From Flagellimonas okinawensis (GTDB lineage Bacteria; Bacteroidota; Bacteroidia; Flavobacteriales; Flavobacteriaceae): a stretch of DNA of 64,000 nt. The position numbers and the translations under genes are program-made. Below, one piece after another: positions 1-64,000 of the stretch. Each line of letters starts with the position of its first letter. Position 1 is the first letter of the stretch. The notes beneath the pieces are model-generated. The model was not told the DNA's origin. It saw nothing but the letters and a program-made list of their open reading frames with translations, and did no database searches. The stretch covers positions 1 to 64,000 of the forward strand of contig NZ_JARFVA010000002.1 in the NCBI RefSeq assembly GCF_029194005.1, written 5' to 3'.

Positions 1-486
1 GATGTGATCCTTCCCAAGACAGATACCCCTTCCGCTACGGAAGTGAACGTGCACACCTTCATCGATGCATACCTCGACGAGGTCATGCCCTTGGAGCAAA
101 GGGAGTTCGTGGTCATGAAAATGAACAAGTTCTACGACAAGGTCCTGGCCGATTCCGGAAAGGAAAGCTTGATGGACATAGAGCCCGCGGACATAGAACC
201 TGCGCTGCAGGCCTATCTGAGGAAACGTTCCGATGAGGAGGAAGAGGCACATTCCGAGGCCATCATGAGCTATATGCAGGCCATTATGCAGGGAGGCGAG
301 GCCAGTCTTGACGACGATATCGCGCGCTTCTCCTTTGCCAACGACCTGAGGGACCTGGCCACTTGGGCCTACAAGTCCTCAGAATATGTGGGCGAAGAGG
401 TACTGGCCTATCTGCCCATACCAGGGGAGTACGTCGCCTGTGGCGACCTACAGACCCTCACCGGTGGAAAGGCATGGTCCCTATAG
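1..486 (+). CDS. Gluconate 2-dehydrogenase subunit 3 family protein, 5'-truncated by window edge
   Basis: This is the C-terminal ~160 residues of a gluconate 2-dehydrogenase subunit 3-type protein. The family is the small exported subunit that accompanies a GMC-type (FAD) sugar or polyol dehydrogenase in the periplasm. What is seen: the stretch PKTDTPSATEVNVHTFID near the left edge and the closing segment YLPIPGEYVACGD followed by GGKAWSL, both characteristic of the family. The frame is open to base 1, so the true start and any Tat signal lie outside the window. A GTG at base 4 is internal, not a start. The gene is strikingly GC-rich (about 60% in the bases around 180-240) and prefers CTG for leucine, unlike its neighbours. 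It is followed directly by a strong terminator, so it ends its transcription unit. The catalytic GMC partner would be expected just upstream. Confidence 0.85.
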   Translation, partial: DVILPKTDTPSATEVNVHTFIDAYLDEVMPLEQREFVVMKMNKFYDKVLADSGKESLMDIEPADIEPALQAYLRKRSDEEEEAHSEAIMSYMQAIMQGGEASLDDDIARFSFANDLRDLATWAYKSSEYVGEEVLAYLPIPGEYVACGDLQTLTGGKAWSL

Positions 487-510
487 GCCCAAAGCATACA
501 TCAACAAAAC

Positions 511-538
511 AAAGCCTCCTCTACGGGAGGCTTTTTTT
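511..538 (+). terminator. Rho-independent terminator after gluconate dehydrogenase subunit gene
   Basis: The stem AAGCCTCC / GGAGGCTT with a TCTACG-type loop runs directly into a T tract. It lies 25 bases after the stop codon of the upstream gene. Confidence 0.85.
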
Positions 539-542
539 GTGC

Positions 543-592
543 AAAAAAAATACCTCGGAATGTTCGAGCGTGGGGTGAACTTATCCGAGGTA
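543..592 (-). terminator. Minus-strand terminator-like hairpin
   Basis: TACCTCGGA at 551-559 is a perfect 9-bp inverted repeat of TCCGAGGTA at 584-592. An inner GTTC/GAAC pairing is possible. Read leftward, the stem is followed by eight T residues (the A run at 543-550). It therefore looks like an intrinsic terminator for a leftward transcript whose gene is not evident. Confidence 0.6.
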
Positions 593-604
593 CTAAATCA
601 ATAA

Positions 605-811
605 ACACTATCACGTATACCGATAAACGGTACGATTGAACTTGCCGAACAACTTAAATCAAAACCATATACATTGTTTCCATTTCCGATTGACCGTCAA
701 TATATTGTAATCCCCAAAAATTAATTCTGGAATCAACAAAGCAAAGATTTAAAAAAGCCTTTACATCCTAAAGAAAAACAGGGCGTTGGAATCGCAAAGT
801 TTTTAACATAA
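605..811 (+). pseudogene. Possible decayed coding remnant, family not recognised
   Basis: The frame beginning at 605 reads like real protein for about 68 codons, with one in-frame TAA at 722-724. Segments include KSKPYTLFPFPIDRQYIVIPKN before the stop is reached (shown here only in part: YTLFPFPIDRQYIV) and LHPKEKQGVGIAKFLT after it, ending at TAA 809-811. There is no start codon at its beginning. The dense run of proline, aromatic and charged residues is unlike random AT-rich DNA. I do not recognise the family. It may be the 3' end of a deleted gene, or chance. Confidence 0.3.
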
Positions 812-873
812 AATGTTGATATCTAGACCCAAGACCGACTTAAACAAATTTTTCAAACCTAATTGTAACAAAC

Positions 874-916
874 AAAAAAAGACCAAGAAGTATAACAATA
901 ATACTTACATGGTCTT
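874..916 (-). terminator. Minus-strand terminator-like hairpin
   Basis: AAGACCA at 879-885 pairs with TGGTCTT at 910-916, and an inner AAGTAT pairs with ATACTT. Read leftward, the stem is followed by a T run (the A run at 874-880). It could end a leftward transcript carrying the small gene at 1141-1260. Confidence 0.5.
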
Positions 917-1140
917 GCTTTTATGATGAACAGGCACGTGGCCAAATATTACCAAAGAGTACGGCCTCTTCAAACATGAGGGTTATAAATCCATATTGTC
1001 CTAGGTAGTTCCCCCGAAACCTAAAATCAAATTAGATTTTGTCATGCAGAAGATTAATTGTGCAAGCGGTTAAACAATCGAAAAAGATTGGTTGCTGTGG
1101 CCGTACAATTTATCTGGTAATACAAAATTTCTAAGAGCTA

Positions 1141-1260
1141 TTATTTTCTGATAGCAACTTCATTCCATTTGGAACCAAGTTCTTCACTACTTCTTTCAGA
1201 TACCGCAGCAAAAATCAAAGCCGCTACAAGTATCAAAAATAAAACTGCACATTTTCTCAT
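1141..1260 (-). CDS. Candidate 39-residue single-pass membrane or secreted small protein
   Basis: An ATG at 1260 opens a 39-codon frame ending in TAA at 1141. The product starts MRKCAVLFLILVAALIFAAV, a short positive N-terminus and then a ~17-residue hydrophobic stretch, followed by a hydrophilic tail with SERSSEELGSKW. This is the organisation of a signal peptide or a single transmembrane helix. A terminator-like hairpin for the same strand lies about 225 bases downstream. There is no recognisable homologue and no clear Shine-Dalgarno, which is normal for this phylum. A near-match to the -7 element (TATATTCG) lies about 40 bases upstream on the same strand. It could also be a chance frame. 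Confidence 0.35.
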   Translation of the reverse strand: MRKCAVLFLILVAALIFAAVSERSSEELGSKWNEVAIRK

Positions 1261-1551
1261 TTTCTGGCTATTTCAAATTGTGCCCAATTTTTGACAAGCC
1301 GAATATAATTAAGATAAGGGCGTGGGAGGAAGCTCTATGTATAAACTGTCCCTTTTTATGTATAATTGGTTTTTCAATTTTCCCATTTTGACGACTGTTT
1401 GACCATGAATGGTGTTTAGGTATTGAAAACCAAGTGCTTTTTCTCTTGATTTGACTTTTTATGCAAGTTATACGTACTAAATATCCATTAACACATAATT
1501 TTATTACCATCTGCAGAATAATCCTAAATTTGAAATTACCTATACTATATT

Positions 1552-2286
1552 ATGCTAGAAGCCGTAATAGTCGACGATGAGATCAAGGCACTCCAGAGTT
1601 TGAGTTGGGAATTGACCAATTTAAGCGATGAAGTGGATATAATTGCATCCTTTACCGATGCACGGGAGGCCTTGGATTATCTTGAAAAAAACACACCGGA
1701 CTGCTTGTTTTTGGATATTGAGATGCCTGCTATGGACGGTTTTCAATTTATCAAAAACCTTAAGAACAAGGACTTTCCCGTAGTTATTACCACGGCCTAC
1801 AATCAGTATGCGCTCCAAGCCTTAAAAAATGAGGCCATTGACTATCTTTTAAAGCCCATTGACACGGATGATCTAGAGGAAACGATCGCCAAAATCAAAA
1901 AGTTCAATGCCAAAAACCTTACGGTAGAGCGACTCGAAAAAATCTTGCTCAACTTCAATTCGGAATCACAGAGCAAAAAAATCACCATCAATACCGACGG
2001 AAAATTGGTCTTTTTAAACAGTGAGGATATATTGTACGCTGAATCGGATGGAAATTACAGCACTATTTTCCTTACCGATGGACAAAAGATCCTGCTCACA
2101 AAAAAACTTAAAGAGGTGAATGCACTGTTACCCGAAAACAGCTTTTTTAGGATTCACAATTCGTACATTATCAATCTTAATAAGATAAAAGAGTTCCTTA
2201 AGACCGATGGTTATGTGGTCTTGGAATCGAACCATAAAATACCTGTCTCCAGGCAAAAAAAATCCGATTTTTTAGATATGCTCTAA
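1552..2286 (+). CDS. LytTR-family response regulator
   Basis: A 244-residue cytoplasmic response regulator that would bind DNA when phosphorylated. Residues 1-115 form a receiver domain with the acidic pair D8/D9, phospho-acceptor D55 (in FLDIEMP), the TTAY switch region near 80 and K101 in LLKP. Residues ~140-240 form a LytTR DNA-binding domain (YAESDGNYS, FFRIHNSYIINL, PVSRQKK). Domain order and length match the AlgR/LytR-type regulators that flavobacteria pair with 5TM-less LytS kinases. The kinase gene follows 15 bases downstream, so they form a two-component operon. Targets cannot be read from this window. Confidence 0.95.
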   Translation: MLEAVIVDDEIKALQSLSWELTNLSDEVDIIASFTDAREALDYLEKNTPDCLFLDIEMPAMDGFQFIKNLKNKDFPVVITTAYNQYALQALKNEAIDYLLKPIDTDDLEETIAKIKKFNAKNLTVERLEKILLNFNSESQSKKITINTDGKLVFLNSEDILYAESDGNYSTIFLTDGQKILLTKKLKEVNALLPENSFFRIHNSYIINLNKIKEFLKTDGYVVLESNHKIPVSRQKKSDFLDML

Positions 2287-2301
2287 TCCCAAAATGTTCC
2301 C

Positions 2302-4269
2302 GTGCCTATAGTAAAGTTCCATCTTATCGAAAACCTGTATCGTAAGCAAAGAACCTTTTTGTTCAGTACTATCTTGTTTTCGTTTTTGGGCATATTATCG
2401 GCTCAGGAAATACCGGAAGAGTTTAAAGACAAGGCCGAAACATTGGTTCAGCTTCAACCTCGAACCTATGAATCGCTGGACGCAGAACTTCAAGAGGAAA
2501 AAAGGGACACTGTTCTTTTGCGATATTTTGTTAAGCTGAGCGAGGAATACGACTATCTAGAAGGTAAAGCTTATGCCCTGAACCATTTGGGTATGAAATA
2601 CAGGAACATTTCCCAATACAAAAAGGCAGTCGGCTTCCACGAAGAAGCCCTGGCCGCCTCTGAGGAAGCGAACAATACCGATTTTAAGGTCCTAAGTCTC
2701 AATATGCTCGGTGTAGTGTACAGACGGACAGATGCGATAAAAACTGCCTTGGATTACAACCAAAAGGCCCTAGAGCTTGCCGAACAGGTGGAAGATCCAT
2801 CCAACCACATTAAAAGAAGCATAAATGTGGCCCTGAACGGAATAGGGAATCTATACCAAACGTTGGAGCAATACGATTTGGCCATACTCCAATTCAAAAG
2901 AGCCTTGAAGTTGGAGGAAGAACTCGGGAACAAGCTGGGACTGGCAATCAACCACCAAAACATTGGCCATTGCATGGAGGAAAAGGGCGACCTGGAAGGT
3001 GCCTTGGAAAACTACCGAAAGTCCTTGGCTTACAATGAGGAAATCGATTCCGATATTGGCCGCGTAATCTGTAAAAACAGCTTGGCACAGATATACCTTA
3101 AGCAGGATATGCCCTATTTGGCATTGGTGCTATTAGAACCGCTACAGGAGGAATCCAAAAGAATTGGGGATTACTCAATTACCTCTGTAGTGTACATCAA
3201 CACTGGTTGGGCACACACGAAATTGGGCAATTTTGATGAAGCCCAGAGCTTTTTGGAGGAAGGCCTGGAAATGGCCCAGAACAGAAACATCCCCAGCAAT
3301 ATCCTTTATGCCTATGAGCGTATGTCCGAACTGGAAAACACAAGGGGTAACTTTAAAAATGCCTATGAGTTATATAAAAAGGCTGACGAATACGACAAGC
3401 AAATTTCCAGTGCTACCAACCTTAGGTACATGAACGATATTATCGTTAAGTATGAAAACGACAAAAAAAACAACCAAATCGCTGTTTTGGCCAAGGAGAA
3501 CGAAATTGTTCGTTTAAGACTAAAAAAGAACCAAACGACATTGTTGGTGAGCGCACTGATCGTAGGCCTTATTTCTTCCATCCTTTACATCCTATACCGC
3601 CAGTACCAGAATAAAAACGAAAAAAAGGTGCTTACCCTGGAGCAACAGATGCTTCGTAGCCAAATGAACCCGCATTTCTTGTTCAATTCGTTGAACTCCA
3701 TAAAGCTTTACATCATCAATAATGAGCAAAAGAATGCAGTCCATTATTTGAACAAATTTTCCAAACTGGTCCGGAAGATTTTGGAAGCTTCCTCACAAAA
3801 GGAAATTCCCCTATCCGAAGAACTGGGTACCATGGAACTCTATATGAATATTGAAAATATTCGTTTTTCGAACGAGATCGATTTTAAGATCAATGTAGAA
3901 GAGGACATTAACATCGACAATATCAAAATTCCTTCGTTAACATTGCAGCCTTTCCTGGAAAACTCCTTATGGCACGGTCTGTCCCCGAAAGACGGTGACA
4001 AGAAAATTCAAATCAATGTAAAACACAAGGACAGAGGCCATGTGACCATTGAAATTGTGGACAATGGCGTTGGGAGGACCATGGCAGAGGTCAATAAGGA
4101 AAATAGGGTGCTAAAACGCAAATCGCTTGGTATTCGCATCACCAAGGAACGATTGGCCAATTTTGCCAAGGACTACCAGAACAAGTTCGATGTTGATATA
4201 TTGGACCTGTTCGATGAGTATGGCAATCCAAACGGAACCAAGGTTGTGCTGGATATTCCTACTATTTAG
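2302..4269 (+). CDS. TPR-containing LytS/YehU-type sensor histidine kinase
   Basis: A 655-residue membrane sensor kinase, partner of the LytTR regulator just upstream. An N-terminal signal peptide (to about residue 35, ending SAQ) is followed by a periplasmic array of tetratricopeptide repeats (~75-370, for example HLGMKYRNISQYKKA), a coiled-coil segment, one transmembrane helix (~412-433), then a His_kinase (LytS-type) phosphoacceptor domain with H458 in NPHFLFNSLN. The HATPase domain has the N box LENSLWHGL and G box DNGVGR. The start is a GTG at 2302; an ATG at 2294 is out of frame. Periplasmic TPRs suggest sensing a protein or peptide ligand, which is inference. The stop codon overlaps the convergent DUF3109 gene by 8 bases. 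Confidence 0.93.
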   Translation: MPIVKFHLIENLYRKQRTFLFSTILFSFLGILSAQEIPEEFKDKAETLVQLQPRTYESLDAELQEEKRDTVLLRYFVKLSEEYDYLEGKAYALNHLGMKYRNISQYKKAVGFHEEALAASEEANNTDFKVLSLNMLGVVYRRTDAIKTALDYNQKALELAEQVEDPSNHIKRSINVALNGIGNLYQTLEQYDLAILQFKRALKLEEELGNKLGLAINHQNIGHCMEEKGDLEGALENYRKSLAYNEEIDSDIGRVICKNSLAQIYLKQDMPYLALVLLEPLQEESKRIGDYSITSVVYINTGWAHTKLGNFDEAQSFLEEGLEMAQNRNIPSNILYAYERMSELENTRGNFKNAYELYKKADEYDKQISSATNLRYMNDIIVKYENDKKNNQIAVLAKENEIVRLRLKKNQTTLLVSALIVGLISSILYILYRQYQNKNEKKVLTLEQQMLRSQMNPHFLFNSLNSIKLYIINNEQKNAVHYLNKFSKLVRKILEASSQKEIPLSEELGTMELYMNIENIRFSNEIDFKINVEEDINIDNIKIPSLTLQPFLENSLWHGLSPKDGDKKIQINVKHKDRGHVTIEIVDNGVGRTMAEVNKENRVLKRKSLGIRITKERLANFAKDYQNKFDVDILDLFDEYGNPNGTKVVLDIPTI

Positions 4270-4831
4270 AATTTTCTGCGGCCACCTCTTCAAGTTCTTG
4301 GTACCAGGCCTTTCCAAATTTTTTGATGAGTGCATCCTTCACAAACTTATAAATCGGCACTTTCAGTTCTTCTCCCAGCGCGCAAGCAGGGTCACATATT
4401 TCCCATTTATGATAATTTACCGCAGTGAATTCGGAATACTCCCTGGTCCGCACAGGATATAGGTAACAGGATATAGGTTTCTTCCATTTGGTCACACCTG
4501 CCTCATAAGCAGCTTCTAACCCGCATTTGGCCACTCCCTTAGCGGTAAATATAACATAGGCACATTCATTGTTGTTTACCAAAGGGGTTTCCCATTCTCC
4601 GTCTTCACCCTTCACAAAAGTGCCATGTTCCTCAATGGCCGCGATTCCTTCTGGCCTTAAAAAGGGTTTGACCTTATCATAGATGTTCAGGAGTTTATCG
4701 GTTTCGGAGTCCTCCAAAGGAGCTCCATACTCCCCACCTACACAACAAGCACCTTTACAGGCATTGAGGTTGCACACAAAATCGTTCTGCAATATTTCCT
4801 CGGACACAATGGTTTTTCCTATCTGGAACAT
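4262..4831 (-). CDS. DUF3109 family cysteine-rich protein
   Basis: A 189-residue cytoplasmic protein of the DUF3109 family, widespread in Bacteroidota and of unproven function. The N-terminus carries the dense cysteine cluster C20, C25, C29, C30 (in FVCNLNACKGACC), and later cysteines occur in NNECAY, AKCGLEA, ISCYLYPVR and WEICDPACALG. This pattern resembles YkgJ-like proteins and suggests bound metal or an iron-sulfur cluster, which is inference. The ATG at 4831 is preceded by a good -7 element. The gene converges with, and overlaps by 8 bases, the sensor kinase gene. Confidence 0.88.
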   Translation of the reverse strand: MFQIGKTIVSEEILQNDFVCNLNACKGACCVGGEYGAPLEDSETDKLLNIYDKVKPFLRPEGIAAIEEHGTFVKGEDGEWETPLVNNNECAYVIFTAKGVAKCGLEAAYEAGVTKWKKPISCYLYPVRTREYSEFTAVNYHKWEICDPACALGEELKVPIYKFVKDALIKKFGKAWYQELEEVAAENSK

Positions 4832-4852
4832 AGTCGACCCTTAGTTTTTGGA

Positions 4853-4860
4853 CAAAGGTA
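4853..4860 (-). promoter_or_regulatory. Predicted -7 promoter element for DUF3109 gene
   Basis: On the minus strand the bases read TACCTTTG, an exact match to the Bacteroidota -7 consensus TAnnTTTG, 22 bases upstream of the ATG. No clear -33 TTTG was seen at canonical spacing. Confidence 0.5.
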
Positions 4861-4924
4861 AACCAAAACCAAAAAATTGATGATTTCTAAACATTTTATA
4901 TAGTCCAAAAGTATTTTTTACACG

Positions 4925-4932
4925 TAAATTTG
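4925..4932 (+). promoter_or_regulatory. Predicted -7 promoter element for marC-family gene
   Basis: TAAATTTG matches TAnnTTTG and lies 22 bases before the ATG at 4954. This placement also argues against a TTG start at 4930, which would fall inside the promoter. Confidence 0.55.
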
Positions 4933-4953
4933 CCGTCCGAAAAAAACAAGGGT

Positions 4954-5538
4954 ATGAATTTTAACTTTAAGGAGATAGCTACCGCTGGGATGATATTGTT
5001 TGCCGTAATAGATATTTTGGGAAGTATCCCCATTATCTTGTCGTTGCGAAAAAAAGTGGGGCATGTTCAATCGGAAAAAGCTTCGATAGTAGCTACATCG
5101 ATTATGATCGCTTTCTTATTTGTTGGTGAAAGCATTCTTTCCCTAATTGGTATCGATGTAAACTCATTTGCCGTGGCCGGTGCATTTATTATTTTCTTTT
5201 TGGCCATTGAAATGATCTTGGGGATTTCGCTTTATAAGGATGATGAGCCAGAAACAGCCTCCATAGTACCTATTGCTTTTCCTTTGATTGCAGGAGCAGG
5301 GACCCTGACCTCCATTTTATCGCTGAGGGCAGAGTATCATGTGGAAAACATTATAGTGGCCATAATTATAAACGTTATCTTTGTGTATATCGTGCTAAAA
5401 TCGAGCGCTCGTATTGAACGGATTTTGGGCAAAAATGGTCTCAACATCATTAGAAAGGTTTTTGGGGTAATTCTTATGGCGATTGCCGTAAAACTTTTTG
5501 CCACCAATGTAAATGAGCTGCTCTCGCATACTGCTTAA
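4954..5538 (+). CDS. MarC family integral membrane protein
   Basis: A 194-residue inner-membrane protein with six hydrophobic helices, matching the MarC/UPF0056 family in length and pattern. Recognisable blocks are MILFAVIDILGSIPII near the start, FFLAIEMILGI in the middle and PLIAGAGTLTSIL after the central loop. Family function is unsettled; a role in small-metabolite export has been proposed for some members, and an early link to multiple antibiotic resistance was not confirmed. The ATG at 4954 is chosen over an upstream in-frame TTG because a promoter element covers the latter. A small membrane-protein gene follows after 9 bases, probably in the same transcript. Confidence 0.88.
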   Translation: MNFNFKEIATAGMILFAVIDILGSIPIILSLRKKVGHVQSEKASIVATSIMIAFLFVGESILSLIGIDVNSFAVAGAFIIFFLAIEMILGISLYKDDEPETASIVPIAFPLIAGAGTLTSILSLRAEYHVENIIVAIIINVIFVYIVLKSSARIERILGKNGLNIIRKVFGVILMAIAVKLFATNVNELLSHTA

Positions 5539-5547
5539 CATTCAGAT

Positions 5548-5748
5548 ATGAACAAGACATTTGCTATAGTTTTAATTATACTTGCCCTGGCACTTATTGC
5601 CTATAACGTTACCTTGGTGGATTTTCAGGACCCGATTCAAGGCGATAGCACCATTGCCCTTATCGGAATAGTGGCTTCCTTGTGCGCCATTGTTCTAATG
5701 TTGATTTTTATGACTTCTAAAAAAATCGACAAAAAACTAAAAAAGTAA
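5548..5748 (+). CDS. Small two-helix membrane protein, unknown function
   Basis: A 66-residue protein with two hydrophobic helices (about residues 4-22 and 37-56), joined by a short acidic loop containing VDFQDPIQGD and ending in a lysine-rich tail (KKIDKKLKK). Similar small membrane proteins are common beside marC in flavobacteria. The gene starts 9 bases after the marC-family stop codon and ends immediately before the stop of the convergent protease gene at 5750, so it must share the upstream promoter. No enzymatic motif is present. Function is unknown. Confidence 0.7.
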   Translation: MNKTFAIVLIILALALIAYNVTLVDFQDPIQGDSTIALIGIVASLCAIVLMLIFMTSKKIDKKLKK

Positions 5749-5749
5749 G

Positions 5750-7378
5750 TTAGGGCTTAATATCTATCACCCCTATTTGTGATTGGTCGATTTCCGCCCT
5801 GTCCAAGGCTTTGACCCGTCTTAACATTGCATCAAAATCACCTTTGATCTGAGCGGAAAGATTAGGGGAATACAGCTGCTCGGCGATATTGGCCTTTAAA
5901 TAAGCCTTTATCTTATCCTCATAGGCATAGAAATCCAACTTTACCTTGCGGTCAAGTACGAACTGGATAAACTTATCGAACAGGATATCATCCACGTGGA
6001 ATTCATCCAAGAATTCATTTTGTTCATAGTGGTCATAAAGGGTTCTGTCCTCCTCCAAATGTTCAAAAACAAAACGTGCAAAAAACTGATAAGTGTCGTC
6101 CATGCTTTCAATGGCTTCTTCCTGATTGCTCCCGATCGGAACGAAAACATCGGGAATAATCCCCCCCCCTCCATAAACCACCTTGCCTTTTGGTGTCACA
6201 AATTTTAAGGAGTCGGCCACCTTGATACTGTCCGCTGAGCTAAGCTCACCACTGGCATATCGTTCCATGAACCGTTTATAGTAGTCATGGTTTCCATTCT
6301 TGTAGGATTTCTGGATGGATCGCCCCGTTGGTGTATAATACCTAGAAACGGTCAACCGAACGGCAGAGCCATCTCCTAAGTCCATTTCACGTTGCACCAA
6401 TCCCTTGCCAAAGGAGCGGCGCCCTACAATGGTCCCTATGTCGTTGTCCTGTAGAGCCCCGGCAATAATTTCACTGGCCGATGCAGAACGCTCGTTGATC
6501 AGGACATATACGGGCTTATCCTCAAAATCACCTTTTCTTGTCGCATAGGCTTTGCTGATTCTTCCTTTCTTGTTCTTGGTGAACAAAATCAGTTTATCCT
6601 CTCCCAAAAATTCATCTGCCAACTTTTCGGCAATTCCCAAATAACCACCGGGATTGTCCCTAAGATCCAATGTCAGTTTCTCTGCACCGCGTAATTTTAA
6701 TTTTCGGAGGGCATCCTTGAATTCATCAAAAGTGGATTCTGCAAACCGATTGATCTTGATGTAGCCCATGTCCTTGGTAAGCATATAATAGGCTTCCACA
6801 CTTCTGATCGGCACCCTATCGCGAACAACAGGGACATCCATCATTCTATTATCGGTCTTCCTGAACACCTTTAAATTTACTTTGGTACCTATTTTTCCTT
6901 TTAATGTGGACACTACATCATCATTTGCAATTCTTCTGCCAAATAGAGTATCCTTATCGGCCATTAGTATGCGGTCACCCGGTTTTATACCACTGATGTA
7001 GCTTGGACCATTTTTAATGGTCCTGATCACGGTAATCGTATCCCTGAACATATAGAAACTTACACCGATTCCTGCAAAATCGCCCTTCATATTCTCAGCA
7101 ACATCCTTCATTTCATCTTTGGGAATGTATACGGAGTGCGGGTCCAGTTTGCCCAAAATGTTGTTTACGGTAACATCTACAATGCTATCCGTATCCACAT
7201 CATCAACATATTCATAATCTATATAGTCGATGAGCCTATTGAGCTTGTCCTTTTTTGAGTTGGTGGAGAAGAGTTTCTCAGGAGAATCGTTAAAATGCAG
7301 TTTGCCCCCTATAAAAATACCAATGGCTACTGCCAATGCCAGTAGGGTGGGCCAAATATATCCTTTGATCTTTTTCAT
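5750..7378 (-). CDS. S41 family C-terminal processing peptidase (CtpA/Tsp-like)
   Basis: A 542-residue periplasmic serine protease anchored by an N-terminal helix (~7-25). A PDZ domain (~90-175, including GIGVSF and SGIKPGDRI) precedes the tail-specific protease domain. The catalytic dyad is visible: the serine in SASASE (298-303) and K325 in SFGKG. The DNPGG motif near 241 belongs to the substrate-binding fold. The family cleaves proteins from exposed C-termini and acts in envelope quality control. The gene is the last of a probable operon with the deaminase gene 15 bases upstream. Confidence 0.93.
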   Translation of the reverse strand: MKKIKGYIWPTLLALAVAIGIFIGGKLHFNDSPEKLFSTNSKKDKLNRLIDYIDYEYVDDVDTDSIVDVTVNNILGKLDPHSVYIPKDEMKDVAENMKGDFAGIGVSFYMFRDTITVIRTIKNGPSYISGIKPGDRILMADKDTLFGRRIANDDVVSTLKGKIGTKVNLKVFRKTDNRMMDVPVVRDRVPIRSVEAYYMLTKDMGYIKINRFAESTFDEFKDALRKLKLRGAEKLTLDLRDNPGGYLGIAEKLADEFLGEDKLILFTKNKKGRISKAYATRKGDFEDKPVYVLINERSASASEIIAGALQDNDIGTIVGRRSFGKGLVQREMDLGDGSAVRLTVSRYYTPTGRSIQKSYKNGNHDYYKRFMERYASGELSSADSIKVADSLKFVTPKGKVVYGGGGIIPDVFVPIGSNQEEAIESMDDTYQFFARFVFEHLEEDRTLYDHYEQNEFLDEFHVDDILFDKFIQFVLDRKVKLDFYAYEDKIKAYLKANIAEQLYSPNLSAQIKGDFDAMLRRVKALDRAEIDQSQIGVIDIKP

Positions 7379-7393
7379 ATAGCAATTATGGTT

Positions 7394-7831
7394 TTAAACC
7401 ATTTCTTCCAAAACGGGCATATGGACGATTTCAACTCCTGCCCTTTCTAGAAATTTAATACCAGAGTCATCTTTGTATGCACTTTGGTATACCACACGTT
7501 TTATGCCAGCTTGGTGAACAAGCTTACTGCATTCCCTGCATGGGGACAGGGTAATGTACAACGTAGCACCCACGCAAGATTGGGTGGAAGAAGCAACTTT
7601 TAGAATGGCATTGGCTTCGGCATGGAGCACATACCATTTGGTATACCCTTCATCGTCCTCACAAAAGTTCTCAAATCCAGTGGGCGTTCCATTGTATCCA
7701 TCGGAAATGATCATTCTATCCTTAACTATGATTGCGCCCACCTGTCTTCGTTTACAATACGAAAGTTTGCCCCACTCTTGGGCCATTCGTAAGTAAGCCT
7801 TATCATATTTTTCTTGTTTGCTTGCCTTCAT
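7394..7831 (-). CDS. dCMP deaminase family protein (ComEB-like)
   Basis: A 145-residue zinc-dependent cytidine/deoxycytidylate deaminase. The zinc and catalytic signature is complete: H70 and E72 in HAEANAIL, and C98/C101 in SPCREC. It would convert dCMP to dUMP for thymidylate synthesis, or a related nucleotide. Length and motif spacing fit the ComEB/dCMP deaminase family. It precedes the S41 peptidase gene by 15 bases on the same strand, an arrangement common in flavobacteria. Confidence 0.92.
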   Translation of the reverse strand: MKASKQEKYDKAYLRMAQEWGKLSYCKRRQVGAIIVKDRMIISDGYNGTPTGFENFCEDDEGYTKWYVLHAEANAILKVASSTQSCVGATLYITLSPCRECSKLVHQAGIKRVVYQSAYKDDSGIKFLERAGVEIVHMPVLEEMV

Positions 7832-7916
7832 AAATGCAAAAAACGCTGATAATTAAATAAATATACCTGCTTTGGGAGACCCTTACAACCTTATTCGATA
7901 AATTTTAACGAAGGAC

Positions 7917-8501
7917 CTACAATGGGAACGTCGCAATTAGCAAGGGTATTGTAATGGCAATGATCAAAATGGAGACGATCGTAATAAATATTGAACGCTT
8001 GACCTTTAATAGGTCCAAAACAACAAATGCTATGGCCAAAACGATCAAAATAATGGTAACCTGAGACAATTCGATACCGGCTGCAAATCCCAAAAGTGGT
8101 GTAATCTTGTCCTCCTCTTCCGCCATCAACATCTTAAAATAATTGGAAAAACCGAAACCATGTATCAATCCAAAAAAAGCAGTGGCCAAAATGTGGAGAA
8201 ATAAACCTACATCCAATGCTTCTTTGTATACATAGGCGAAATTAAAAAGCGCCGTTAGTAAAATGGTGACAGGAATTAGGAATTCAATAAGACCCACATC
8301 CACGGTCACTACCTCATAAACCGAAAGAGCCAATGATGTACAATGTGCAATTGTGAAGATTGTGGCCAAGATGACCACTCGTTTCCAATATTTGAAGGTG
8401 AAGGGAACCGCTAGGGCGGAAAGGAACAAAATATGGTCGTACGCTCCAAAATCCAACACGTGGTTGAGTCCAAGTTTGATGTAGAACAGAAATTCCTGCA
8501 T
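7917..8501 (-). CDS. HupE/UreJ family membrane protein
   Basis: A 194-residue inner-membrane protein with about five to six hydrophobic helices. It shows family-typical histidine and acidic residues: H14, D17 and H23 in LNHVLDFGAYDHILF, H53 in FTIAHCTSL, and a later LIHGFGFSNYF. HupE/UreJ proteins are nickel or metal permease-like accessory proteins of hydrogenase and urease operons. No such enzyme lies nearby, and flavobacterial stand-alone copies have no proven role. A -7 element lies 14 bases before the ATG. It is oriented like the deaminase and protease genes downstream (85-base gap), so cotranscription is possible. Confidence 0.85.
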   Translation of the reverse strand: MQEFLFYIKLGLNHVLDFGAYDHILFLSALAVPFTFKYWKRVVILATIFTIAHCTSLALSVYEVVTVDVGLIEFLIPVTILLTALFNFAYVYKEALDVGLFLHILATAFFGLIHGFGFSNYFKMLMAEEEDKITPLLGFAAGIELSQVTIILIVLAIAFVVLDLLKVKRSIFITIVSILIIAITIPLLIATFPL

Positions 8502-8514
8502 AAGCTTTTGATAT

Positions 8515-8522
8515 CAAATTTA
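8515..8522 (-). promoter_or_regulatory. Predicted -7 promoter element for HupE-like gene
   Basis: On the minus strand the bases read TAAATTTG (TAnnTTTG), 14 bases upstream of the ATG at 8501. No exact -33 element was found. Confidence 0.5.
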
Positions 8523-8595
8523 ACCATTAAAAACCATTTGCCAGTGTTAAGAATAAAACTCCATTAATTTTATTTATATTTAATCCAAATAATAA

Positions 8596-8625
8596 TTGTA
8601 ATTTTTAAACCAGCCGTTATATTTG
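8596..8625 (+). promoter_or_regulatory. Predicted Bacteroidota promoter for PepSY gene
   Basis: A TTG at 8596-8598 (-33) and TATATTTG at 8618-8625 (-7) are separated by 19 bases. Both elements fit the Bacteroidota sigma-factor consensus. It would give a leader of about 210 bases before the ATG at 8842. Confidence 0.55.
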
Positions 8626-8841
8626 CAGTTCATTATCAAAAAGTGAATTGTTTATTTGGAATTTAGCGGCGTGTTACGATAGGAATCAATCTATTGCCTA
8701 ACCAAAATTTTGTCGTGAATTCTATGAAAACACCGAACGAATCAACAATTATTAAACGATTCGATAAAAGTGGAGTCGTAATATACAGGATCGATTAAAA
8801 TAATTTAAAATTGCCCCCACGGAACAGGGCACATAATACAT

Positions 8842-9993
8842 ATGGGAAAAAAGAAAAAATACGGTATACGAACTTTTATCAATGATGTACACCTTTGGTT
8901 GGGACTAGTGAGCGGAATAATTTTGTTCTTGGTCTGCTTAAGTGGGACCATTCTAACTTTTGAAAAGGAAATTGAAGGATGGTTCAAGGAAAAACTTACT
9001 GTGGAGGCTACAGGACCCAAAAAATCACTCAGCAGTTTGGTCAATGATCCTAACATCCGGGCTAAAGGGACCATTACAGGAATGACCATCCCTACCGCTG
9101 AAAATTCACCATATCAATTTTCCATCAAAGAAGATCCTAAACAACGTAGGGGAACCACCTATGAAGTGAATCCATATACCGCAGAGGTTTTGGCGCCAAA
9201 AGAAACCGGAATGGACAAATTTATGTTCAGCATGTTCCGTATGCACCGATGGTTGATGATGGACATAAAGTGGGGCAGGCCCATTGTTGGAATCGCCACG
9301 ATTATTTTCCTTATTCTGGCAATTTCTGGAATAGTACTATGGTTCCCAAAAAAAGTAAAATGGAAAACTGTAAAATCTGGTTTTAAAATAAAGACCAATG
9401 CAAATTGGAAGCGTATCAACCACGACTTGCACAATACCTTAGGCTTTTATTCCTGTATTTTGATATTGATCATGGGGATCACCGGGCTTTGCTGGTCCTT
9501 TGAAGGATATCGTGATGGTCTAAGCGCCATTATGGGCACAAGGGTATTCGGCAATCGTGGTGGCCAGGAGGTAGACTTGGATAGTTTTGACAATGGAAGA
9601 ACTATCAATCTTGAGGAGGCCATTGCCATAGCCAATAGAGAATTGAACTATGAAGGCACCCTGACCGTTAGTTTACCCAACGAAAAGAACCCCGTTTACG
9701 GTTTTAGAAAATTAGCGGACGATTCATGGTCCACCGTGGCACAGGACAGGCTAAACGTGCATCAGTCCGGACAAGTGATCAGCAAGGATATCTACGCGGA
9801 CAAGCCACTGAACGTTAAAATAGCCTCGGCCATTAAGCCGATCCATACCGGAACTATATATGGGGGATTCAGTAAATGGCTCTATTTCTTAGCTTGCCTT
9901 ATAGGTACCAGCTTGCCGGTCACCGGCACTATTATCTATATCAACAAACTTAAAAAGAAGAGAAAAAGAAGAAGAAGTTTGGCTACTGCTTAG
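8842..9993 (+). CDS. PepSY-associated TM helix domain protein
   Basis: A 383-residue inner-membrane protein of the PepSY_TM family with about four transmembrane helices: near 21-40 ([17 protein letters not shown]), 150-170, 200-220 and 340-360. The PepSY segment lies between the first two. Conserved histidines sit at the helix ends ([31 protein letters not shown]), consistent with the heme-binding or electron-transfer role proposed for relatives. In Bacteroidota such proteins commonly accompany siderophore uptake and probably reduce ferric complexes; that role is inference here because no TonB receptor lies next to it. It ends overlapping the convergent TerB-DnaJ gene by four bases. Confidence 0.88.
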
Positions 9994-10727
9994 GAAAGAC
10001 CTCGCTCCCGCTGTATGGTCTCATAGGCTTTTTGGACCTCTTTGAACTTTTCTTCAGCACCGTTTCTGATGGCTTCGTTTTCGGTTACGACACGATCGGG
10101 ATGGTACTTTTTGGCCATATTCCTATATGCCTTTTTCACCTCTTCATCGGTGGCACTCTTTTCTATTTCCAATATCTTATAGGCATTGTCGGCCGATTTG
10201 ATAAACATTGCCATAATACTTTCAAAGTCGTGCCGTCCCACTCTAAAATATCCCGCAATCTCCTTTAATTTCTCCACTTCCGCTTTGCTAACGTTCCCAT
10301 CCGACTGGGCAATGCCGAACAAAAAGTGAAGCATTTGTAAGCGCACCTCATAACGGGTCCGCTGAACCATAAAGTTGCATATCCGTTGCGTAGATATTTC
10401 CCGCTTTTTTATAACATCGTTAAAAGTCCTGAAGATGGCATTGGCCTTTTCCTTGCCGTACGTACTCAAAAAATATTGGCGTACATAATCCAGCTCACGT
10501 TGGTTCACCTGACCATCTGCCTTTATTATTATTGAGCAGAGCGACAATAGGTTCAACTCAAAATCAGCCGGTGAAACCGTTTGTTGGGTCACATTTTGAA
10601 ATATGGAACCCGATCTTTTGCCAGAACTTCCAAAATTATCCAAAAAAGTACCCACTATAAACCCTAAAACAGCACCAGGAAATCTAAATAAAAAATAACC
10701 GAGAAAAGCGGCTATCCACTTGATCAT
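9990..10727 (-). CDS. TerB-DnaJ domain protein (DjlA-like)
   Basis: A 245-residue co-chaperone-like protein. An N-terminal hydrophobic segment (~4-28) anchors it in the membrane. A TerB/tellurite-resistance-like helical domain spans ~50-175, with acidic motifs [14 protein letters not shown] and [16 protein letters not shown] domain occupies ~180-243, with the HPD motif at 209-211 (KKYHPDRV). The order TM-TerB-J is that of DjlA, which recruits DnaK to the inner membrane surface. No gene partner is evident. Confidence is high for the architecture and lower for a direct functional match with enterobacterial DjlA. Confidence 0.9.
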
Positions 10728-10819
10728 ATTTCAAAAATTAAAGCTCAAAGATAGGGGTTTGATAGATAAACAAAGCTTTAAGCTATGTTAAGGGTGATGA
10801 AAAAAACCCTATAATACAT

Positions 10820-10827
10820 TATCTTTG
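10820..10827 (+). promoter_or_regulatory. Predicted -7 promoter element for bacilliredoxin gene
   Basis: TATCTTTG matches TAnnTTTG exactly and lies 22 bases before the ATG at 10850. No -33 element is clear. Confidence 0.5.
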
Positions 10828-10849
10828 TACAATAATCAAAAAGAAGTCT

Positions 10850-11260
10850 ATGTACCCAGAAGAATTGGTAAAACCTATGCGCGAAGACTTGGCCGGAGCC
10901 GGGTTTGAAGAACTACATACCAGCGAAGCTGTTGATAATGCCCTAAAAAAGGACGGAACCACCTTGGTGGTCGTTAATTCCGTTTGTGGGTGTGCAGCGG
11001 CCAACGCTAGACCAGCAGCAAAATTGAGCCTACAGAACAGTAAGACCCCCGATAATTTGGTGACCGTTTTTGCAGGTGTCGACATGGATGCTGTAGCAAC
11101 TGCTAGAAACCACATGGTGCCATTTCCTCCTTCTTCCCCAAGCATGGCTTTATTTAAGGATGGAGAATTGGTGCACATGATAGAAAGGCACCACATCGAA
11201 GGAAGACCTGCGGAACTTATCGCTGAAAACTTGATGGAGGCCTATAATGAGTTTTGCTAA
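10850..11260 (+). CDS. BrxA/BrxB family bacilliredoxin (YphP/YqiW family)
   Basis: A 136-residue thioredoxin-fold protein with the family's unusual C46-G47-C48 motif (VVNSVCGCAAANARPA). Bacilliredoxins remove bacillithiol from mixed disulfides on oxidised proteins, and Bacteroidota include bacillithiol producers. Length and the N-terminal YPEELVKPMREDL block match the family. The gene is monocistronic: it has its own -7 element and is followed by a strong terminator, so it is probably controlled independently. Confidence 0.93.
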   Translation: MYPEELVKPMREDLAGAGFEELHTSEAVDNALKKDGTTLVVVNSVCGCAAANARPAAKLSLQNSKTPDNLVTVFAGVDMDAVATARNHMVPFPPSSPSMALFKDGELVHMIERHHIEGRPAELIAENLMEAYNEFC

Positions 11261-11288
11261 CACCAGTAAAATTTAGAATACGGAATAC

Positions 11289-11312
11289 ACCACCCAAAAG
11301 GGTGGTTTTTTT
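11289..11312 (+). terminator. Rho-independent terminator after bacilliredoxin gene
   Basis: ACCACCC, an AAAA loop and GGGTGGT are followed by TTTTTTA. It lies 28 bases after the stop codon. Confidence 0.9.
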
Positions 11313-11342
11313 ATTTTTACCCAAACCAATAAACTAGTTTAC

Positions 11343-12080
11343 GTGATCAAACTGCTATCATACCCACTGACCGTCATCTTCTTTTTGCTTTTTGGATTGG
11401 TATTGGTCATATTCCATCCCATACAATGGATATGCCTTAATGTTTTTGGATATAATGCCCATAAAAGAAGTGTTTCTGTTCTAAATTGGTTCTTAATGCG
11501 ATGTACCAATGTATTGGGAACCAGGTACAGTTTTAAGAACAGGCAAGATATTCCTGTGGACAGACCTTTGATCATCGTTACCAATCACCAAAGCATGTAC
11601 GATATCCCTCCCATTATCTGGTATATGCGCAAGTACCATCCAAAATTTGTGAGCAAAATAGAATTGGGAAAGGGAATACCAAGTGTTTCCTTCAACCTAA
11701 GGCATGGCGGTTCTGCTTTGATCGATAGAAAAGATCCCAAGCAATCGATTGCAGAGCTTCAAAAATTGGCAAATTACATAGAGGAGAACAACCGAAGTGC
11801 CGTAATTTTTCCAGAAGGAACCCGAAGTCGTAATGGGGTACCTAAACCTTTTAGGACCACTGGAATTAAGGTAATGATGAAAAATGCTCCATCTGCACTA
11901 ATTGTTCCCATCAGCATAAACAATTCCTGGAAATTACTACGTTATGGTAAATTTCCAATGGGATTGGGCTCACATGTAACATTTGAAGTACATCCCCCGA
12001 TGGAAAACAACGGAAATGCCGATGACCTTATATCCAAAATTGAGAGCAAAATAGTATCTGGGGTGAAAACTGAGCAATGA
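11343..12080 (+). CDS. plsC: 1-acyl-sn-glycerol-3-phosphate acyltransferase
   Basis: A 245-residue membrane-associated acyltransferase that makes phosphatidic acid from lysophosphatidic acid. An N-terminal hydrophobic helix (~8-30) is followed by the PlsC domain with the catalytic H82xxxxD87 box (NHQSMYD) and the glycerol-phosphate motif FPEGTRS (156-162). The start is GTG at 11343; no ATG fits better. Its stop codon overlaps the ATG of the next gene (ATGA), so the two are translationally coupled. Substrate preference cannot be read from the sequence. Confidence 0.9.
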   Translation: MIKLLSYPLTVIFFLLFGLVLVIFHPIQWICLNVFGYNAHKRSVSVLNWFLMRCTNVLGTRYSFKNRQDIPVDRPLIIVTNHQSMYDIPPIIWYMRKYHPKFVSKIELGKGIPSVSFNLRHGGSALIDRKDPKQSIAELQKLANYIEENNRSAVIFPEGTRSRNGVPKPFRTTGIKVMMKNAPSALIVPISINNSWKLLRYGKFPMGLGSHVTFEVHPPMENNGNADDLISKIESKIVSGVKTEQ

Positions 12081-12736
12081 AAGAAGAGCAACTACTACAA
12101 AATACCATAGATTTTGTCAAGAGCGAACTTAAAAACGCGGAAGGCGGGCATGATTGGTTCCATATAGATCGTGTTTACCGTACATCGCAACTATTATTGA
12201 AACATGAAAATGCGGATGGCATGGTCGTCCTATTGGCTGCACTGCTACATGATATTGCAGATCCAAAATTTCATGACGGGGATGAGCATATCGGGCCTGA
12301 AACGGCGAAAAAATTCCTGGTTTCACAAGGTGTTGAACAGGAAACCATTGACCACGTTGTTCTGATCATTGAACATATGTCCTTTAAGAACAGTTTGGAT
12401 AAAAACAGGGCGTCCTTCAGCTCCAAAGAACTTGAAATAGTGCAAGATGCCGACCGATTGGATGCTATCGGCGCCGTAGGGATTGCCAGGGCATTTAATT
12501 ATGGTGGTTTCAAGAACAGGGAACTCTATGATCCAAATGTGCCTCCCAACCTTAATATGAGCAAGGAGGAATACAAAAAATCATCTGCCCCGACCATTAA
12601 CCATTTCTATGAAAAATTACTGTTGCTCAAGGATAAAATGAATACCGATACTGGTAAAAAATTGGCTCAAGAAAGGCATCGGTTTATGGAGCTTTTTCTT
12701 GAGCGATTCTTTAAAGAGACCGGTATTCAAAAATAG
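12077..12736 (+). CDS. HD domain metal-dependent phosphohydrolase (YedJ-like)
   Basis: A 219-residue HD-superfamily protein. Metal ligands are visible: H29 in DWFHIDRV, the H58-D59 doublet in ALLHDIADP, and a later D in VQDADRLDAIGA. This pattern and length fit the YedJ/YpgQ group of predicted nucleotide phosphohydrolases; some relatives hydrolyse dNTPs or pyrophosphate. The start codon overlaps plsC by four bases. The association with plsC is recurrent enough to suggest coupling but does not reveal a shared pathway. Confidence 0.88.
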   Translation: MKEEQLLQNTIDFVKSELKNAEGGHDWFHIDRVYRTSQLLLKHENADGMVVLLAALLHDIADPKFHDGDEHIGPETAKKFLVSQGVEQETIDHVVLIIEHMSFKNSLDKNRASFSSKELEIVQDADRLDAIGAVGIARAFNYGGFKNRELYDPNVPPNLNMSKEEYKKSSAPTINHFYEKLLLLKDKMNTDTGKKLAQERHRFMELFLERFFKETGIQK

Positions 12737-12747
12737 GTTGACCACTT

Positions 12748-14193
12748 TTATTTTTTATTCGACAGACTACGTGTCAGCCAACCTCTTTTATTGGCAGTCG
12801 CAATGGCATATGGTGTAATCCAAAATAGCCCGAACGTATAAAGGATACTGTAGGAATAGGCCCAGAAAGATTCTGACAATTCGTATCGTCTAGCATAAAA
12901 AATTACTGGAAATGAGGTAACCACCAAAATACTCAGTAAAGTGGAACTGATAAACAATAACGGATGTGTAAAAATAAAAAATAACATAAAGATCAAAAGT
13001 GGATAGCTCATGATAATTCTTAGAAACTGGCTCATGAACAAAAATCTTGTACCTGCTTTGGGTCCTTTCCGAAAATTCCGAAAAACATATTTAGACATTT
13101 CAATATTCTCCCTTACATTACTTCTTCCCCACCTGATAAACATTTTGTAGAGTCCTTTATATTTTTCCGGGACATTGGTATAGCAATATGCATTTCTTTG
13201 GAACAGTACATGGCAACCTTGTTTGAGGATCATATTGGTCATGGCCCTATCCTCCCCGATATCGGAAGGTTTGCCCATGAATGTTTGATTTATCCAATCC
13301 GGCAAACACGCAAAAACAGCGGTTCTTCTATAGGCTGCCAATGCACCCGGAGTACAAAGAACCGACTTTAGACTGCTCTCCGCAGACCTTACAAACTCAA
13401 AACTAAGCACAAAGCTCACATCCAACATTTTTGGCAACAAGGCCTTTTCATTGTTCAGGACGCGAATATTTCCGGCCACCGCACCACACTTTGGATCGGA
13501 AACAAAAGGACTTACCAAGCTCCTAAGTGTATCCGCTTTAACAATGGAGTCACTGTCAACTGTGACAAAAATTTCTCCCGAACCTTCATTGAAACCACGA
13601 TAAAGGGCATGTCTTTTACCCATGTTTTTAGGCTGTCTATAAATAGATACACTTTCTCCCAGCTCTTTTTTTGCTTCCTGTATCCAATCCCAAGTATCAT
13701 CTTGACTCCCATCATCTATTGCAAGAAGTTCCAACTTTGCCACGGGATAATCACTTTCTGCAAGGCTGATCAATGTATGATAGACCTGCTTGCCCTCATT
13801 ATATGCCGGTACTATCACAGTACAACTAGGGAGTTGCTCGTCCGAAACGGAAGAAATCGGCTTATACTTAAAATACCTATAGATGGTATAAATAAAGAAG
13901 CTTATCTTAAAAACAAACAAGATAGCAGCCAAAATCATGAACGACCATCCAAATGTTGTCCTCATTCTTTCAATCTTGAACTGTTCAAAATCGACTTGTA
14001 AAATATAAACGAGATAGGCGGAACCGAGCATTGAAACAAAAGTACTGCCCATCACAAAGACCCCCCAAGCATCAGCTGTCTCAAAAAAGTTGCGTATGTA
14101 ATTAAATAAGTTGACCTTGTTTTCAGCACCCATGGTCTTTGATCTAAGATTGTAGTTATTCCCCTTATTTTGACGCGAGTCTTTGTTTTTCAT
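12748..14193 (-). CDS. Family 2 processive glycosyltransferase (NodC/hyaluronan synthase-like)
   Basis: A 481-residue inner-membrane glycosyltransferase. Two N-terminal helices (~45-66 and 82-106) precede a cytoplasmic GT2 domain (~123-360), followed by three or four C-terminal helices (~375-470). Catalytic signatures are complete: D160/D161 in IDDGSQDD, the VDSDS metal-binding motif (212-216), E314-D315 in GEDRA, and R354-W355 of the (Q/R)xxRW motif. This set is typical of processive beta-glycan synthases that polymerise and export a polysaccharide. The donor sugar is not determinable. No partner genes (c-di-GMP receptor, deacetylase) are adjacent. A second start at 14133 is possible. Confidence 0.9.
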   Translation of the reverse strand: MKNKDSRQNKGNNYNLRSKTMGAENKVNLFNYIRNFFETADAWGVFVMGSTFVSMLGSAYLVYILQVDFEQFKIERMRTTFGWSFMILAAILFVFKISFFIYTIYRYFKYKPISSVSDEQLPSCTVIVPAYNEGKQVYHTLISLAESDYPVAKLELLAIDDGSQDDTWDWIQEAKKELGESVSIYRQPKNMGKRHALYRGFNEGSGEIFVTVDSDSIVKADTLRSLVSPFVSDPKCGAVAGNIRVLNNEKALLPKMLDVSFVLSFEFVRSAESSLKSVLCTPGALAAYRRTAVFACLPDWINQTFMGKPSDIGEDRAMTNMILKQGCHVLFQRNAYCYTNVPEKYKGLYKMFIRWGRSNVRENIEMSKYVFRNFRKGPKAGTRFLFMSQFLRIIMSYPLLIFMLFFIFTHPLLFISSTLLSILVVTSFPVIFYARRYELSESFWAYSYSILYTFGLFWITPYAIATANKRGWLTRSLSNKK

Positions 14194-14382
14194 ATAATTT
14201 AAATTCTAATCAGTGTTCTGGTCATTTACGATCAAAAAGGCTTTTTAGATTTGATTTAAAAATACTTTAACGCAATTCAAGATTAACTGGATAGAATGGT
14301 GCAACCGAATAGAAAAGTTTGAATGTTCCTTCTCCTTGAGTTTTTTGTATCTTGTGGTTTCACATAAATCAAACTAAACAAA

Positions 14383-15807
14383 ATGCAAAGAAGAAAGTTC
14401 ATCAAAAATGCCGCTGCTGCCTCAGCCGCATTTTCCATTGTTCCCAGCCACGTATTGGGCAAAAACCATATTGCGCCCAGCGATACATTGTATGTAGCCG
14501 GTTTTGGCGTTGGTGGAAGGGGAAACAATGTAATAAATGGCCTAAACGATACGGGAAGGGTAAAATTTGTGGCCTTTTGTGATGTGGATGATCGCAGGGC
14601 CCAACAAACCTATGAACAATTTCCGGATGTAAAACGTTATAAGGACTTTAGAAAAGTTTTTGATGCACATTTAAACGATATAGATGCCATAGCCGTCGCG
14701 ACCCCGGACCATACACACGCAACGATTTCCCTGCCTTTTATGCGAGAAAAAAAGCATGCCTATGTGGAAAAACCATTGACCCACAATATTTATGAGGCAC
14801 GATTGATGACCCAGGTCGCAAGGGAAAAAGGAATCGTGACACAAATGGGCAACCAAGGTGCTTCCAGTGATGGTAGCCGTATTGCACGCGAATGGGTCGA
14901 ATCCGGAATCATTGGTAAAGTACATACCATAGATTGTTGGACCAACCGCCCAGTTTGGCCACAAGGCGTTCCTATGCCCACAAAAAAAGACCGTATACCG
15001 AGAGAATTGGATTGGGACCTATGGTTGGGGCCTGCAAAAATGAGAGATTACAACGACGCTTACCTTCCTTTTAAATGGAGGGGCTTTTGGGATTTTGGTA
15101 CCGGCGCCTTAGGTGATATGGGATGTCATATCATGGAAACCCCGTTCAGTGTTCTGGACCTTGGTTATCCAAAAGAAGCTGAGGCAAGCTGCACTACTGT
15201 TTGGGTAGATGATTTTGTGGAAGCGGATTACAGTCATTCTTGTCCTCCCTCGTCCAAAATACATTTGAAGTTCGAGCATGAAGAGCATGGAGACATTGCA
15301 CTTAATTGGTACGATGGCGGTTTAAAACCAGACCTTCCGGACGAACTTAAGGATGATGAGTCCATCGGAGACACGGGCGGTGGTACCGTAATGTATGGAG
15401 AAAAAGGAATTTTGGTATGTGATACCTATTCCCAAAATGCAAGATTGTTGCCATCAGAAATGATGGGCCTCTATAAATCACCAGCCCCCAAATACGACAG
15501 GGTTCCTGGAGGGATAGAGGGACATTTCGCCAACTTTGTAGATGGATGCCAGAACGGAACTCCGACTTCGTCCAACTTTGAAAAAGCAGGAAGACTAACT
15601 GAAACAGTACTTATGGGGAACTTGGCCGTGAAAGCTTATCAGTATAAGGAATTGAAAGAAGGGAAAAAGGTCGGCGATTGGGCACCCTATGCATTTCCTG
15701 GAAGAAGAAAACTGCTTTGGGACGGTGACCATATGAAAATTACCAACTATGACAAAGCGAACGATTGGGTGACCAGAGACTACCGTGAAGGTTGGGAACT
15801 GAAATAA
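14383..15807 (+). CDS. Gfo/Idh/MocA family oxidoreductase with Tat signal
   Basis: A 474-residue NAD(P)-dependent oxidoreductase predicted to act in the periplasm. A twin-arginine signal (QRRKFIKN, then an alanine-rich helix ending around SHVLG) is followed by the Rossmann motif GFGVGGRGN and the family signature EKPLTHN with K130. Proteins of this kind carry the cofactor folded before Tat export and are linked to oxidation or reduction of sugar substrates, including C3 oxidation of glycosides; the actual substrate is unknown. It is monocistronic, ending in a near-perfect terminator. A distinct paralogue lies at 29037-30458. Confidence 0.92.
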   Translation: MQRRKFIKNAAAASAAFSIVPSHVLGKNHIAPSDTLYVAGFGVGGRGNNVINGLNDTGRVKFVAFCDVDDRRAQQTYEQFPDVKRYKDFRKVFDAHLNDIDAIAVATPDHTHATISLPFMREKKHAYVEKPLTHNIYEARLMTQVAREKGIVTQMGNQGASSDGSRIAREWVESGIIGKVHTIDCWTNRPVWPQGVPMPTKKDRIPRELDWDLWLGPAKMRDYNDAYLPFKWRGFWDFGTGALGDMGCHIMETPFSVLDLGYPKEAEASCTTVWVDDFVEADYSHSCPPSSKIHLKFEHEEHGDIALNWYDGGLKPDLPDELKDDESIGDTGGGTVMYGEKGILVCDTYSQNARLLPSEMMGLYKSPAPKYDRVPGGIEGHFANFVDGCQNGTPTSSNFEKAGRLTETVLMGNLAVKAYQYKELKEGKKVGDWAPYAFPGRRKLLWDGDHMKITNYDKANDWVTRDYREGWELK

Positions 15808-15826
15808 TCCTTGCTCGCTAATTAAA

Positions 15827-15853
15827 AAATGGCCCTAAAAAGGGCCATTTTTT
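15827..15853 (+). terminator. Rho-independent terminator after Gfo/Idh/MocA gene
   Basis: A perfect 10-bp stem AAATGGCCCT / AGGGCCATTT with an AAAA loop runs into a T tract. The symmetry would also work leftward, for the convergent radical SAM gene. Confidence 0.92.
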
Positions 15854-16017
15854 ATATTGATTCTTGGTTCGGCCTGAATTACAAATGATTTTCAGAAAGA
15901 ACGACCATTTTATTCCAGATGGAATGAAGAATCTACTTATTGATATTTAAGATGGAAAGTTGATCGGTATTAAGCTTCTTGTAATGATGTACCTTGATCA
16001 ATTATTGCCTTGGTAAT

Positions 16018-17091
16018 TTAGAACAATTTCATCTGTCCATCCTTATATTCCTGATGAAGTCCGGTATTTAAGTCAGGGAAACTACGGTCTTTAAAATACC
16101 GCTTCCTTGCAATTTGGGCCATTTCGTGAATCTGTTGCGCTATTTTCCCTTCACCTCGGGTCCTTGTACCAAAACGACTATCGTTTAGGCTACCCCCATG
16201 GCAATCCTGTATTTGATGTAACACTTTCTCTGCCCGGTCGGGCATGGTCTTTTGCAACCAGTCCGAAAATATTTGCCCTATTGCTCCATTGAGCCTTACG
16301 ACGGTTATGCCAAAAGAAAGCGCACCATGATCTGCCGCTGCCTTTGCCAACGAGAATATTTCATGAGAATTGATTCCTGGGATTATAGGTGCCAACATTG
16401 CATTTACCGGGATGTTATTTTCTGATAGTATCTCAATCGCCCGTAATCTTTTGTCTATGGAGGCGGTCCTGGGTTCCAGTTGTCTCCTCGTAGTTTCGGA
16501 AAGTGTCGTAATCGAAATATTTACACCGATCAATCCATATTTGTTCAACTCCTTTAAAATATCCAAATCACGCAACAGCAAAGAATTCTTGGTAATCAAT
16601 CCAACTGGATGACGGTACTTAAAAAAAACTTTGAGGCATTCTCTGGTCAATTGGAATTTTTGCTCAGCAGGTTGATAACAATCCGTATTCCCGGACAAAA
16701 CGATTGTTTGCGCTTTCCATTTTTTATGCTTGATCTTGGTCGCCAAAAGCTCGGGAGCTGATTTTTTGACCAATATCCTGCGTTCGAAATCCAAACCTGC
16801 ATTGTAGCCCCAATATTCATGGCTATTGCGGGCATAGCAATATACGCAGCCGTGTTCGCAACCTTGGTAAGGATTCATAGAATATCCCATTCCCACATCT
16901 GGGCTATCCACTTTATTGACTATGGATTTTGGAAATATGGTGATATATTCTGTACGGTTACTTTCCGCTTCTTCACCTTCCAAACGGCAGAATTCCAAAA
17001 AATCTTCCCTCATTTCAAACACATGCCTTAAAAACCTATTGCTTGTGTTTTGTTGTGCCCCTCTACCTTTTAAAAATTCACCGGATTCCAC
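16018..17091 (-). CDS. PA0069 family radical SAM protein
   Basis: A 357-residue radical SAM enzyme related to spore photoproduct lyase. The iron-sulfur motif CxxxCxxC is at C78, C82 and C85 (GCEHGCVYCYA), preceded by the family block MNPYQG. The N-terminus has the family's GRGAQQNTSNRF. Family members are widespread in Bacteroidota and Proteobacteria and are of unproven function; a link to DNA repair is often assumed. The start is GTG at 17091; no in-frame ATG lies upstream before the next stop. Confidence 0.9.
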   Translation of the reverse strand: MESGEFLKGRGAQQNTSNRFLRHVFEMREDFLEFCRLEGEEAESNRTEYITIFPKSIVNKVDSPDVGMGYSMNPYQGCEHGCVYCYARNSHEYWGYNAGLDFERRILVKKSAPELLATKIKHKKWKAQTIVLSGNTDCYQPAEQKFQLTRECLKVFFKYRHPVGLITKNSLLLRDLDILKELNKYGLIGVNISITTLSETTRRQLEPRTASIDKRLRAIEILSENNIPVNAMLAPIIPGINSHEIFSLAKAAADHGALSFGITVVRLNGAIGQIFSDWLQKTMPDRAEKVLHQIQDCHGGSLNDSRFGTRTRGEGKIAQQIHEMAQIARKRYFKDRSFPDLNTGLHQEYKDGQMKLF

Positions 17092-17180
17092 AATATTGGA
17101 TTTATTCCAAATATATGGATTTTTTCCTGTTTAGCTTTGCGATAAAATTGGAGTTATTGTGGCAGGATTAATCCCTGTCA

Positions 17181-17209
17181 AAAAGAAAAAGCCTCTGAAA
17201 AATAGGGGC
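17181..17209 (-). terminator. Possible terminator after secreted orphan gene
   Basis: Read leftward, GCCCCT and AGAGGC flank a loop with one C-A mismatch and are followed by TTTTTCTTTTT. It lies 22 bases past the stop codon of the gene at 17232. Confidence 0.45.
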
Positions 17210-17231
17210 CTCCAATTTTGTATCTAAGGGA

Positions 17232-18788
17232 TTAACGCTTAAAATCAACTTTTACGAGCTGTTTACGACTGCCCCTTTTTGCATAAAACAACATTTTTTC
17301 ATCCTTTTCGTCCTTGAGTGGCTTGGATACCATAAGAGGCAATCTTGCCTCTTGTTGATCAATGATTTTTTCGTAATCCATTATCCCGTTTTCATCCAAC
17401 GAAATCATGAACACATTTCGGTTTCTACTAAAACCTTGTTTGAAGATCAAGCGTTCGTTGTTGATCAGTTGTGGGTTCTCTGCAGCAGTGCAGATAAAAA
17501 AGTATGTAGTACCATCTTTGCAAAAGGAACTGTAAGAAGCATAAGCCCCATCGCCTTGGGTCACCTCGGTCTTGTTGATATTTCTGGCCCACTCCATATT
17601 TCCATTGCCATCCAGTTTCACACTCACAATATCGTTATGGTGGAAACGCTCGATCTTTACCCTTTGACCCGCACCTGTGGTCTCCAATCCGATGCTCACG
17701 AAATATTCCTCGGCGTTGAAAAAGATTTGTTCATCATCGGTCACCTCAACATTTTTAAACACCAAGTTTTTGATGTCCTTGTCCTCTTCGCGTCCGAATT
17801 TATCATCCATGAATTGTTGTGAGAAGGGATTATATTTTTGAGAACGGATAGCCAAAGATCCAGGATCTACATTGAAATAAGCAATCCCATTATATCTATT
17901 GTCCTTTCTATCGGCGTAAAACCCAACACAGACCAATTTATCATCAACCATAACCGGGTATAGTGCTTCTGGATACTTCCCCGGGTCCACAAACGATTGC
18001 GTTACGTTGCCGAATTGGGACACTTTGATAAGTTCGTACTGAAATTTTCTTTCATCGACCCTAAAACGTCTCTTTTTAAAATAGGCCTTACCCACAATAT
18101 AGGCTGTTTGCAAGTCCGTTGAAAATGCGACATTTTCAAAAGCATAGTTCTTCTCTTCGATTTCATCTGAGAAATCGTATTCAAACTTTTTATTGAGAGC
18201 CGTATCGAACATATGGATCATATGCTTGTTGCTTTTCCCCTTTTTGTGATGAGTACTGATCACAAATCCTTTCTTATCCTCATCAAAGAGAATTGCAGTA
18301 GTGAAACCACGGGAAAAATCCCGGTTATAATAATTTTTTCCTACGGGATCGTCCACTGCTTCCGAAGCTATGGACAACAACTTTTTCTCTTTAAAATTGA
18401 AATCTATAATTGGACTGGAATGTGCCCAATATTCATATTCACCTCTACCATCATTGTAGTTGAGGAACAATAGGTGCAATTGACCATTTTTTAGAAATCC
18501 ATTTACAAAATCGAGACCTTTTATCTTATAATTATATTCGGAGACCAGTTCCAAATCCTTATTATATCTTTCTATGAGATAGCCCTTTGGTCTTAAAATC
18601 AAACCTTGATAATAGGCACGGACCAAAACATAACCACCGGAATCATCCTCATCGATGGCCATAAGATTGGAATATCGGTAACGGTCTTTATATTTTTCTC
18701 CAAAATCGTAGGAGACAGGCATTTTTTGTGCTGTAACCGACATACCGATGAGCACAAGACAAAATAGGAACAAGAGGTTTTTTTTCAT
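17232..18788 (-). CDS. Secreted protein of unknown function
   Basis: A 518-residue protein that I do not recognise. A signal peptide (MKKNLLFLFCLVLIGMSVTAQ) shows export. The rest is a regular series of beta-strand-like segments rich in aromatic residues (GYVLVRAYYQGL, KLVCVGFYADR, EQIFFNAEEYFV), suggesting a beta-propeller-like fold; this is inference. There is no T9SS C-terminal domain, no lipobox and no catalytic motif. It lies 24 bases downstream of the enoyl-CoA hydratase gene on the same strand and may be cotranscribed with it, but no functional link is apparent. Confidence 0.75.
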   Translation of the reverse strand: MKKNLLFLFCLVLIGMSVTAQKMPVSYDFGEKYKDRYRYSNLMAIDEDDSGGYVLVRAYYQGLILRPKGYLIERYNKDLELVSEYNYKIKGLDFVNGFLKNGQLHLLFLNYNDGRGEYEYWAHSSPIIDFNFKEKKLLSIASEAVDDPVGKNYYNRDFSRGFTTAILFDEDKKGFVISTHHKKGKSNKHMIHMFDTALNKKFEYDFSDEIEEKNYAFENVAFSTDLQTAYIVGKAYFKKRRFRVDERKFQYELIKVSQFGNVTQSFVDPGKYPEALYPVMVDDKLVCVGFYADRKDNRYNGIAYFNVDPGSLAIRSQKYNPFSQQFMDDKFGREEDKDIKNLVFKNVEVTDDEQIFFNAEEYFVSIGLETTGAGQRVKIERFHHNDIVSVKLDGNGNMEWARNINKTEVTQGDGAYASYSSFCKDGTTYFFICTAAENPQLINNERLIFKQGFSRNRNVFMISLDENGIMDYEKIIDQQEARLPLMVSKPLKDEKDEKMLFYAKRGSRKQLVKVDFKR

Positions 18789-18812
18789 GATTTGGCTTGG
18801 TTAAGCCGATGG

Positions 18813-19595
18813 TCATGACCCGGGGAAATCAGCTTTGCGTTTCTCCAAAAATGCAGAGGTACCCTCTTTAAAGTCATCAGTACCAAAGCAGCTGCCAAAA
18901 GCATCAATCTCCACCGAATAGCCATCAGCGTCATACATAAAACCAGCATTTACGGCTTTTATTGCATGCTTGATCGCCACAGTGGAATTATTCGATATCC
19001 TGCCTGCTATTTTAATACAAAAGGGCAACAGTTCCTCCTGGGAAACTACATGGTTGACCAATCCATAGCCAAAAGCCTTATCTGAATCGATCATTCCGGC
19101 TGTCATGATCATTTCCATGGCACGTCCCTTTCCAATTAATTGCGGCAGCCTTTGTGTACCACCATAACCAGGGATTACACCCAAGGAAACTTCCGGAAGT
19201 CCCATTCTGGCATTGCTACTGGCAACCCTAAAGTGGCAGGCCATGGCAAGTTCCAGACCACCGCCTAGAGCAAACCCATTGATAGCCGCGATCACTGGGG
19301 TCGAAAGGTTTTCCACAAAATCGAAAAGGTTGCGCTGCCCAGCAGCGGCCAACTGTCTGCCCTCCTTTACGGAATAATTCGAAAATTCAGAGATATCCGC
19401 ACCTGCCACAAACGCCTTTTCCCCACTTCCGGTAATAATGATCACTTTGGTATCCTCGTCTTCGTCCAGTTCCTTGAAAGCAACGTGCAGTTCCTCTATG
19501 GTTCTCTTGTTGAGGGCATTCAGTTTTTTGGGTCTGTTTATGGTGATGGTGGCCAAATTGTTCTCCTCTTCAATGTAAATGTTCTCGAAATCCAT
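18813..19595 (-). CDS. Enoyl-CoA hydratase/isomerase family protein
   Basis: A 260-residue crotonase. Both catalytic glutamates of true hydratases are present: E115 in GGGLELAMAC and E135 in LPEVSLGVIPG. The oxyanion-hole block AGADI (64-68) and GYGGTQRL are also typical. It would hydrate enoyl-CoA in beta-oxidation or a related acyl-CoA pathway. It lies 43 bases downstream of the NtrY-like kinase gene and just upstream of the secreted orphan, in a minus-strand run. No other beta-oxidation gene is nearby. Confidence 0.93.
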   Translation of the reverse strand: MDFENIYIEEENNLATITINRPKKLNALNKRTIEELHVAFKELDEDEDTKVIIITGSGEKAFVAGADISEFSNYSVKEGRQLAAAGQRNLFDFVENLSTPVIAAINGFALGGGLELAMACHFRVASSNARMGLPEVSLGVIPGYGGTQRLPQLIGKGRAMEMIMTAGMIDSDKAFGYGLVNHVVSQEELLPFCIKIAGRISNNSTVAIKHAIKAVNAGFMYDADGYSVEIDAFGSCFGTDDFKEGTSAFLEKRKADFPGS

Positions 19596-19638
19596 ATATA
19601 CTGATGTTTGAGACGGTTTCCATGATCGTCCGCCATTA

Positions 19639-21093
19639 TTATTTTAGTTCTTTAGGAAATTGGATACAAAACACCGTACCCTTCCCAACTTGAGAAGTAA
19701 AGTTAATGGTTCCTCCGTAGTTTTCCACAATGTTCTTTACCATTCCCAAGCCCAAACCGGTACCACTCGATTTTGTGGTAAACTTAGGTTCAAAAATTCT
19801 ACTTTTATTTTCATCCGATATGCCCATTCCGTTATCGGCTATTGAAATTTTCACTTGGTCATCGGCCGAGGCGACCGTTACCAGAATTCGAGGTGATTCC
19901 ACATCGGGCACGGCCTGTATTGCATTTTTGACCAAATTGGTAATAACCCTAATGAGCTGCGTACGATCCAGCTTTGCCACGATTTCTTCCTCATCGGCGA
20001 TAAAATGAATATAGTCCTCATTAAAGATTTCCAAGGCCAATCGAACCACCTTCACCACGTTCAGGGTCTCATTCTGCTGTGCCGGCATGTCCGCAAAACT
20101 GGAAAAGGCCGTAGCGATATTGCTCATGGTATCTATCTGCTGAATCAAAGTTTTAGAGAATTCCTTCACCTTTTTGTGGATATCTGGATCTTCGGGATCG
20201 AATTTGCGTTCAAAACTTTGTACAGAAAGCCTTAAAGGAGTCAATGGGTTCTTTATCTCATGGGCCACTTGTTTGGCCATCTCCCTCCAGGCCTGTTCCC
20301 TTTCGCTACGGGCCAGTTTTACGGCGCTCTCTTCCAACTCATCGATCATTCGGTTGTACGAGTCCACCAACTTTCCGATTTCCTCACCGGGGCTCTCCAA
20401 ATGGATCTTCTCATTTTGATGGGTCAAGTTGGTACGGTTGATCTTATCGGATATGGTCTGAAGCGATCTGGTAATGTATTTGGAAATAAAGTAGGCCAAA
20501 ATAATGGCAACGATCAACATGAGCACATACACCAATCCCAACCTAAAGAGAAACTCCCGAAGTTCCATATTGTTGAAGGTGTTGTCTTCAAAATAGGGAA
20601 GGTGCAATATACCAATTGGCTTGAACTTAAGATCGTAGATATAAGTGTAAGTGGATTGATAGCTATCTCCAGCAGCTCTTTTCTCCTCAACAAAACGTGT
20701 TTCCCCACTTTCCCTCAAAAAATTTAAGATCTCTGCATCCAAACAAGTGGCTATGGAGTTGGACTCAAAAGAAGGTCTAGAGCTTTTGATCAGATTGCCT
20801 TCCAGGTCGTAAATATTAAAGTTTACGTTCTGAATATTGGCTATATCATAGATTTCCTCGCTAAAAATTAGGTGTAGATTTTCCGTGGATATGGGGTACG
20901 TAGTCTCCTTTAAGGTGTAATTGATACTCTTGATCAATTGCTCCTCTTTACGTTCCAGACGCTCGTTGTGATAATCGTTTCCCTGCTCTTTATATTGATA
21001 TACCGTTACCCCGGCAATGAGCACAGAGGCAACTACTACCAAGGTGATCATGGCAAAGAAAATACGTGACCTTAAGGAGAGTTTTCTTAACAA
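19639..21093 (-). CDS. NtrY-like sensor histidine kinase with HAMP domain
   Basis: A 484-residue inner-membrane kinase: transmembrane helices at ~12-32 and 183-205, a periplasmic sensor region between them, HAMP (~205-258), HisKA with H278 in VAHEIKNPLTPLRLS, and HATPase (~375-484; NLVKNAIQA, IADNGMGI, GTGLGLGMV). The KNPLTPL block is typical of the NtrY group. The start is a TTG at 21093: the frame has no upstream ATG, and the first internal ATG (residue 15) would cut into the first helix. No response regulator is adjacent, so it is an orphan kinase in this window. A 14-bp perfect palindrome sits 10 bases before its start. Confidence 0.9.
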   Translation of the reverse strand: MLRKLSLRSRIFFAMITLVVVASVLIAGVTVYQYKEQGNDYHNERLERKEEQLIKSINYTLKETTYPISTENLHLIFSEEIYDIANIQNVNFNIYDLEGNLIKSSRPSFESNSIATCLDAEILNFLRESGETRFVEEKRAAGDSYQSTYTYIYDLKFKPIGILHLPYFEDNTFNNMELREFLFRLGLVYVLMLIVAIILAYFISKYITRSLQTISDKINRTNLTHQNEKIHLESPGEEIGKLVDSYNRMIDELEESAVKLARSEREQAWREMAKQVAHEIKNPLTPLRLSVQSFERKFDPEDPDIHKKVKEFSKTLIQQIDTMSNIATAFSSFADMPAQQNETLNVVKVVRLALEIFNEDYIHFIADEEEIVAKLDRTQLIRVITNLVKNAIQAVPDVESPRILVTVASADDQVKISIADNGMGISDENKSRIFEPKFTTKSSGTGLGLGMVKNIVENYGGTINFTSQVGKGTVFCIQFPKELK

Positions 21094-21102
21094 GCTCGCT
21101 TG

Positions 21103-21116
21103 ATTTAACGTTAAAT
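21103..21116. promoter_or_regulatory. Palindrome upstream of NtrY-like kinase gene
   Basis: ATTTAACGTTAAAT is a perfect 14-bp palindrome centred about 16 bases before the TTG start codon of the kinase. It could be an operator or a leader hairpin too short to be a terminator. AT-rich palindromes of this size can also arise by chance. Confidence 0.3.
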
Positions 21117-21229
21117 TTAAGCAATTATCGAGCCAAATAAGATGGCAATTACCATGATCAAGTTCAAATCCAACTCATAGGACAAAATCGGTTTACCCAA
21201 ACCTGGGCTCTATCTTGAGGTTGGATTTG

Positions 21230-21775
21230 CTATGCATTGGGATTCCGGTCCCTTACCTTTTTGTACCATCGAATGCCCAGCATCAACAAAACCATCAAAA
21301 CAAACATACCAACAATACCGTATACCCAATTAAAGGCACTTTTCAAGACCACTAAAAATACCACCGCAAACAAGATAATGGTAGCTACCTCATTCCATAA
21401 CCGCATAAACTTTGAGGTGTATTTTACCTCATCGCGTTGCAATTGTTTAAAAATTTGATGACACTTAAAATGATACCCGAAAAGCAACAGTACAAAGGCA
21501 AGTTTTACGTGCATCCAAGGCTGCTGTAACCAGGCGGGCATCAAAATCAATAACCAAATCGCGGTCAAGGTGCATAAAACAGCCGATGGCCATGTGATAA
21601 TATACCACAAGCGCTTGGTCATCAACTTTAATTGGTCCGTAAGGATTTCCTTATCCGGTGAAGGTTTCTGCCAAGACTCGATATGATAGATAAAGAGTCT
21701 TGGAATATAGAAAAGTCCTGCAAACCAGGTCACTACAAAGATTAAGTGCAACGATTTTATATATGGATAAAGCAA
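21230..21775 (-). CDS. hemJ: Protoporphyrinogen IX oxidase HemJ (CopD-like fold)
   Basis: A 181-residue inner-membrane protein with four to five helices. The N-terminal block SLHLIFVVTWFAGLFYIPRL, with H10, is the HemJ hallmark, and HVKLAFVLL (K91) holds the family's conserved lysine. HemJ oxidises protoporphyrinogen IX to protoporphyrin IX, the penultimate step of heme synthesis. It complements the heme operon at 45321-52376 and ferrochelatase at 38928. The start is a TTG at 21775; no in-frame ATG exists upstream. It lies 18 bases downstream of a VPS10/BNR gene on the same strand, an unexpected neighbour for a heme enzyme. Confidence 0.88.
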   Translation of the reverse strand: MLYPYIKSLHLIFVVTWFAGLFYIPRLFIYHIESWQKPSPDKEILTDQLKLMTKRLWYIITWPSAVLCTLTAIWLLILMPAWLQQPWMHVKLAFVLLLFGYHFKCHQIFKQLQRDEVKYTSKFMRLWNEVATIILFAVVFLVVLKSAFNWVYGIVGMFVLMVLLMLGIRWYKKVRDRNPNA

Positions 21776-21793
21776 TGTATTGACTTTTAGATG

Positions 21794-24700
21794 TTACATA
21801 CGAATGGCACCAATGCCATTTTCCCAAAGTTTGGTATTAAAATTAGGTATTTCTGAATTCATCAAGGTCTCTGCTCTTTGTTTTAATCCAATCCATTGAG
21901 CATCCAGTTCAGCCTTTCTATCTTTTGATGGTTTATTGATTTGGGGCAGTGCGCTATTGCTATGGTTCATCACAAACATATATTCCGCAGTAAACTTATT
22001 GGGAAAGTTCTCCACGTCGTCATATGCCTGGGATTTTCTTTGGACCATTTCCCCATCCCATTCCTTTAGTTTATCCAACAACGCTTGACCTTGTTTTTTA
22101 AGATCCTCATCTTTTAAATCCTTTAGGATAGATTCCAACTGTCCCTGAACCTCTTTTAACTTGTTCACCTTGTTGTGCATGTCGGTGAGCTTGGTTTCAA
22201 AATCCATCATAATCGCATGGTGTTCTTCAAAACGTTCTTGGGTCATATCAGTGTTTGGAGTAGGTACAATGACACCTTGTGTTGCCACCTCTTTATCCCC
22301 TGTCTTGATCTTAATAGTATAGTAGCCAGGTGGCACCTTATGGCCTGTAAAATCTGCCTCAATATACACACCGGGTATACCAGGTACTATAGGTGTTTTT
22401 AGGTCCCAAACAAAACGGTTCAACCCTTTGTCCATACCCAAAACTGGTTTTGGAGGAGCTCCACCTCCATTGTGCGGAATATAGCTTTCATTTTTTTTGG
22501 AACTAAAACTACGTACAGCCCTGCCCTTACTATCCGTAATTTCCATGGTTACTTCTGTGGAATCCATTTGTTCTGGTAGGTTGTAATAAATGACCATACC
22601 ATTGGCGGGATTTACCCCTTCGAACGGATTGGTACCGGTAACAATTTTGGAATTGCTGTTGAGCTGACTCCCCCAATATCCGTGAATGGCTTCCTCTGGC
22701 TTATAAACTTTCAATGCATCCGTTTTTCCCTTATACTGTGCAAGAGTGGTGATGTTGTCCAATATCCAAAAACTCCTTCCTGATGTTGCCACTATCATAT
22801 CTCCCTGGTGCACCTTTAGGTCAGTGATGGGAGTTTTTGGCAAATTCAATTGTAGGGGTTCCCATTTTTTGCCATCGTTCCACGATACATAAAGTCCTTT
22901 CTCCGTTCCAGCGTAGAGCAGTCCTTTTTGGTCTTGGTCTTCACGTACTACCCGGGTAAAAGCCCCATAAGGTATTCCATCATTAATGTTAGTCCAGCTT
23001 TTCCCATAATCGGTACTCTTGTAAATTCCAGGAGTATAATCGTTGAATTTATATCTAGTGGTGGCAATGTAAAAAGTGCCTGGATCGTGTGGAGATACTT
23101 CAATGGCGTTCACCAAACATTCCTTTAGGCCTTTTGGGGTAATTTCTTCCCAGGATGTTCCTCCATTTTTTGTGATGTATACCAAACCATCATCACTACC
23201 GGTAATCAAAACTCCTGCCTCATGTGGTGATTCAATCAGGTAGGCCAAGGTTCCATAATTCTCCGCACCTACAGCCTCGTTGGTATAAGGTCCGCCACCT
23301 TTCCCTTGCAATTCATCTTGGTCACGCGTAAGGTCCGGGGATATTTCTTCCCATGTTACGCCATTATCCCTTGTTCGTAGTACCAATTGAGCTCCATGGT
23401 AAAAGGTTCCTGGCTCATGTTTGGACCAGATTATGGGTGCATTCCAATTGTACAGGTATTTCATGTCGCGGGCATCGCGTCCCAAATATTGAATGGGTGC
23501 AGCCATAACGTTACTGGACATTTTGGATTGCATATCCAACAATTCAATAGTCCCCAAATAACTACCGCCCATAACATATTGCGGATCATCAGGGTCAAAG
23601 CCCAAAAATGCGCTTTCTCCTCCAGCGGAATAATGCCAATCTTCCCTTCCTATGCTCCATCGGCCTAAGGATAGGCTCGCAATTTTAACAGAAGTATTGT
23701 CCTGTTGGCCTCCGTAAATGTTATAAGGAAAAAGGTTATCGGTATTGATGCGATAAAACTGTGCGGTTGGCATATTGTCCTGTAATGTCCAGGTTTCCCC
23801 ATAGTCATAGGAAATAGTGGCGCCCCCATCATCGGCCAAAAGAATGTTGTTGGAATTGTCCGGATTGATCCAAAGATCATGCGTATCTCCATGGGGTACG
23901 GAAATGGTCTCCCAGGATTTACCCCCATCTTCCGAACGGAACATGGAAGCACTGAGAACGTATACCGTATCCTCATCATTGGGGTCTGCAAACACTTCGA
24001 TGTAGTACCATGCACGCTGTACCAATCGGTTGTCACCGCTCACCATATGCCAGCTTTCACCGGCATCATTGGAAACGAAGAGACCTCCCTTATCTTGATT
24101 GGAATCACTTTCAACAACCGCATAAACCTTATCCGAATTTGCGGCACTTACCGCGATGGCCATTTTACCTTTTTCCTCTGGAAGACCTTTGGTCATCTCT
24201 TTCCAAGTATCTCCGCCATCGGTGGATTTATATAGACCGCTTCCCGGTCCACCACTAATTACTTTATTGGGTTTACGCTGATGTTCCCACATGGCCGCGT
24301 AAAGCACCAAAGGGTTGTTTGCATCCATGGAAAGTTCAGCAGCTCCGGTTCCTTCATTTACATATAGGATCTTCTCCCATGTTTTTCCGCCATCCATGGA
24401 ACGGTACACGCCTCTTTCTTGGTTTGGAGCGTACAATGCTCCCTGTGCGGCCACATAAACAATGTCCGGATTTGTTGGATGGACAATGATACGTGAAATA
24501 TGCTGTGTTTTCTCGAGGCCCAGCTTGATCCATGTTTTTCCTGCATCGTTGGATTTGTACATACCATCACCGTAAGATGTCATTACCCCTCTCGGAGCGT
24601 GCTCACCCATACCACAGTATACAATATTTGGACTTGATGGTGAAACAGTTACGGCTCCCACCGAACCCATCTCAAAAAAACCGTCCGAGATATTCTCCCA

Positions 24701-24919
24701 TTGTCCTCCGGCATTGGTGGTTTTCCAAAGCCCTCCTCCAGTGGTTCCCATATAATAGGTAAGTGGGTCGCCCACAACACCGCTTGCCGTCACGGAACGT
24801 CCACCCCTATACGGGCCAATGTTCCTAAACTTCATCGGGTTAAAATAATCGTTGGCTGTTTGTGCAAAGGTGAGTGTTACAAAAAATACACTCAACAAAA
24901 AAAGAAATCCTTTTTTCAT
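21794..24919 (-). CDS. VPS10/BNR-repeat beta-propeller secreted protein (copy 1)
   Basis: A 1041-residue exported protein with a signal peptide (to TFAQ near residue 20). The N-terminal ~700 residues carry many BNR/sortilin-type repeats ([36 protein letters not shown]) that fold as one or two beta-propellers. The C-terminal ~300 residues contain a PPGYYTIKI beta-sandwich and a coiled-coil-like helical part. The opening block [12 protein letters not shown] is shared with its neighbour. Databases often call these glycosyl hydrolases, but no catalytic residues of that kind are evident; binding or peptidase-accessory roles are equally possible. No T9SS tail is present. Confidence 0.85.
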
Positions 24920-24952
24920 GGTGATGGTTGGTTTGTATAAGAAGTGATATTA

Positions 24953-24987
24953 TCTAAAAAACAAGCCCCTATGCAAAGCATAAGGGC
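24953..24987 (-). terminator. Terminator between the two VPS10/BNR genes
   Basis: GCCCCTATGC at 24965-24974 pairs with GCATAAGGGC at 24978-24987 with one mismatch and an AAA loop. Read leftward it is followed by TTGTTTTTTAG. It ends the transcript of copy 2 before copy 1 begins. Confidence 0.7.
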
Positions 24988-24995
24988 GTTTTAAT

Positions 24996-27900
24996 TTACT
25001 CTTCGATGCTCAAATAATCGAGTTTGAGTTGATTGAATTCTTGGTTAAAGTCCGAAATTTCCTTGTCCACCAAGGTGTCAAAAGCTTCCAATTGCTCTAT
25101 AATTTGGGCCCCGATCTCGTTTTTCACAGCGATATCCTGATCGGTTGGAGGGAAATCATCAATAGATACCAAACTGTTCAAGTGAGCCAACTTATTGGTC
25201 AATTTGATGGGGAAGTTCAATGGATCTTGATTACTTCTGTTCTGTGTCTGGTACAATTCCTTTTCAATGGAACCAAACTCCTCTTTCATCTTTTTGGCCT
25301 TTTCTACCAAAGCTTTGGTTGCATCTTCATCTTTGTACTTTTTAATGAACTCGTCCAACTTGCCGTTAATGGCCCTGATTTTTTTGATGGATTGGTGAGC
25401 TCTATCCACCGTCTCGTTCACCTCGGTGATAAAGTCGTACTGTTTTTGCATATCAGCGATGGTCACCTCTGCTCTTGGGTCGGGAAGTATGGTAAAGTTT
25501 TCCGTCTGTGTTTCACCATTTACGTTCAATGTCACCTTATATGTTCCGGGCACGGCTTTAGGCCCGTCCAAATTGGCCCACCATAAGATCATTCCTTCCA
25601 ATCTTTCGGCTCCTTTGCCACGGGTATCCCAAACGTAGGTGTTACCACCCTTTTTGGCCTCGAGTTTTTTGCCTCTTTCCTTGGAATAGGTGCTATAGGT
25701 TTCCAAAGTATCACCGTTCATTTTTGAATAGGTCAATGAAATACTGTCCTTTTCCGAGAAATCCTTAAGGTAAAAGTGAGTGATTACACCATTGGGCAGG
25801 TTTTCGCCTTCTGTTTTTGAAGGCCTTCTCGCCGCCCTGCCTTTAGTTCGGTAGCTATCCCTTGGCTTATACAGGATGGCATCGGCAGACTTTTTTGCAT
25901 CATTTAATTGATGTAAAACGGTAAGGTCATCTATCACCCACAAGCTCCTTCCCTGTGTGGCCACGATCAAATTATCATCCTTAATGGTTAGATCAGTGAT
26001 CGGAACAATGGGCAGGTTCATTTGAAACTTTTCCCATTTTGCACCATCATTAAATGAAATGTACATACCTGTTTCGGTTCCGGCATACAAAAGTCCTTTT
26101 CTTTTCGGATCTTCCCTGACCACACGTGTAAAATGCTCATCCTCTATTCCACTGGTGATCAAAGACCAAGATTCCCCGTAATCGGTGGTTTTATAAATAT
26201 ATGGGGTAAAATCACCCAACTTATAACGTGTTGCTGCAACATAACATGTCCCTTCATCAAAAGCTGAAGGCTCAATACTATTGATCATGTTCCACTCTGG
26301 CATGCTTGGAGGGGTTACATTTTCCCATGTCTGTCCTCCGTCCTTGGTTACGTGAATTAAACCATCATCACTACCTACCCAAAGCAAACCTTCTTTTAAT
26401 GGACTTTCGTTTGCGGCAAAAATGGTACAATAATATTCTACACTGGTGTTATCCTGTGTAATGGGCCCTCCACTGGAGACCAATTTTGTTGGGTCGTTCC
26501 TGGTCAGGTCATCGCTCAACAGTTCCCAACTCTGACCCTCATTGGTGGTCATATGAACATGATTGGAGAAAGTGTACAGTTTATTGGGATCGTGCTTACT
26601 GAACATAATCGGGAAGTTCCACTGAAAACGGTATTTCATTCCCTCTGCTCCATGTCCCATCGGGTTATCCGGCCAAACGTTGACCGCCCTAGCTGTATTT
26701 CTGGCATGGTTCACGCGGGTCAACAATCCACCATAGCTACCGCCATAAACGATATCATCATTCTTTGGGTCAACGGCAATATGGGCGGATTCACCACCCG
26801 CTGTTTCTTCCCAGTCATCCTCACCTATGGAACCATCGTCACTTCGGTAATTTATCCTTAGTGTAGAGTTGTCTTGCTGCGCAACATAAATTCTATATGG
26901 AAAAGCATTGTCCGTAGTGACTCTATAAAATTGTGCGGTTGGCTGATTGTTCATGGTACTCCAGGTTTCTCCACCATCGTAGCTAACTTGTGCTCCACCA
27001 TCATCGGCCATGACCATTCTGTTGGAATCTTCTGGAGCTATCCACAGATCATGATGATCGCCGTGAGGGGCGTTATTGGATTCAAAAGTTTTTCCTCCGT
27101 CGGTACTCTTGTGGTAACGCACGTTTAAAACATATACTACATTTTCATCATTGGTATCGGCGTATACCCTTGTGTAGTACCAAGCACGCTGCCTTAAACT
27201 TCTATCACTATTGATCAGGGACCATGTATTCCCGCCATCTTCCGAACGGTACAGACCGCCCTTTTCCTTGTTCTCCACCATTGCCCAGACCCTATTGCTG
27301 TTCTGGGGTGAAACGGCCACACCAATAATACCTAGGGTATCGGTTGCAAAACCATCGTTCTTCGAAATTTCCGTCCAAGTTTCACCACTATCGGTACTCT
27401 TCCACAGTGCAGACCCTTCGCCCCCACTGTTAAGACTATACGGTGTACGCTCAATTCTCCAAGTGGAGGCGTATAAAATTCTAGGGTTGTTCGGGTCAAA
27501 GGTAAGATCCACTGCCCCGGCCATGTCATTGGCATAAAGGACTTTTTTCCAAGTCTCTCCTCCATCCGTACTTTTATAAACTCCTCTTTCGGTAGTTGGT
27601 TTGTACAAGTTGCCCATTACTGCAGCATACACGATATTATGATCCTTCGGGTGAATTCTCATTCGGGAAATATGTCGGCTTTTGTCCAAGCCCAACGATT
27701 TCCATGTTTTACCTGCATCCTCGGTCTTCCAAATACCGTATCCCGAAGAAACATTACCTCGAACGGTCTGCTCTCCTCCACCAACATATATTACATTGTG
27801 ATCGCTCTGGGCCACTTCAACGGCACCTATACTCCCACCGAAAAAACCATCGGAAATATTATCCCATGTTATGCCACCATCCATAGTTTTCCAAACACCA

Positions 27901-28130
27901 CCTCCCGTGGCCCCGAAATAATAAAGATTAGGTTCGCCAGGAACGCCAGCAACGGTGCCGGAGCGACCTCCTCGGAAAGGACCAATCAATCGGTACTCCA
28001 AACTGGAATAAAGTTCTTCTGGATATTCTGGTGCGCTTTGTTTTTTATTCCTGCGCTGGGAATGCATGGGGGTAATAAACAATGTTGCGGTAAGCAAGAG
28101 CATACCCATCTTGAAAAAGCAAGTCTTCAT
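24996..28130 (-). CDS. VPS10/BNR-repeat beta-propeller secreted protein (copy 2)
   Basis: A 1044-residue paralogue of the downstream gene, with a signal peptide (to about residue 25, MHSQ) and then a basic stretch RRNKKQ. The same architecture is seen: opening block YRLIGPFRGGRSGT, repeated GVWKTMDGGITW / GIWKTEDAGKTW / GVYKSTDGGETW units, a beta-sandwich (PGTYKVTLNV) near 850 and a helical C-terminus. The two copies align along their whole length but have diverged strongly. A terminator between them indicates separate transcription. The upstream intergenic gap of 107 bases is shared with the divergent DUF1080 gene. Confidence 0.85.
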   Translation of the reverse strand: MKTCFFKMGMLLLTATLFITPMHSQRRNKKQSAPEYPEELYSSLEYRLIGPFRGGRSGTVAGVPGEPNLYYFGATGGGVWKTMDGGITWDNISDGFFGGSIGAVEVAQSDHNVIYVGGGEQTVRGNVSSGYGIWKTEDAGKTWKSLGLDKSRHISRMRIHPKDHNIVYAAVMGNLYKPTTERGVYKSTDGGETWKKVLYANDMAGAVDLTFDPNNPRILYASTWRIERTPYSLNSGGEGSALWKSTDSGETWTEISKNDGFATDTLGIIGVAVSPQNSNRVWAMVENKEKGGLYRSEDGGNTWSLINSDRSLRQRAWYYTRVYADTNDENVVYVLNVRYHKSTDGGKTFESNNAPHGDHHDLWIAPEDSNRMVMADDGGAQVSYDGGETWSTMNNQPTAQFYRVTTDNAFPYRIYVAQQDNSTLRINYRSDDGSIGEDDWEETAGGESAHIAVDPKNDDIVYGGSYGGLLTRVNHARNTARAVNVWPDNPMGHGAEGMKYRFQWNFPIMFSKHDPNKLYTFSNHVHMTTNEGQSWELLSDDLTRNDPTKLVSSGGPITQDNTSVEYYCTIFAANESPLKEGLLWVGSDDGLIHVTKDGGQTWENVTPPSMPEWNMINSIEPSAFDEGTCYVAATRYKLGDFTPYIYKTTDYGESWSLITSGIEDEHFTRVVREDPKRKGLLYAGTETGMYISFNDGAKWEKFQMNLPIVPITDLTIKDDNLIVATQGRSLWVIDDLTVLHQLNDAKKSADAILYKPRDSYRTKGRAARRPSKTEGENLPNGVITHFYLKDFSEKDSISLTYSKMNGDTLETYSTYSKERGKKLEAKKGGNTYVWDTRGKGAERLEGMILWWANLDGPKAVPGTYKVTLNVNGETQTENFTILPDPRAEVTIADMQKQYDFITEVNETVDRAHQSIKKIRAINGKLDEFIKKYKDEDATKALVEKAKKMKEEFGSIEKELYQTQNRSNQDPLNFPIKLTNKLAHLNSLVSIDDFPPTDQDIAVKNEIGAQIIEQLEAFDTLVDKEISDFNQEFNQLKLDYLSIEE

Positions 28131-28237
28131 TTTTAAAGTGTTGAGTTAGTCAGCCTTAAAAGTAGTGAAAATGGCGCAAAAAAAGTTATCCAATATTTTG
28201 TACTTTAACCAAGCATATAAAACTCAAAAATCAAACC

Positions 28238-29026
28238 ATGCTCAAATTTCTTAAGCTCGCGATTTTAATTCTCATCCTTGGAGCTTGCAAAGATCAATCA
28301 AACAAAAAAGAAGAAACAACAACTTCCGAGCCCGAAGTAAAACAATCCGAATGGACCTATCTTTTTGATGGCACCAGTCTTGAGGGGTGGCGTGGTTACA
28401 ATATGGATTCCCTCCCACCAGGATGGACCATTAAGGACAGTATACTCACCTTTGATACCGAACTGGGTCTTGAACAGGATTATAGTGGAGGAAAGGACAT
28501 TATCTATGGGGCCGAAGAGTTCGATAACTTTGAGCTCTATTTGGAATGGAAAATTCCCGAAGGAGCCAATAGTGGTATTTTTTACCATGTAAAGGAAGGG
28601 TATGACGGTCCACCCGAAGTAGCTCCGGAATATCAGATCATCGATGATGAAAACTATGCCAACATCCACGATTTGGTCGGCTACAATTCCCAATTCGGGG
28701 CCGAACATCCCGAACTGCTACAAGATTGGCAAAAAACCGGGGCGGATTACGCCATGCACACTGCGGATGAATCACAAAAACAACTGAACCCTGCTGGCGA
28801 ATGGAATTCCTCTAAAATTATTTTCACATCCGAAAAAGTAGAGCATTGGCTCAATGGCAAAAAATTGTTGGAATTTGTGCCTTGGTCCACTGAATGGAAT
28901 ACAAAAAAAGCCTCGGGTAAATGGGACAATGCTCCCGATTACGGAAAATACAAATCAGGTTACATTGCCTTGCAAGATCATGCAAGTCCTATTTGGTTCA
29001 GAAACATAAAAATTAAAAAACTATAA
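28238..29026 (+). CDS. DUF1080 (3-keto-disaccharide hydrolase-type) lipoprotein
   Basis: A 262-residue lipoprotein: the lipobox LGAC gives a lipidated cysteine at about 17, followed by an acidic linker and one DUF1080 concanavalin-like domain (WTYLFDGTSLEGWRG, EWKIPEGANSGIFYHV, YIALQDHASPIWFRNIKI). DUF1080 proteins from Bacteroidota have been shown to act on 3-keto-glycosides, cleaving the glycosidic bond after another enzyme oxidises C3. Specific activity here is inference. It is the first gene of a tight operon (10-base gap) with a Gfo/Idh/MocA oxidoreductase, the very pairing expected for that pathway. Confidence 0.88.
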   Translation: MLKFLKLAILILILGACKDQSNKKEETTTSEPEVKQSEWTYLFDGTSLEGWRGYNMDSLPPGWTIKDSILTFDTELGLEQDYSGGKDIIYGAEEFDNFELYLEWKIPEGANSGIFYHVKEGYDGPPEVAPEYQIIDDENYANIHDLVGYNSQFGAEHPELLQDWQKTGADYAMHTADESQKQLNPAGEWNSSKIIFTSEKVEHWLNGKKLLEFVPWSTEWNTKKASGKWDNAPDYGKYKSGYIALQDHASPIWFRNIKIKKL

Positions 29027-29036
29027 CCTCCAGACC

Positions 29037-30458
29037 ATGAACAAAAGAGAATTCATCAAGAAAAGTAGTGTTGGGGCACTCGGTATTATGCTCGCTCCTT
29101 CGATTTTAAAGGCAGGATTTCCAAAAGACAAGCTTAGAACCGCCCATATCGGGGTCGGTAATATGGGAATGGAGGATTTAAAGGCAGTTTCATCACACGG
29201 AGCGGTGGAAGTAGTGGCTCTCTGTGATGTAGATGCCCTGAACCTTTCCGCGGCGCACAAAATGCATCCCGGAGCGCGGATATTCTTTGATTACCGTGCC
29301 ATGTTGGAGGATATGGGAGATGAAATCGATGCTGTGATCGTTTCAACACCGGACCACACCCACGCACCAGCTTCTTTGATGGCCATGCACATGGATAAGC
29401 CGGTATACTGCCAAAAACCACTGACCCACTATGTATCGGAATCCAGGGAGATGAAAAAACTGGCCGCAGAAAAAGGATTGGTTACCCAAATGGGTATTCA
29501 GGTACACTCGTTTTACGATTATAAATTGGCCACACTCCTTATACAATCCGGAATTATTGGTAAAGTGCATACCGTTCATGCATGGTCCCCTAAAAACTGG
29601 GGTTATGATGGACCACTGCCAGAGGGCGAAGACCCTGTTCCTGACCAATTGGATTGGAACCTTTGGTTGGGCACCTCGAAAAAACGACCATTTAAAAAAG
29701 ACATGTACCACCCTGGCAATTGGAGAAAGTTAATGGATTATGGTTGTGGTACCTTGGGCGATATGGGAGTCCATATTTTCGATACTCCCTATAATGCCTT
29801 GGAATTGGATGTACCCAGAACCATAATGACCGAATGCCGACCATCGAATGGTTTCGGTTTTCCTGAAAACAATACAGTTACCTATGAGTTCCCGGGAACT
29901 AAATACACAGGAAAATCCCTAAAATGGATTTGGTACGACGGCCCTGGAGCACCAGAGATGCACGAAGACCTTTTGTTGCCGGGCATGGAAATGAACGCCA
30001 AAAAAGCAGACAAGAAAAATGATGGAAATAGTATTTCCTTGGATGCCGGAGTAGCGGCTGAAAACGAATTGCCTGAACAAGGCGCAATGTTCGTTGGTGA
30101 AAAAGGACGCTTACTTTTGCCCCACTTTATGCAATTGCCAAAGAAGATTCGAAGAGGAAAATATGTGGATATTTCCAAAGAAATCGCCAAGGTTTCCGAA
30201 GAGCATAACCTAGGGGAGCCTATCCGAAATTACGCAACGGAAGGACCTAAGCACTATCACCAATTTGTGGATGCCTGTTTGGGAAAAGATACCACTACCG
30301 CTCCATTTGATTATGCGGCCAGATTGACTGAAACCATTCTATTGGGCACCATTGCAGGTCGTTTCCCGGGCGAAACATTACATTGGGATGCAGAAACGGC
30401 AAGGTTCCAAGAGGAGAAAGCAAATAAATACCTGTCCGGCAATTACAGGGATTTTTAG
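29037..30458 (+). CDS. Gfo/Idh/MocA family oxidoreductase (exported, paralogue 2)
   Basis: A 473-residue NAD(P)-binding oxidoreductase. Its N-terminus (NKREFIKKSSVGALGIML) is a Tat-like signal with KR in place of RR, so export is likely but not certain. The Rossmann segment is GVGNMGMED, and the signature QKPLTHY contains K127. The C-terminal domain carries GTLGDMGVHIFDTPY. The preceding DUF1080 gene suggests it oxidises (or reduces) C3 of a glycoside in the periplasm. It shares family and length with the gene at 14383 but sits in an operon rather than alone. The DinB gene follows after 12 bases. Confidence 0.9.
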   Translation: MNKREFIKKSSVGALGIMLAPSILKAGFPKDKLRTAHIGVGNMGMEDLKAVSSHGAVEVVALCDVDALNLSAAHKMHPGARIFFDYRAMLEDMGDEIDAVIVSTPDHTHAPASLMAMHMDKPVYCQKPLTHYVSESREMKKLAAEKGLVTQMGIQVHSFYDYKLATLLIQSGIIGKVHTVHAWSPKNWGYDGPLPEGEDPVPDQLDWNLWLGTSKKRPFKKDMYHPGNWRKLMDYGCGTLGDMGVHIFDTPYNALELDVPRTIMTECRPSNGFGFPENNTVTYEFPGTKYTGKSLKWIWYDGPGAPEMHEDLLLPGMEMNAKKADKKNDGNSISLDAGVAAENELPEQGAMFVGEKGRLLLPHFMQLPKKIRRGKYVDISKEIAKVSEEHNLGEPIRNYATEGPKHYHQFVDACLGKDTTTAPFDYAARLTETILLGTIAGRFPGETLHWDAETARFQEEKANKYLSGNYRDF

Positions 30459-30470
30459 CACCTAGATTTT

Positions 30471-30977
30471 ATGTCTTCTGAACAAGAATATTGGTTGAGC
30501 GGCCCCATACCTGATGTACCTGCATTATTGCAGCCAGCGGCACATGCGCTGCTACAGTCGGTACGGGAAATCAAAAAATATGTTTCCGACTTTCCAGAAG
30601 ACAAACTCTGGGAGAAACCATATGGCAGAGCTTCGGCAGGATTCCATCTTAGGCACATTACCGGGGTTCTGGACCGTATGCTCAGCTATGCCGAAAAGAA
30701 GGCATTGACAGCGGAACAGTTTAATTTTTTGAAGAATGAAGGCAATGGTGAGAACGCACCCTCTTCTGAAAAACTGATACATGATTTTGAAGAAAAAGTG
30801 AATGAGGCCTTGGAGTATTTTAAAAACACCCCCGAATCTATTTTAACCGAAGAACGTTTTGTGGGCCGTAAAAAACTTCCATCAACAGTGATAGGATTAC
30901 TGTTTCATGCTGCAGAGCATAGCCAAAGGCATGTTGGGCAATTGTTGGTAACAGTAAGTGTTTTAAAAAATCGATAG
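30471..30977 (+). CDS. DinB family four-helix-bundle protein
   Basis: A 168-residue DinB/YfiT-type protein. Candidate metal-binding histidines are H59 and H62 (AGFHLRHITG) and H146, H150 and H154 (FHAAEHSQRHVGQL), the triad region of the family. DinB-fold proteins are putative metal-dependent hydrolases or thiol transferases (bacillithiol transferases among them). The substrate is unknown. It lies third in the DUF1080 operon, 12 bases after the oxidoreductase and 5 bases before the P1 peptidase gene. Confidence 0.88.
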   Translation: MSSEQEYWLSGPIPDVPALLQPAAHALLQSVREIKKYVSDFPEDKLWEKPYGRASAGFHLRHITGVLDRMLSYAEKKALTAEQFNFLKNEGNGENAPSSEKLIHDFEEKVNEALEYFKNTPESILTEERFVGRKKLPSTVIGLLFHAAEHSQRHVGQLLVTVSVLKNR

Positions 30978-30982
30978 GAAGA

Positions 30983-32113
30983 ATGGACAAACGGATCCAA
31001 CGTTGTTTTTTGTTGTTTTACATATTCCCAGTGGTAATGCTTGCACAAAATAGACTTAGGGACCATGGTGTTGAAATTGGGGTATTACATCCAGGCACCT
31101 TGAATGCCATCACAGACGTACCCGGGGTAAAAGTCGGTCACTATACATTGAACAAAGGAGCAGATATCCGTACCGGGGTCACTGCAATTATACCACATTC
31201 GGGTAACCTTTTTCAAGATAAGGTTCCAGCAGCCATCTATGTGGGCAATGGGTTTGGAAAGCTTGCAGGATATACGCAGGTAAAGGAGTTGGGCAATCTC
31301 GAAACCCCGATTATTCTGACCAACACTTTGAGTGTCCCAACAGCAATGAATGCCCTTATCAGTTACACCCTCAATCAGCCTGAAAACGAAAATGTACGTT
31401 CCGTAAATGCAGTGGTCGGCGAAACCAATGATGGTTATCTCAATGATATCCGGGGTAGACATATCACTGAAGAGGATGTGCTTAAAGCAATCAAGAATGC
31501 TGAAACCGGACCAGTAAAGGAAGGTAGCGTTGGAGCCGGAACAGGAACTATTTGCTTTGGATTCAAGGGTGGTATTGGCACTTCTTCCAGAGTGCTTCCC
31601 AAAAAGTCTGGAGGTTATACCGTTGGGGTTTTGGTACAGACCAACTTTGGAGGGGTTTTGCAAATTGCAGGTGTAGAGGTTGGTAAAAAACTGGGACATT
31701 ATTCCGATAGTTTTAAATATTCTCCAGATGGTTCCTGTATGATGGTAGTGATCACCAATGCCCCATTGGACTCCAGAAATTTGGAGCGTTTGGCCAAAAG
31801 GGCGATGTTGGGCCTTTCTAGAACGGGCGGAATTGCCAGTAACGGTAGTGGTGATTATGTAATTGCGGTTTCCACAGCTGAGGAATGTAGAATTCCGTAT
31901 GAAAGTGAGAAAACCATTCAAAATGTACCTAGTTTACGGAATGAAGCAATGACCCCACTCTTTTTGGCTACTATTGAAGCCACTGAGGAAGCAATTCTTA
32001 ACTCCCTATTTGCAGGTGAGACCATGATCGGGAGGGATGGTCACAAGATCGAAGCGCTTCCAAAAACAAGAGTGTTGGATATGTTAAGATCTAGCGGAGC
32101 CATCAAGCAGTAA
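30983..32113 (+). CDS. P1 family (DmpA/BapA-like) aminopeptidase, exported
   Basis: A 376-residue member of peptidase family P1, whose members mature by self-cleavage and hydrolyse N-terminal residues of D-amino-acid or beta-peptides. A signal peptide is present (to LAQ near 22). The fold signatures include DVPGVKVGHYT, TNTLSVPTAMNALISY and GSVGAGTGTICFGFKGGIGT. Autoproteolysis in the family occurs before a Ser/Thr just after GGIG; here that residue is T200, so the N-terminal nucleophile would be threonine rather than the serine of DmpA (inference). It ends the operon begun by the DUF1080 gene. Confidence 0.87.
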   Translation: MDKRIQRCFLLFYIFPVVMLAQNRLRDHGVEIGVLHPGTLNAITDVPGVKVGHYTLNKGADIRTGVTAIIPHSGNLFQDKVPAAIYVGNGFGKLAGYTQVKELGNLETPIILTNTLSVPTAMNALISYTLNQPENENVRSVNAVVGETNDGYLNDIRGRHITEEDVLKAIKNAETGPVKEGSVGAGTGTICFGFKGGIGTSSRVLPKKSGGYTVGVLVQTNFGGVLQIAGVEVGKKLGHYSDSFKYSPDGSCMMVVITNAPLDSRNLERLAKRAMLGLSRTGGIASNGSGDYVIAVSTAEECRIPYESEKTIQNVPSLRNEAMTPLFLATIEATEEAILNSLFAGETMIGRDGHKIEALPKTRVLDMLRSSGAIKQ

Positions 32114-32174
32114 GGAATAGCAAATAACAATATCAAAAAACCAACCTCGTTTATATAAACACTAACCATTATTA

Positions 32175-33011
32175 ATGACACGAGAAGAAAGACTGGTTTC
32201 TTGCAAACAATGCAACAACCGCCAGCTGGATTTTAACAAAGGACTCCTATGTAAGCTTACAGGAAAAGAAGCAGATTTTGAAGGGGAATGCCCTGATTTT
32301 GAACACGATGCTTACAATACGTATATAAGGAAGGTCAAAGAAACCATCCGACCCAATAAAAAAAGGGCACAATGGGCAGAGTATCTCATCTGGATACTTT
32401 TAGGTTTAGGTCTCATCTCCTTGTACTCCTCCTATTTGCAATATGATCTATTGTTAAAAATACAAGAGGGATTTTATGTTTCCGACCATGAAATAACCAG
32501 TAACGATCTAAGGGAAGGCATCATAGGTGTCGTGATAACAATTTTATATGTGGTATCGGTCATTACTTTTATTAGATGGTTCAGAAGGGCCTATTACAAT
32601 CTGAGCAGCAGAACCGATATAAGATATGATGAGGGTTGGGCCGCAGGAAGTTGGTTTGTTCCCATTCTGAATTTGTTCCGGCCATATCAAATCATGAAAG
32701 AAATTGATGACGAGAGTTCCAATCTTATTGAAAAGCATTCTCAAGAACCCATTTCCGATAGTACCGCTCTGATAGGATTTTGGTGGGCCCTTTGGATTAT
32801 CTCCGGGGTTGTGGGGCGTTATGTTTTTAGGACAAGTCTTAATGCAGAAAGTTTGGAAGAACTGATGACAAGTACACAGGTGGACATGCTCGGTGTTGCT
32901 TTCGATGTGCCTTTGTCATTGATAACGGTATTTATGATCAGGGCCATTTCCAAAAAAGAAGAGCTCTTGCTTAAACTGGAATCAAAATCAAAGGAAGAAG
33001 ATCTAAACTAG
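32175..33011 (+). CDS. DUF4328 membrane protein with N-terminal cysteine motif
   Basis: A 278-residue inner-membrane protein. Four cysteines near the start (C10, C13, C26, C39) form a probable zinc ribbon or rubredoxin-like site. A cytoplasmic linker follows, then about four transmembrane helices with the DUF4328 signature (WFRRAYYNL, GWAAGSWFVPILNLFRPYQIMKEI). Function is unknown. It precedes the SPFH gene by about 100 bases on the same strand, and zinc-ribbon proteins recur in the group. Confidence 0.82.
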   Translation: MTREERLVSCKQCNNRQLDFNKGLLCKLTGKEADFEGECPDFEHDAYNTYIRKVKETIRPNKKRAQWAEYLIWILLGLGLISLYSSYLQYDLLLKIQEGFYVSDHEITSNDLREGIIGVVITILYVVSVITFIRWFRRAYYNLSSRTDIRYDEGWAAGSWFVPILNLFRPYQIMKEIDDESSNLIEKHSQEPISDSTALIGFWWALWIISGVVGRYVFRTSLNAESLEELMTSTQVDMLGVAFDVPLSLITVFMIRAISKKEELLLKLESKSKEEDLN

Positions 33012-33115
33012 TTTTTGAGAAAATCCGTAACATTTCTGCTCGATTTCACACTAATCTATCGGAAGCAAGCTTCTTTTTTTATAATTTGAACTTCAAATAA
33101 ACAAAAAACACTACC

Positions 33116-34255
33116 ATGGATATTTTTGGAAAAATCAAAGAAAAACTGAGCAATGAGTTCATCGACATCATTGAATGGCTAGACTATACCGATGACACCA
33201 TTGCCTATCGGTTCGAACGGTATCAAAATGAAATAAAAAACGGTGCAAAACTTATCGTGCGCGAGGGGCAAACCGCTGTTTTCATCAACGAAGGTCAATT
33301 GGCCGATGTATTCGAGCCCGGCACCTATGACCTTACCACACAAAACCTACCGATTTTGGCGACCTTAAAAGGTTGGAAATACGGTTTTAACTCTCCATTC
33401 AAGGCCGAGGTGTATTTTGTAAACACCCACCTTTTTACCGATGAGAAATGGGGAACCAAAAGCCCCATCACTTTAAGTGATGACCGATTTGGACTTGTGG
33501 AAATACGTGCTTTTGGAACCTATGCCTTCAAGATTTCAGATGCGGGCATGTTCATAAAGGATATCGTTGGCACGGATAGCAACTTCACCAATTTTGAGAT
33601 CAACGAGCACTTAAAAAGTTTGATCGCCACTCGATTTACCAACACCGTGGGCCAAGCAAATCTGCCCATTGAACTCTATGCAGCCAATACCACCGAGCTA
33701 TCGGACACTTGCCGTGAAGTCATGTCACCGGAATTTGAAAGTGTTGGGATATCCTTGGAGAAATTCTATATCGAGAACGTTTCAATGCCCGAGGATCTTA
33801 AGAAAGAAATCTTCGAGTACAGCCGTATCGACAAACTTGACCTGGATAAATTGACCAAGTTCAAAACGGCGAAAGCCATCGAAGCTGCTGCCCAGAACGA
33901 GGGTGGTACTGCTGGGGCCGGAATGGGAATGGGAATGGGATTTGTACTGGCCCAACAAATGGGAGGAATGATGGGCGGAACCGCTCAAGCTGCCCCACAA
34001 CAAGCAGCTCAACCTGTTGGCGGTGCGGTACCTCCCCCAATGCCTGCCCAGACCATGTATTACTATGCTTCCAACGGGGTACAGCATGGACCTGTGAACT
34101 TTGAGCAAATGCAATCGCTATTTGCGTCCAGAGCTATCAATCGTGATAGTTTGGTGTGGAAACAAGGTATGTCCGCATGGACCGCATTGAAAGAAGTAGA
34201 GGAATTGAAATCCTTTTTAGGTGGCAATACACCCCCACCCTTACCAACGGAATAA
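33116..34255 (+). CDS. SPFH domain protein with C-terminal GYF_2 domain (YdjI-like)
   Basis: A 379-residue cytoplasmic protein. Residues ~30-250 form an SPFH (virion-core, YdjI-type) domain, beginning with IEWLDYTDDTIAYRFER and the signature ANTTELSD. A glycine/methionine-rich segment (~270-300, GAGMGMGMGFVLAQQMGG) and an alanine/proline linker lead to a GYF_2/DUF4339 domain (~315-370; YYYASNGVQHGPVNFEQM, SLVWKQGMSAWTAL). Such proteins oligomerise at membranes. YdjI of Bacillus is a partner in the PspA envelope-stress system; the role here is by analogy. Confidence 0.88.
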   Translation: MDIFGKIKEKLSNEFIDIIEWLDYTDDTIAYRFERYQNEIKNGAKLIVREGQTAVFINEGQLADVFEPGTYDLTTQNLPILATLKGWKYGFNSPFKAEVYFVNTHLFTDEKWGTKSPITLSDDRFGLVEIRAFGTYAFKISDAGMFIKDIVGTDSNFTNFEINEHLKSLIATRFTNTVGQANLPIELYAANTTELSDTCREVMSPEFESVGISLEKFYIENVSMPEDLKKEIFEYSRIDKLDLDKLTKFKTAKAIEAAAQNEGGTAGAGMGMGMGFVLAQQMGGMMGGTAQAAPQQAAQPVGGAVPPPMPAQTMYYYASNGVQHGPVNFEQMQSLFASRAINRDSLVWKQGMSAWTALKEVEELKSFLGGNTPPPLPTE

Positions 34256-34265
34256 AAATATCCAA

Positions 34266-34337
34266 TGTCAATCTGAACGTAGTGAAGCATCTATTCTTTT
34301 CATGATTGTGAGATACTTCACTTCGTTCAGTATGACA
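34266..34337. repeat. Imperfect inverted repeat (REP-like flavobacterial element)
   Basis: TGTCAATCTGAACGTAGTGA at 34266-34285 begins a 27-base arm that is complementary, with four mismatches, to the arm at 34311-34337 ending TTCGTTCAGTATGACA. Elements of this TCTGAACG...CGTTCAG type recur in flavobacterial genomes. It lies between the SPFH and zinc-ribbon genes. Confidence 0.7.
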
Positions 34338-34394
34338 TATTTGTAGTCCAATATCAGTCAATCCCATTTTACGGGAATCCTAAACCAGCATGGA

Positions 34395-34412
34395 TTTCCA
34401 TCCTCACGGAAA
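34395..34412. repeat. Short palindromic repeat overlapping upstream start of zinc-ribbon gene
   Basis: TTTCC, an 8-base loop and GGAAA form a small dyad resembling the TTCCCGCCTTCGCGGGAA class of flavobacterial repeats. It suggests that the start codon at 34390 lies in a repeat and that translation begins at 34420. Confidence 0.4.
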
Positions 34413-34419
34413 TGAACGC

Positions 34420-35514
34420 ATGGAAGATCAAAAAATCCAAAAAACCGAACTCAAAAAAGCCTGCACCAATTGTGGGGCCGAATTAAAATATAAACCTGGC
34501 ACCACGAACATCACATGTGAATATTGTGGTCATGAAGAGGCTATTTCAATAGATGAGAATGGATTTCAGGAACTAGAGCTTTATCCATACCTCAAAGAAA
34601 TGGGCGCCCAAAAGCACAGTGAAGAAATTTCCATGCTCAACTGTAAAAATTGTGGCGCGGACCAACATGTGGAGGAAAACTATAAATCCCTTCATTGCGT
34701 GTATTGTGGTCAACCTTTGGTTATCGAGGATGCCTACAAAGAAAATTGGATCTTGCCCGGAGCGGTCTTACCGTTTCAGATCGATCAAAAAAAATCCTTT
34801 CTCATATTTAAAAATTGGGTGAAACGGTTGTGGTTTGCTCCGAACAACTTAAAAAAGGCAGCTTTGGACCCTCAATTTACCAAAGGACTTTATCTGCCCT
34901 ATTGGACATTTGATGCACAACTATACGCCTCCTACATTGGTCAACGGGGTGAATATTATTACGAGACCAAAAGGGTCAGGGATTCCAATGGTAAAATGGT
35001 GACCCAAAGGGTCAGGAAGACGAGATGGTATCCAGCAGCTGGACAGGTTTCAGGATTTGTGGACGATACATTGATTAAAGCTTCACACCAAAAAAAAGGC
35101 CGGATTCCAGGTAAAATTGCCTCCTGGGACTTAAAAAAACTCCAACCTTTCAACAGTGGATTCCTATCGGGTTTTGTTACGGAAAAATATACCATCCCAT
35201 TACAAGATGGACACCTGCATTCCAAGGAAGTGGCCCGTGAAATAGCTGATACTTGGTGCCGACGCGATATTGGTGGGGATACCCAACGTGTAACCAGCAT
35301 GGACATGAAATTGACCGAGGAGACCTTCAAGCATATCCTATTGCCCGTGTATGTGAGTGCATACCGTTATAACGGAAAGGAATACAACTTTTTCATTAAT
35401 GGGGACAATGGCCGCATCTCCGGAAGTCGCCCATATAGTTTTTGGAAAATCTTCTTTACCGTACTAGCTGTACTTGTGGTTATTGGTATCATTGTACTCT
35501 TTGCCAATAAATGA
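34420..35514 (+). CDS. Double zinc-ribbon membrane protein (YdjG-like)
   Basis: A 364-residue protein with two zinc ribbons at its N-terminus: C15/C18 with C33/C36 (CTNCG, CEYCG), and C75/C78 with C93/C96 (CKNCG, CVYCG). A long soluble region without known motif follows (TKGLYLPYWTFDA), and a single C-terminal transmembrane helix near 340-362 anchors it. Its place beside the SPFH gene mirrors the zinc-ribbon gene of Bacillus pspA-ydjGHI. An in-frame ATG at 34390 would add ten residues but lies in a repeat. Function is unknown. Confidence 0.83.
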   Translation: MEDQKIQKTELKKACTNCGAELKYKPGTTNITCEYCGHEEAISIDENGFQELELYPYLKEMGAQKHSEEISMLNCKNCGADQHVEENYKSLHCVYCGQPLVIEDAYKENWILPGAVLPFQIDQKKSFLIFKNWVKRLWFAPNNLKKAALDPQFTKGLYLPYWTFDAQLYASYIGQRGEYYYETKRVRDSNGKMVTQRVRKTRWYPAAGQVSGFVDDTLIKASHQKKGRIPGKIASWDLKKLQPFNSGFLSGFVTEKYTIPLQDGHLHSKEVAREIADTWCRRDIGGDTQRVTSMDMKLTEETFKHILLPVYVSAYRYNGKEYNFFINGDNGRISGSRPYSFWKIFFTVLAVLVVIGIIVLFANK

Positions 35515-35518
35515 TGCC

Positions 35519-36619
35519 TTAATCCAAAAACACCAAACAAACAGGATTTGGATGCTTGGTCTCGTTCAAGAATGTCAAAGTTCCATTTTCCATATCCCTT
35601 TTAAAAACAGCAATATTGCTTGTTTTCTTATTCGCGACCAACAAAAATTCGCCTGATGGGTCCATGGAAAAGTTTCTGGGCCAATCCCCGTGAACCGATT
35701 CCCTGCCCACCAATTTCAATTGACCTGAAGTGGCATCCACAGCAAAAATCACTATGGTATTTTCACCTCGATTGGAACCGTACAAAAATTTGCTGTCTGG
35801 GGATAGATGAAGGTCGGCGCAAAAGCTTTCCCCTTCAAAATCAGCAGCCAAGGTCGGAACCACCTGAACTTCTTGATAGTTTCCATCAGCATCTTTTTCA
35901 AAGACCGAAATGGTGCTGTTCAATTCATTGATGACGTAGAGCAATTGACCGTTCTTACCAAAGGCAAAGTGACGAGGACCGGCACCATCTTCGAACGGCA
36001 AGGAATATTGTCCTGCAGGGACGAACGCTCCATCCTTTTGATCGTATCTTTTTACTGCATCCAATCCCAAATCGGTTACCATTAATCCATCCGTATTGAA
36101 CTGGGCCATATGGGCATGCGATGTTTTCACGGAGTCCAAGGGTTTATGATCGATGATTTGTGGGTTTTCAGCAAGAGAACCATCATCTTTCAAGGAAAAT
36201 ATAGAAACATTACCTCCGGTGTAGTTGGCAACGGCCAAATGCCCTTCTCCTGAAAGGGAAACGTGACACGGGTGCGCTCCTTGGGTTCCCATACTGTTCT
36301 GTAGCTCCAAAACCCCTTCTTTCAATTTAAAGGCGGTGACTCCTCCTCCCAAACTATCAAAATCATCTGTTTCCTGAACGGCATAAAGGTTTTTTTTATC
36401 CTCCGAAATGGCCAAATAAGATGGATTGGCCAACTTTGCCGCCAATTTTTGATTAGAGAGGGTACCGGTATTCGTATCAAAAGTGTAGGTATAGATACCT
36501 TCACTTTCACCATCGGTATAGGTTCCAACAAACAGGTTGTACATAGGCTTTTCTTCAGGTTTTTCAGAACAGGAAAACACCAAAACAGCTGTAATGCCCG
36601 CTAAAACAAATTTTTTCAT
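35519..36619 (-). CDS. Lactonase family (7-bladed propeller) lipoprotein
   Basis: A 366-residue lipoprotein of the 6-phosphogluconolactonase/lactonase family. The N-terminus (FVLAGITAVLVFSC, then SEKPEEKP) gives a lipidated cysteine near 17. Propeller blades show typical segments: YNLFVGTYTDGESEGIYTY, NPSYLAIS, AHPCHVSLS, GAGPRHFAFG, and WPRNFSMDPSGEFLLVAN. The active-site and metal ligands are not obvious from the sequence. Family members hydrolyse sugar lactones; location here is periplasmic. Its stop codon is 4 bases from the end of the convergent zinc-ribbon gene. Confidence 0.87.
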   Translation of the reverse strand: MKKFVLAGITAVLVFSCSEKPEEKPMYNLFVGTYTDGESEGIYTYTFDTNTGTLSNQKLAAKLANPSYLAISEDKKNLYAVQETDDFDSLGGGVTAFKLKEGVLELQNSMGTQGAHPCHVSLSGEGHLAVANYTGGNVSIFSLKDDGSLAENPQIIDHKPLDSVKTSHAHMAQFNTDGLMVTDLGLDAVKRYDQKDGAFVPAGQYSLPFEDGAGPRHFAFGKNGQLLYVINELNSTISVFEKDADGNYQEVQVVPTLAADFEGESFCADLHLSPDSKFLYGSNRGENTIVIFAVDATSGQLKLVGRESVHGDWPRNFSMDPSGEFLLVANKKTSNIAVFKRDMENGTLTFLNETKHPNPVCLVFLD

Positions 36620-36672
36620 GGATGTTTAGTTAAACCACCCAAATTAAACATTCTAAATCAAAGAAGCAGTAT

Positions 36673-38049
36673 TTAGGACAGTTCAGCCTTGATTTCTCGT
36701 TGAAGAAAAATTCCGGTAACAATGGTCGAAAGTACATCAGCAATACAAAAGGAGAGCCAGACCCCCATTTCCCCCATAAAATGGGGAAGTATTAAAATCA
36801 AAGGGATAAAAAAGAATCCTTGCCGGGTCAATGTCAGCAATAAAGCAGGAATTGCCTTTCCGATGGCCTGAAAATAGGCTGCACCTATCAACTGTATGGC
36901 AATTATCGGAGTTGCTGCAAACACCAATCGCATGGCCATTGGGGTATGTTGCAGGACAAAGTTGTTGGTCTCCAACTCCTCTGGGGAGAGACCTGGACGA
37001 TTGCTCAAGAACAAAGACGCGATTTCTGATGGAAAAACCATGAGCACCACAAAAACGAGCGTCGCAACTAAGGATGCATATTTAATGGCCGTGTAGATGG
37101 ATTGCTTTACCCTATCGAACTTTATAGCCCCATAATTGTATCCTGCTATCGGTAAAAATCCTTGCGTAACCCCGAACACAGGGAATAGGGCGAACATCAA
37201 CATTCTCCCAATAATGGCATACACCGCTACCATGGCCTCACCTCCCAAATTGAACAATATATTGTTCATCAATAAATACGTGATGCTTGTTACCGCCTGA
37301 CGCGCCAAGGTCACAAACCCCAATGAACCGATTTCACGAAGTATGGTACGGTCCAATCCGAAGTGGGAAACATCAATCTTTAATTCAGAGTTTTTCGACA
37401 GGAAGAAATACAATACATAAAAGAAGCACAACAAATATCCTACCGTGGTGGCCCATGCCGCCCCATGCATACCCCAATCGAACACATAAATGAAAATATA
37501 ATCCATGAGCAGGTTTCCAATCGATGGAATGATCATGGCTATCATGGCAAAGCGGGGTTTCCCTTCAGCACGAATTACCGTGTTACCCATCATACAGAGC
37601 GCCAAGAAGGGAACCCCGTACAAAATGATGGTATAATAAATTTTGGCCGGATCAAAAATGGTTCCTTTTCCCCCAAATGCCGGAATAAGTGTATCCACAT
37701 AATATAGGCCCAGGGCAACCATGGTTACGGTGACTAATAGGGTAAGAGTGATTTGGTTACCAAAGGTCTTACGGGCCTTTTCGCGATTATTGGCACCAAG
37801 GGCACGTGAAATAATACTGGAACCACCAATACCAATGGCCATTCCCAAGGCTGCAATGAAGAAAGAAACCGGCAATACCACATTAATGGCGGCTATTGCG
37901 ATGGAACCGATCCAGTTACCCACAAAGATGGAATCCACCAGAACGTTCAAGGACATCACCAAAATACCGATGGATGCGGGTACGGCCTGTTTGATCAGCA
38001 ATTTTCCAATGGGTTCCTGCCCAAGTTCATCAGAGGTGATTTTGGCCAT
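36673..38049 (-). CDS. MATE family efflux transporter
   Basis: A 458-residue inner-membrane protein with twelve hydrophobic helices in two related halves. Signature MATE features are the N-terminal PIGKLLIKQAVPASIGIL, the NVLVDSIFVGNWIG block of helix 1-2, and GVTQGFLPIAGYNYGA in the second half. It exports cationic drugs or metabolites using an ion gradient; the coupling ion and substrate are unknown. No regulator is adjacent. It is oriented like the lactonase downstream (53 bases). Confidence 0.93.
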   Translation of the reverse strand: MAKITSDELGQEPIGKLLIKQAVPASIGILVMSLNVLVDSIFVGNWIGSIAIAAINVVLPVSFFIAALGMAIGIGGSSIISRALGANNREKARKTFGNQITLTLLVTVTMVALGLYYVDTLIPAFGGKGTIFDPAKIYYTIILYGVPFLALCMMGNTVIRAEGKPRFAMIAMIIPSIGNLLMDYIFIYVFDWGMHGAAWATTVGYLLCFFYVLYFFLSKNSELKIDVSHFGLDRTILREIGSLGFVTLARQAVTSITYLLMNNILFNLGGEAMVAVYAIIGRMLMFALFPVFGVTQGFLPIAGYNYGAIKFDRVKQSIYTAIKYASLVATLVFVVLMVFPSEIASLFLSNRPGLSPEELETNNFVLQHTPMAMRLVFAATPIIAIQLIGAAYFQAIGKAIPALLLTLTRQGFFFIPLILILPHFMGEMGVWLSFCIADVLSTIVTGIFLQREIKAELS

Positions 38050-38104
38050 GCCAGCGGGTATTCTTTGGATTTAAATTAAAGTGAACGGTAATTCTGACTC
38101 AAAG

Positions 38105-38896
38105 CTACGACGCATTCACCAAATTACCTTTGTTCTCTTTTAGTTTTTCGGCGATATTGTCCCATAGCTCGATTCGATATTGCAGTGCCTGTTTGCTGTA
38201 CTCCAAAACATCGTTCCACTTTTGCTCATCAGCACCGCAAAGTGCCTTGATCATGCGCAAGGCCAATGGTCCGTGTTCGTCACCGTCCAATTCAATGTGC
38301 CTTCTTAGGTAGTATTCCAGTTTTTTGTATTTGCCCGGTCCTTCTTTTCCTGATTGTTCTATAATTCCCAAGAACATATCCGGAATCAAATCTTCGCGGC
38401 CAAAGGTAAATGCCGCAGCAATGATGTGTGGCTGTTGACTATTGATGACCTTGAAAGTAAATTGGAGGAAGTTCTTTTCAGCTTGATCGAGTTCAGCCAC
38501 CTCAATTTGACTTGAAATGGATTCTAGATCGGTAAAAGATGTGATAGTAGCTTGTACTTTTTGGGAATCTGCTCTTACTTCTCCCATCGCATCCAAATAC
38601 ATTTCAAAATGGCTTTTTGCCTCTCCATTTTCATTGAAATCGCTCTCTTCTTCCAACACGATCTCGTTGATAAAACGCGCCACCGACGTGTCTGCTGCAG
38701 GATGCCAAGGTAGCCCAACACAGGTTAAATGTTGCTGTAGGGCCTTCAAAAGCGACATAAAATCCCAAACGGCATACACATGGCTCTCCATAAAGGTTTT
38801 AATGTCATCAACCGACTCCAATTGGGCATACATCGGATGGTTCTTGAGTTGTTCGCGCATGGGTTGAAGCTCTTGCTCCAAGTTTTCAATTTTCAT
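38105..38896 (-). CDS. DUF3050 heme-oxygenase-fold protein
   Basis: A 263-residue, all-helical DUF3050 protein. The fold is that of heme oxygenase-like diiron oxidases and related proteins. Candidate metal ligands are present: H39 (ESHVYAVWDF), E82-E84 (VLEEESD), H96, E168 (FGRED), and H200, D204 and H208 (RRHIELDGDEHG). The final motif is the pattern of heme-oxygenase-like diiron oxidases. It lies 31 bases downstream of ferrochelatase on the same strand and is probably cotranscribed with it. Function is unproven; a heme-degrading or diiron oxidase role is inference. Confidence 0.83.
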   Translation of the reverse strand: MKIENLEQELQPMREQLKNHPMYAQLESVDDIKTFMESHVYAVWDFMSLLKALQQHLTCVGLPWHPAADTSVARFINEIVLEEESDFNENGEAKSHFEMYLDAMGEVRADSQKVQATITSFTDLESISSQIEVAELDQAEKNFLQFTFKVINSQQPHIIAAAFTFGREDLIPDMFLGIIEQSGKEGPGKYKKLEYYLRRHIELDGDEHGPLALRMIKALCGADEQKWNDVLEYSKQALQYRIELWDNIAEKLKENKGNLVNAS

Positions 38897-38927
38897 AGCA
38901 ATTTTTATTCTCTTCTTTTTACGGAAT

Positions 38928-39974
38928 TTATCGGATGTTGGTTTCAGGCAAAGCGTCTTTTTCTTCCCATTCCTTGATCCACTTGGCCATAAGTTCGGCC
39001 CAATCGTCCCGATCGTTCAAACAAGGGATATGGATGTAATCCCCTCCTCCGGCTTCTTGGAATTGCTCCTTGCCTTCCATGGCAATCTCTTCCAGGGTCT
39101 CCAAACAATCACTCACAAATGCTGGGGTAATCACGGCCAATTTTTTGATGCCTTCCTTTCCCATTCGTTCAAACTCCTTGTCGGTGAATGGTTGTAGCCA
39201 TGGGTCGCTGCCCAATCTGGATTGAAAAGAGGTACTTACCTTGTCTTCTGGCAACCCAAGCTCCTTTTTCACCAATTCGGTAGTATCATAACATTGGTGA
39301 CGATAACATGTTTGGTGCGCAACGGAATTGGTCTTGCAACATTCCCCGTTCAATTGACAATGGAACTTGGTCGGGTCCGATTTTCTGATATGCCTTTCCG
39401 GTATTCCGTGATAGGAAAATAGGATATGGTCGTAGTCAAAGCCCTTTAGGCCTTCGGCAATACTTTTTGATAATATTTTGATGTAATCCGGATTACTGTA
39501 AAACGCAGGCAATGTTGTCACATGCATTTCTGGAAAATCTTGCTGCTGCACCTTCAACGCCTTGACCACTACGGTCTCATAGGAAGACATGGCATAATGC
39601 GGATATAAGGGGACCAAGAACACCTCATCAACTCCTTTATGCTTCAGTTCTTGAAAACCTTCCTTTATGGACATGGAACCATATCTCATACCTAGAGCTA
39701 CGGGCAGGTCCGTGTGTTTTTGCACTTTTTCCGTAAAACGTTCGGATAACACGATCAATGGTGAGCCTTCCTCCCACCAAATTTTAGAATACGCCTCGGC
39801 CGATTTCTTGGGACGTGTATTTAAAATGATGCCACGTACAATGATGTTCCTTAAAACAGGGTTTACATCGATAACTCGTTCATCCATCAAAAATTCGTCC
39901 AAATAAGGCTTGACATCCTTTGCTGTAGGGCTGTCCGGTGAGCCCAAATTGACCAATAAAACTCCTTTTTTCAC
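38928..39974 (-). CDS. hemH: Ferrochelatase
   Basis: A 348-residue ferrochelatase that inserts ferrous iron into protoporphyrin IX, the last step of heme synthesis. The N-terminal GVLLVNLGSPDSPT and the active-site block FSYHGIPERHIRKSDPTK are characteristic, and LAVITPAFVSDCLETLEEIAMEG carries the conserved histidine/glutamate region. The cysteine-rich loop NGECCKTN ... CYRHQC is common in Bacteroidota copies. The start is GTG at 39974. It is transcribed away from the MscS gene and is followed by DUF3050. It supplies the final step for the heme operon 6 kb away. Confidence 0.95.
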   Translation of the reverse strand: MKKGVLLVNLGSPDSPTAKDVKPYLDEFLMDERVIDVNPVLRNIIVRGIILNTRPKKSAEAYSKIWWEEGSPLIVLSERFTEKVQKHTDLPVALGMRYGSMSIKEGFQELKHKGVDEVFLVPLYPHYAMSSYETVVVKALKVQQQDFPEMHVTTLPAFYSNPDYIKILSKSIAEGLKGFDYDHILFSYHGIPERHIRKSDPTKFHCQLNGECCKTNSVAHQTCYRHQCYDTTELVKKELGLPEDKVSTSFQSRLGSDPWLQPFTDKEFERMGKEGIKKLAVITPAFVSDCLETLEEIAMEGKEQFQEAGGGDYIHIPCLNDRDDWAELMAKWIKEWEEKDALPETNIR

Positions 39975-40121
39975 GGTTTTTCAGTTTAGGCCGCTAAAAT
40001 ACAACACGAAGTGGACTTCGCCTTTTCCTCATTAAAATACTTTCTTATGATGAAATAATCTTTCTCGATTTTGTTCAACCATTCTGTGCTCTTTGGGGTT
40101 TTCTATCTTATTTTTGTTGAT

Positions 40122-41195
40122 ATGGAGTCCTTTTACGACAATGTTTCCAAAGAATCCTTGATTTATTTGGGTATCGCCCTTCTTGTTCTGATCATCCTTT
40201 ATTGGGGAACTTCCCTTATTTTAAAGCGATTGGGAAAAAACCCAAAATACCTGCTACCGAAAAGTGCGTTCAAAAAATTGGCATTTCCATTGGTCTTGAT
40301 CTTTGTATCAGTGCTTTTGCGAATGAACGCCCTACGGGACCTCTTAAATCTTGAAGAAGCCGGATACTGGTTTAAAAAGGCAAGTACCATCCTTTTTATC
40401 TTTGCTATGGCCTGGGTAATGATTGCCCTGATCAAAATTGTGAAGAAGGTCGTCATAAAAAATTATGACATCGGTGTAGAGGATAATCTTAAAGCGAGAA
40501 AGGTCTATACCCAATTCACCATACTGGAACGTATCTTTATCTTTATCATCATTTTGCTCGGAGTAGGTTTCACGCTGATGAGCTTTGAGGAAATCCGGGA
40601 AGTGGGCATCAGTATATTTGCCTCGGCAGGTGTTGCGGGAATAATCATAGGGTTTTCTGCCCAACAATTTATTGGAACTATTTTAGCGGGCATTCAAATT
40701 GCCATTGCCCAGCCGATCAAACTGGATGATGTGGTAATCGTTGAAGGTGAATGGGGCCGCATCGAGGAGATTACCCTGACCTACGTTGTGGTAAGTATCT
40801 GGGACAAAAGACGCTTGATTGTTCCCACTCCCTATTTCATCAACCAACCTTTTCAGAATTGGACCAAGACCTCATCGGACTTGATGGGCACCATATTTTT
40901 GTATGTAGATTACAATGTGCCTTTTGATAAGATTCGGGAAGAACAAACACGTATATTGAACGACACCGATCTCTGGGACGGCAAGGTTGATGTGGTTCAA
41001 GTAACGGACACAAAACCCAATTATGTAGAAATAAGAAGCTTGGTCAGCGCCAAAGATTCCCCTACCGCTTGGGACCTAAGAGTGCTTGTACGCGAAAAAC
41101 TGATTGTATTTTTACAACAAAATTATCCCGAAAGTATCGCAAGAACTACAAGATTGACGGTTGAACACAAAGACAACCAACAAAACAACGCTTAA
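40122..41195 (+). CDS. MscS-type small-conductance mechanosensitive channel
   Basis: A 357-residue inner-membrane channel that opens under membrane tension to release solutes. Three to five N-terminal helices precede the pore helix TM3, whose glycine/alanine-rich face is seen in SIFASAGVAGIIIGFSAQ, followed by the cytoplasmic beta domain (QPIKLDDVVIVEGEWGRIEEITL) and a C-terminal alpha-beta domain. An upstream in-frame TTG at 40071 would add 17 residues of poor composition, so the ATG at 40122 is preferred. No partner gene is adjacent. Confidence 0.92.
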   Translation: MESFYDNVSKESLIYLGIALLVLIILYWGTSLILKRLGKNPKYLLPKSAFKKLAFPLVLIFVSVLLRMNALRDLLNLEEAGYWFKKASTILFIFAMAWVMIALIKIVKKVVIKNYDIGVEDNLKARKVYTQFTILERIFIFIIILLGVGFTLMSFEEIREVGISIFASAGVAGIIIGFSAQQFIGTILAGIQIAIAQPIKLDDVVIVEGEWGRIEEITLTYVVVSIWDKRRLIVPTPYFINQPFQNWTKTSSDLMGTIFLYVDYNVPFDKIREEQTRILNDTDLWDGKVDVVQVTDTKPNYVEIRSLVSAKDSPTAWDLRVLVREKLIVFLQQNYPESIARTTRLTVEHKDNQQNNA

Positions 41196-41280
41196 ATTCA
41201 ACATTGATTTTTGCAATTTGACAGATTATTCCCTGCTCTTTTAATTTGATGCATATCTTTAGTACAACTAAACGATGCAC

Positions 41281-42621
41281 ATGAAAAACCTTTTCCCAAT
41301 CTTGTTGGGTATCCTTTTGTTTGGTTTTGGATGCTCCTCTGAAGAGCCCCAACAACCCGACCCTAATCCTTCCGGGGAAGAAGAACCTACAAATGAAAAC
41401 CCACAGGAACAAGAGCCAGAAATGGTCACCTATTTTACCTTTGAACCTTTTCTGCCCACATCTGAAACAGATGATTGGATTATTATCCATGATAGTGATG
41501 GAAATTTGTTGGATTACATGCCATATGAGTACGATGACGTATTGGAGTTTCAAATACTTGAAGGAAATGACATGCCCAATGATTTGACCATTACCCTATT
41601 TAGATATGAGGGTATTCTTGAAGGTCATATTCAACATTTCATCAAATCATATCCCGAAATCCCAGCCGGATCAATTTGGAAACAAACATCCGACCCACAG
41701 AATATAAATGGCCATACCAGAGCAGATGCCACAGGTAGTTTCAACATTACGACCACTAATTTGGTCTCTCCAAAATATCAGACTATTTCGGATAAAAATG
41801 GACCGATTATGACACGCTCAGGTCCAGATATGGAAGGTTATATTACGGATGAAACTTTTAACAACGTTCCCATCTATACTGAAAACGAATTTTTCTATTC
41901 CATTTATGACTCCGAAGACGAATTAAAATATCATGTAATTGAAGAGGCTTATGATGGTGATGACATTGTAGTTGATTACTCAGAATTTAAACCCTATGAT
42001 AGTATTTTGGAAGTGGAAATTCCAGATCACCCTTCTTATTTTGTTTTATGCATAATTAGCGCATTCGAGAGTGATCAGCCTATAAATTTTACTGGCGGCA
42101 AATCTCTTTCCTTTATCATTTCAGAAATTGCCGCCCCCAACCCACTTAAAATAGGATTTCTTGATACATACAATAAATATCATTGTATATTCAACTTCAA
42201 TAACGAGGAATACGCTTACAACTATATAAAATATGGTGATAAACCCAATGCCATTACCATTCCCGACACCCCGACCATCACCGTTGAAGATTCATCTATT
42301 TCCAATTATCGATTTGAGACCAATTTGGATTATCGGATGAAAGATGTCTTTTGGGAAGTTTCTGAAGGTGAAAATTTTGTTGATTTAATAAAAACAACCT
42401 GGAATGTTTATTCCTCGCCAGAATTTGTTGGACCCATTGGTGAAATACCCGATGAAATCCAAGAAACTTATCCTGATTTAAGAATTAATGATTTGATGCT
42501 TAAATCTACAATGTTACATTTGGATTTTATTTCATATCCGGAGCTGATTCAAGAAGAGTTTGTCAATCCAGATTTAAAAACTTATTACAGATCTCGTGAA
42601 ACATTACAGTTTAAACACTAA
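41281..42621 (+). CDS. Lipoprotein of unknown function
   Basis: A 446-residue lipoprotein that I do not recognise. The signal peptide ends in a lipobox-like GFGC, then SSEEPQQP, and a proline/glutamate-rich linker (to ~45) leads to a soluble domain rich in aspartate, tyrosine and phenylalanine (for example EPFLPTSETDDWIIIHD). It has no catalytic motif I can identify. An ATG two codons upstream (41275) is an equally possible start. The stop codon overlaps the next gene by 26 bases, which suggests coupling with the DUF1460 enzyme. Confidence 0.75.
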   Translation: MKNLFPILLGILLFGFGCSSEEPQQPDPNPSGEEEPTNENPQEQEPEMVTYFTFEPFLPTSETDDWIIIHDSDGNLLDYMPYEYDDVLEFQILEGNDMPNDLTITLFRYEGILEGHIQHFIKSYPEIPAGSIWKQTSDPQNINGHTRADATGSFNITTTNLVSPKYQTISDKNGPIMTRSGPDMEGYITDETFNNVPIYTENEFFYSIYDSEDELKYHVIEEAYDGDDIVVDYSEFKPYDSILEVEIPDHPSYFVLCIISAFESDQPINFTGGKSLSFIISEIAAPNPLKIGFLDTYNKYHCIFNFNNEEYAYNYIKYGDKPNAITIPDTPTITVEDSSISNYRFETNLDYRMKDVFWEVSEGENFVDLIKTTWNVYSSPEFVGPIGEIPDEIQETYPDLRINDLMLKSTMLHLDFISYPELIQEEFVNPDLKTYYRSRETLQFKH

Positions 42622-43477
42622 ATATATAATAACATATTGTTTGCTATTGGTGCTAAGTATTCCAACAAACATTTATGCCCAACAAATCACGTGTTCTCCA
42701 GAAGACAAAACACTTTTTGAGGTTAAAATAGCCGATTTGGAACATACTAAAGGTACCAGCTTGGGCGATACAATCGCCTTGGTAGGGCAATCCTTCCTTG
42801 GGACTCCATATGTGGAAAAAACCCTAGAAGTAGGTGATACAGAAACCTTAGTGGTTAATTTCGGCGGATTGGATTGTACCACTTTTGTGGAAAACGTAAT
42901 GGCTTTTAGCCTGATGCTGCAAAACCAGCAAAAAGACTTTGAAGAATTCACCGAGAATCTTGAGACCGTTCGGTACAGAAATGGTGATTTAGACGGTTAT
43001 CCATCCCGCTTACATTACTTCACGGAATGGATTAGAAACAACGAAAAAAAGGGATTGGTAAAAGACATCACTGCCGAACTTGGCGGGGTGGAATTGGAAA
43101 AACCCATCAATTTTATGGGCACGCACCGCAACCTTTATCCTTTTTTGGCCAGCGATGAAAACTTTGAGGCCATGTTGACCGTGGAAAAACAAATTGCGAA
43201 AGAAAAATTATGCTATCTACCTAAAGATCAAATTGAAAGTAAGGAGCACCTGATTAAATCCGGTGATGTTCTTGCTTTGGCCACTTCCATAAAAGGCTTG
43301 GATGTCACCCATACGGGCATTGCCATTCATCAACCTGATGGCAGGTTACATTTGTTACATGCCTCCAGTAAAAATGGTGAGGTGGAAATATCGGAATTGC
43401 CCTTGGCGGATTACCTTAAAAACATCAAAAGCAATATTGGGATTATTGTCGCTAGACCAACCCTACTTTCGCTTTAA
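42596..43477 (+). CDS. DUF1460 family cysteine amidase, exported
   Basis: A 293-residue exported protein of the DUF1460 family, thought to be N-acetylmuramoyl-L-alanine amidases acting on cell-wall fragments. A signal peptide ending near IYAQ precedes the domain. The presumed nucleophile is C94 in GLDCTTFVEN, and the histidine is H238 in DVTHTGIAIH, an NlpC/P60-like dyad. The start is a GTG at 42596, 26 bases inside the preceding lipoprotein gene. Its 3' end overlaps the convergent ThuA gene by 15 bases. Confidence 0.85.
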   Translation: MKHYSLNTKYIITYCLLLVLSIPTNIYAQQITCSPEDKTLFEVKIADLEHTKGTSLGDTIALVGQSFLGTPYVEKTLEVGDTETLVVNFGGLDCTTFVENVMAFSLMLQNQQKDFEEFTENLETVRYRNGDLDGYPSRLHYFTEWIRNNEKKGLVKDITAELGGVELEKPINFMGTHRNLYPFLASDENFEAMLTVEKQIAKEKLCYLPKDQIESKEHLIKSGDVLALATSIKGLDVTHTGIAIHQPDGRLHLLHASSKNGEVEISELPLADYLKNIKSNIGIIVARPTLLSL

Positions 43478-44227
43478 ACACCACTCAACAGCACCTAAAA
43501 GATGTTGCCGGAACATAGGTTCATCGTATGCTTCCTTGGTGTGCCCACCACCAGTATAAAAGGCTCTTCCGCCATCATACTCATGATACCAGGCTATGGG
43601 GTGATTGGACCCGTTGGTTCCTCCTTCATAGCTGCTCTCATCCAAATTCAACAGAACGGTTACTTCGCGATTTAAGTTCTTATAGTTGTACCATTCATCT
43701 GATCTTACCCAAGAGTCGTTCAGGTGTTCCGTGGACGGATGCGATTTGTCTATTACAGCGATGGTTGCTTCACGCACGTTAGGGTCGTTTGGATGGGAGT
43801 CAAAATAACCTCCTACCAATTCCCCATACCAAGGCCAATCATATTCTGTATCACATGCAGAGTGGATTCCCAAAAAACTTCCTCCTTTCTTAATGTATCC
43901 TTCAAAAGCTTTTTGTTGTGCATTGTCCAACACATCCAAAGTCGTATTCAAAAACACAACCAATTTGTAGTTGTTCAGATTCTGTGGGGTAAAGTCCTCC
44001 CCCGATTCCGTTTGCAATGCAATAAAACCAGTTTGCCTACCCAATTCCCTTAAAGTTTGCACTCCCTTTTCTATGGATTTATGCCTCCAGCCCTTGGTTT
44101 TGGTGAATACCAGAACCAATTCCGGCATTTTTTGTGCTTCTGTCTCTGTTGTAGGCTCATCCTGTGCCGAAATTTGAATGACAAAACAGAGTGCAATTAG
44201 GGATAGTACAAAAGATTTCATAGTCAT
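43463..44227 (-). CDS. ThuA domain protein, exported
   Basis: A 254-residue exported ThuA (class I glutamine amidotransferase-like fold) protein. A signal peptide ends near ISAQD. The domain shows LVFTKTKGWRHKSIEKG, FLGIHSACDTEYDWPW and RAFYTGGGHTKEAY, typical of the family. ThuA proteins accompany trehalose and sugar utilisation and have been associated with 3-keto-sugar metabolism; activity here is unproven. It is encoded 4 bases after an AraC-family regulator on the same strand. Confidence 0.85.
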   Translation of the reverse strand: MTMKSFVLSLIALCFVIQISAQDEPTTETEAQKMPELVLVFTKTKGWRHKSIEKGVQTLRELGRQTGFIALQTESGEDFTPQNLNNYKLVVFLNTTLDVLDNAQQKAFEGYIKKGGSFLGIHSACDTEYDWPWYGELVGGYFDSHPNDPNVREATIAVIDKSHPSTEHLNDSWVRSDEWYNYKNLNREVTVLLNLDESSYEGGTNGSNHPIAWYHEYDGGRAFYTGGGHTKEAYDEPMFRQHLLGAVEWCLKRK

Positions 44228-44231
44228 GGTT

Positions 44232-45110
44232 TTAGACGTTTGAAGTTAAATATTTTTTAGGGGTGGTACCGAATTTCTTTTTAAACGAAGCTATAAAATG
44301 ACTGGCGGTACTGTAACCAACCTTTAACCCGACCTCATTGACATTGTGCTTTCCGGTTTCCAACATTTTGCGGGCATATTCCATTTTGTAATCGAACAAA
44401 AATCCGAATACGGAATCCCCATAGATCTGTTTAAATCCTTCCTTCAGTTTTTTAAGGCTTAATCCAACTTCCTGGGATAGCTCTGCCAAAGTAGGTGGCT
44501 CGGCCATCCGGGATATCATTATTTCTTTAGCCATACGAATCCGACGTACATTGTCCTCATCGGCCAAATAAGGGCATTGTTCCAGGTCGGCATCTTCCGT
44601 TTTATTGAAATAAAGGGAAATCAGTTCATAGACCTTCCCTTTTAGATATAGTTTTTTGATGGATGGATGCAAGTTGTAGTTCATCAACTGACTCAAAACA
44701 ACAGCGGTTGCCGGCGAAACCATTTCCTGGGAATAGTATTTCTTCTCCTTGTTCTCTTCACTTAAGAATGGAATATAGTCTGCTTCATCCGAAAACAGCG
44801 AATGGAACTTCCTGATGGTCATCACCACCGAAAGCAACCATGACCCTGGTGAAACTACCAAATCGAGCGGTAAATCCTTTTGGGTGTTATAAAGCAACAG
44901 GGAATTTTCCTCATTTACCTCCAAATAGTAGTTTCCCTCATTAAAATTGAACTTTGACTTGCCCTTTAAACAGAAATGAAACTGGATATAGGAACTGTCG
45001 ATATCCCTTTCGATAAGCGTTGGTTCTTTGGTGTCGTTTTGTATTTTAAGGATATAAATCCCGTCTTCGACCAAAATTTCGTCATAAGAACCTCTAGCGA
45101 TATTTTTCAT
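44232..45110 (-). CDS. AraC-family transcriptional regulator
   Basis: A 292-residue regulator. The C-terminal AraC double helix-turn-helix (~195-290; PPTLAELSQEVGLSLKKLKEGF and VGYSTASHFIASFKKKFGTTPKKY, each shown in part) is preceded by an N-terminal cupin-like effector domain (~10-150). The ATG at 45110 is used because an upstream in-frame TTG adds only four residues. It is divergent from hemA, with a dyad and both promoters between the two, and lies 4 bases upstream of ThuA. Control of hemA or ThuA is inference. Confidence 0.88.
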   Translation of the reverse strand: MKNIARGSYDEILVEDGIYILKIQNDTKEPTLIERDIDSSYIQFHFCLKGKSKFNFNEGNYYLEVNEENSLLLYNTQKDLPLDLVVSPGSWLLSVVMTIRKFHSLFSDEADYIPFLSEENKEKKYYSQEMVSPATAVVLSQLMNYNLHPSIKKLYLKGKVYELISLYFNKTEDADLEQCPYLADEDNVRRIRMAKEIMISRMAEPPTLAELSQEVGLSLKKLKEGFKQIYGDSVFGFLFDYKMEYARKMLETGKHNVNEVGLKVGYSTASHFIASFKKKFGTTPKKYLTSNV

Positions 45111-45142
45111 ATTGATTTTCAACCTGATTTTGCTTTTAAATT

Positions 45143-45163
45143 AATTTAGAATCGCTCTAAATT
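45143..45163. promoter_or_regulatory. 8-5-8 inverted repeat in AraC-hemA intergenic region
   Basis: AATTTAGA, the spacer ATCGC and TCTAAATT form a perfect dyad between the divergent AraC and hemA genes. It lies in the predicted leader of the AraC gene. The symmetric half-site is typical of a dimeric regulator operator, but no regulator can be assigned. Confidence 0.45.
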
Positions 45164-45177
45164 GCATTGTGTAATAT

Positions 45178-45185
45178 CAAATTTA
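45178..45185 (-). promoter_or_regulatory. Predicted -7 promoter element for AraC-family gene
   Basis: On the minus strand TAAATTTG matches TAnnTTTG, about 70 bases before the AraC start codon. No canonical -33 was found. Confidence 0.4.
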
Positions 45186-45292
45186 TCAATAATACCAATG
45201 CTTTCCGTCATTTTTATCAAAAATAAACCATAAAATAACATCTGTGGTTATTTATAGTTCCGCTAGCGTTATTTTTTGAAACATAACCCTTT

Positions 45293-45300
45293 TATTTTTG
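45293..45300 (+). promoter_or_regulatory. Predicted -7 promoter element for heme operon
   Basis: TATTTTTG matches TAnnTTTG and lies 20 bases before the hemA ATG at 45321. A TTTG at 45275-45278 is only 14 bases upstream, shorter than usual. A CGCTAGCG palindrome (45261-45268) sits just upstream. Confidence 0.45.
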
Positions 45301-45320
45301 TGCTGCGATTTATATCCTTT

Positions 45321-46577
45321 ATGAGGGACTACCATATTTCAAAACATAATTCCTTCTATGCCGTTGGTTTGAGTTACAAGAAGGCGGATGCAGAGGTTAG
45401 AGGAAAGTTCAGTCTGGATGTTCCTGCCATTGACCATATATTGGGCAAGGCCAAGGAAATTGGGGTTGATGGCCTTTTGGCCATTTCCACATGCAACAGG
45501 ACCGAGTTATATGGTTTTGCACAACATCCCTACCAACTTATCAAACTACTTTGTGACGAGACCAATGGAACCGTTGAAGAGTTTCAAGAGGTAGCCTATG
45601 TCTATAAAAACCATGATGCCATTTCGCACATGTTCAAAGTAGGCACAGGACTCGATAGCCAAATTTTAGGTGACTTTGAGATTATAAGCCAGATAAAGCA
45701 AGGATTTTATCGCTCCAAAAAACAGGATATGGCCAATCCGTTCTTGGAACGTTTGTGCAATTCAGTTATTCAGGCCAGTAAACGCATCAAAAACGAAACA
45801 GAGCTTTCTTCGGGAGCTACCTCTGTGGCATTTGCTTCGGTAAAATATATCCTGGATAATGTCGATGACATTTCCAAGAAGAACATCTTGTTGTTCGGAA
45901 CTGGTAAGATTGGAAGAAACACCTGTGAAAACCTGGTAAAGCACTCCAATAATTCCCATATTACCCTAATCAACAGGACTAGGGAAAAGGCAGAGGATAT
46001 CGCCGGGAAATTTCAATTAACGGTAAAAGATTATGGAGATCTACAAACCGAAATTCGTAAGGCAGATATTTTAGTAGTGGCCACAGGTGCTCAATTGCCA
46101 ACTGTTTCCAAAGCATTGATCTATCCTAAAAAACCATTACTTATCCTTGATTTGTCCGTTCCCAAAAATGTATCTGACGATGTAAAGGAACTAGACAATG
46201 TGACCCTGGTACATCTTGATGAACTTTCCCAAATTACCGATGAGACCTTGGCCAAAAGAAAGGAATATGTTCCAAAAGCCGAAGCCATCATAGAAAAGGT
46301 AAAAAAGGACTTTTTAAAATGGTTGGAAACCCGCAAGTTTGCCCCAGTGATCAACGCACTAAAGGACAAACTAAATACCATGAAGGCTGAAGAAATCGAT
46401 TTTCAGACCAAAAAAATCGAAGGTTTCGACCAAATTCAGGCAGAAATCATCTCGGACAGGATCATTCAAAAAATTACAAAGCAGTTTGCCAACCACTTAA
46501 AGAGCAACGAGGTCGATACCGATGATAGTCTGGAACTTATCCAGAAAGTATTTCAGCTAGAACTACACTCCAAATGA
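45321..46577 (+). CDS. hemA: Glutamyl-tRNA reductase
   Basis: A 418-residue enzyme that reduces Glu-tRNA to glutamate-1-semialdehyde, the first committed heme step. The catalytic cysteine is C58 (ISTCNRTELY), the NADPH site is GTGKIGRN, and the C-terminal dimerisation helix is present. An upstream in-frame TTG at 45276 would lie before the promoter's transcription start, so the ATG at 45321 is used. It opens the heme operon; its stop overlaps hemC by four bases. Confidence 0.95.
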   Translation: MRDYHISKHNSFYAVGLSYKKADAEVRGKFSLDVPAIDHILGKAKEIGVDGLLAISTCNRTELYGFAQHPYQLIKLLCDETNGTVEEFQEVAYVYKNHDAISHMFKVGTGLDSQILGDFEIISQIKQGFYRSKKQDMANPFLERLCNSVIQASKRIKNETELSSGATSVAFASVKYILDNVDDISKKNILLFGTGKIGRNTCENLVKHSNNSHITLINRTREKAEDIAGKFQLTVKDYGDLQTEIRKADILVVATGAQLPTVSKALIYPKKPLLILDLSVPKNVSDDVKELDNVTLVHLDELSQITDETLAKRKEYVPKAEAIIEKVKKDFLKWLETRKFAPVINALKDKLNTMKAEEIDFQTKKIEGFDQIQAEIISDRIIQKITKQFANHLKSNEVDTDDSLELIQKVFQLELHSK

Positions 46578-47482
46578 GCAAAATAATCCGCATTGGAACA
46601 CGCGACAGCGAACTGGCGTTGTGGCAAGCAACTACCGTACAACAAAAGTTGGAAGCACAGGGATACGACACCATTTTGGTGCCGACAAAATCCATGGGGG
46701 ACCAAGTTCTTGACAAACCGTTGTATGAGCTTGGAGTTACTGGAATATTTACCAAGACCTTGGATATTGCATTGCTCAAAGGGGATATCGATATCGCGGT
46801 ACATTCCATGAAAGATGTGCCAACACAATTACCCAAAGGGATTGTTCAAGTGGCCGTTTTGGAACGTGCCATAACTCACGATATATTGGTCCACAAAGGT
46901 TCCGATTTTTTAAATTCCGATGGTCCAGCGACTATTGCCACGGGAAGTTTGCGACGAAAGGCCCAATGGCTCAACAAATATCCCAAACACAAAGTGGTCG
47001 ACCTTCGTGGAAACGTGAATACCCGTCTACTTAAACTCATCGAGAACGATTGGCAAGGAGCCATTTTTGCCCAGGCAGGATTGGAACGTATCAAGCTATT
47101 GCCCAAAGACGCCATTCAATTGGATTGGATGATTCCAGCTCCCGCTCAAGGCGCCATGTTGGTAGTTGCTAAAGAAGAAGATGATTTTACCAAAGAGGCA
47201 TTGGCAAAATTGAACCACTCCGAAACCGAAATCGCCACAACCATTGAACGTGAGTTTCTACGCACGCTGGAAGGCGGTTGTACAGCTCCAATCGGTGCCT
47301 TGGCACAAATAAAAGATCAAACCGTTTACTTTAAAGGAGTCGTTTTCTCTTTGGATGGAACAAAGAAAATTGACATCAAAAAAGAAATAAAACTGTCCAA
47401 GGCCAAAGACCTTGGAAAAACCTGCGCCAATGAAGTATTGCAAAAAAGGAGGCGACAAATTGATGCAAGAGATCAGAAATGA
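46574..47482 (+). CDS. hemC: Hydroxymethylbilane synthase (porphobilinogen deaminase)
   Basis: A 302-residue enzyme that condenses four porphobilinogens into hydroxymethylbilane. RIGTRDSELALWQA at the start, HSMKDVPTQLP and the dipyrromethane-cofactor cysteine C236 (EGGCTAPIGA) are diagnostic. The ATGA overlaps on both sides couple it to hemA and hemD. Confidence 0.96.
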   Translation: MSKIIRIGTRDSELALWQATTVQQKLEAQGYDTILVPTKSMGDQVLDKPLYELGVTGIFTKTLDIALLKGDIDIAVHSMKDVPTQLPKGIVQVAVLERAITHDILVHKGSDFLNSDGPATIATGSLRRKAQWLNKYPKHKVVDLRGNVNTRLLKLIENDWQGAIFAQAGLERIKLLPKDAIQLDWMIPAPAQGAMLVVAKEEDDFTKEALAKLNHSETEIATTIEREFLRTLEGGCTAPIGALAQIKDQTVYFKGVVFSLDGTKKIDIKKEIKLSKAKDLGKTCANEVLQKRRRQIDARDQK

Positions 47483-48135
47483 GAACAGTACTGTCCACTA
47501 AAATGTTGAGTTTGCCCCAAAAGGAGCTGTTTCTAAATTCCGGTTTGGGATTGGTGGAGTACGATGCCCTAAAAATTGATTTTCTTGATGTGAAAATCCC
47601 ATTCACCTACAACAACTACATATTTACCAGTAAAAATGCCGTAAAGGCATTTTTGCAGCAAACCAAAAATTTAGATTTATCCAAATTTCACGCGTTTTGT
47701 GTAGGTGAAAAGACAAAATCGCTTTTGGAAGAAAAGGGTCTAATAGTTTTGGAAATGGCCGAAAATGCTGCAGAATTGGCTGAAATTATATTCAAAAAGT
47801 ACCAAAATAAGTCTTTTTTATTCCTGTGCGGCAACAAAAGAAGGGATGAACTCCCAAATATTTTGACTAAAAATAACGTTCAGTATAAAGAACTGGAAGT
47901 GTACCAGACAAATCTAAACCCAAAGGCATTTCAACGAGATTTTGATGGTATTATGTTCTTTAGTCCCAGTAGTGTCCGAAGCTATCTTTTGGAAAACAGT
48001 TTAGGGAACAGCACAATGTTCTGTATTGGAAATACCACCGCTTCCGAAGCTCAAAAACATTCAAAAAATATTATTGTAGCCAACAAACCAACTGTAGAAA
48101 ATGTGTTGGTGCAGGCGATAAATCACTATAAGTAA
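47479..48135 (+). CDS. hemD: Uroporphyrinogen-III synthase
   Basis: A 218-residue cyclising enzyme that turns hydroxymethylbilane into uroporphyrinogen III. The family is poorly conserved; assignment rests on length, a two-lobed Rossmann-like pattern ([37 protein letters not shown]) and its position between hemC and hemE. It overlaps hemC by four bases and lies 2 bases before hemE. Confidence 0.88.
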
Positions 48136-48137
48136 TT

Positions 48138-49163
48138 ATGATAAAAAACGACTTGTTCCTGAAGGCATTAAAAGGTGAAACCGTTGAACGTCCTCCCGTG
48201 TGGATGATGCGACAAGCAGGGCGCTATTTGCCAGAGTTTATGGAACTCCGTAAAAAATACGATTTCTTCACCCGTTGCCAGACACCGGAATTGGCTTCGG
48301 AAATTACCGTTCAGCCGATACGCCGATACGGAATGGATGCCGCCATTTTGTTCAGCGATATTTTGGTAATTCCCCAGGCCATGGACATCGAGGTGCAGAT
48401 GAAACCTAATTTTGGTCCATATTTACCCAATCCAATTCGCTCACAAGAAGATTTGGACAAAGTAATCGTTCCAGACATTCAGGATACTTTGGGGTATGTG
48501 ATGGATGCCATTACCATGACCAAGGAAAAATTGAACGACGAAGTACCCCTGATTGGATTTGCAGGTTCGCCATGGACACTTCTTTGTTATTGCGTGGAAG
48601 GTCAAGGGAGCAAGAGTTTTGATAAAGCCAGAGGATTTTGTTTTACTCAGCCAAAGGCTGCACACGAATTGCTCCAAAAAATAACGGATACCACCATAGC
48701 GTATCTTAAAGCCAAGGTGAAAGCAGGTGTAAATGCCGTTCAGATTTTTGATTCTTGGGGAGGAATGCTGTCTCCACAAGATTATCAAGAATTTTCATGG
48801 AATTACATTCAGCAGATCGTGGATGCATTAAAAGACGAGGCCCCCGTCATCGTTTTTGGAAAAGGATGTTGGTTCGCACTCAAGGAAATGGCGAATTCAG
48901 GTGCTTCGGCCGTTGGTGTCGATTGGACATGTTCCGCTCAAAATGCTAGATATTTAACGGGAGGCAATGTTACCCTTCAAGGTAATTTTGATCCAGCTCG
49001 CTTGCTTTCGCCTCCAGAGAAAATAAAGGAAATGGTGACGCAAATGATTCGTGATTTTGGCAAGGACAAATATATCGTGAACCTGGGCCATGGTATTTTA
49101 CCAAACATACCTGTAGAAAATGCAAAAGCATTTATTGATGCAGTAAAAGAATACAAGGAGTGA
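48138..49163 (+). CDS. hemE: Uroporphyrinogen decarboxylase
   Basis: A 341-residue enzyme that decarboxylates uroporphyrinogen III to coproporphyrinogen III. The N-terminal signature [16 protein letters not shown] and the downstream [16 protein letters not shown] and [11 protein letters not shown] blocks are typical. Its stop codon overlaps the next gene (GTGA), which is not a classical heme gene. Confidence 0.96.
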
Positions 49164-49651
49164 ACCTTTTTGCAATAGCAAAGCGGGTCGATTTTAAAAA
49201 TATACTGAAAGGTTTGCTAATTGGACTGAGTCGACCTCACTTTATTTGGCCTACCATCAAGGCGACAAAGGATTGCATTTCCATATCAACCAAAAACTAT
49301 GGCAAACTGCATCATAAAAATGGTCCAGCGAATGCCTTCAGACATGCCTTTTGGAATTATTTGATAGCCAAACGTTGTTTTAAATGGCAAAACAATGAAG
49401 AAACTGTCTTGAATTGGGCAAAAAAAGTAACCGATTGGCATGAAGATTCATTTCCGAACAAACAATTGCCAAAGGCAATGGATTTACACAATAATGGAGT
49501 GGGACGCTTCATTTTTGAGCAGCATCCTGAAAAATCGGAGGATGAAATCGTTGGGCTGTTAGGGAAAATGGCGTCTGAATCCATCAAAATTGATGAAAGT
49601 TCAGCGCTTTCTGAACATAAAAACCAAATGGTACATATTTTAGAACAATGA
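49160..49651 (+). CDS. DUF6973-like protein embedded in heme operon
   Basis: A 163-residue protein that I place tentatively in DUF6973. It starts with a GTG overlapping hemE by four bases and overlaps hemF by four bases, so its dosage is tied to the operon. Conserved-looking polar residues cluster as in a hydrolase: N58, R61, H62 and W65 ([12 protein letters not shown]), D92, H94 and E95 (TDWHEDS), and D108, H110, N111 and N112 (MDLHNNGVG). No signal peptide is seen; a weak hydrophobic stretch near 15-30 could attach it to the membrane. Family members also occur in toxin-like proteins. A role in heme metabolism is inferred from position only. Confidence 0.75.
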
Positions 49652-50550
49652 AGGATAAGTTTTACCAATACATTCAACAACTACAAGACACCATCACCAA
49701 TAAACTGGAACAACTTGACGGGACCGCCAAGTTCAAGCAAGATTTTTGGGAACGAGAAGAAGGCGGTGGTGGTAGAACCAGAGTCATCGAAAATGGTGCT
49801 GTTTTTGAAAAAGGAGGTGTAAACATTTCCAAAGTCCACGGTCCATTACCAAAAAGTATGCAAAACTATTTTGGAGTAGAGGATGTGGATTTCTTTGCAT
49901 GTGGTCTCAGTTTGGTGATTCATCCAAAAAGCCCGATGGTGCCAACTGTACACGCCAATTGGCGCTATTTTGAAATGTACGACAAGCAAGGCAACATCGT
50001 AGATCAATGGTTTGGTGGTGGACAAGACCTTACACCTTATTATTTGTTCGAGGAGGATGCCACACATTTTCACGCGATTTGCAAAAAGGCCTGCGATGCC
50101 AATAATCCAGAATTTTATCCAACTTACAAAAAGAAATGCGACGAATATTTCTGGAATTCACACAGAAATGAAGCTCGTGGCGTAGGTGGATTGTTCTTCG
50201 ATTATTGCAAAGCAACCGAAGAAACCAGTATGGAAAACTGGTACCATTTTGTGACCGAGGTTGGGAACAGTTTTTTGGATGCCTACGCACCCATTGTTGA
50301 AAAAAGAAAAAATCTCCCTTATACGCAAGAACAACGCAACTGGCAAGAAATTCGTCGAGGGCGTTATGTAGAGTTTAATTTGGTACACGATAAGGGCACT
50401 CTTTTTGGCCTAAAAACAAACGGTCGTATAGAAAGTATCCTGATGAGCCTGCCGCCACATGTGCAATGGCGATATGACCATCATCCAGAAAAAGGAAGCG
50501 AGGAAGAGAAATTGATAGCAGTGTTACAAAACCCAAAAACTTGGGTTTAA
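49648..50550 (+). CDS. hemF: Oxygen-dependent coproporphyrinogen III oxidase
   Basis: A 300-residue enzyme that converts coproporphyrinogen III to protoporphyrinogen IX using oxygen. FWEREEGGGGRTRVIENG, PKSPMVPTVHANWRYFE and GGGQDLTPYYLFEEDATHFH are diagnostic. Use of the oxygen-dependent enzyme indicates an aerobic lifestyle. It overlaps the DUF6973-like gene by four bases. A hairpin covers its last codons. Confidence 0.96.
   Translation: MKDKFYQYIQQLQDTITNKLEQLDGTAKFKQDFWEREEGGGGRTRVIENGAVFEKGGVNISKVHGPLPKSMQNYFGVEDVDFFACGLSLVIHPKSPMVPTVHANWRYFEMYDKQGNIVDQWFGGGQDLTPYYLFEEDATHFHAICKKACDANNPEFYPTYKKKCDEYFWNSHRNEARGVGGLFFDYCKATEETSMENWYHFVTEVGNSFLDAYAPIVEKRKNLPYTQEQRNWQEIRRGRYVEFNLVHDKGTLFGLKTNGRIESILMSLPPHVQWRYDHHPEKGSEEEKLIAVLQNPKTWV
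50531..50546 (+). other. Hairpin at the end of hemF
   Basis: ACCCAA, an AAAC loop and TTGGGT form a 6-bp stem over the last hemF codons, followed by TTTAA. It is a weak terminator or attenuator at best. Confidence 0.35.
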
Positions 50551-50554
50551 TGCG

Positions 50555-50562
50555 TAGTTTTG
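50555..50562 (+). promoter_or_regulatory. Predicted internal promoter before PhzF gene
   Basis: TAGTTTTG matches TAnnTTTG, 16 bases before the PhzF ATG, just after the hemF stop codon. It would let the PhzF and hemB genes be transcribed separately from the front of the operon. Confidence 0.4.
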
Positions 50563-50578
50563 TCCTGAAACCAAATCA

Positions 50579-51367
50579 ATGAGACAGAGAATTTATCAAA
50601 TAGATGCATTCACCAACCAGACTTTCGGGGGCAACCCTGCAGCGGTCTGCATTTTGGATTCGTGGTTGAACCCAGAATTGATGCAACAAATTGCACAAGA
50701 AAATAACCTAGCCGAAACAGCCTTTGCCGTAAAAAAAGATGATTTGTACGAAATTCGATGGTTTACCCCCGAAGTGGAAGTGGACCTTTGCGGACATGCG
50801 ACCTTGGCTGCTGCCTTTGTTCTGTTTCATTTTTATGAACTGGAAAAAGATACCATTCAGTTTTATTCCAGCAGAAGTGGAAATCTAACCGTAAACAAGG
50901 CGGATAATGGATGGTTAACCATGGATTTTCCAACGGACAACTTGGTTGCTATTCAAAATATTGAGGAGTTGGACACCGCTATTGGGAAAGCCCCGGTAAA
51001 AACCCTGAAGGGCAAAACCGATTATATGATGGTCTATAGCTCCCAAAACGAAATTGAGGAAATTGAACCCAACCATCATTTATTGGCGCAATTGGACGTT
51101 CGAGGGGTAATTGTTACAGGACCAGGGGACGAAGTAGATTTTGTTTCCCGCTTTTTTGCTCCTGCCTGTGGAATTCCTGAAGACCCTGTGACAGGTTCTG
51201 CCCATACTTCATTGACTCCCTATTGGACCGAAATATTGGATAAAACCAAAATGACAGCTAAACAGCTTTCCAAACGAGGTGGCGATTTGGTCTGTGAATA
51301 TTTAGGCGAGCGTGTTAAAATTTCAGGTAAGGCCGTACTTTATCTAACAGGAGAAATTGATATTTAA
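50579..51367 (+). CDS. PhzF family isomerase/epimerase
   Basis: A 262-residue PhzF-type protein of the diaminopimelate-epimerase fold. The catalytic glutamate E46 lies in NLAETAFAV, and the pseudo-repeat shows GGNPAAVC and CGIPEDPVTGSAHTSL. Family members are isomerases of small metabolites; the substrate here is unknown and phenazine synthesis is not implied. It lies between hemF and hemB, 28 bases after hemF, probably as a passenger with its own promoter. Confidence 0.88.
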   Translation: MRQRIYQIDAFTNQTFGGNPAAVCILDSWLNPELMQQIAQENNLAETAFAVKKDDLYEIRWFTPEVEVDLCGHATLAAAFVLFHFYELEKDTIQFYSSRSGNLTVNKADNGWLTMDFPTDNLVAIQNIEELDTAIGKAPVKTLKGKTDYMMVYSSQNEIEEIEPNHHLLAQLDVRGVIVTGPGDEVDFVSRFFAPACGIPEDPVTGSAHTSLTPYWTEILDKTKMTAKQLSKRGGDLVCEYLGERVKISGKAVLYLTGEIDI

Positions 51368-51386
51368 TTCAGCTTAAAACTAAAAT

Positions 51387-52376
51387 ATGTATCCATTAAT
51401 ACGAAATAGAAGACTACGTGCATCCGAATCCATCAGAAGGTTGGTTCGGGAAACTACCTTGACCCCGGATGACTTTTTGGTTCCACTTTTCGTAACCGAG
51501 GGAAAAGGAATTAAAGAAGAAATTCCCTCAATGCCCAACTATTTTCGATTGAGTTTGGACAATCTCGAAAAAGAAGTAAAGGAACTTTGGAAAATGGGAT
51601 TGTGCTCTGTTCTTCTTTTTGTAAAAGTTGATGATAAACTTAAGGACAATAAGGGAACGGAAGCTTTGAATCCCGATGGTTTAATGCAACGCGCCATAAA
51701 AACCGTAAAAAACGCCTGTCCACAAATGTTGGTGATGACGGACGTGGCCCTTGACCCATTTTCCGCTTTTGGACACGATGGTATTGTGGCTGAAGGGCAA
51801 ATCTTAAATGATGAAACCGCTGAAGTACTAGCTGAAATGAGTGTGTCGCACGCCAAGGCCGGGGCTGATTTTGTGGCACCCAGCGATATGATGGACGGTA
51901 GAATCCTTACCATTCGCGAGGCATTGGAAGATGAAGGGTTCATCAACACCGGAATTATGGCCTATTCCGCAAAATACGCAAGTGCCTTCTATGGTCCTTT
52001 CCGTGATGCACTGGATTCAGCCCCTGTGGATATTGCCGATGTGCCTAAGGACAAAAAAACCTATCAAATGGATTATGCCAATCGGTATGAATCCATTCGC
52101 GAGACACAAATGGACATTGATGAGGGTGCTGATATTGTAATGGTAAAACCTGGTCTTTGCTATTTGGATATTGTTCGTGAAATAAAAAATGAAGTAGAGG
52201 TTCCCGTTGCAGTGTACCAAGTTTCCGGAGAATATGCCATGGTAAAAGCTGCAGCTGAAAAAGGGTGGTTGGACCACGATGCGGTAATGCTGGAACAACT
52301 GACCGCCATTAAGAGAGCCGGAGCCGATATTATAGCCAGTTATTTTGCGAAGGATTTTATCCGTACTTTGGGATAA
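51387..52376 (+). CDS. hemB: Porphobilinogen synthase (delta-aminolevulinate dehydratase)
   Basis: A 329-residue enzyme that condenses two aminolevulinates. The Schiff-base lysines are K196 (YSAKYASAFYGP) and K254 (VMVKPGLCYLD). The usual zinc-binding cysteines are replaced in TDVALDPFSAFGHDG by alanine and aspartate (A121, D123, D131), indicating the magnesium-dependent type. It is the last hem gene of the cluster, 19 bases after PhzF. Confidence 0.96.
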   Translation: MYPLIRNRRLRASESIRRLVRETTLTPDDFLVPLFVTEGKGIKEEIPSMPNYFRLSLDNLEKEVKELWKMGLCSVLLFVKVDDKLKDNKGTEALNPDGLMQRAIKTVKNACPQMLVMTDVALDPFSAFGHDGIVAEGQILNDETAEVLAEMSVSHAKAGADFVAPSDMMDGRILTIREALEDEGFINTGIMAYSAKYASAFYGPFRDALDSAPVDIADVPKDKKTYQMDYANRYESIRETQMDIDEGADIVMVKPGLCYLDIVREIKNEVEVPVAVYQVSGEYAMVKAAAEKGWLDHDAVMLEQLTAIKRAGADIIASYFAKDFIRTLG

Positions 52377-52388
52377 ACCTCAACCTAC

Positions 52389-53696
52389 ATGAAAAAGCTA
52401 GCGGTTTCGTTTTTCTTTACCACTTTAGTGATGCCCTTTGGGTTTGCCCAACGAGAACTTATTCATGCCTATCCGCACAAATTGGGTTTTGATGAAGCTT
52501 ACATCAACCAAAAAGTGGATTCCATTATGGAAATGGGCATTGATAGTTTGGCCTTTCCAGGAGCACAATTGTTGGTCGCCAAGAACGATACCGTTATTTT
52601 TCACAAGGCTTATGGTTTCCATACCTACGATAGTATTCAGCCAGTCGCATTGAATGATTTGTATGACCTAGCCTCCGTCACCAAAATATCGGGACCGTTG
52701 CCTGCGCTGATGAAGTTGGTAGACGAAGGCAAACTAGATCTCGATAAACCTTTCAGCACCTATTGGGAACCATGGAAACATCGAAAAGACAAAAAGGACC
52801 TCACGCTCCGTGAGATTTTGGCACATCAGGCAGGTTTAGTGCCCTACATTGTGTTTTTACAGAAAGTGCTTCGGAAAAATGGAAAAATTAAAAGGAGGTT
52901 TGTCCACCATTCAGCGGATAACAGATTTCAAGGTCAGGTATACAATGGACTCTACATCAACAATCGTTTTGAACGGAAAATGAACCGAATCATCAATCGG
53001 TCCAAAGTCTCGGACGAAAAGAAGTACAAATACTCCGGTCTCACTTTTCTGATTTTTCCAACGTTGATAGAGCAACTCACAGGAACCTATTATCAAACCT
53101 ATTTGGATGATAATTTCTATCATCCCTTAGGTTGTCATACATTGGGGTATCTCCCCAGGGAAAATAAATATGTGAATGCCATTGTTCCCACCGAAGTGGA
53201 TACGCTCTTTAGAAAAACATTGGTCAAAGGTTGGGTGCACGACGAGAATGCATCACTTAAAGGAGGGGTTTCCGGAAATGCTGGATTGTTTGGTACAGCA
53301 GACGATTTAGCCAAATTGATGCTATTCTATCAAAATTATGGCAATGTGGATGGCAAACAGATTATCTCCCAAGAAACTGTGAAAGAGTTCACTACCGTTC
53401 AATATCCCGAAAATGAAAATTATAGAGGTTTAGGTTTTGATAAACCCTTATTGAACAATTCCGAAATCCCTTTGGAAGAATCCTACCCTTCGCCTTTGGC
53501 ATCACCGGAAAGTTTTGGGCATTCTGGATTTACAGGAACATTTGTTTGGGCAGATCCCGTCAAAAAATTGACCTTCATTTTTCTTTCCAACCGGGTATAC
53601 CCCTCACGAGACCATCGAAAATTATATAGTTTGGATATTCGACAGGCGCTTCAGGATGTTTTTTACAAAGCAGAAGGATTAAACATTCAAAATTAA
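52389..53696 (+). CDS. Exported serine hydrolase (beta-lactamase/PBP class C fold)
   Basis: A 435-residue exported enzyme. A signal peptide (to FAQ at 21) is followed by the PF00144 domain with S96-x-x-K99 (SVTK), a Tyr-Ser-Gly motif near 223 (KYKYSGLTF) and HSGFTG as the third box. The family includes beta-lactamases, DD-peptidases and esterases; the role is not determined. It starts 12 bases after hemB and may be cotranscribed with the heme operon. Confidence 0.87.
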   Translation: MKKLAVSFFFTTLVMPFGFAQRELIHAYPHKLGFDEAYINQKVDSIMEMGIDSLAFPGAQLLVAKNDTVIFHKAYGFHTYDSIQPVALNDLYDLASVTKISGPLPALMKLVDEGKLDLDKPFSTYWEPWKHRKDKKDLTLREILAHQAGLVPYIVFLQKVLRKNGKIKRRFVHHSADNRFQGQVYNGLYINNRFERKMNRIINRSKVSDEKKYKYSGLTFLIFPTLIEQLTGTYYQTYLDDNFYHPLGCHTLGYLPRENKYVNAIVPTEVDTLFRKTLVKGWVHDENASLKGGVSGNAGLFGTADDLAKLMLFYQNYGNVDGKQIISQETVKEFTTVQYPENENYRGLGFDKPLLNNSEIPLEESYPSPLASPESFGHSGFTGTFVWADPVKKLTFIFLSNRVYPSRDHRKLYSLDIRQALQDVFYKAEGLNIQN

Positions 53697-53736
53697 TTCC
53701 TATTCCCTATCTTGGTACTAAACATTCTGCCATTCT

Positions 53737-54858
53737 ATGGGACTACTACTATTTTATGCCCTTATTTCCATTTTCTTTTCATTTCTATGCTCCATTTTGG
53801 AGGCGGTGCTGTTAAGTATCACACCTACCTTTATCAATGTAAAAAAGCAAGAGGGAAAAGATTATGCGGTCACCTTGGAAACCCTTAAGAAAGATGTTGA
53901 CAAGCCGCTCATCGCCATACTAACCCTAAACACCATTGCGCATACAGTTGGTGCTATTTTGGTTGGGGTACAGGCAAAGGCCGCTTATGCGGAAATGTAT
54001 GGAAGTACCGAACGTACCATTTTTGGTTTTCCTTTGACAGAAGACCTTATGGTGGGCATTGTTTCCACTCTTATGACGATATTGATTTTGGTAGCCTCTG
54101 AAATCATTCCGAAGACCATTGGAGCGACTTTTTGGAAGCAGTTGGCCAACTTTACCAGCAAAGCACTAAACATTATGGTGTTCATCCTAAAATGGACAGG
54201 ACTGCTATGGTTGCTACAATTGTTTACTAAACTGGTCGGTGCCAAAGGAGAACATGGAAGTGTGTTGAGCCGTGAGGATTTTAGTGCGATGACAGAGATT
54301 GCACATGAAGAAGGGGTGTTTAAGGAATCGGAATCAAAAATGATCAAAAACTTGCTCTATTTTGATGAAATCCTGGCCCGCGATGTGATGACACCAAGAA
54401 CCGTTATGAAAATTGCATCGGAAGATACACCTATAAAAGAGTTCTTTGAAAAAAATAGGCCCTTGCGCTTCTCTAGGATTCCTCTTTACAAGGATCGTAT
54501 GGACAATATCACAGGTTTCTTTTTAAAAGATGAGTTGTTGGAAGCAATTGTAAATAAAAAAGGAAATGAAACCTTGGCGACCATTCGAAGAGAACTATTG
54601 GTCACCAATCGGAGCAAATCCATTAATGACCTTTTCAAAAAATTTGTCCAAAAACGGGAACACATTTCTTTGGTGGTGGATGAGTATGGTTCGGTAAGTG
54701 GTTTGGTTACAATGGAAGATGTAATCGAAACCTTGCTCGGATTCGAGATTATGGATGAAAGTGATAATGTGGAAGACCTTCAAAAGCTCGCTAGAAAGAA
54801 CTGGCATGCCCGAGCAAAGCGATTGGGAATTATTGAAGATGAAGATGAAATAGAGTGA
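53737..54858 (+). CDS. CNNM/CorC family membrane protein (DUF21 plus CBS domains)
   Basis: A 373-residue inner-membrane protein. Three to four N-terminal helices (~1-170) form the DUF21/CNNM domain, and two CBS domains (~200-330; ARDVMTPRTVM, YGSVSGLVTMEDVIETLLG) bind nucleotides. The C-terminal CorC_HlyC domain is missing, giving a short version. Family members transport or sense magnesium or cobalt. Its stop overlaps the next ATG (TGATG). Confidence 0.9.
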   Translation: MGLLLFYALISIFFSFLCSILEAVLLSITPTFINVKKQEGKDYAVTLETLKKDVDKPLIAILTLNTIAHTVGAILVGVQAKAAYAEMYGSTERTIFGFPLTEDLMVGIVSTLMTILILVASEIIPKTIGATFWKQLANFTSKALNIMVFILKWTGLLWLLQLFTKLVGAKGEHGSVLSREDFSAMTEIAHEEGVFKESESKMIKNLLYFDEILARDVMTPRTVMKIASEDTPIKEFFEKNRPLRFSRIPLYKDRMDNITGFFLKDELLEAIVNKKGNETLATIRRELLVTNRSKSINDLFKKFVQKREHISLVVDEYGSVSGLVTMEDVIETLLGFEIMDESDNVEDLQKLARKNWHARAKRLGIIEDEDEIE

Positions 54859-55328
54859 TGGAAATTGCTTATGTACAGACACCTATAGGAACAGCTGAAT
54901 TAAAAGGCAATGAAGAAGGCCTTGCTTCAATCACTGTTTTAGAAAACAAAATACCAAACGGTACAATTCCAGAAGTTCTAAAGGACGCCGCTCAGCAATT
55001 TCAAGAATATTTTAAGGGAAACCGAACGGTATTTAACCTGAAATTAAATCCGTCCGGAACCGATTTTCAGAAAAAGGTGTGGGATGCCTTGTTACAAATT
55101 CCCTTTGGAAAAACTATTTCTTATTTGGAACTTTCCAAACAACTCGGTGACGTAAAGGCCATTCGTGCAGTAGCCTCGGCCAATGGCAAAAATCCACTTT
55201 GGATTGTGGTTCCTTGTCATCGTGTAATAGGAACCAACGGAGACCTCACAGGCTATGCAGGTGGACTGCATAGAAAAAAATGGTTATTAGAACATGAGAG
55301 TCCTGCAAAGCAGACGACTCTTTTTTAA
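54858..55328 (+). CDS. ogt: Methylated-DNA-[protein]-cysteine S-methyltransferase
   Basis: A 156-residue repair protein that transfers alkyl groups from O6-methylguanine to its own cysteine in PCHRVIG. The DNA-binding helix-turn-helix (FGKTISYLELSKQLGDVKAIRAV, in part) and GLHRKKWLLEHE are typical. The ATG at 54858 is preferred over the GTG one codon earlier; it overlaps the CNNM stop codon. An intrinsic terminator is built into its last codons. Confidence 0.95.
   Translation: MEIAYVQTPIGTAELKGNEEGLASITVLENKIPNGTIPEVLKDAAQQFQEYFKGNRTVFNLKLNPSGTDFQKKVWDALLQIPFGKTISYLELSKQLGDVKAIRAVASANGKNPLWIVVPCHRVIGTNGDLTGYAGGLHRKKWLLEHESPAKQTTLF
55297..55326 (+). terminator. Intrinsic terminator overlapping the end of ogt
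   Basis: AGAGTC (55297-55302), an inner CTGC/GCAG pair with an AAA loop, a 2-base bulge and GACTCT (55316-55321) are followed by a run of T that merges into the TAA stop. The hairpin lies inside the coding sequence of the last residues. Confidence 0.75.
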
Positions 55329-55337
55329 TTTGCTACC

Positions 55338-56051
55338 ATGCTATATAAACTTAACCTGGAACATATCCTCTTTTTGGATATCGAGACCGTACCCCAAAAA
55401 CAACATTTCTCCGACTTGGATGAAACCGCCCAGCAATTATGGGAACAAAAAACACAGTACCAGCGAAAAGAAGACTTTACGCCTGAAGAGTTTTACGATA
55501 GGGCAGGTATTTGGGCTGAATTTGGCAAGATTGTCTGTATTTCGGTGGGATATTTCACTCACAAAGGAGAAAACCGAAATTTTAGGGCCACTTCCTTCCA
55601 TGGAGAAGAAACCAAAATTTTAAAAGAGTTCAAACAACTACTCAAAGAGCATTTTAGTCAAACAAAACACTTATTGTGTGCCCATAATGGCAAAGAGTTC
55701 GATTTCCCTTTTATTGCCCGAAGGATGGTGATAAACGGCATCAATCTTCCATTTAAACTGGACCTGTTCGGAAAAAAACCTTGGGAAGTCCCGCATTTGG
55801 ACACTATGGAGCTTTGGAAGTTTGGCGACTACAAACATTATACTTCTTTAAAACTATTGGCCTATGTGCTAGGAATCCCCTCTCCAAAAGAAGATATGGA
55901 CGGCAGTATGGTAAAGGATGTGTTCTACAAGGAAAAGGATATAGACAGAATTATTACGTACTGCGAACTGGATGTAGTGACCACGGCACAAGTATTCCTT
56001 CGTTTAAGAAATGAAGAGCTTTTGAACGATGATGAGATTAAAAAAGTTTGA
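55338..56051 (+). CDS. 3'-5' exonuclease, predicted PolB-type (DnaQ-like)
   Basis: A 237-residue exonuclease-fold protein of the PolB_exo2 family. The DEDDy residues are visible: D14 and E16 in FLDIETVP, a central DFPFIARRM block, and YCELDVVTT near 215. It would degrade nucleic acid from 3' ends in repair or RNA processing. The role is not established. It starts 9 bases after ogt, beyond the terminator inside that gene. Confidence 0.9.
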   Translation: MLYKLNLEHILFLDIETVPQKQHFSDLDETAQQLWEQKTQYQRKEDFTPEEFYDRAGIWAEFGKIVCISVGYFTHKGENRNFRATSFHGEETKILKEFKQLLKEHFSQTKHLLCAHNGKEFDFPFIARRMVINGINLPFKLDLFGKKPWEVPHLDTMELWKFGDYKHYTSLKLLAYVLGIPSPKEDMDGSMVKDVFYKEKDIDRIITYCELDVVTTAQVFLRLRNEELLNDDEIKKV

Positions 56052-56128
56052 GCATTTCAGTCGAAAGGATAAGGGTAAATGGCGAATGCTAGAAAATTGA
56101 CATTCTGAAAGGAACAAAAATTCCCGTC

Positions 56129-56225
56129 ACCCTGATCTCGTTTCAGGGTCGCACCCAATGGACATGGATTTTCGGACAACAGGGATTTCTCAATCGATGC
56201 TTTGCATCTCATCTTGAAATGACAA
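56129..56225. repeat. Flavobacterial intergenic repeat region
   Basis: ACCCTGA at 56129-56135 pairs with TCAGGGT at 56143-56149 around a TCTCGTT loop, a known flavobacterial GTCACCCTGA...TCAGGGTC element. Downstream, GATTTCTC ... TTGAAATGACA matches a second element type. They lie in a 210-base convergent gap. Confidence 0.6.
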
Positions 56226-56261
56226 TATTTGTTTTGAACTTAGATGTCTTGAGTCTTTGTT

Positions 56262-58457
56262 TTAATTCTTGTAAAACTTCGTACTCTTTATTCCAGCGTA
56301 ATCTTGGACTACCAAAACATACAATCCTGAAGAGAGGGAGGAAACATTAACGGTCCCTTCGGCCTTTCCTTTTTTAATAACGTTTCCTGAAGTGGTTACG
56401 ATGGAGAACTCTGCATCTTTGGACAATTCAGCATTGATATTTAAATAATCAACTGCAGGGTTAGGAAATACCGATATGTTCAATTCTTGAGGCACGAACA
56501 TTGGGGCATTTTCGATCAGTGAGGTTTCTTCTCCATTAAATTCGAACTCAATAGTTTCTGAGAATTCGGATAATGCACTTTCTGTACAAATGGAACGCAC
56601 GCGGGCCTCATAAACTTTACCTTCTTGTAAATTTGAAAGTTCAAAGCTATTTTCCCAAATCAATTCACTGTTCCAGTTATCGGAATCAATACTTTTATAC
56701 TGCACTTCAAACAAAGTTTCCTCGGCTTCGTTCCAAGATATGGTTGTAGCATCGATGGTTGAGCTATCCAATTCAAACTGTGAAGGTATCTCAATGGAGC
56801 AATTGGACACTTGGGCTCCCGTTACTACCAAGGAAAAGTCTTGAATTCCATTTTTAAGACTTCCCTTATGGGAAATAGTAATGATATAGCTGCCAGTTGC
56901 ATTTTCCACTTCTACCCGTTCAAAGGGATCGACTTTGTTGTCTCCTCTAGTGGCTGCATCGTTTGCTCTTGCAGGATTTAATTTCCAAGGAAAAAAGGTT
57001 TCTCCATCTTTAGAAATTCTAATATCCAAATCGTTGACCAAAGCCGCTATAGTACTGTTAAGATCTCCACGGTTGATGTTTTCCGCTTCCGGGTCGGTCC
57101 AAGAAATCGAAGCAATCAGTGGAGCACCTTCAATTGCATTTACCGTTATGCTATATGTTTCACCATTTGATATACGTTCTTCGTTTACCAAACTAGTATA
57201 ATCTTTGTTCTGAAGAGTTTCGGCCGCTGCTTTGGCGTTCATGACACCCCATCCCATTTTGTAATCAGGTCCCTTGGCATCAACATCATCGGCCGTATGA
57301 AGGGCAAGTCCTTTTAAAGTTGCTGCTTTCATGTAATTGCCAAAAAGTTCTTCGTGATATTGTTGCAACAACAAAAGCGTTCCTGTTACTCCTGGCGCGG
57401 CCATGGAAGTCCCGGCAGAAACTTGGTAACTACTATTGGTTATCGAGCTTGTTGATAGGATGTTCCCGCCATCACCTGCAAGATCGGGTTTTACCCTGCC
57501 ATCGTCAACAGGACCAAAACTACTATATCCGGCGACGGAGGCTTTTTTTAAATCACCATTGCTATCGATTTCTGTGTTGGCACCGGCAATGGTCAGTCCA
57601 TTTTTAGTGGTAGTAAAACCTAGGAGCAGGTCGAAACCATCTGCTGTTTTTCCAAAAATTGGAGCATCATTATCATAAGACTTTTGGGCATTTCCTGCTG
57701 CTGTCACCATTAAATAATAAGGAGCATTGTACATAATCCTATCCCAGTCTTGTGTGACTTTTATATATGCACCAAAATACCAATCAGGTACCCTGTCGGA
57801 CAGAATACCGTAAGAATGATTGCTCAACAACATTCCATTGGCAGCTGCCTCTGCAACTTCAATTTTATCACGACTCCAATCATGAGTCAAGGCCTGAGCT
57901 TCATATGCAACACCTTTGGCGTTTGGTTCTACACCGGCAGAAATTAGATTGCCAGTTACCAAGGTTGCATGCAAGCTTACTTCATCAGCATTATCAGCAT
58001 TTTTTGCACGGACATCAAATTCTTGATGTGAAGATAGTGCGACACCTGAGTCCCATACACCCACTTCCATATTGGTACCGGTCAATCCTAAATTCAAAAG
58101 GCCCTTGTCGTAGAGCGTATGTGCCCGAGAGGTCTGTGAAGCTGGATCATTAAGTGTTGTATAATATAATGGGGTGCCATCGGTACCGATATCCTTAAGG
58201 GCTATTTGATTTCCATTGCTTTCTTTCTCTGTTGCTCTAAGACCTTTTGACTTGATCAACTCGGCAATTTTCTTCAGTTTGGATTGATGCTCGATTTCCA
58301 TTTCGTAAATAAAAGAGGACATTTGCCCTTGATCGTAGGAAAATCGAATCTGTTCTTTTAATGTTTCGGATTGGGCAAATGTGGTAAATACGCCTAAAAT
58401 CGCGAATATAATGGAGAAGATCACTCCCTTGGCCCCTAAAGGAAATCTGTAGTCCAT
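56262..58457 (-). CDS. T9SS-exported subtilisin-like (S8) serine peptidase
   Basis: A 731-residue exported protease. The signal peptide (to FAQS near 30) is followed by an S8 domain with catalytic D136 (VGVWDSGV), H163 (SLHATLVTG), N256 of the oxyanion hole (TAAGNAQ) and S351 (AGTSMAAPG). A fibronectin type III-like module (~580-645) leads to a type IX sorting domain (ISVFPNPAVDYLNI to KSTKFYKN). It is thus secreted or surface-attached. The intervening beta domain (NGETYSITVN) resembles those of similar peptidases. Confidence 0.93.
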   Translation of the reverse strand: MDYRFPLGAKGVIFSIIFAILGVFTTFAQSETLKEQIRFSYDQGQMSSFIYEMEIEHQSKLKKIAELIKSKGLRATEKESNGNQIALKDIGTDGTPLYYTTLNDPASQTSRAHTLYDKGLLNLGLTGTNMEVGVWDSGVALSSHQEFDVRAKNADNADEVSLHATLVTGNLISAGVEPNAKGVAYEAQALTHDWSRDKIEVAEAAANGMLLSNHSYGILSDRVPDWYFGAYIKVTQDWDRIMYNAPYYLMVTAAGNAQKSYDNDAPIFGKTADGFDLLLGFTTTKNGLTIAGANTEIDSNGDLKKASVAGYSSFGPVDDGRVKPDLAGDGGNILSTSSITNSSYQVSAGTSMAAPGVTGTLLLLQQYHEELFGNYMKAATLKGLALHTADDVDAKGPDYKMGWGVMNAKAAAETLQNKDYTSLVNEERISNGETYSITVNAIEGAPLIASISWTDPEAENINRGDLNSTIAALVNDLDIRISKDGETFFPWKLNPARANDAATRGDNKVDPFERVEVENATGSYIITISHKGSLKNGIQDFSLVVTGAQVSNCSIEIPSQFELDSSTIDATTISWNEAEETLFEVQYKSIDSDNWNSELIWENSFELSNLQEGKVYEARVRSICTESALSEFSETIEFEFNGEETSLIENAPMFVPQELNISVFPNPAVDYLNINAELSKDAEFSIVTTSGNVIKKGKAEGTVNVSSLSSGLYVLVVQDYAGIKSTKFYKN

Positions 58458-58614
58458 AATTAAGTTTAGGTAAGATTCGGACTACTAAAGTATGATTTAA
58501 TGTAAGATTCATCGATAAAATTCTTACTTTATTCGATGAAATGCATAGTGTATTACCTCTTTATGTTGTGAAAATATACTTTTACGTTGTGTATCTTTTT
58601 TCTTACTTGTCAAT

Positions 58615-59595
58615 TTAATTTTCATCCAATACGATATACACAGGAAAATGGTCGCTATAGCCACCCAAATATTTTGAGCCTGCAAAGGTCCTGAATGGAT
58701 TGCCTTTAAATCTGCCTTCCCATTCTTTAAGAAAACGTGGTGAAAATATTTTTGCCTTGACAAAACTGTGCGTACCCTTTTTGTAGTTTAAAAAGCTGTG
58801 GGAAATCAATATTTGATCGAACAAACTCCATTCTCCCCTGTAATTCGCACTTCCAGATTCGGGAGACAATAACTTTTGCATTGGGTTTATAAACATGCCC
58901 GAGCCCATAAGCGTTTGAATGCTCTCCGAATTAGGGTCGTCATTAAAATCTCCCATGATAATTGTATTGGGCTCCTTGGATTTAACATCTCTAATCCTTT
59001 GTAAAATGGTTTCGGCTGCCTTTATCCGTTTATAACCGGTTTCTTCTGCTCCCTCTCTTCTAGATGGCCAATGATTTACAAAAACATGGATTTCCTCTTG
59101 GTGCAACTTACCGTGTACATACAAAATATCCCTTGTAAAATCACGTTGGCCATTCGTATTTTGAACCATCAATGGTATTGTTTCTGAATGCAGCACCAAA
59201 AAATGGTCTTTATCATATATTAAGGCCGTATCAATTCCTCTCTCATCAGGTGAATCAAAGTGTATCACATCATAATTGAAATTCCGAAGTTTTTTGGAGT
59301 GTAATAAGGCCAGTACCACATCTTTGTTCTCCACTTCGGCCATTCCCACCAAAACTGGGGGATGATCAGAATCGTCCAATCCAATTTTGGAAATCGCTTT
59401 AGAGATCTTTTTGACTTTTTTCCCAAATTTGGAATTGTTCCATTTTCTAAATCCCTTTGGAGTAAAATCGTCATCCAATAAGTAGGGATCGTCCTTGATA
59501 TCAAAAAAGTTTTCAAGATTGTAAAATGCCAAGGTAAATCTTCGCCTACTTTTCTCCAATGTTGATTCTATTTTTCGTTGTTCAATCTTTACCAT
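58615..59595 (-). CDS. Endonuclease/exonuclease/phosphatase family protein
   Basis: A 326-residue EEP-fold enzyme. Signatures include LAFYNLENFFD at the start, VGMAEVENK with the catalytic Glu, NHWPSRR, IIMGDFNDDP and a final SDHFPVYI. No signal peptide is seen. The ATG at 59595 is used because the open frame continues 67 codons upstream only through the M14 gene in another frame. It overlaps the M14 gene by 14 bases, so translation is probably coupled. Confidence 0.87.
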   Translation of the reverse strand: MVKIEQRKIESTLEKSRRRFTLAFYNLENFFDIKDDPYLLDDDFTPKGFRKWNNSKFGKKVKKISKAISKIGLDDSDHPPVLVGMAEVENKDVVLALLHSKKLRNFNYDVIHFDSPDERGIDTALIYDKDHFLVLHSETIPLMVQNTNGQRDFTRDILYVHGKLHQEEIHVFVNHWPSRREGAEETGYKRIKAAETILQRIRDVKSKEPNTIIMGDFNDDPNSESIQTLMGSGMFINPMQKLLSPESGSANYRGEWSLFDQILISHSFLNYKKGTHSFVKAKIFSPRFLKEWEGRFKGNPFRTFAGSKYLGGYSDHFPVYIVLDEN

Positions 59596-62323
59596 TGGTT
59601 TTCTCCCCACTGCGTTGAGAAGGTTTGGAGAACCATTCACCGGATGTCTCTCTTTCCACTTTTGGGAGAGCATTGGTAAATAACACCGCATTGAACAATG
59701 TTCTATAAGTTCCCATGGGCTGTCCGCGCCATTGGGGCTGGAACCCAAAGAGGAGCACATGGCCCTTTCCATGCTTAACATCCAATGCCGCTGCATTTCC
59801 GTTCATGTATTCTTCTCCGACCAAGAACCCCGACATTAATGGAGATCCATTTTTTTGGTATTTGGCCAATATCTCCCCTTCAAAACCTTCCTGAGTACTA
59901 AAAATAGGACTATTATAGACAAATACATTGGCTTTGGGCAACATGCCGGCCATTATAGGGTGATTTGGGTTGGTCTCAACCTGTACAATAGAGCCACCCG
60001 TAAAAAATTTAGCCCTATCCACATGGTCAACTACATTTTTAACAGGAAGATGTAAGGCATTTATGGCAAAGTTGGAACTTCGGTTTAGCGTGATCAGTGT
60101 CCCACCTTGTTCTACAAAAGCGTTTAGGTTACGTATACCCAATTCTCCCAATCCCCCTGTATATTCTGGAGGTGCTGATCCGGGCTCCAAACCATTTTCA
60201 ATAGATCCAGACCACTCAGATGCCATTACGATCACATCAAAACGGTCCTTTAAATTATTGGATTTAAAATCTGAATCCCGAACAGAAGTATAAGGGAGTC
60301 CAAAATTATCCAACAACCAACGTGTCCATCCCATATCCATACTCGCGGTCCATTGACGATATACACCTATTCTTGATTTTATAACGGCATCTCCAGAACC
60401 CGAACCCATGCTTGCATTTATCGCATAATCTTTGATCCATTGATTGATTTTGCCCCGAGAAACCCCGCGCACTCCATACTTCTTGTTGTCAATATCATAG
60501 CCAACACTGTATCCTGATTTCATGGCCTCTGCCAAAACTCGAAAAATGTTGTTCTGTGCTGGGTCTAACCACAAAGTACTTCCGCTTCCTCTAAGCTGTC
60601 CTGCCAATGGCTTTATGCCGGCGGCAACTCCATCGGTATCAAAACCTGCCCCTGGGGCAAAATCCACTTTATTCAAATCACCCTTTTCGTCGTCCGTGGT
60701 GTCCAGCGGCGTCCCTTCTACCGGTTTTAGTGCTTCTCTAAAGGCATCGCTCATTGGAACAGTACCGGATACTACATCCACCTCCATTTGAAAAGGAAGG
60801 GTCCATCCAGCGGCATCGTAGGGTTGTTCCAAAGGGCCATCCGGAGACTCCCTTAAATCCGGATATACTTGCACATCCATAACCTGGCGTACCATTTCGG
60901 CAAATTCTTGATCCATGGGTATAACCCACGTGCCTTTTGGATATGTGACCCCCGAATACTCGATAGGCTCGGTCAATTGTGAAATGTCGACCCCATTAAA
61001 GGCCAGACGCTTTAAAAGTTCTACCGGACGTACTGGGTCACGCTGTGCTTGCGGTATAATATAGACATAGGGCGGCTCATTTTTATATTTTTCAATTGTG
61101 GTCGTTGCAGCCTGATATTTATTGAACAACAAGGTTTCTTTGTACTTGGAGGCATAATCCAAAACAGCAATTGAAGCGGTTTGCATATACTGCATGGCAT
61201 CGCTCAATCTCCACCAACCACCTTTCCATGGACTGTTGTATAAAGATTCTACCCTTAAATCCTTCCTGTGCTCCGGAAAATCCCGAATGGTATAAAAATA
61301 AGGGGTTGCATATCGGTACAAAGCGGTTTCTGTCCAAAAGGAAGGTATGTTTTGCATGGCGGGCAAATAATCGATGTATCCCGGGTACCATGCGTCAAAC
61401 CCTTTACCCATATGTACGGCTCCGGGCAGACCTTCGGTCTCCAATTCCTGGGCCATGGCCATTCCGATCATATTAACTTCCCGGGCTACAATCGGTGGTG
61501 TTTGGGGTGCAATGGGTTCAGCAAAAGGGGGTAGCCATATCCGTGTAGGAAATGGTGAGGATTGATGATGGACATGTATGATATTTGGCTCCCACTCGCG
61601 CCAAGTACGTCCAACCACACGTGATTCCAACATGTTCAGCATGTATGCGTCCCTATTGTTATCATGGCCCACATATTTTTGATAAAGCCATGGTGTTCTT
61701 GCCGTTTCATAAGGTGTTCCAACATTGGACATGTACCAATTTGCAATTATATCCTGTCCATCAGGATTCAATGACGGCCATAGGACCAAAATCACATCAT
61801 CCAATATGGGTTTGAACTTTTTTGAATCCGCTTCGGTTATAATTTGATGCGCCAATGTGATGATATGTTGTGCTCCGGCAACTTCAGAAGCGTGCAGTCC
61901 TCCACTTAAGTCTACAATGGCCTTGCCTTCTTCCGATAACCTTTGTGCTTCCTCTCGGGTCATCCCTTTAGGATGGGCCAATTTTTGGGAGATTTCCTTG
62001 TAATGGTCAATTTTTGCCAAGTTCTCTTTGGAAGAAATCAAAACATAGTACCACGTTCTCCCTTCGGAGGTTTTCCCGGTTTCACGCATTTCCACCAAAT
62101 CACTGGCAGCGTCCAATCTTTTAAAATATTCTATGGACTGCTCATAAGTGGCGAGATGGAAGTCCGAGCCTACTTCGAACCCAATAACTTCATCAGGATT
62201 TGGAACGGATGTCTTTTGTGCAAGTGAGGACACAGGAATTAGGATTGCCAGTAAAGATGCACATGTTAATAAATTTGAAAGCGTACACCTTTTTGAGTGG
62301 GGGAAAAATTGGAAACTGAACAT
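59582..62323 (-). CDS. M14 family zinc carboxypeptidase, exported
   Basis: A 913-residue exported metallopeptidase. The signal peptide ends around LAQK (35). The zinc-binding H144 and E147 lie in LHASEVAG, and HVHHQSSP provides a later histidine region. C-terminal to the M14 domain, residues ~500-900 form a long region with a possible glutamine-amidotransferase-like fold (PNHPIMAGMLP, GGTLITLN). Such large M14 proteins are common in flavobacteria. It overlaps the EEP gene by 14 bases. Confidence 0.88.
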   Translation of the reverse strand: MFSFQFFPHSKRCTLSNLLTCASLLAILIPVSSLAQKTSVPNPDEVIGFEVGSDFHLATYEQSIEYFKRLDAASDLVEMRETGKTSEGRTWYYVLISSKENLAKIDHYKEISQKLAHPKGMTREEAQRLSEEGKAIVDLSGGLHASEVAGAQHIITLAHQIITEADSKKFKPILDDVILVLWPSLNPDGQDIIANWYMSNVGTPYETARTPWLYQKYVGHDNNRDAYMLNMLESRVVGRTWREWEPNIIHVHHQSSPFPTRIWLPPFAEPIAPQTPPIVAREVNMIGMAMAQELETEGLPGAVHMGKGFDAWYPGYIDYLPAMQNIPSFWTETALYRYATPYFYTIRDFPEHRKDLRVESLYNSPWKGGWWRLSDAMQYMQTASIAVLDYASKYKETLLFNKYQAATTTIEKYKNEPPYVYIIPQAQRDPVRPVELLKRLAFNGVDISQLTEPIEYSGVTYPKGTWVIPMDQEFAEMVRQVMDVQVYPDLRESPDGPLEQPYDAAGWTLPFQMEVDVVSGTVPMSDAFREALKPVEGTPLDTTDDEKGDLNKVDFAPGAGFDTDGVAAGIKPLAGQLRGSGSTLWLDPAQNNIFRVLAEAMKSGYSVGYDIDNKKYGVRGVSRGKINQWIKDYAINASMGSGSGDAVIKSRIGVYRQWTASMDMGWTRWLLDNFGLPYTSVRDSDFKSNNLKDRFDVIVMASEWSGSIENGLEPGSAPPEYTGGLGELGIRNLNAFVEQGGTLITLNRSSNFAINALHLPVKNVVDHVDRAKFFTGGSIVQVETNPNHPIMAGMLPKANVFVYNSPIFSTQEGFEGEILAKYQKNGSPLMSGFLVGEEYMNGNAAALDVKHGKGHVLLFGFQPQWRGQPMGTYRTLFNAVLFTNALPKVERETSGEWFSKPSQRSGEKTNGKD

Positions 62324-62445
62324 TTTTTTGGTTTAGGTTGGTTTTTGGGTTCAAGATAGGGAACAATACAATTAAATAATAGATTTTTCCCCTGTTCATC
62401 GGGGTTTAAGACCAAAATGCTCCAAATAGCTTCCAAAACATTGCG

Positions 62446-62453
62446 TAGATTTG
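62446..62453 (+). promoter_or_regulatory. Predicted -7 promoter element for hflX
   Basis: TAGATTTG matches TAnnTTTG, 17 bases before the ATG at 62471. The -33 region is unclear. Confidence 0.5.
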
Positions 62454-62470
62454 TATTCTAAATCCGTTTA

Positions 62471-63682
62471 ATGCTAGAAAAGAAGTCAATAGAATATGAA
62501 AAGGCGGTACTGATAGGGGTTATGAACCAGTACCAAGATGAAGCGAAGGTCAAAGAGTACCTGGACGAACTGGAATTTCTGACCTACACGGCCGGCGGCG
62601 AAGTGGAAAAAAGATTTGTTCAACGTATTGACGTGCCAAATCCAAAAACCTATATCGGTAGTGGAAAAATGGAAGAGGTACGCCAATTTGTTAAGGAAAA
62701 CGAGATTGGCTCCGTTATTTTTGATGATGAACTTTCCCCCGCACAGCAGAACAATATTGAGAAATTATTGCGCTGTAAAGTGCTGGACAGAACAAGTCTG
62801 ATTTTGGATATTTTCGCCCAAAGGGCCAAAACAAGTTACGCACGAACACAAGTTGAGCTGGCTCAATACGAATACCTATTACCTCGATTAACCGGTCTCT
62901 GGACACACTTGGAGCGCCAACGTGGTGGTATCGGTATGCGAGGACCAGGGGAAACCGAAATCGAAACGGATAGACGAATTGTTCGTGACCGTATAGCTTT
63001 GCTCAAAAAAAAGCTTGCCAAAATAGACCGTCAAATGGAGACCCAAAGGGGTAATCGTGGTTCGTTGGTACGGGTAGCTCTGGTAGGATATACCAATGTA
63101 GGGAAGTCCACCTTAATGAACGTAATCAGCAAGAGCGATGTTTTTGCGGAAAACAAACTTTTTGCCACCTTGGACACTACGGTTAGAAAAGTGGTATTGG
63201 GCAACCTTCCATTTTTATTGAGTGATACTGTTGGATTCATCAGAAAATTGCCCACCCAATTGGTTGAAAGTTTTAAGAGTACATTGGATGAGGTGCGAGA
63301 GGCCGATCTTCTGTTGCACGTTGTAGATATTTCGCACCCGAACTTTGAGGAGCACATCAATTCAGTAAACCAGATTTTAGATGAAATCGATAGCTCTGAT
63401 AAACCCTGTATCATGGTTTTCAATAAGATTGACCAATATACACCGGAGACCATTGATGAGGACGATTTGGAGACCGAACGAACTACGGCCCATTTTACTC
63501 TTGAAGAATGGAAAAACACTTGGTTTAACAAGATTGGGGACAAAGCTCTGTTTATCTCTGCCCTGAACAAAGAAAACATGGACGAATTCAGAAAACGAGT
63601 GTACGACGCTGTTCGTGATATTCACGTTACCAGGTTTCCTTACAACAACTTTTTATACCCTGAACATTTGGACGAATATTAG
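62471..63682 (+). CDS. hflX: Ribosome-splitting GTPase HflX
   Basis: A 403-residue GTPase that binds and dissociates stalled or hibernating ribosomes. The N-terminal HflX domain (KTYIGSGKMEEV) contains RGGIGMRGPGETEIETDRR. The G domain has GYTNVGKST (P loop), DTVGFI, and FNKID. The gene is complete and carries its own -7 element. Confidence 0.96.
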   Translation: MLEKKSIEYEKAVLIGVMNQYQDEAKVKEYLDELEFLTYTAGGEVEKRFVQRIDVPNPKTYIGSGKMEEVRQFVKENEIGSVIFDDELSPAQQNNIEKLLRCKVLDRTSLILDIFAQRAKTSYARTQVELAQYEYLLPRLTGLWTHLERQRGGIGMRGPGETEIETDRRIVRDRIALLKKKLAKIDRQMETQRGNRGSLVRVALVGYTNVGKSTLMNVISKSDVFAENKLFATLDTTVRKVVLGNLPFLLSDTVGFIRKLPTQLVESFKSTLDEVREADLLLHVVDISHPNFEEHINSVNQILDEIDSSDKPCIMVFNKIDQYTPETIDEDDLETERTTAHFTLEEWKNTWFNKIGDKALFISALNKENMDEFRKRVYDAVRDIHVTRFPYNNFLYPEHLDEY

Positions 63683-63899
63683 GCCTGTTCGGTCAATGCA
63701 ACGATATCTTGGGCAAAACGTAAAATAATGTTGACTTCACAACATATTTTATGGCATTCACAACAAAAGTTTAGGGATTTACCACTGATAAATTACTTTC
63801 ACATTGTTTTTAAGTCATTTAGTGTCGAACGCAGATCTTACGGATCTTAACCTACTTAGACATGGTTTTAAAAACACAGAAAAACATTTTTCACCCCAC

Positions 63900-63930
63900 A
63901 AAAAAGCCCTCATTATTGAGGGCTTTTTTT
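63900..63930. terminator. Bidirectional terminator between hflX and the right-edge gene
   Basis: AAAAAAGCCCTC and GAGGGCTTTTTTT flank an ATTATT loop. A runs on one side and T runs on the other allow use from both directions, as expected between convergent genes. Confidence 0.9.
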
Positions 63931-63947
63931 GTTAGTCAATTCGTTTC

Positions 63948-64000
63948 TTAAAACTTATAGCTCAATCCCAGGGTCCAGTATGTTTGCAGTTCATTGTCAA
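63948..64000 (-). CDS. C-terminus of an outer-membrane beta-barrel protein, cut by window edge
   Basis: Reading leftward from the right edge gives NELQTYWTLGLSYKF and a stop at 63948. The terminal phenylalanine and alternating aromatic residues are typical of the last strand of an outer-membrane barrel. DUF3078 proteins often follow hflX in flavobacteria; identity with that family is a guess. Only the last 17 codons are visible. Confidence 0.55.
   Translation of the reverse strand, partial: DNELQTYWTLGLSYKF

Follow-up and report, generated by a model that had tools for sequence, protein, structure and literature searches.

A conserved DUF1080 and Gfo/Idh/MocA gene pair in Flagellimonas okinawensis, a predicted periplasmic unit for oxidative glycoside cleavage

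In Bacteroides thetaiotaomicron, BT2158 is described as a periplasmic glycoside 3-dehydrogenase that the bacterium needs to grow on trehalose, leucrose and palatinose (PMC11300592), and BT2157, which carries a DUF1080 domain, has been named a 3-ketotrehalose hydrolase (PMC9007349). For raffinose-family sugars, a further report describes no defect following deletion of either BT2157 or BT2158 (PMC11501099). A lactose route in Caulobacter is likewise reported to involve periplasmic C3 oxidation by LacABC followed by a proposed DUF1080-mediated cleavage (PMC9007349), and the same chemistry, C3 oxidation followed by beta-elimination, is described for the Agrobacterium 3-keto-O-glycoside eliminase AtOGE and for C-glycoside eliminases such as PuCGE (PMC10628242).

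Here we describe a DUF1080-Gfo gene pair in a 64,000-nucleotide stretch of Flagellimonas okinawensis (the window; contig NZ_JARFVA010000002.1, positions 1 to 64,000), whose products belong to the same two protein families as BT2157/BT2158 and the Alistipes AL2/AL3 sets and share with them export, fold and key residues, but differ from them by low identity (27% for the Gfo protein and 32% for the DUF1080 protein). The protein families of AtOGE and PuCGE, in contrast, differ from DUF1080. Compared with the BT2156-2159 operon, the unit consists of only two genes and lacks counterparts of BT2156, which we take to be isomerase-type, and of the disaccharide 3-dehydrogenase BT2159. The model that we propose for the pair follows the same order of events as the Caulobacter route, although that route employs a GMC-type LacA whereas the dehydrogenase of the pair is of the NAD-dependent Gfo type. 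Full-text literature searches for DUF1080 with Muricauda, and for '3-keto-disaccharide hydrolase' with Flavobacteriaceae, found nothing. The features discussed below are collected in Table 1.

Table 1. Features of the window discussed in the text, with the evidence used to delineate them.
Feature	Coordinates	Strand	Basis
DUF1080 (PF06439) lipoprotein, 262 aa	28238..29026	+	ORF list and Pfam
Exported Gfo/Idh/MocA oxidoreductase, 473 aa	29037..30458	+	ORF list and Pfam
DinB-superfamily protein, co-directional dispensable neighbour	30471..30977	+	PF12867
S58/P1-family peptidase, dispensable neighbour	30983..32113	+	PF03576
Divergent intergenic region, 107 bases, between BNR-repeat gene and pair	28131..28237	.	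ORF coordinates
Second exported Gfo (RR motif), closer to the BT_2158 family	14383..15807	+	BT_2158_fam
3' part of lacC, Gluconate_2-dh3 subunit (LacA/LacC-type sugar dehydrogenase)	1..486	+	PF13618
ThuA protein	43463..44227		PF06283 260 bits (Pfam)

Open reading frames, Pfam matches and N-termini confirm the initial annotation in placing a DUF1080 lipoprotein gene next to that of an exported Gfo protein, at the head of a four-gene run with gaps of 10, 12 and 5 bases. The divergent intergenic region upstream is presumably the promoter region; it holds no match to the Bacteroidota -33/-7 pattern, and a sigma-70-like match (9/12) lies on the + strand at 28111-28139, with total matches not above those in shuffled sequences. 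Overall, neither promoter nor terminator scans exceeded shuffles.

To describe the conservation of the pair we used the 80 closest named loci of the Gfo gene and, separately, 28 congener loci. A DUF1080 gene lay upstream of the Gfo gene, on the same strand and within 150 bases, at 65 of the 80 named loci, and the pair was adjacent at 27/28 congener loci. Since the whole 4.02 Mb genome holds just 8 PF06439 matches, this adjacency is beyond chance, and the two genes form a real unit. Moreover, one congener genome carries a second copy of the pair, at which these two are the only genes found of the 20 window genes searched. In 36 aligned pairs, hand-picked from the 65 loci having the pair, the evolutionary distances of the two proteins were correlated (0.51; 0/2000 permutations as high), which is weak support because common descent alone can yield such a correlation. 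At the remaining 15/80 loci the Gfo gene had no DUF1080 gene within 150 bases upstream; in 11 of the 14 genomes concerned no close pair-type DUF1080 was found, and all 14 had some DUF1080 (genome completeness not given).

The DUF1080 protein matches PF06439 along the full model (positions 1-187 of 187) with 166 bits, where the curated cut-off is 26.8. It starts with a lipobox-like LGAC whose Cys is invariant in 36/36 aligned partners, as are P130, E131, Y132, Q133, D136, D137, Q246, D247 and H248. A profile search ranked the solved structure 3u1x first, followed by 8rr2, 3osd and 8tda, with 4jqt and 3nmb ranking in between in a single-sequence search, and the AlphaFold model (pLDDT 82) matched the folds of 3u1x, 3nmb, 9fbe, 3h3l, 8rr2 and 8tda. 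While the single closest solved relative, 3u1x, carries no named function, 9fbe and 8rr2 are titled '3-keto-glycoside eliminase/hydratase' and 8tda '3-Keto-2-hydroxy-glucal-hydratase BT2', with 32% identity to 8tda and 8rr2 in the fold alignments. The protein is thus predicted to be a 3-keto-glycoside eliminase/hydratase. H248 aligns with the His of the QDH motif in 8rr2, 3osd and 8tda, and by residue numbering would correspond to H275 of the B. thetaiotaomicron enzyme; an H275N variant of that enzyme is reported to be deficient in hydration activity (PMC13273386).

The Gfo protein matches PF01408 (62.7 bits) and PF19051 (42.6 bits) in the Pfam search. Members of the Gfo/Idh/MocA family are recognised by a Rossmann domain, a KP motif and catalytic Asp and His residues, all of which are present, with K127, P128, D242 and H246 conserved in 36/36 aligned relatives. 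By both sequence and fold its top matches are 8tdf and 8tdh, titled 'Glucoside-3-dehydrogenase AL3' from Alistipes, the latter trehalose-bound; they rank first and second in the fold search (E 6e-25 and 2e-24), ahead of a glucuronide-3-dehydrogenase (E 1.3e-16). We therefore predict an NAD-dependent glycoside 3-dehydrogenase. The match to AL3 comes with 27% identity in the fold alignment, a structural model of moderate confidence (pLDDT 73) and a stretch of residues, ~311-408, lacking sequence alignment to AL3. Against the BT_2158_fam equivalog (NF058561) the protein scores 298 bits (276 in a six-frame search) where the curated cut-off is 750, so that its exact activity and substrate remain predictions. 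That cut-off was reached by no protein of the genome, the best being the Gfo protein at 14383 (478-483 bits), and in 0/14 control genomes, Bacteroides ihuae included.

These comparisons bear on two other readings of the Gfo protein. GH109 enzymes are also Gfo-fold proteins, and the Gfo protein might by itself be a redox-neutral, NAD-dependent GH109-type glycosidase, with the DUF1080 protein as an accessory sugar-binding protein; the GH109 structure 6t2b, with GalNAc and NAD+, does appear at fold rank 47, and 2ixa in the profile search. However, the profile search gives 186 bits to AL3 as opposed to 37 to 2ixa and 28 to 6t2b, scores on which we rejected a GH109 identity, and the DUF1080 protein, unchanged in its motifs in 36/36 partners, matches eliminase/hydratases, leaving this reading very improbable. 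It is also highly unlikely that the pair acts away from glycoside C3, for instance as a dehydrogenase of inositol or of sugar acids that works with a dehydratase as its partner. The Gfo superfamily is indeed very broad, inositol dehydrogenases occur among the lower profile matches, and the FAA hydrolase, DHDPS-like, GSDH-cytochrome and SusD genes that adjoin the second pair copy (locus L085) suggest sugar-acid breakdown, but 3-dehydrogenases are the top sequence and fold matches by a wide margin.

Taken with the conserved unit, the structural families and the 36/36 key residues, these results uphold the initial annotation's proposal of 3-keto glycoside cleavage in its outline, while the C3 chemistry, partner exchange and the substrate are things that we infer. 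In the reading that we prefer, to which we assign a probability of about 0.72, the pair is a two-enzyme, non-Koshland, periplasmic glycosidase unit with a redox-neutral cycle. The Gfo enzyme with NAD would oxidise C3 of the non-reducing-end sugar in a small glycoside, the DUF1080 protein would eliminate and then rehydrate, and the same Gfo enzyme would carry out the reduction by returning the hydride, although this last step could instead fall to the second Gfo or to other enzymes encoded in the LacA/LacC locus nearby. The net outcome would be hydrolysis with reducing power kept. The substrates are probably di- or oligosaccharides or plant or algal glycosides.

The Gfo protein is probably exported folded by Tat, carrying its NAD. 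Its N-terminus, MNKREFIKKSS, has a KR rather than an RR twin motif, and a simple pattern found KR in 72, RR in 6 and neither in 2 of its 80 relatives. We counted the KR motif against the two-enzyme cycle, together with the Gfo genes without an upstream DUF1080, the distance from the equivalog cut-off, the low identity to AL3, the stretch that does not align to it, the modest pLDDT and the raffinose-family result for the BT2157 and BT2158 deletions; the TatC gene present in the genome and a fuller 3-keto locus beside the region in two relatives were counted in its favour.

The left edge of the window is an assembly break (contig end) inside lacC; the first 509 bases match the ends of contigs C8 and C3 at 99.8% identity. 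The 486-base gluconate-dehydrogenase-type subunit there (80 bits to PF13618), which the initial annotation had assigned to the same functional theme, is the tail of lacC, and in two relatives the region continues into LacA, LacC, isomerase-type proteins, a transporter, another Gfo and two DUF1080 genes; this set lies at the end of contig C8 in F. okinawensis and ~26-40 kb from the pair in the two relatives. The second Gfo of the window likewise proved to fit the theme: with an N-terminus of MQRRKF and 483 of 750 bits, it tops the genome's 10 BT_2158_fam matches with E <1e-10. The ThuA gene exists as annotated, and its link to the theme is suggested by its family name.

The proximity of this locus raises a further reading, in which the Gfo enzyme works chiefly as a reductase, or as an exchange enzyme, recycling 3-keto-sugars made by LacA/LacC, the DUF1080 protein cleaves LacA's 3-keto-glycosides, and the pair is an auxiliary of a Lac-type locus. 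In two relatives LacA/LacC lie beside the region, diverse bacteria are described as carrying LacABC-type dehydrogenases close to DUF1080 genes (PMC9007349), and the Gfo gene stands without an adjacent DUF1080 at 15/80 loci. We nevertheless consider this reading unlikely, since the structure closest to the Gfo protein, solved with bound trehalose, carries the title of a glucoside 3-dehydrogenase, and no lacA or lacC was recognised by eye in the 40 largest neighbour clusters of the 80 loci.

Under the two-enzyme cycle, the pair provides a clean, conserved two-gene case of oxidative, non-hydrolytic glycoside breakdown in environmental rather than gut bacteria, within a genome whose 8 DUF1080 and 16 Gfo-family matches (14 over cut-off), with the LacA/LacC locus alongside in two relatives, suggest a layered route. 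It adds a solid example of a known oxidative system; the mechanism itself is not new. With a pair this minimal, it should also be convenient to test whether a single NAD-bound dehydrogenase performs both oxidation and reduction. More tentatively, the pair could be a minimal, self-sufficient and mobile module, in which a lipoprotein and an NAD-keeping dehydrogenase cycle hydride between substrate and product. It would then represent a distinct 3-dehydrogenase subfamily, spread across Flavobacteriaceae and records that bear the labels Chitinophagaceae and Sphingobacteriales, and its substrate, such as a marine glycoside, would differ from those of BT2158.

The surroundings of the pair vary. In 8/80 loci (Zobellia and kin) an MFS transporter and an aldo/keto reductase flank it on the same strand, with both families confirmed at L153 and L154, which supports a carbohydrate role without altering our odds. 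The search for SusCD genes that the initial annotation had suggested returned 14 SusD (PF07980) matches genome-wide and none within the window. Among the other loci, SusD genes were confirmed near the pair or a lone Gfo gene at L085, L134 and L163, and a SusC-like cluster, judged by eye, occurs in 7/80; SusCD genes are therefore occasional, not constant, neighbours.

No complete operon of the BT2156-2159 type was found at the pair: DinB and S58 genes lie downstream, with no isomerase-type gene or second dehydrogenase adjacent. The DinB protein matches PF12867 (DinB_2) with 35.5 bits, and the peptidase, whose N-terminus by eye is hydrophobic and signal-like, matches PF03576 (Peptidase_S58) with 409 bits. 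The initial annotation had taken both for unusual operon companions. DinB is present at 16/28 congener and 17/80 named loci and S58 at 18/28 and 28/80, and neither was found at 8 loci that hold the pair elsewhere in the genome (one of which, L096, is on a contig ending 483 bases past the Gfo gene). Since they accompany just one genomic location of the pair, we rejected them as functional partners. A loose link of DinB proteins with 3-keto loci is nevertheless conceivable, given that the fuller locus also holds a DinB gene on contig C8, and a homologue of this gene in two relatives.

The DUF1080 lipoprotein (PF06439) and the exported Gfo/Idh/MocA oxidoreductase form a real, conserved two-gene unit of the known oxidative glycoside-cleaving kind. 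The window is the initial 64 kb of contig C7 in a genome of 4.02 Mb, which holds 8 PF06439 and 16 PF01408 matches in total, and the pair leads a run of four genes spaced, in gene order, by 10, 12 and 5 bases. The first of these gaps, and with it the adjacency proposed in the initial annotation, is borne out by the open reading frames. Sortilin-Vps10/BNR proteins, two of which diverge from the pair, occur near the Gfo gene in 37 of its 80 closest named loci; against the F510_1955 glycosylhydrolase family, the protein encoded at 24996-28130 reaches 161 of 175 bits.

Features of the window around the pair
Feature	Position	Strand	Remark
Second Gfo	14383-15807	+	
Sortilin-Vps10/BNR repeat protein	21794-24919	-	about 1040 aa; divergent from pair
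Sortilin-Vps10/BNR repeat protein	24996-28130	-	about 1040 aa; divergent from pair
DUF1080 lipoprotein	28238-29026	+	first of four consecutive genes
Gfo/Idh/MocA oxidoreductase	29037-30458	+	second of four consecutive genes
DinB-superfamily protein	30471-30977	+	third of four consecutive genes
S58 peptidase	30983-32113	+	fourth of four consecutive genes
ThuA protein	43463-44227	-	adjoins AraC-type regulator
AraC-type regulator	44232-45122		

The nearest named relatives are Allomuricauda, Flagellimonas and Muricauda records (Flavobacteriaceae), with 91-95% oxidoreductase protein identity among the first twelve listed. In 27 of 28 congener loci, the next match upstream of the Gfo gene was a DUF1080 gene, and at the remaining locus (L081) no DUF1080 match was found. 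Scanning a genome collection confirmed at least 525 Gfo relatives, and among the best 80 of these, which represent the closest part, 65 carried a same-strand DUF1080 gene no more than 150 bases upstream. The 15 exceptions (by record title, 4 Parapedobacter, 4 Sphingobacterium, 3 Croceivirga and 4 others) came from 14 genomes, all of which encode some DUF1080 protein (E < 1e-15), with a close pair-type DUF1080 in only three (at least 467 bits; next best 244). Furthermore, Gfo-profile matches at E < 1e-100 were found in 14 genomes of a 395-genome sample of the phylum, only four of which, counting the window's own genome, had a full-length match. Based on these counts, the Gfo subfamily is patchy in distribution, and its DUF1080 partner is usual, not invariable. 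At three of the 80 loci (L143, L152 and L172) the order is DUF1080-DUF1080-Gfo, where the second DUF1080 scores 87-112 bits with a six-sequence profile, whereas the first scores 250-281.

A profile search of the PDB with the DUF1080 protein returned 3u1x (function unnamed) as the best match, followed by 8rr2, 3osd (titled BT2157) and 8tda, and its AlphaFold model (mean pLDDT 82) matched the same set by fold, including 9fbe and 8rr2, both titled 3-keto-glycoside eliminase/hydratase. For the Gfo protein, 8tdf and 8tdh (titled glucoside-3-dehydrogenase AL3) ranked top by sequence and by fold, the latter with a model of moderate confidence (pLDDT 73). In all 36 aligned pairs, Gfo residues K127, D242 and H246 and the DUF1080 motifs PEYQ, DD and QDH were invariant. 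Neither the Gfo protein nor any other protein of the genome reached the NCBIfam cut-off of the BT_2158 equivalog, and we therefore regard the former as a relative rather than as the BT_2158 equivalog.

Taken together, family, fold, residue and adjacency evidence indicates that the initially annotated chemistry, glycoside cleavage through C3 oxidation and elimination, is likely right for the pair. The pair most likely follows the chemistry known from enzymes of B. thetaiotaomicron and Alistipes: the Gfo protein would oxidise C3 of a glycoside, the DUF1080 protein would eliminate the leaving group and then rehydrate, and a dehydrogenase would reduce the 3-keto-sugar. According to published work, BT2158 is a periplasmic glycoside 3-dehydrogenase required for growth on trehalose, leucrose and palatinose (PMC11300592), BT2157 is a 3-ketotrehalose hydrolase carrying a DUF1080 domain, and lactose use involves LacABC together with DUF1080 (both PMC9007349). 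Other publications describe in vitro glucosinolate conversion as requiring BT2158 and either BT2156 or BT2157 (review PMC12385236), and the B. thetaiotaomicron lyase variant H275N as hydration-deficient (PMC13273386). On raffinose-family sugars, deletions of BT2157 or BT2158 gave no growth defect in one paper (PMC11501099), which counts against a simple transfer of the B. thetaiotaomicron function to the pair.

The DinB and P1-peptidase (S58) genes, initially presented as operon companions, are incidental, being present at 16 and 18 of the 28 congener loci, respectively, with neither found at eight loci where the pair lies elsewhere (L085 and L090 to L096, the last ending 483 bases past Gfo). 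In 8 of the 80 loci (L143, L153, L154, L155, L160, L161, L167 and L171), from Zobellia, Euzebyella, Pricia, Pseudozobellia, Pareuzebyella and, by record title, Cytophaga sp. FL35, the pair is flanked on the same strand by an MFS transporter on its upstream side and an aldo/keto reductase on its downstream side. Pfam confirms the former in L153 and L154, and the latter, a candidate for reducing 3-keto-sugars, in L143, L153 and L154. At L085, where one relative carries the pair a second time, the neighbours include SusD, FAA hydrolase, another Gfo, a DHDPS-like protein and a glucose/sorbosone dehydrogenase with a cytochrome c domain, suggesting a sugar-breakdown locus. These settings fit carbohydrate breakdown, and none of them is constant.

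The left edge of the window falls inside a lacC gene, which encodes the Gluconate_2-dh3 subunit of a LacA/LacC-type sugar dehydrogenase. Over bases 1-509, the window matches the ends of contigs C8 and C3 alike with 99.8% identity. The edge is therefore a break of the assembly at a nearly identical repeat, and by sequence alone either contig could precede the window. The start of contig C14 bears the same lacC, the genome holds at least two lacC copies, identical over 801 bases and each following a lacA gene, and the C8 and C3 ends are overall 85% alike across 2.4 kb. In the genomes of two relatives (G017 and G018), the window genes that follow lacC adjoin lacC, lacA and then the gene set of the C8 end (DUF1080 proteins and xylose-isomerase-like TIM barrels, two of each, along with a Nuc_H_symport transporter, a Gfo and DinB), which lies ~26-40 kb from the pair with the second Gfo in between; we infer the same join in the window's own strain. 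A DinB-superfamily gene occurs in both 3-keto loci of the genome, in the window (30471-30977) and in the fuller locus L055 (13510-13953), and that of L055 has a homologue at the same place in two relatives.
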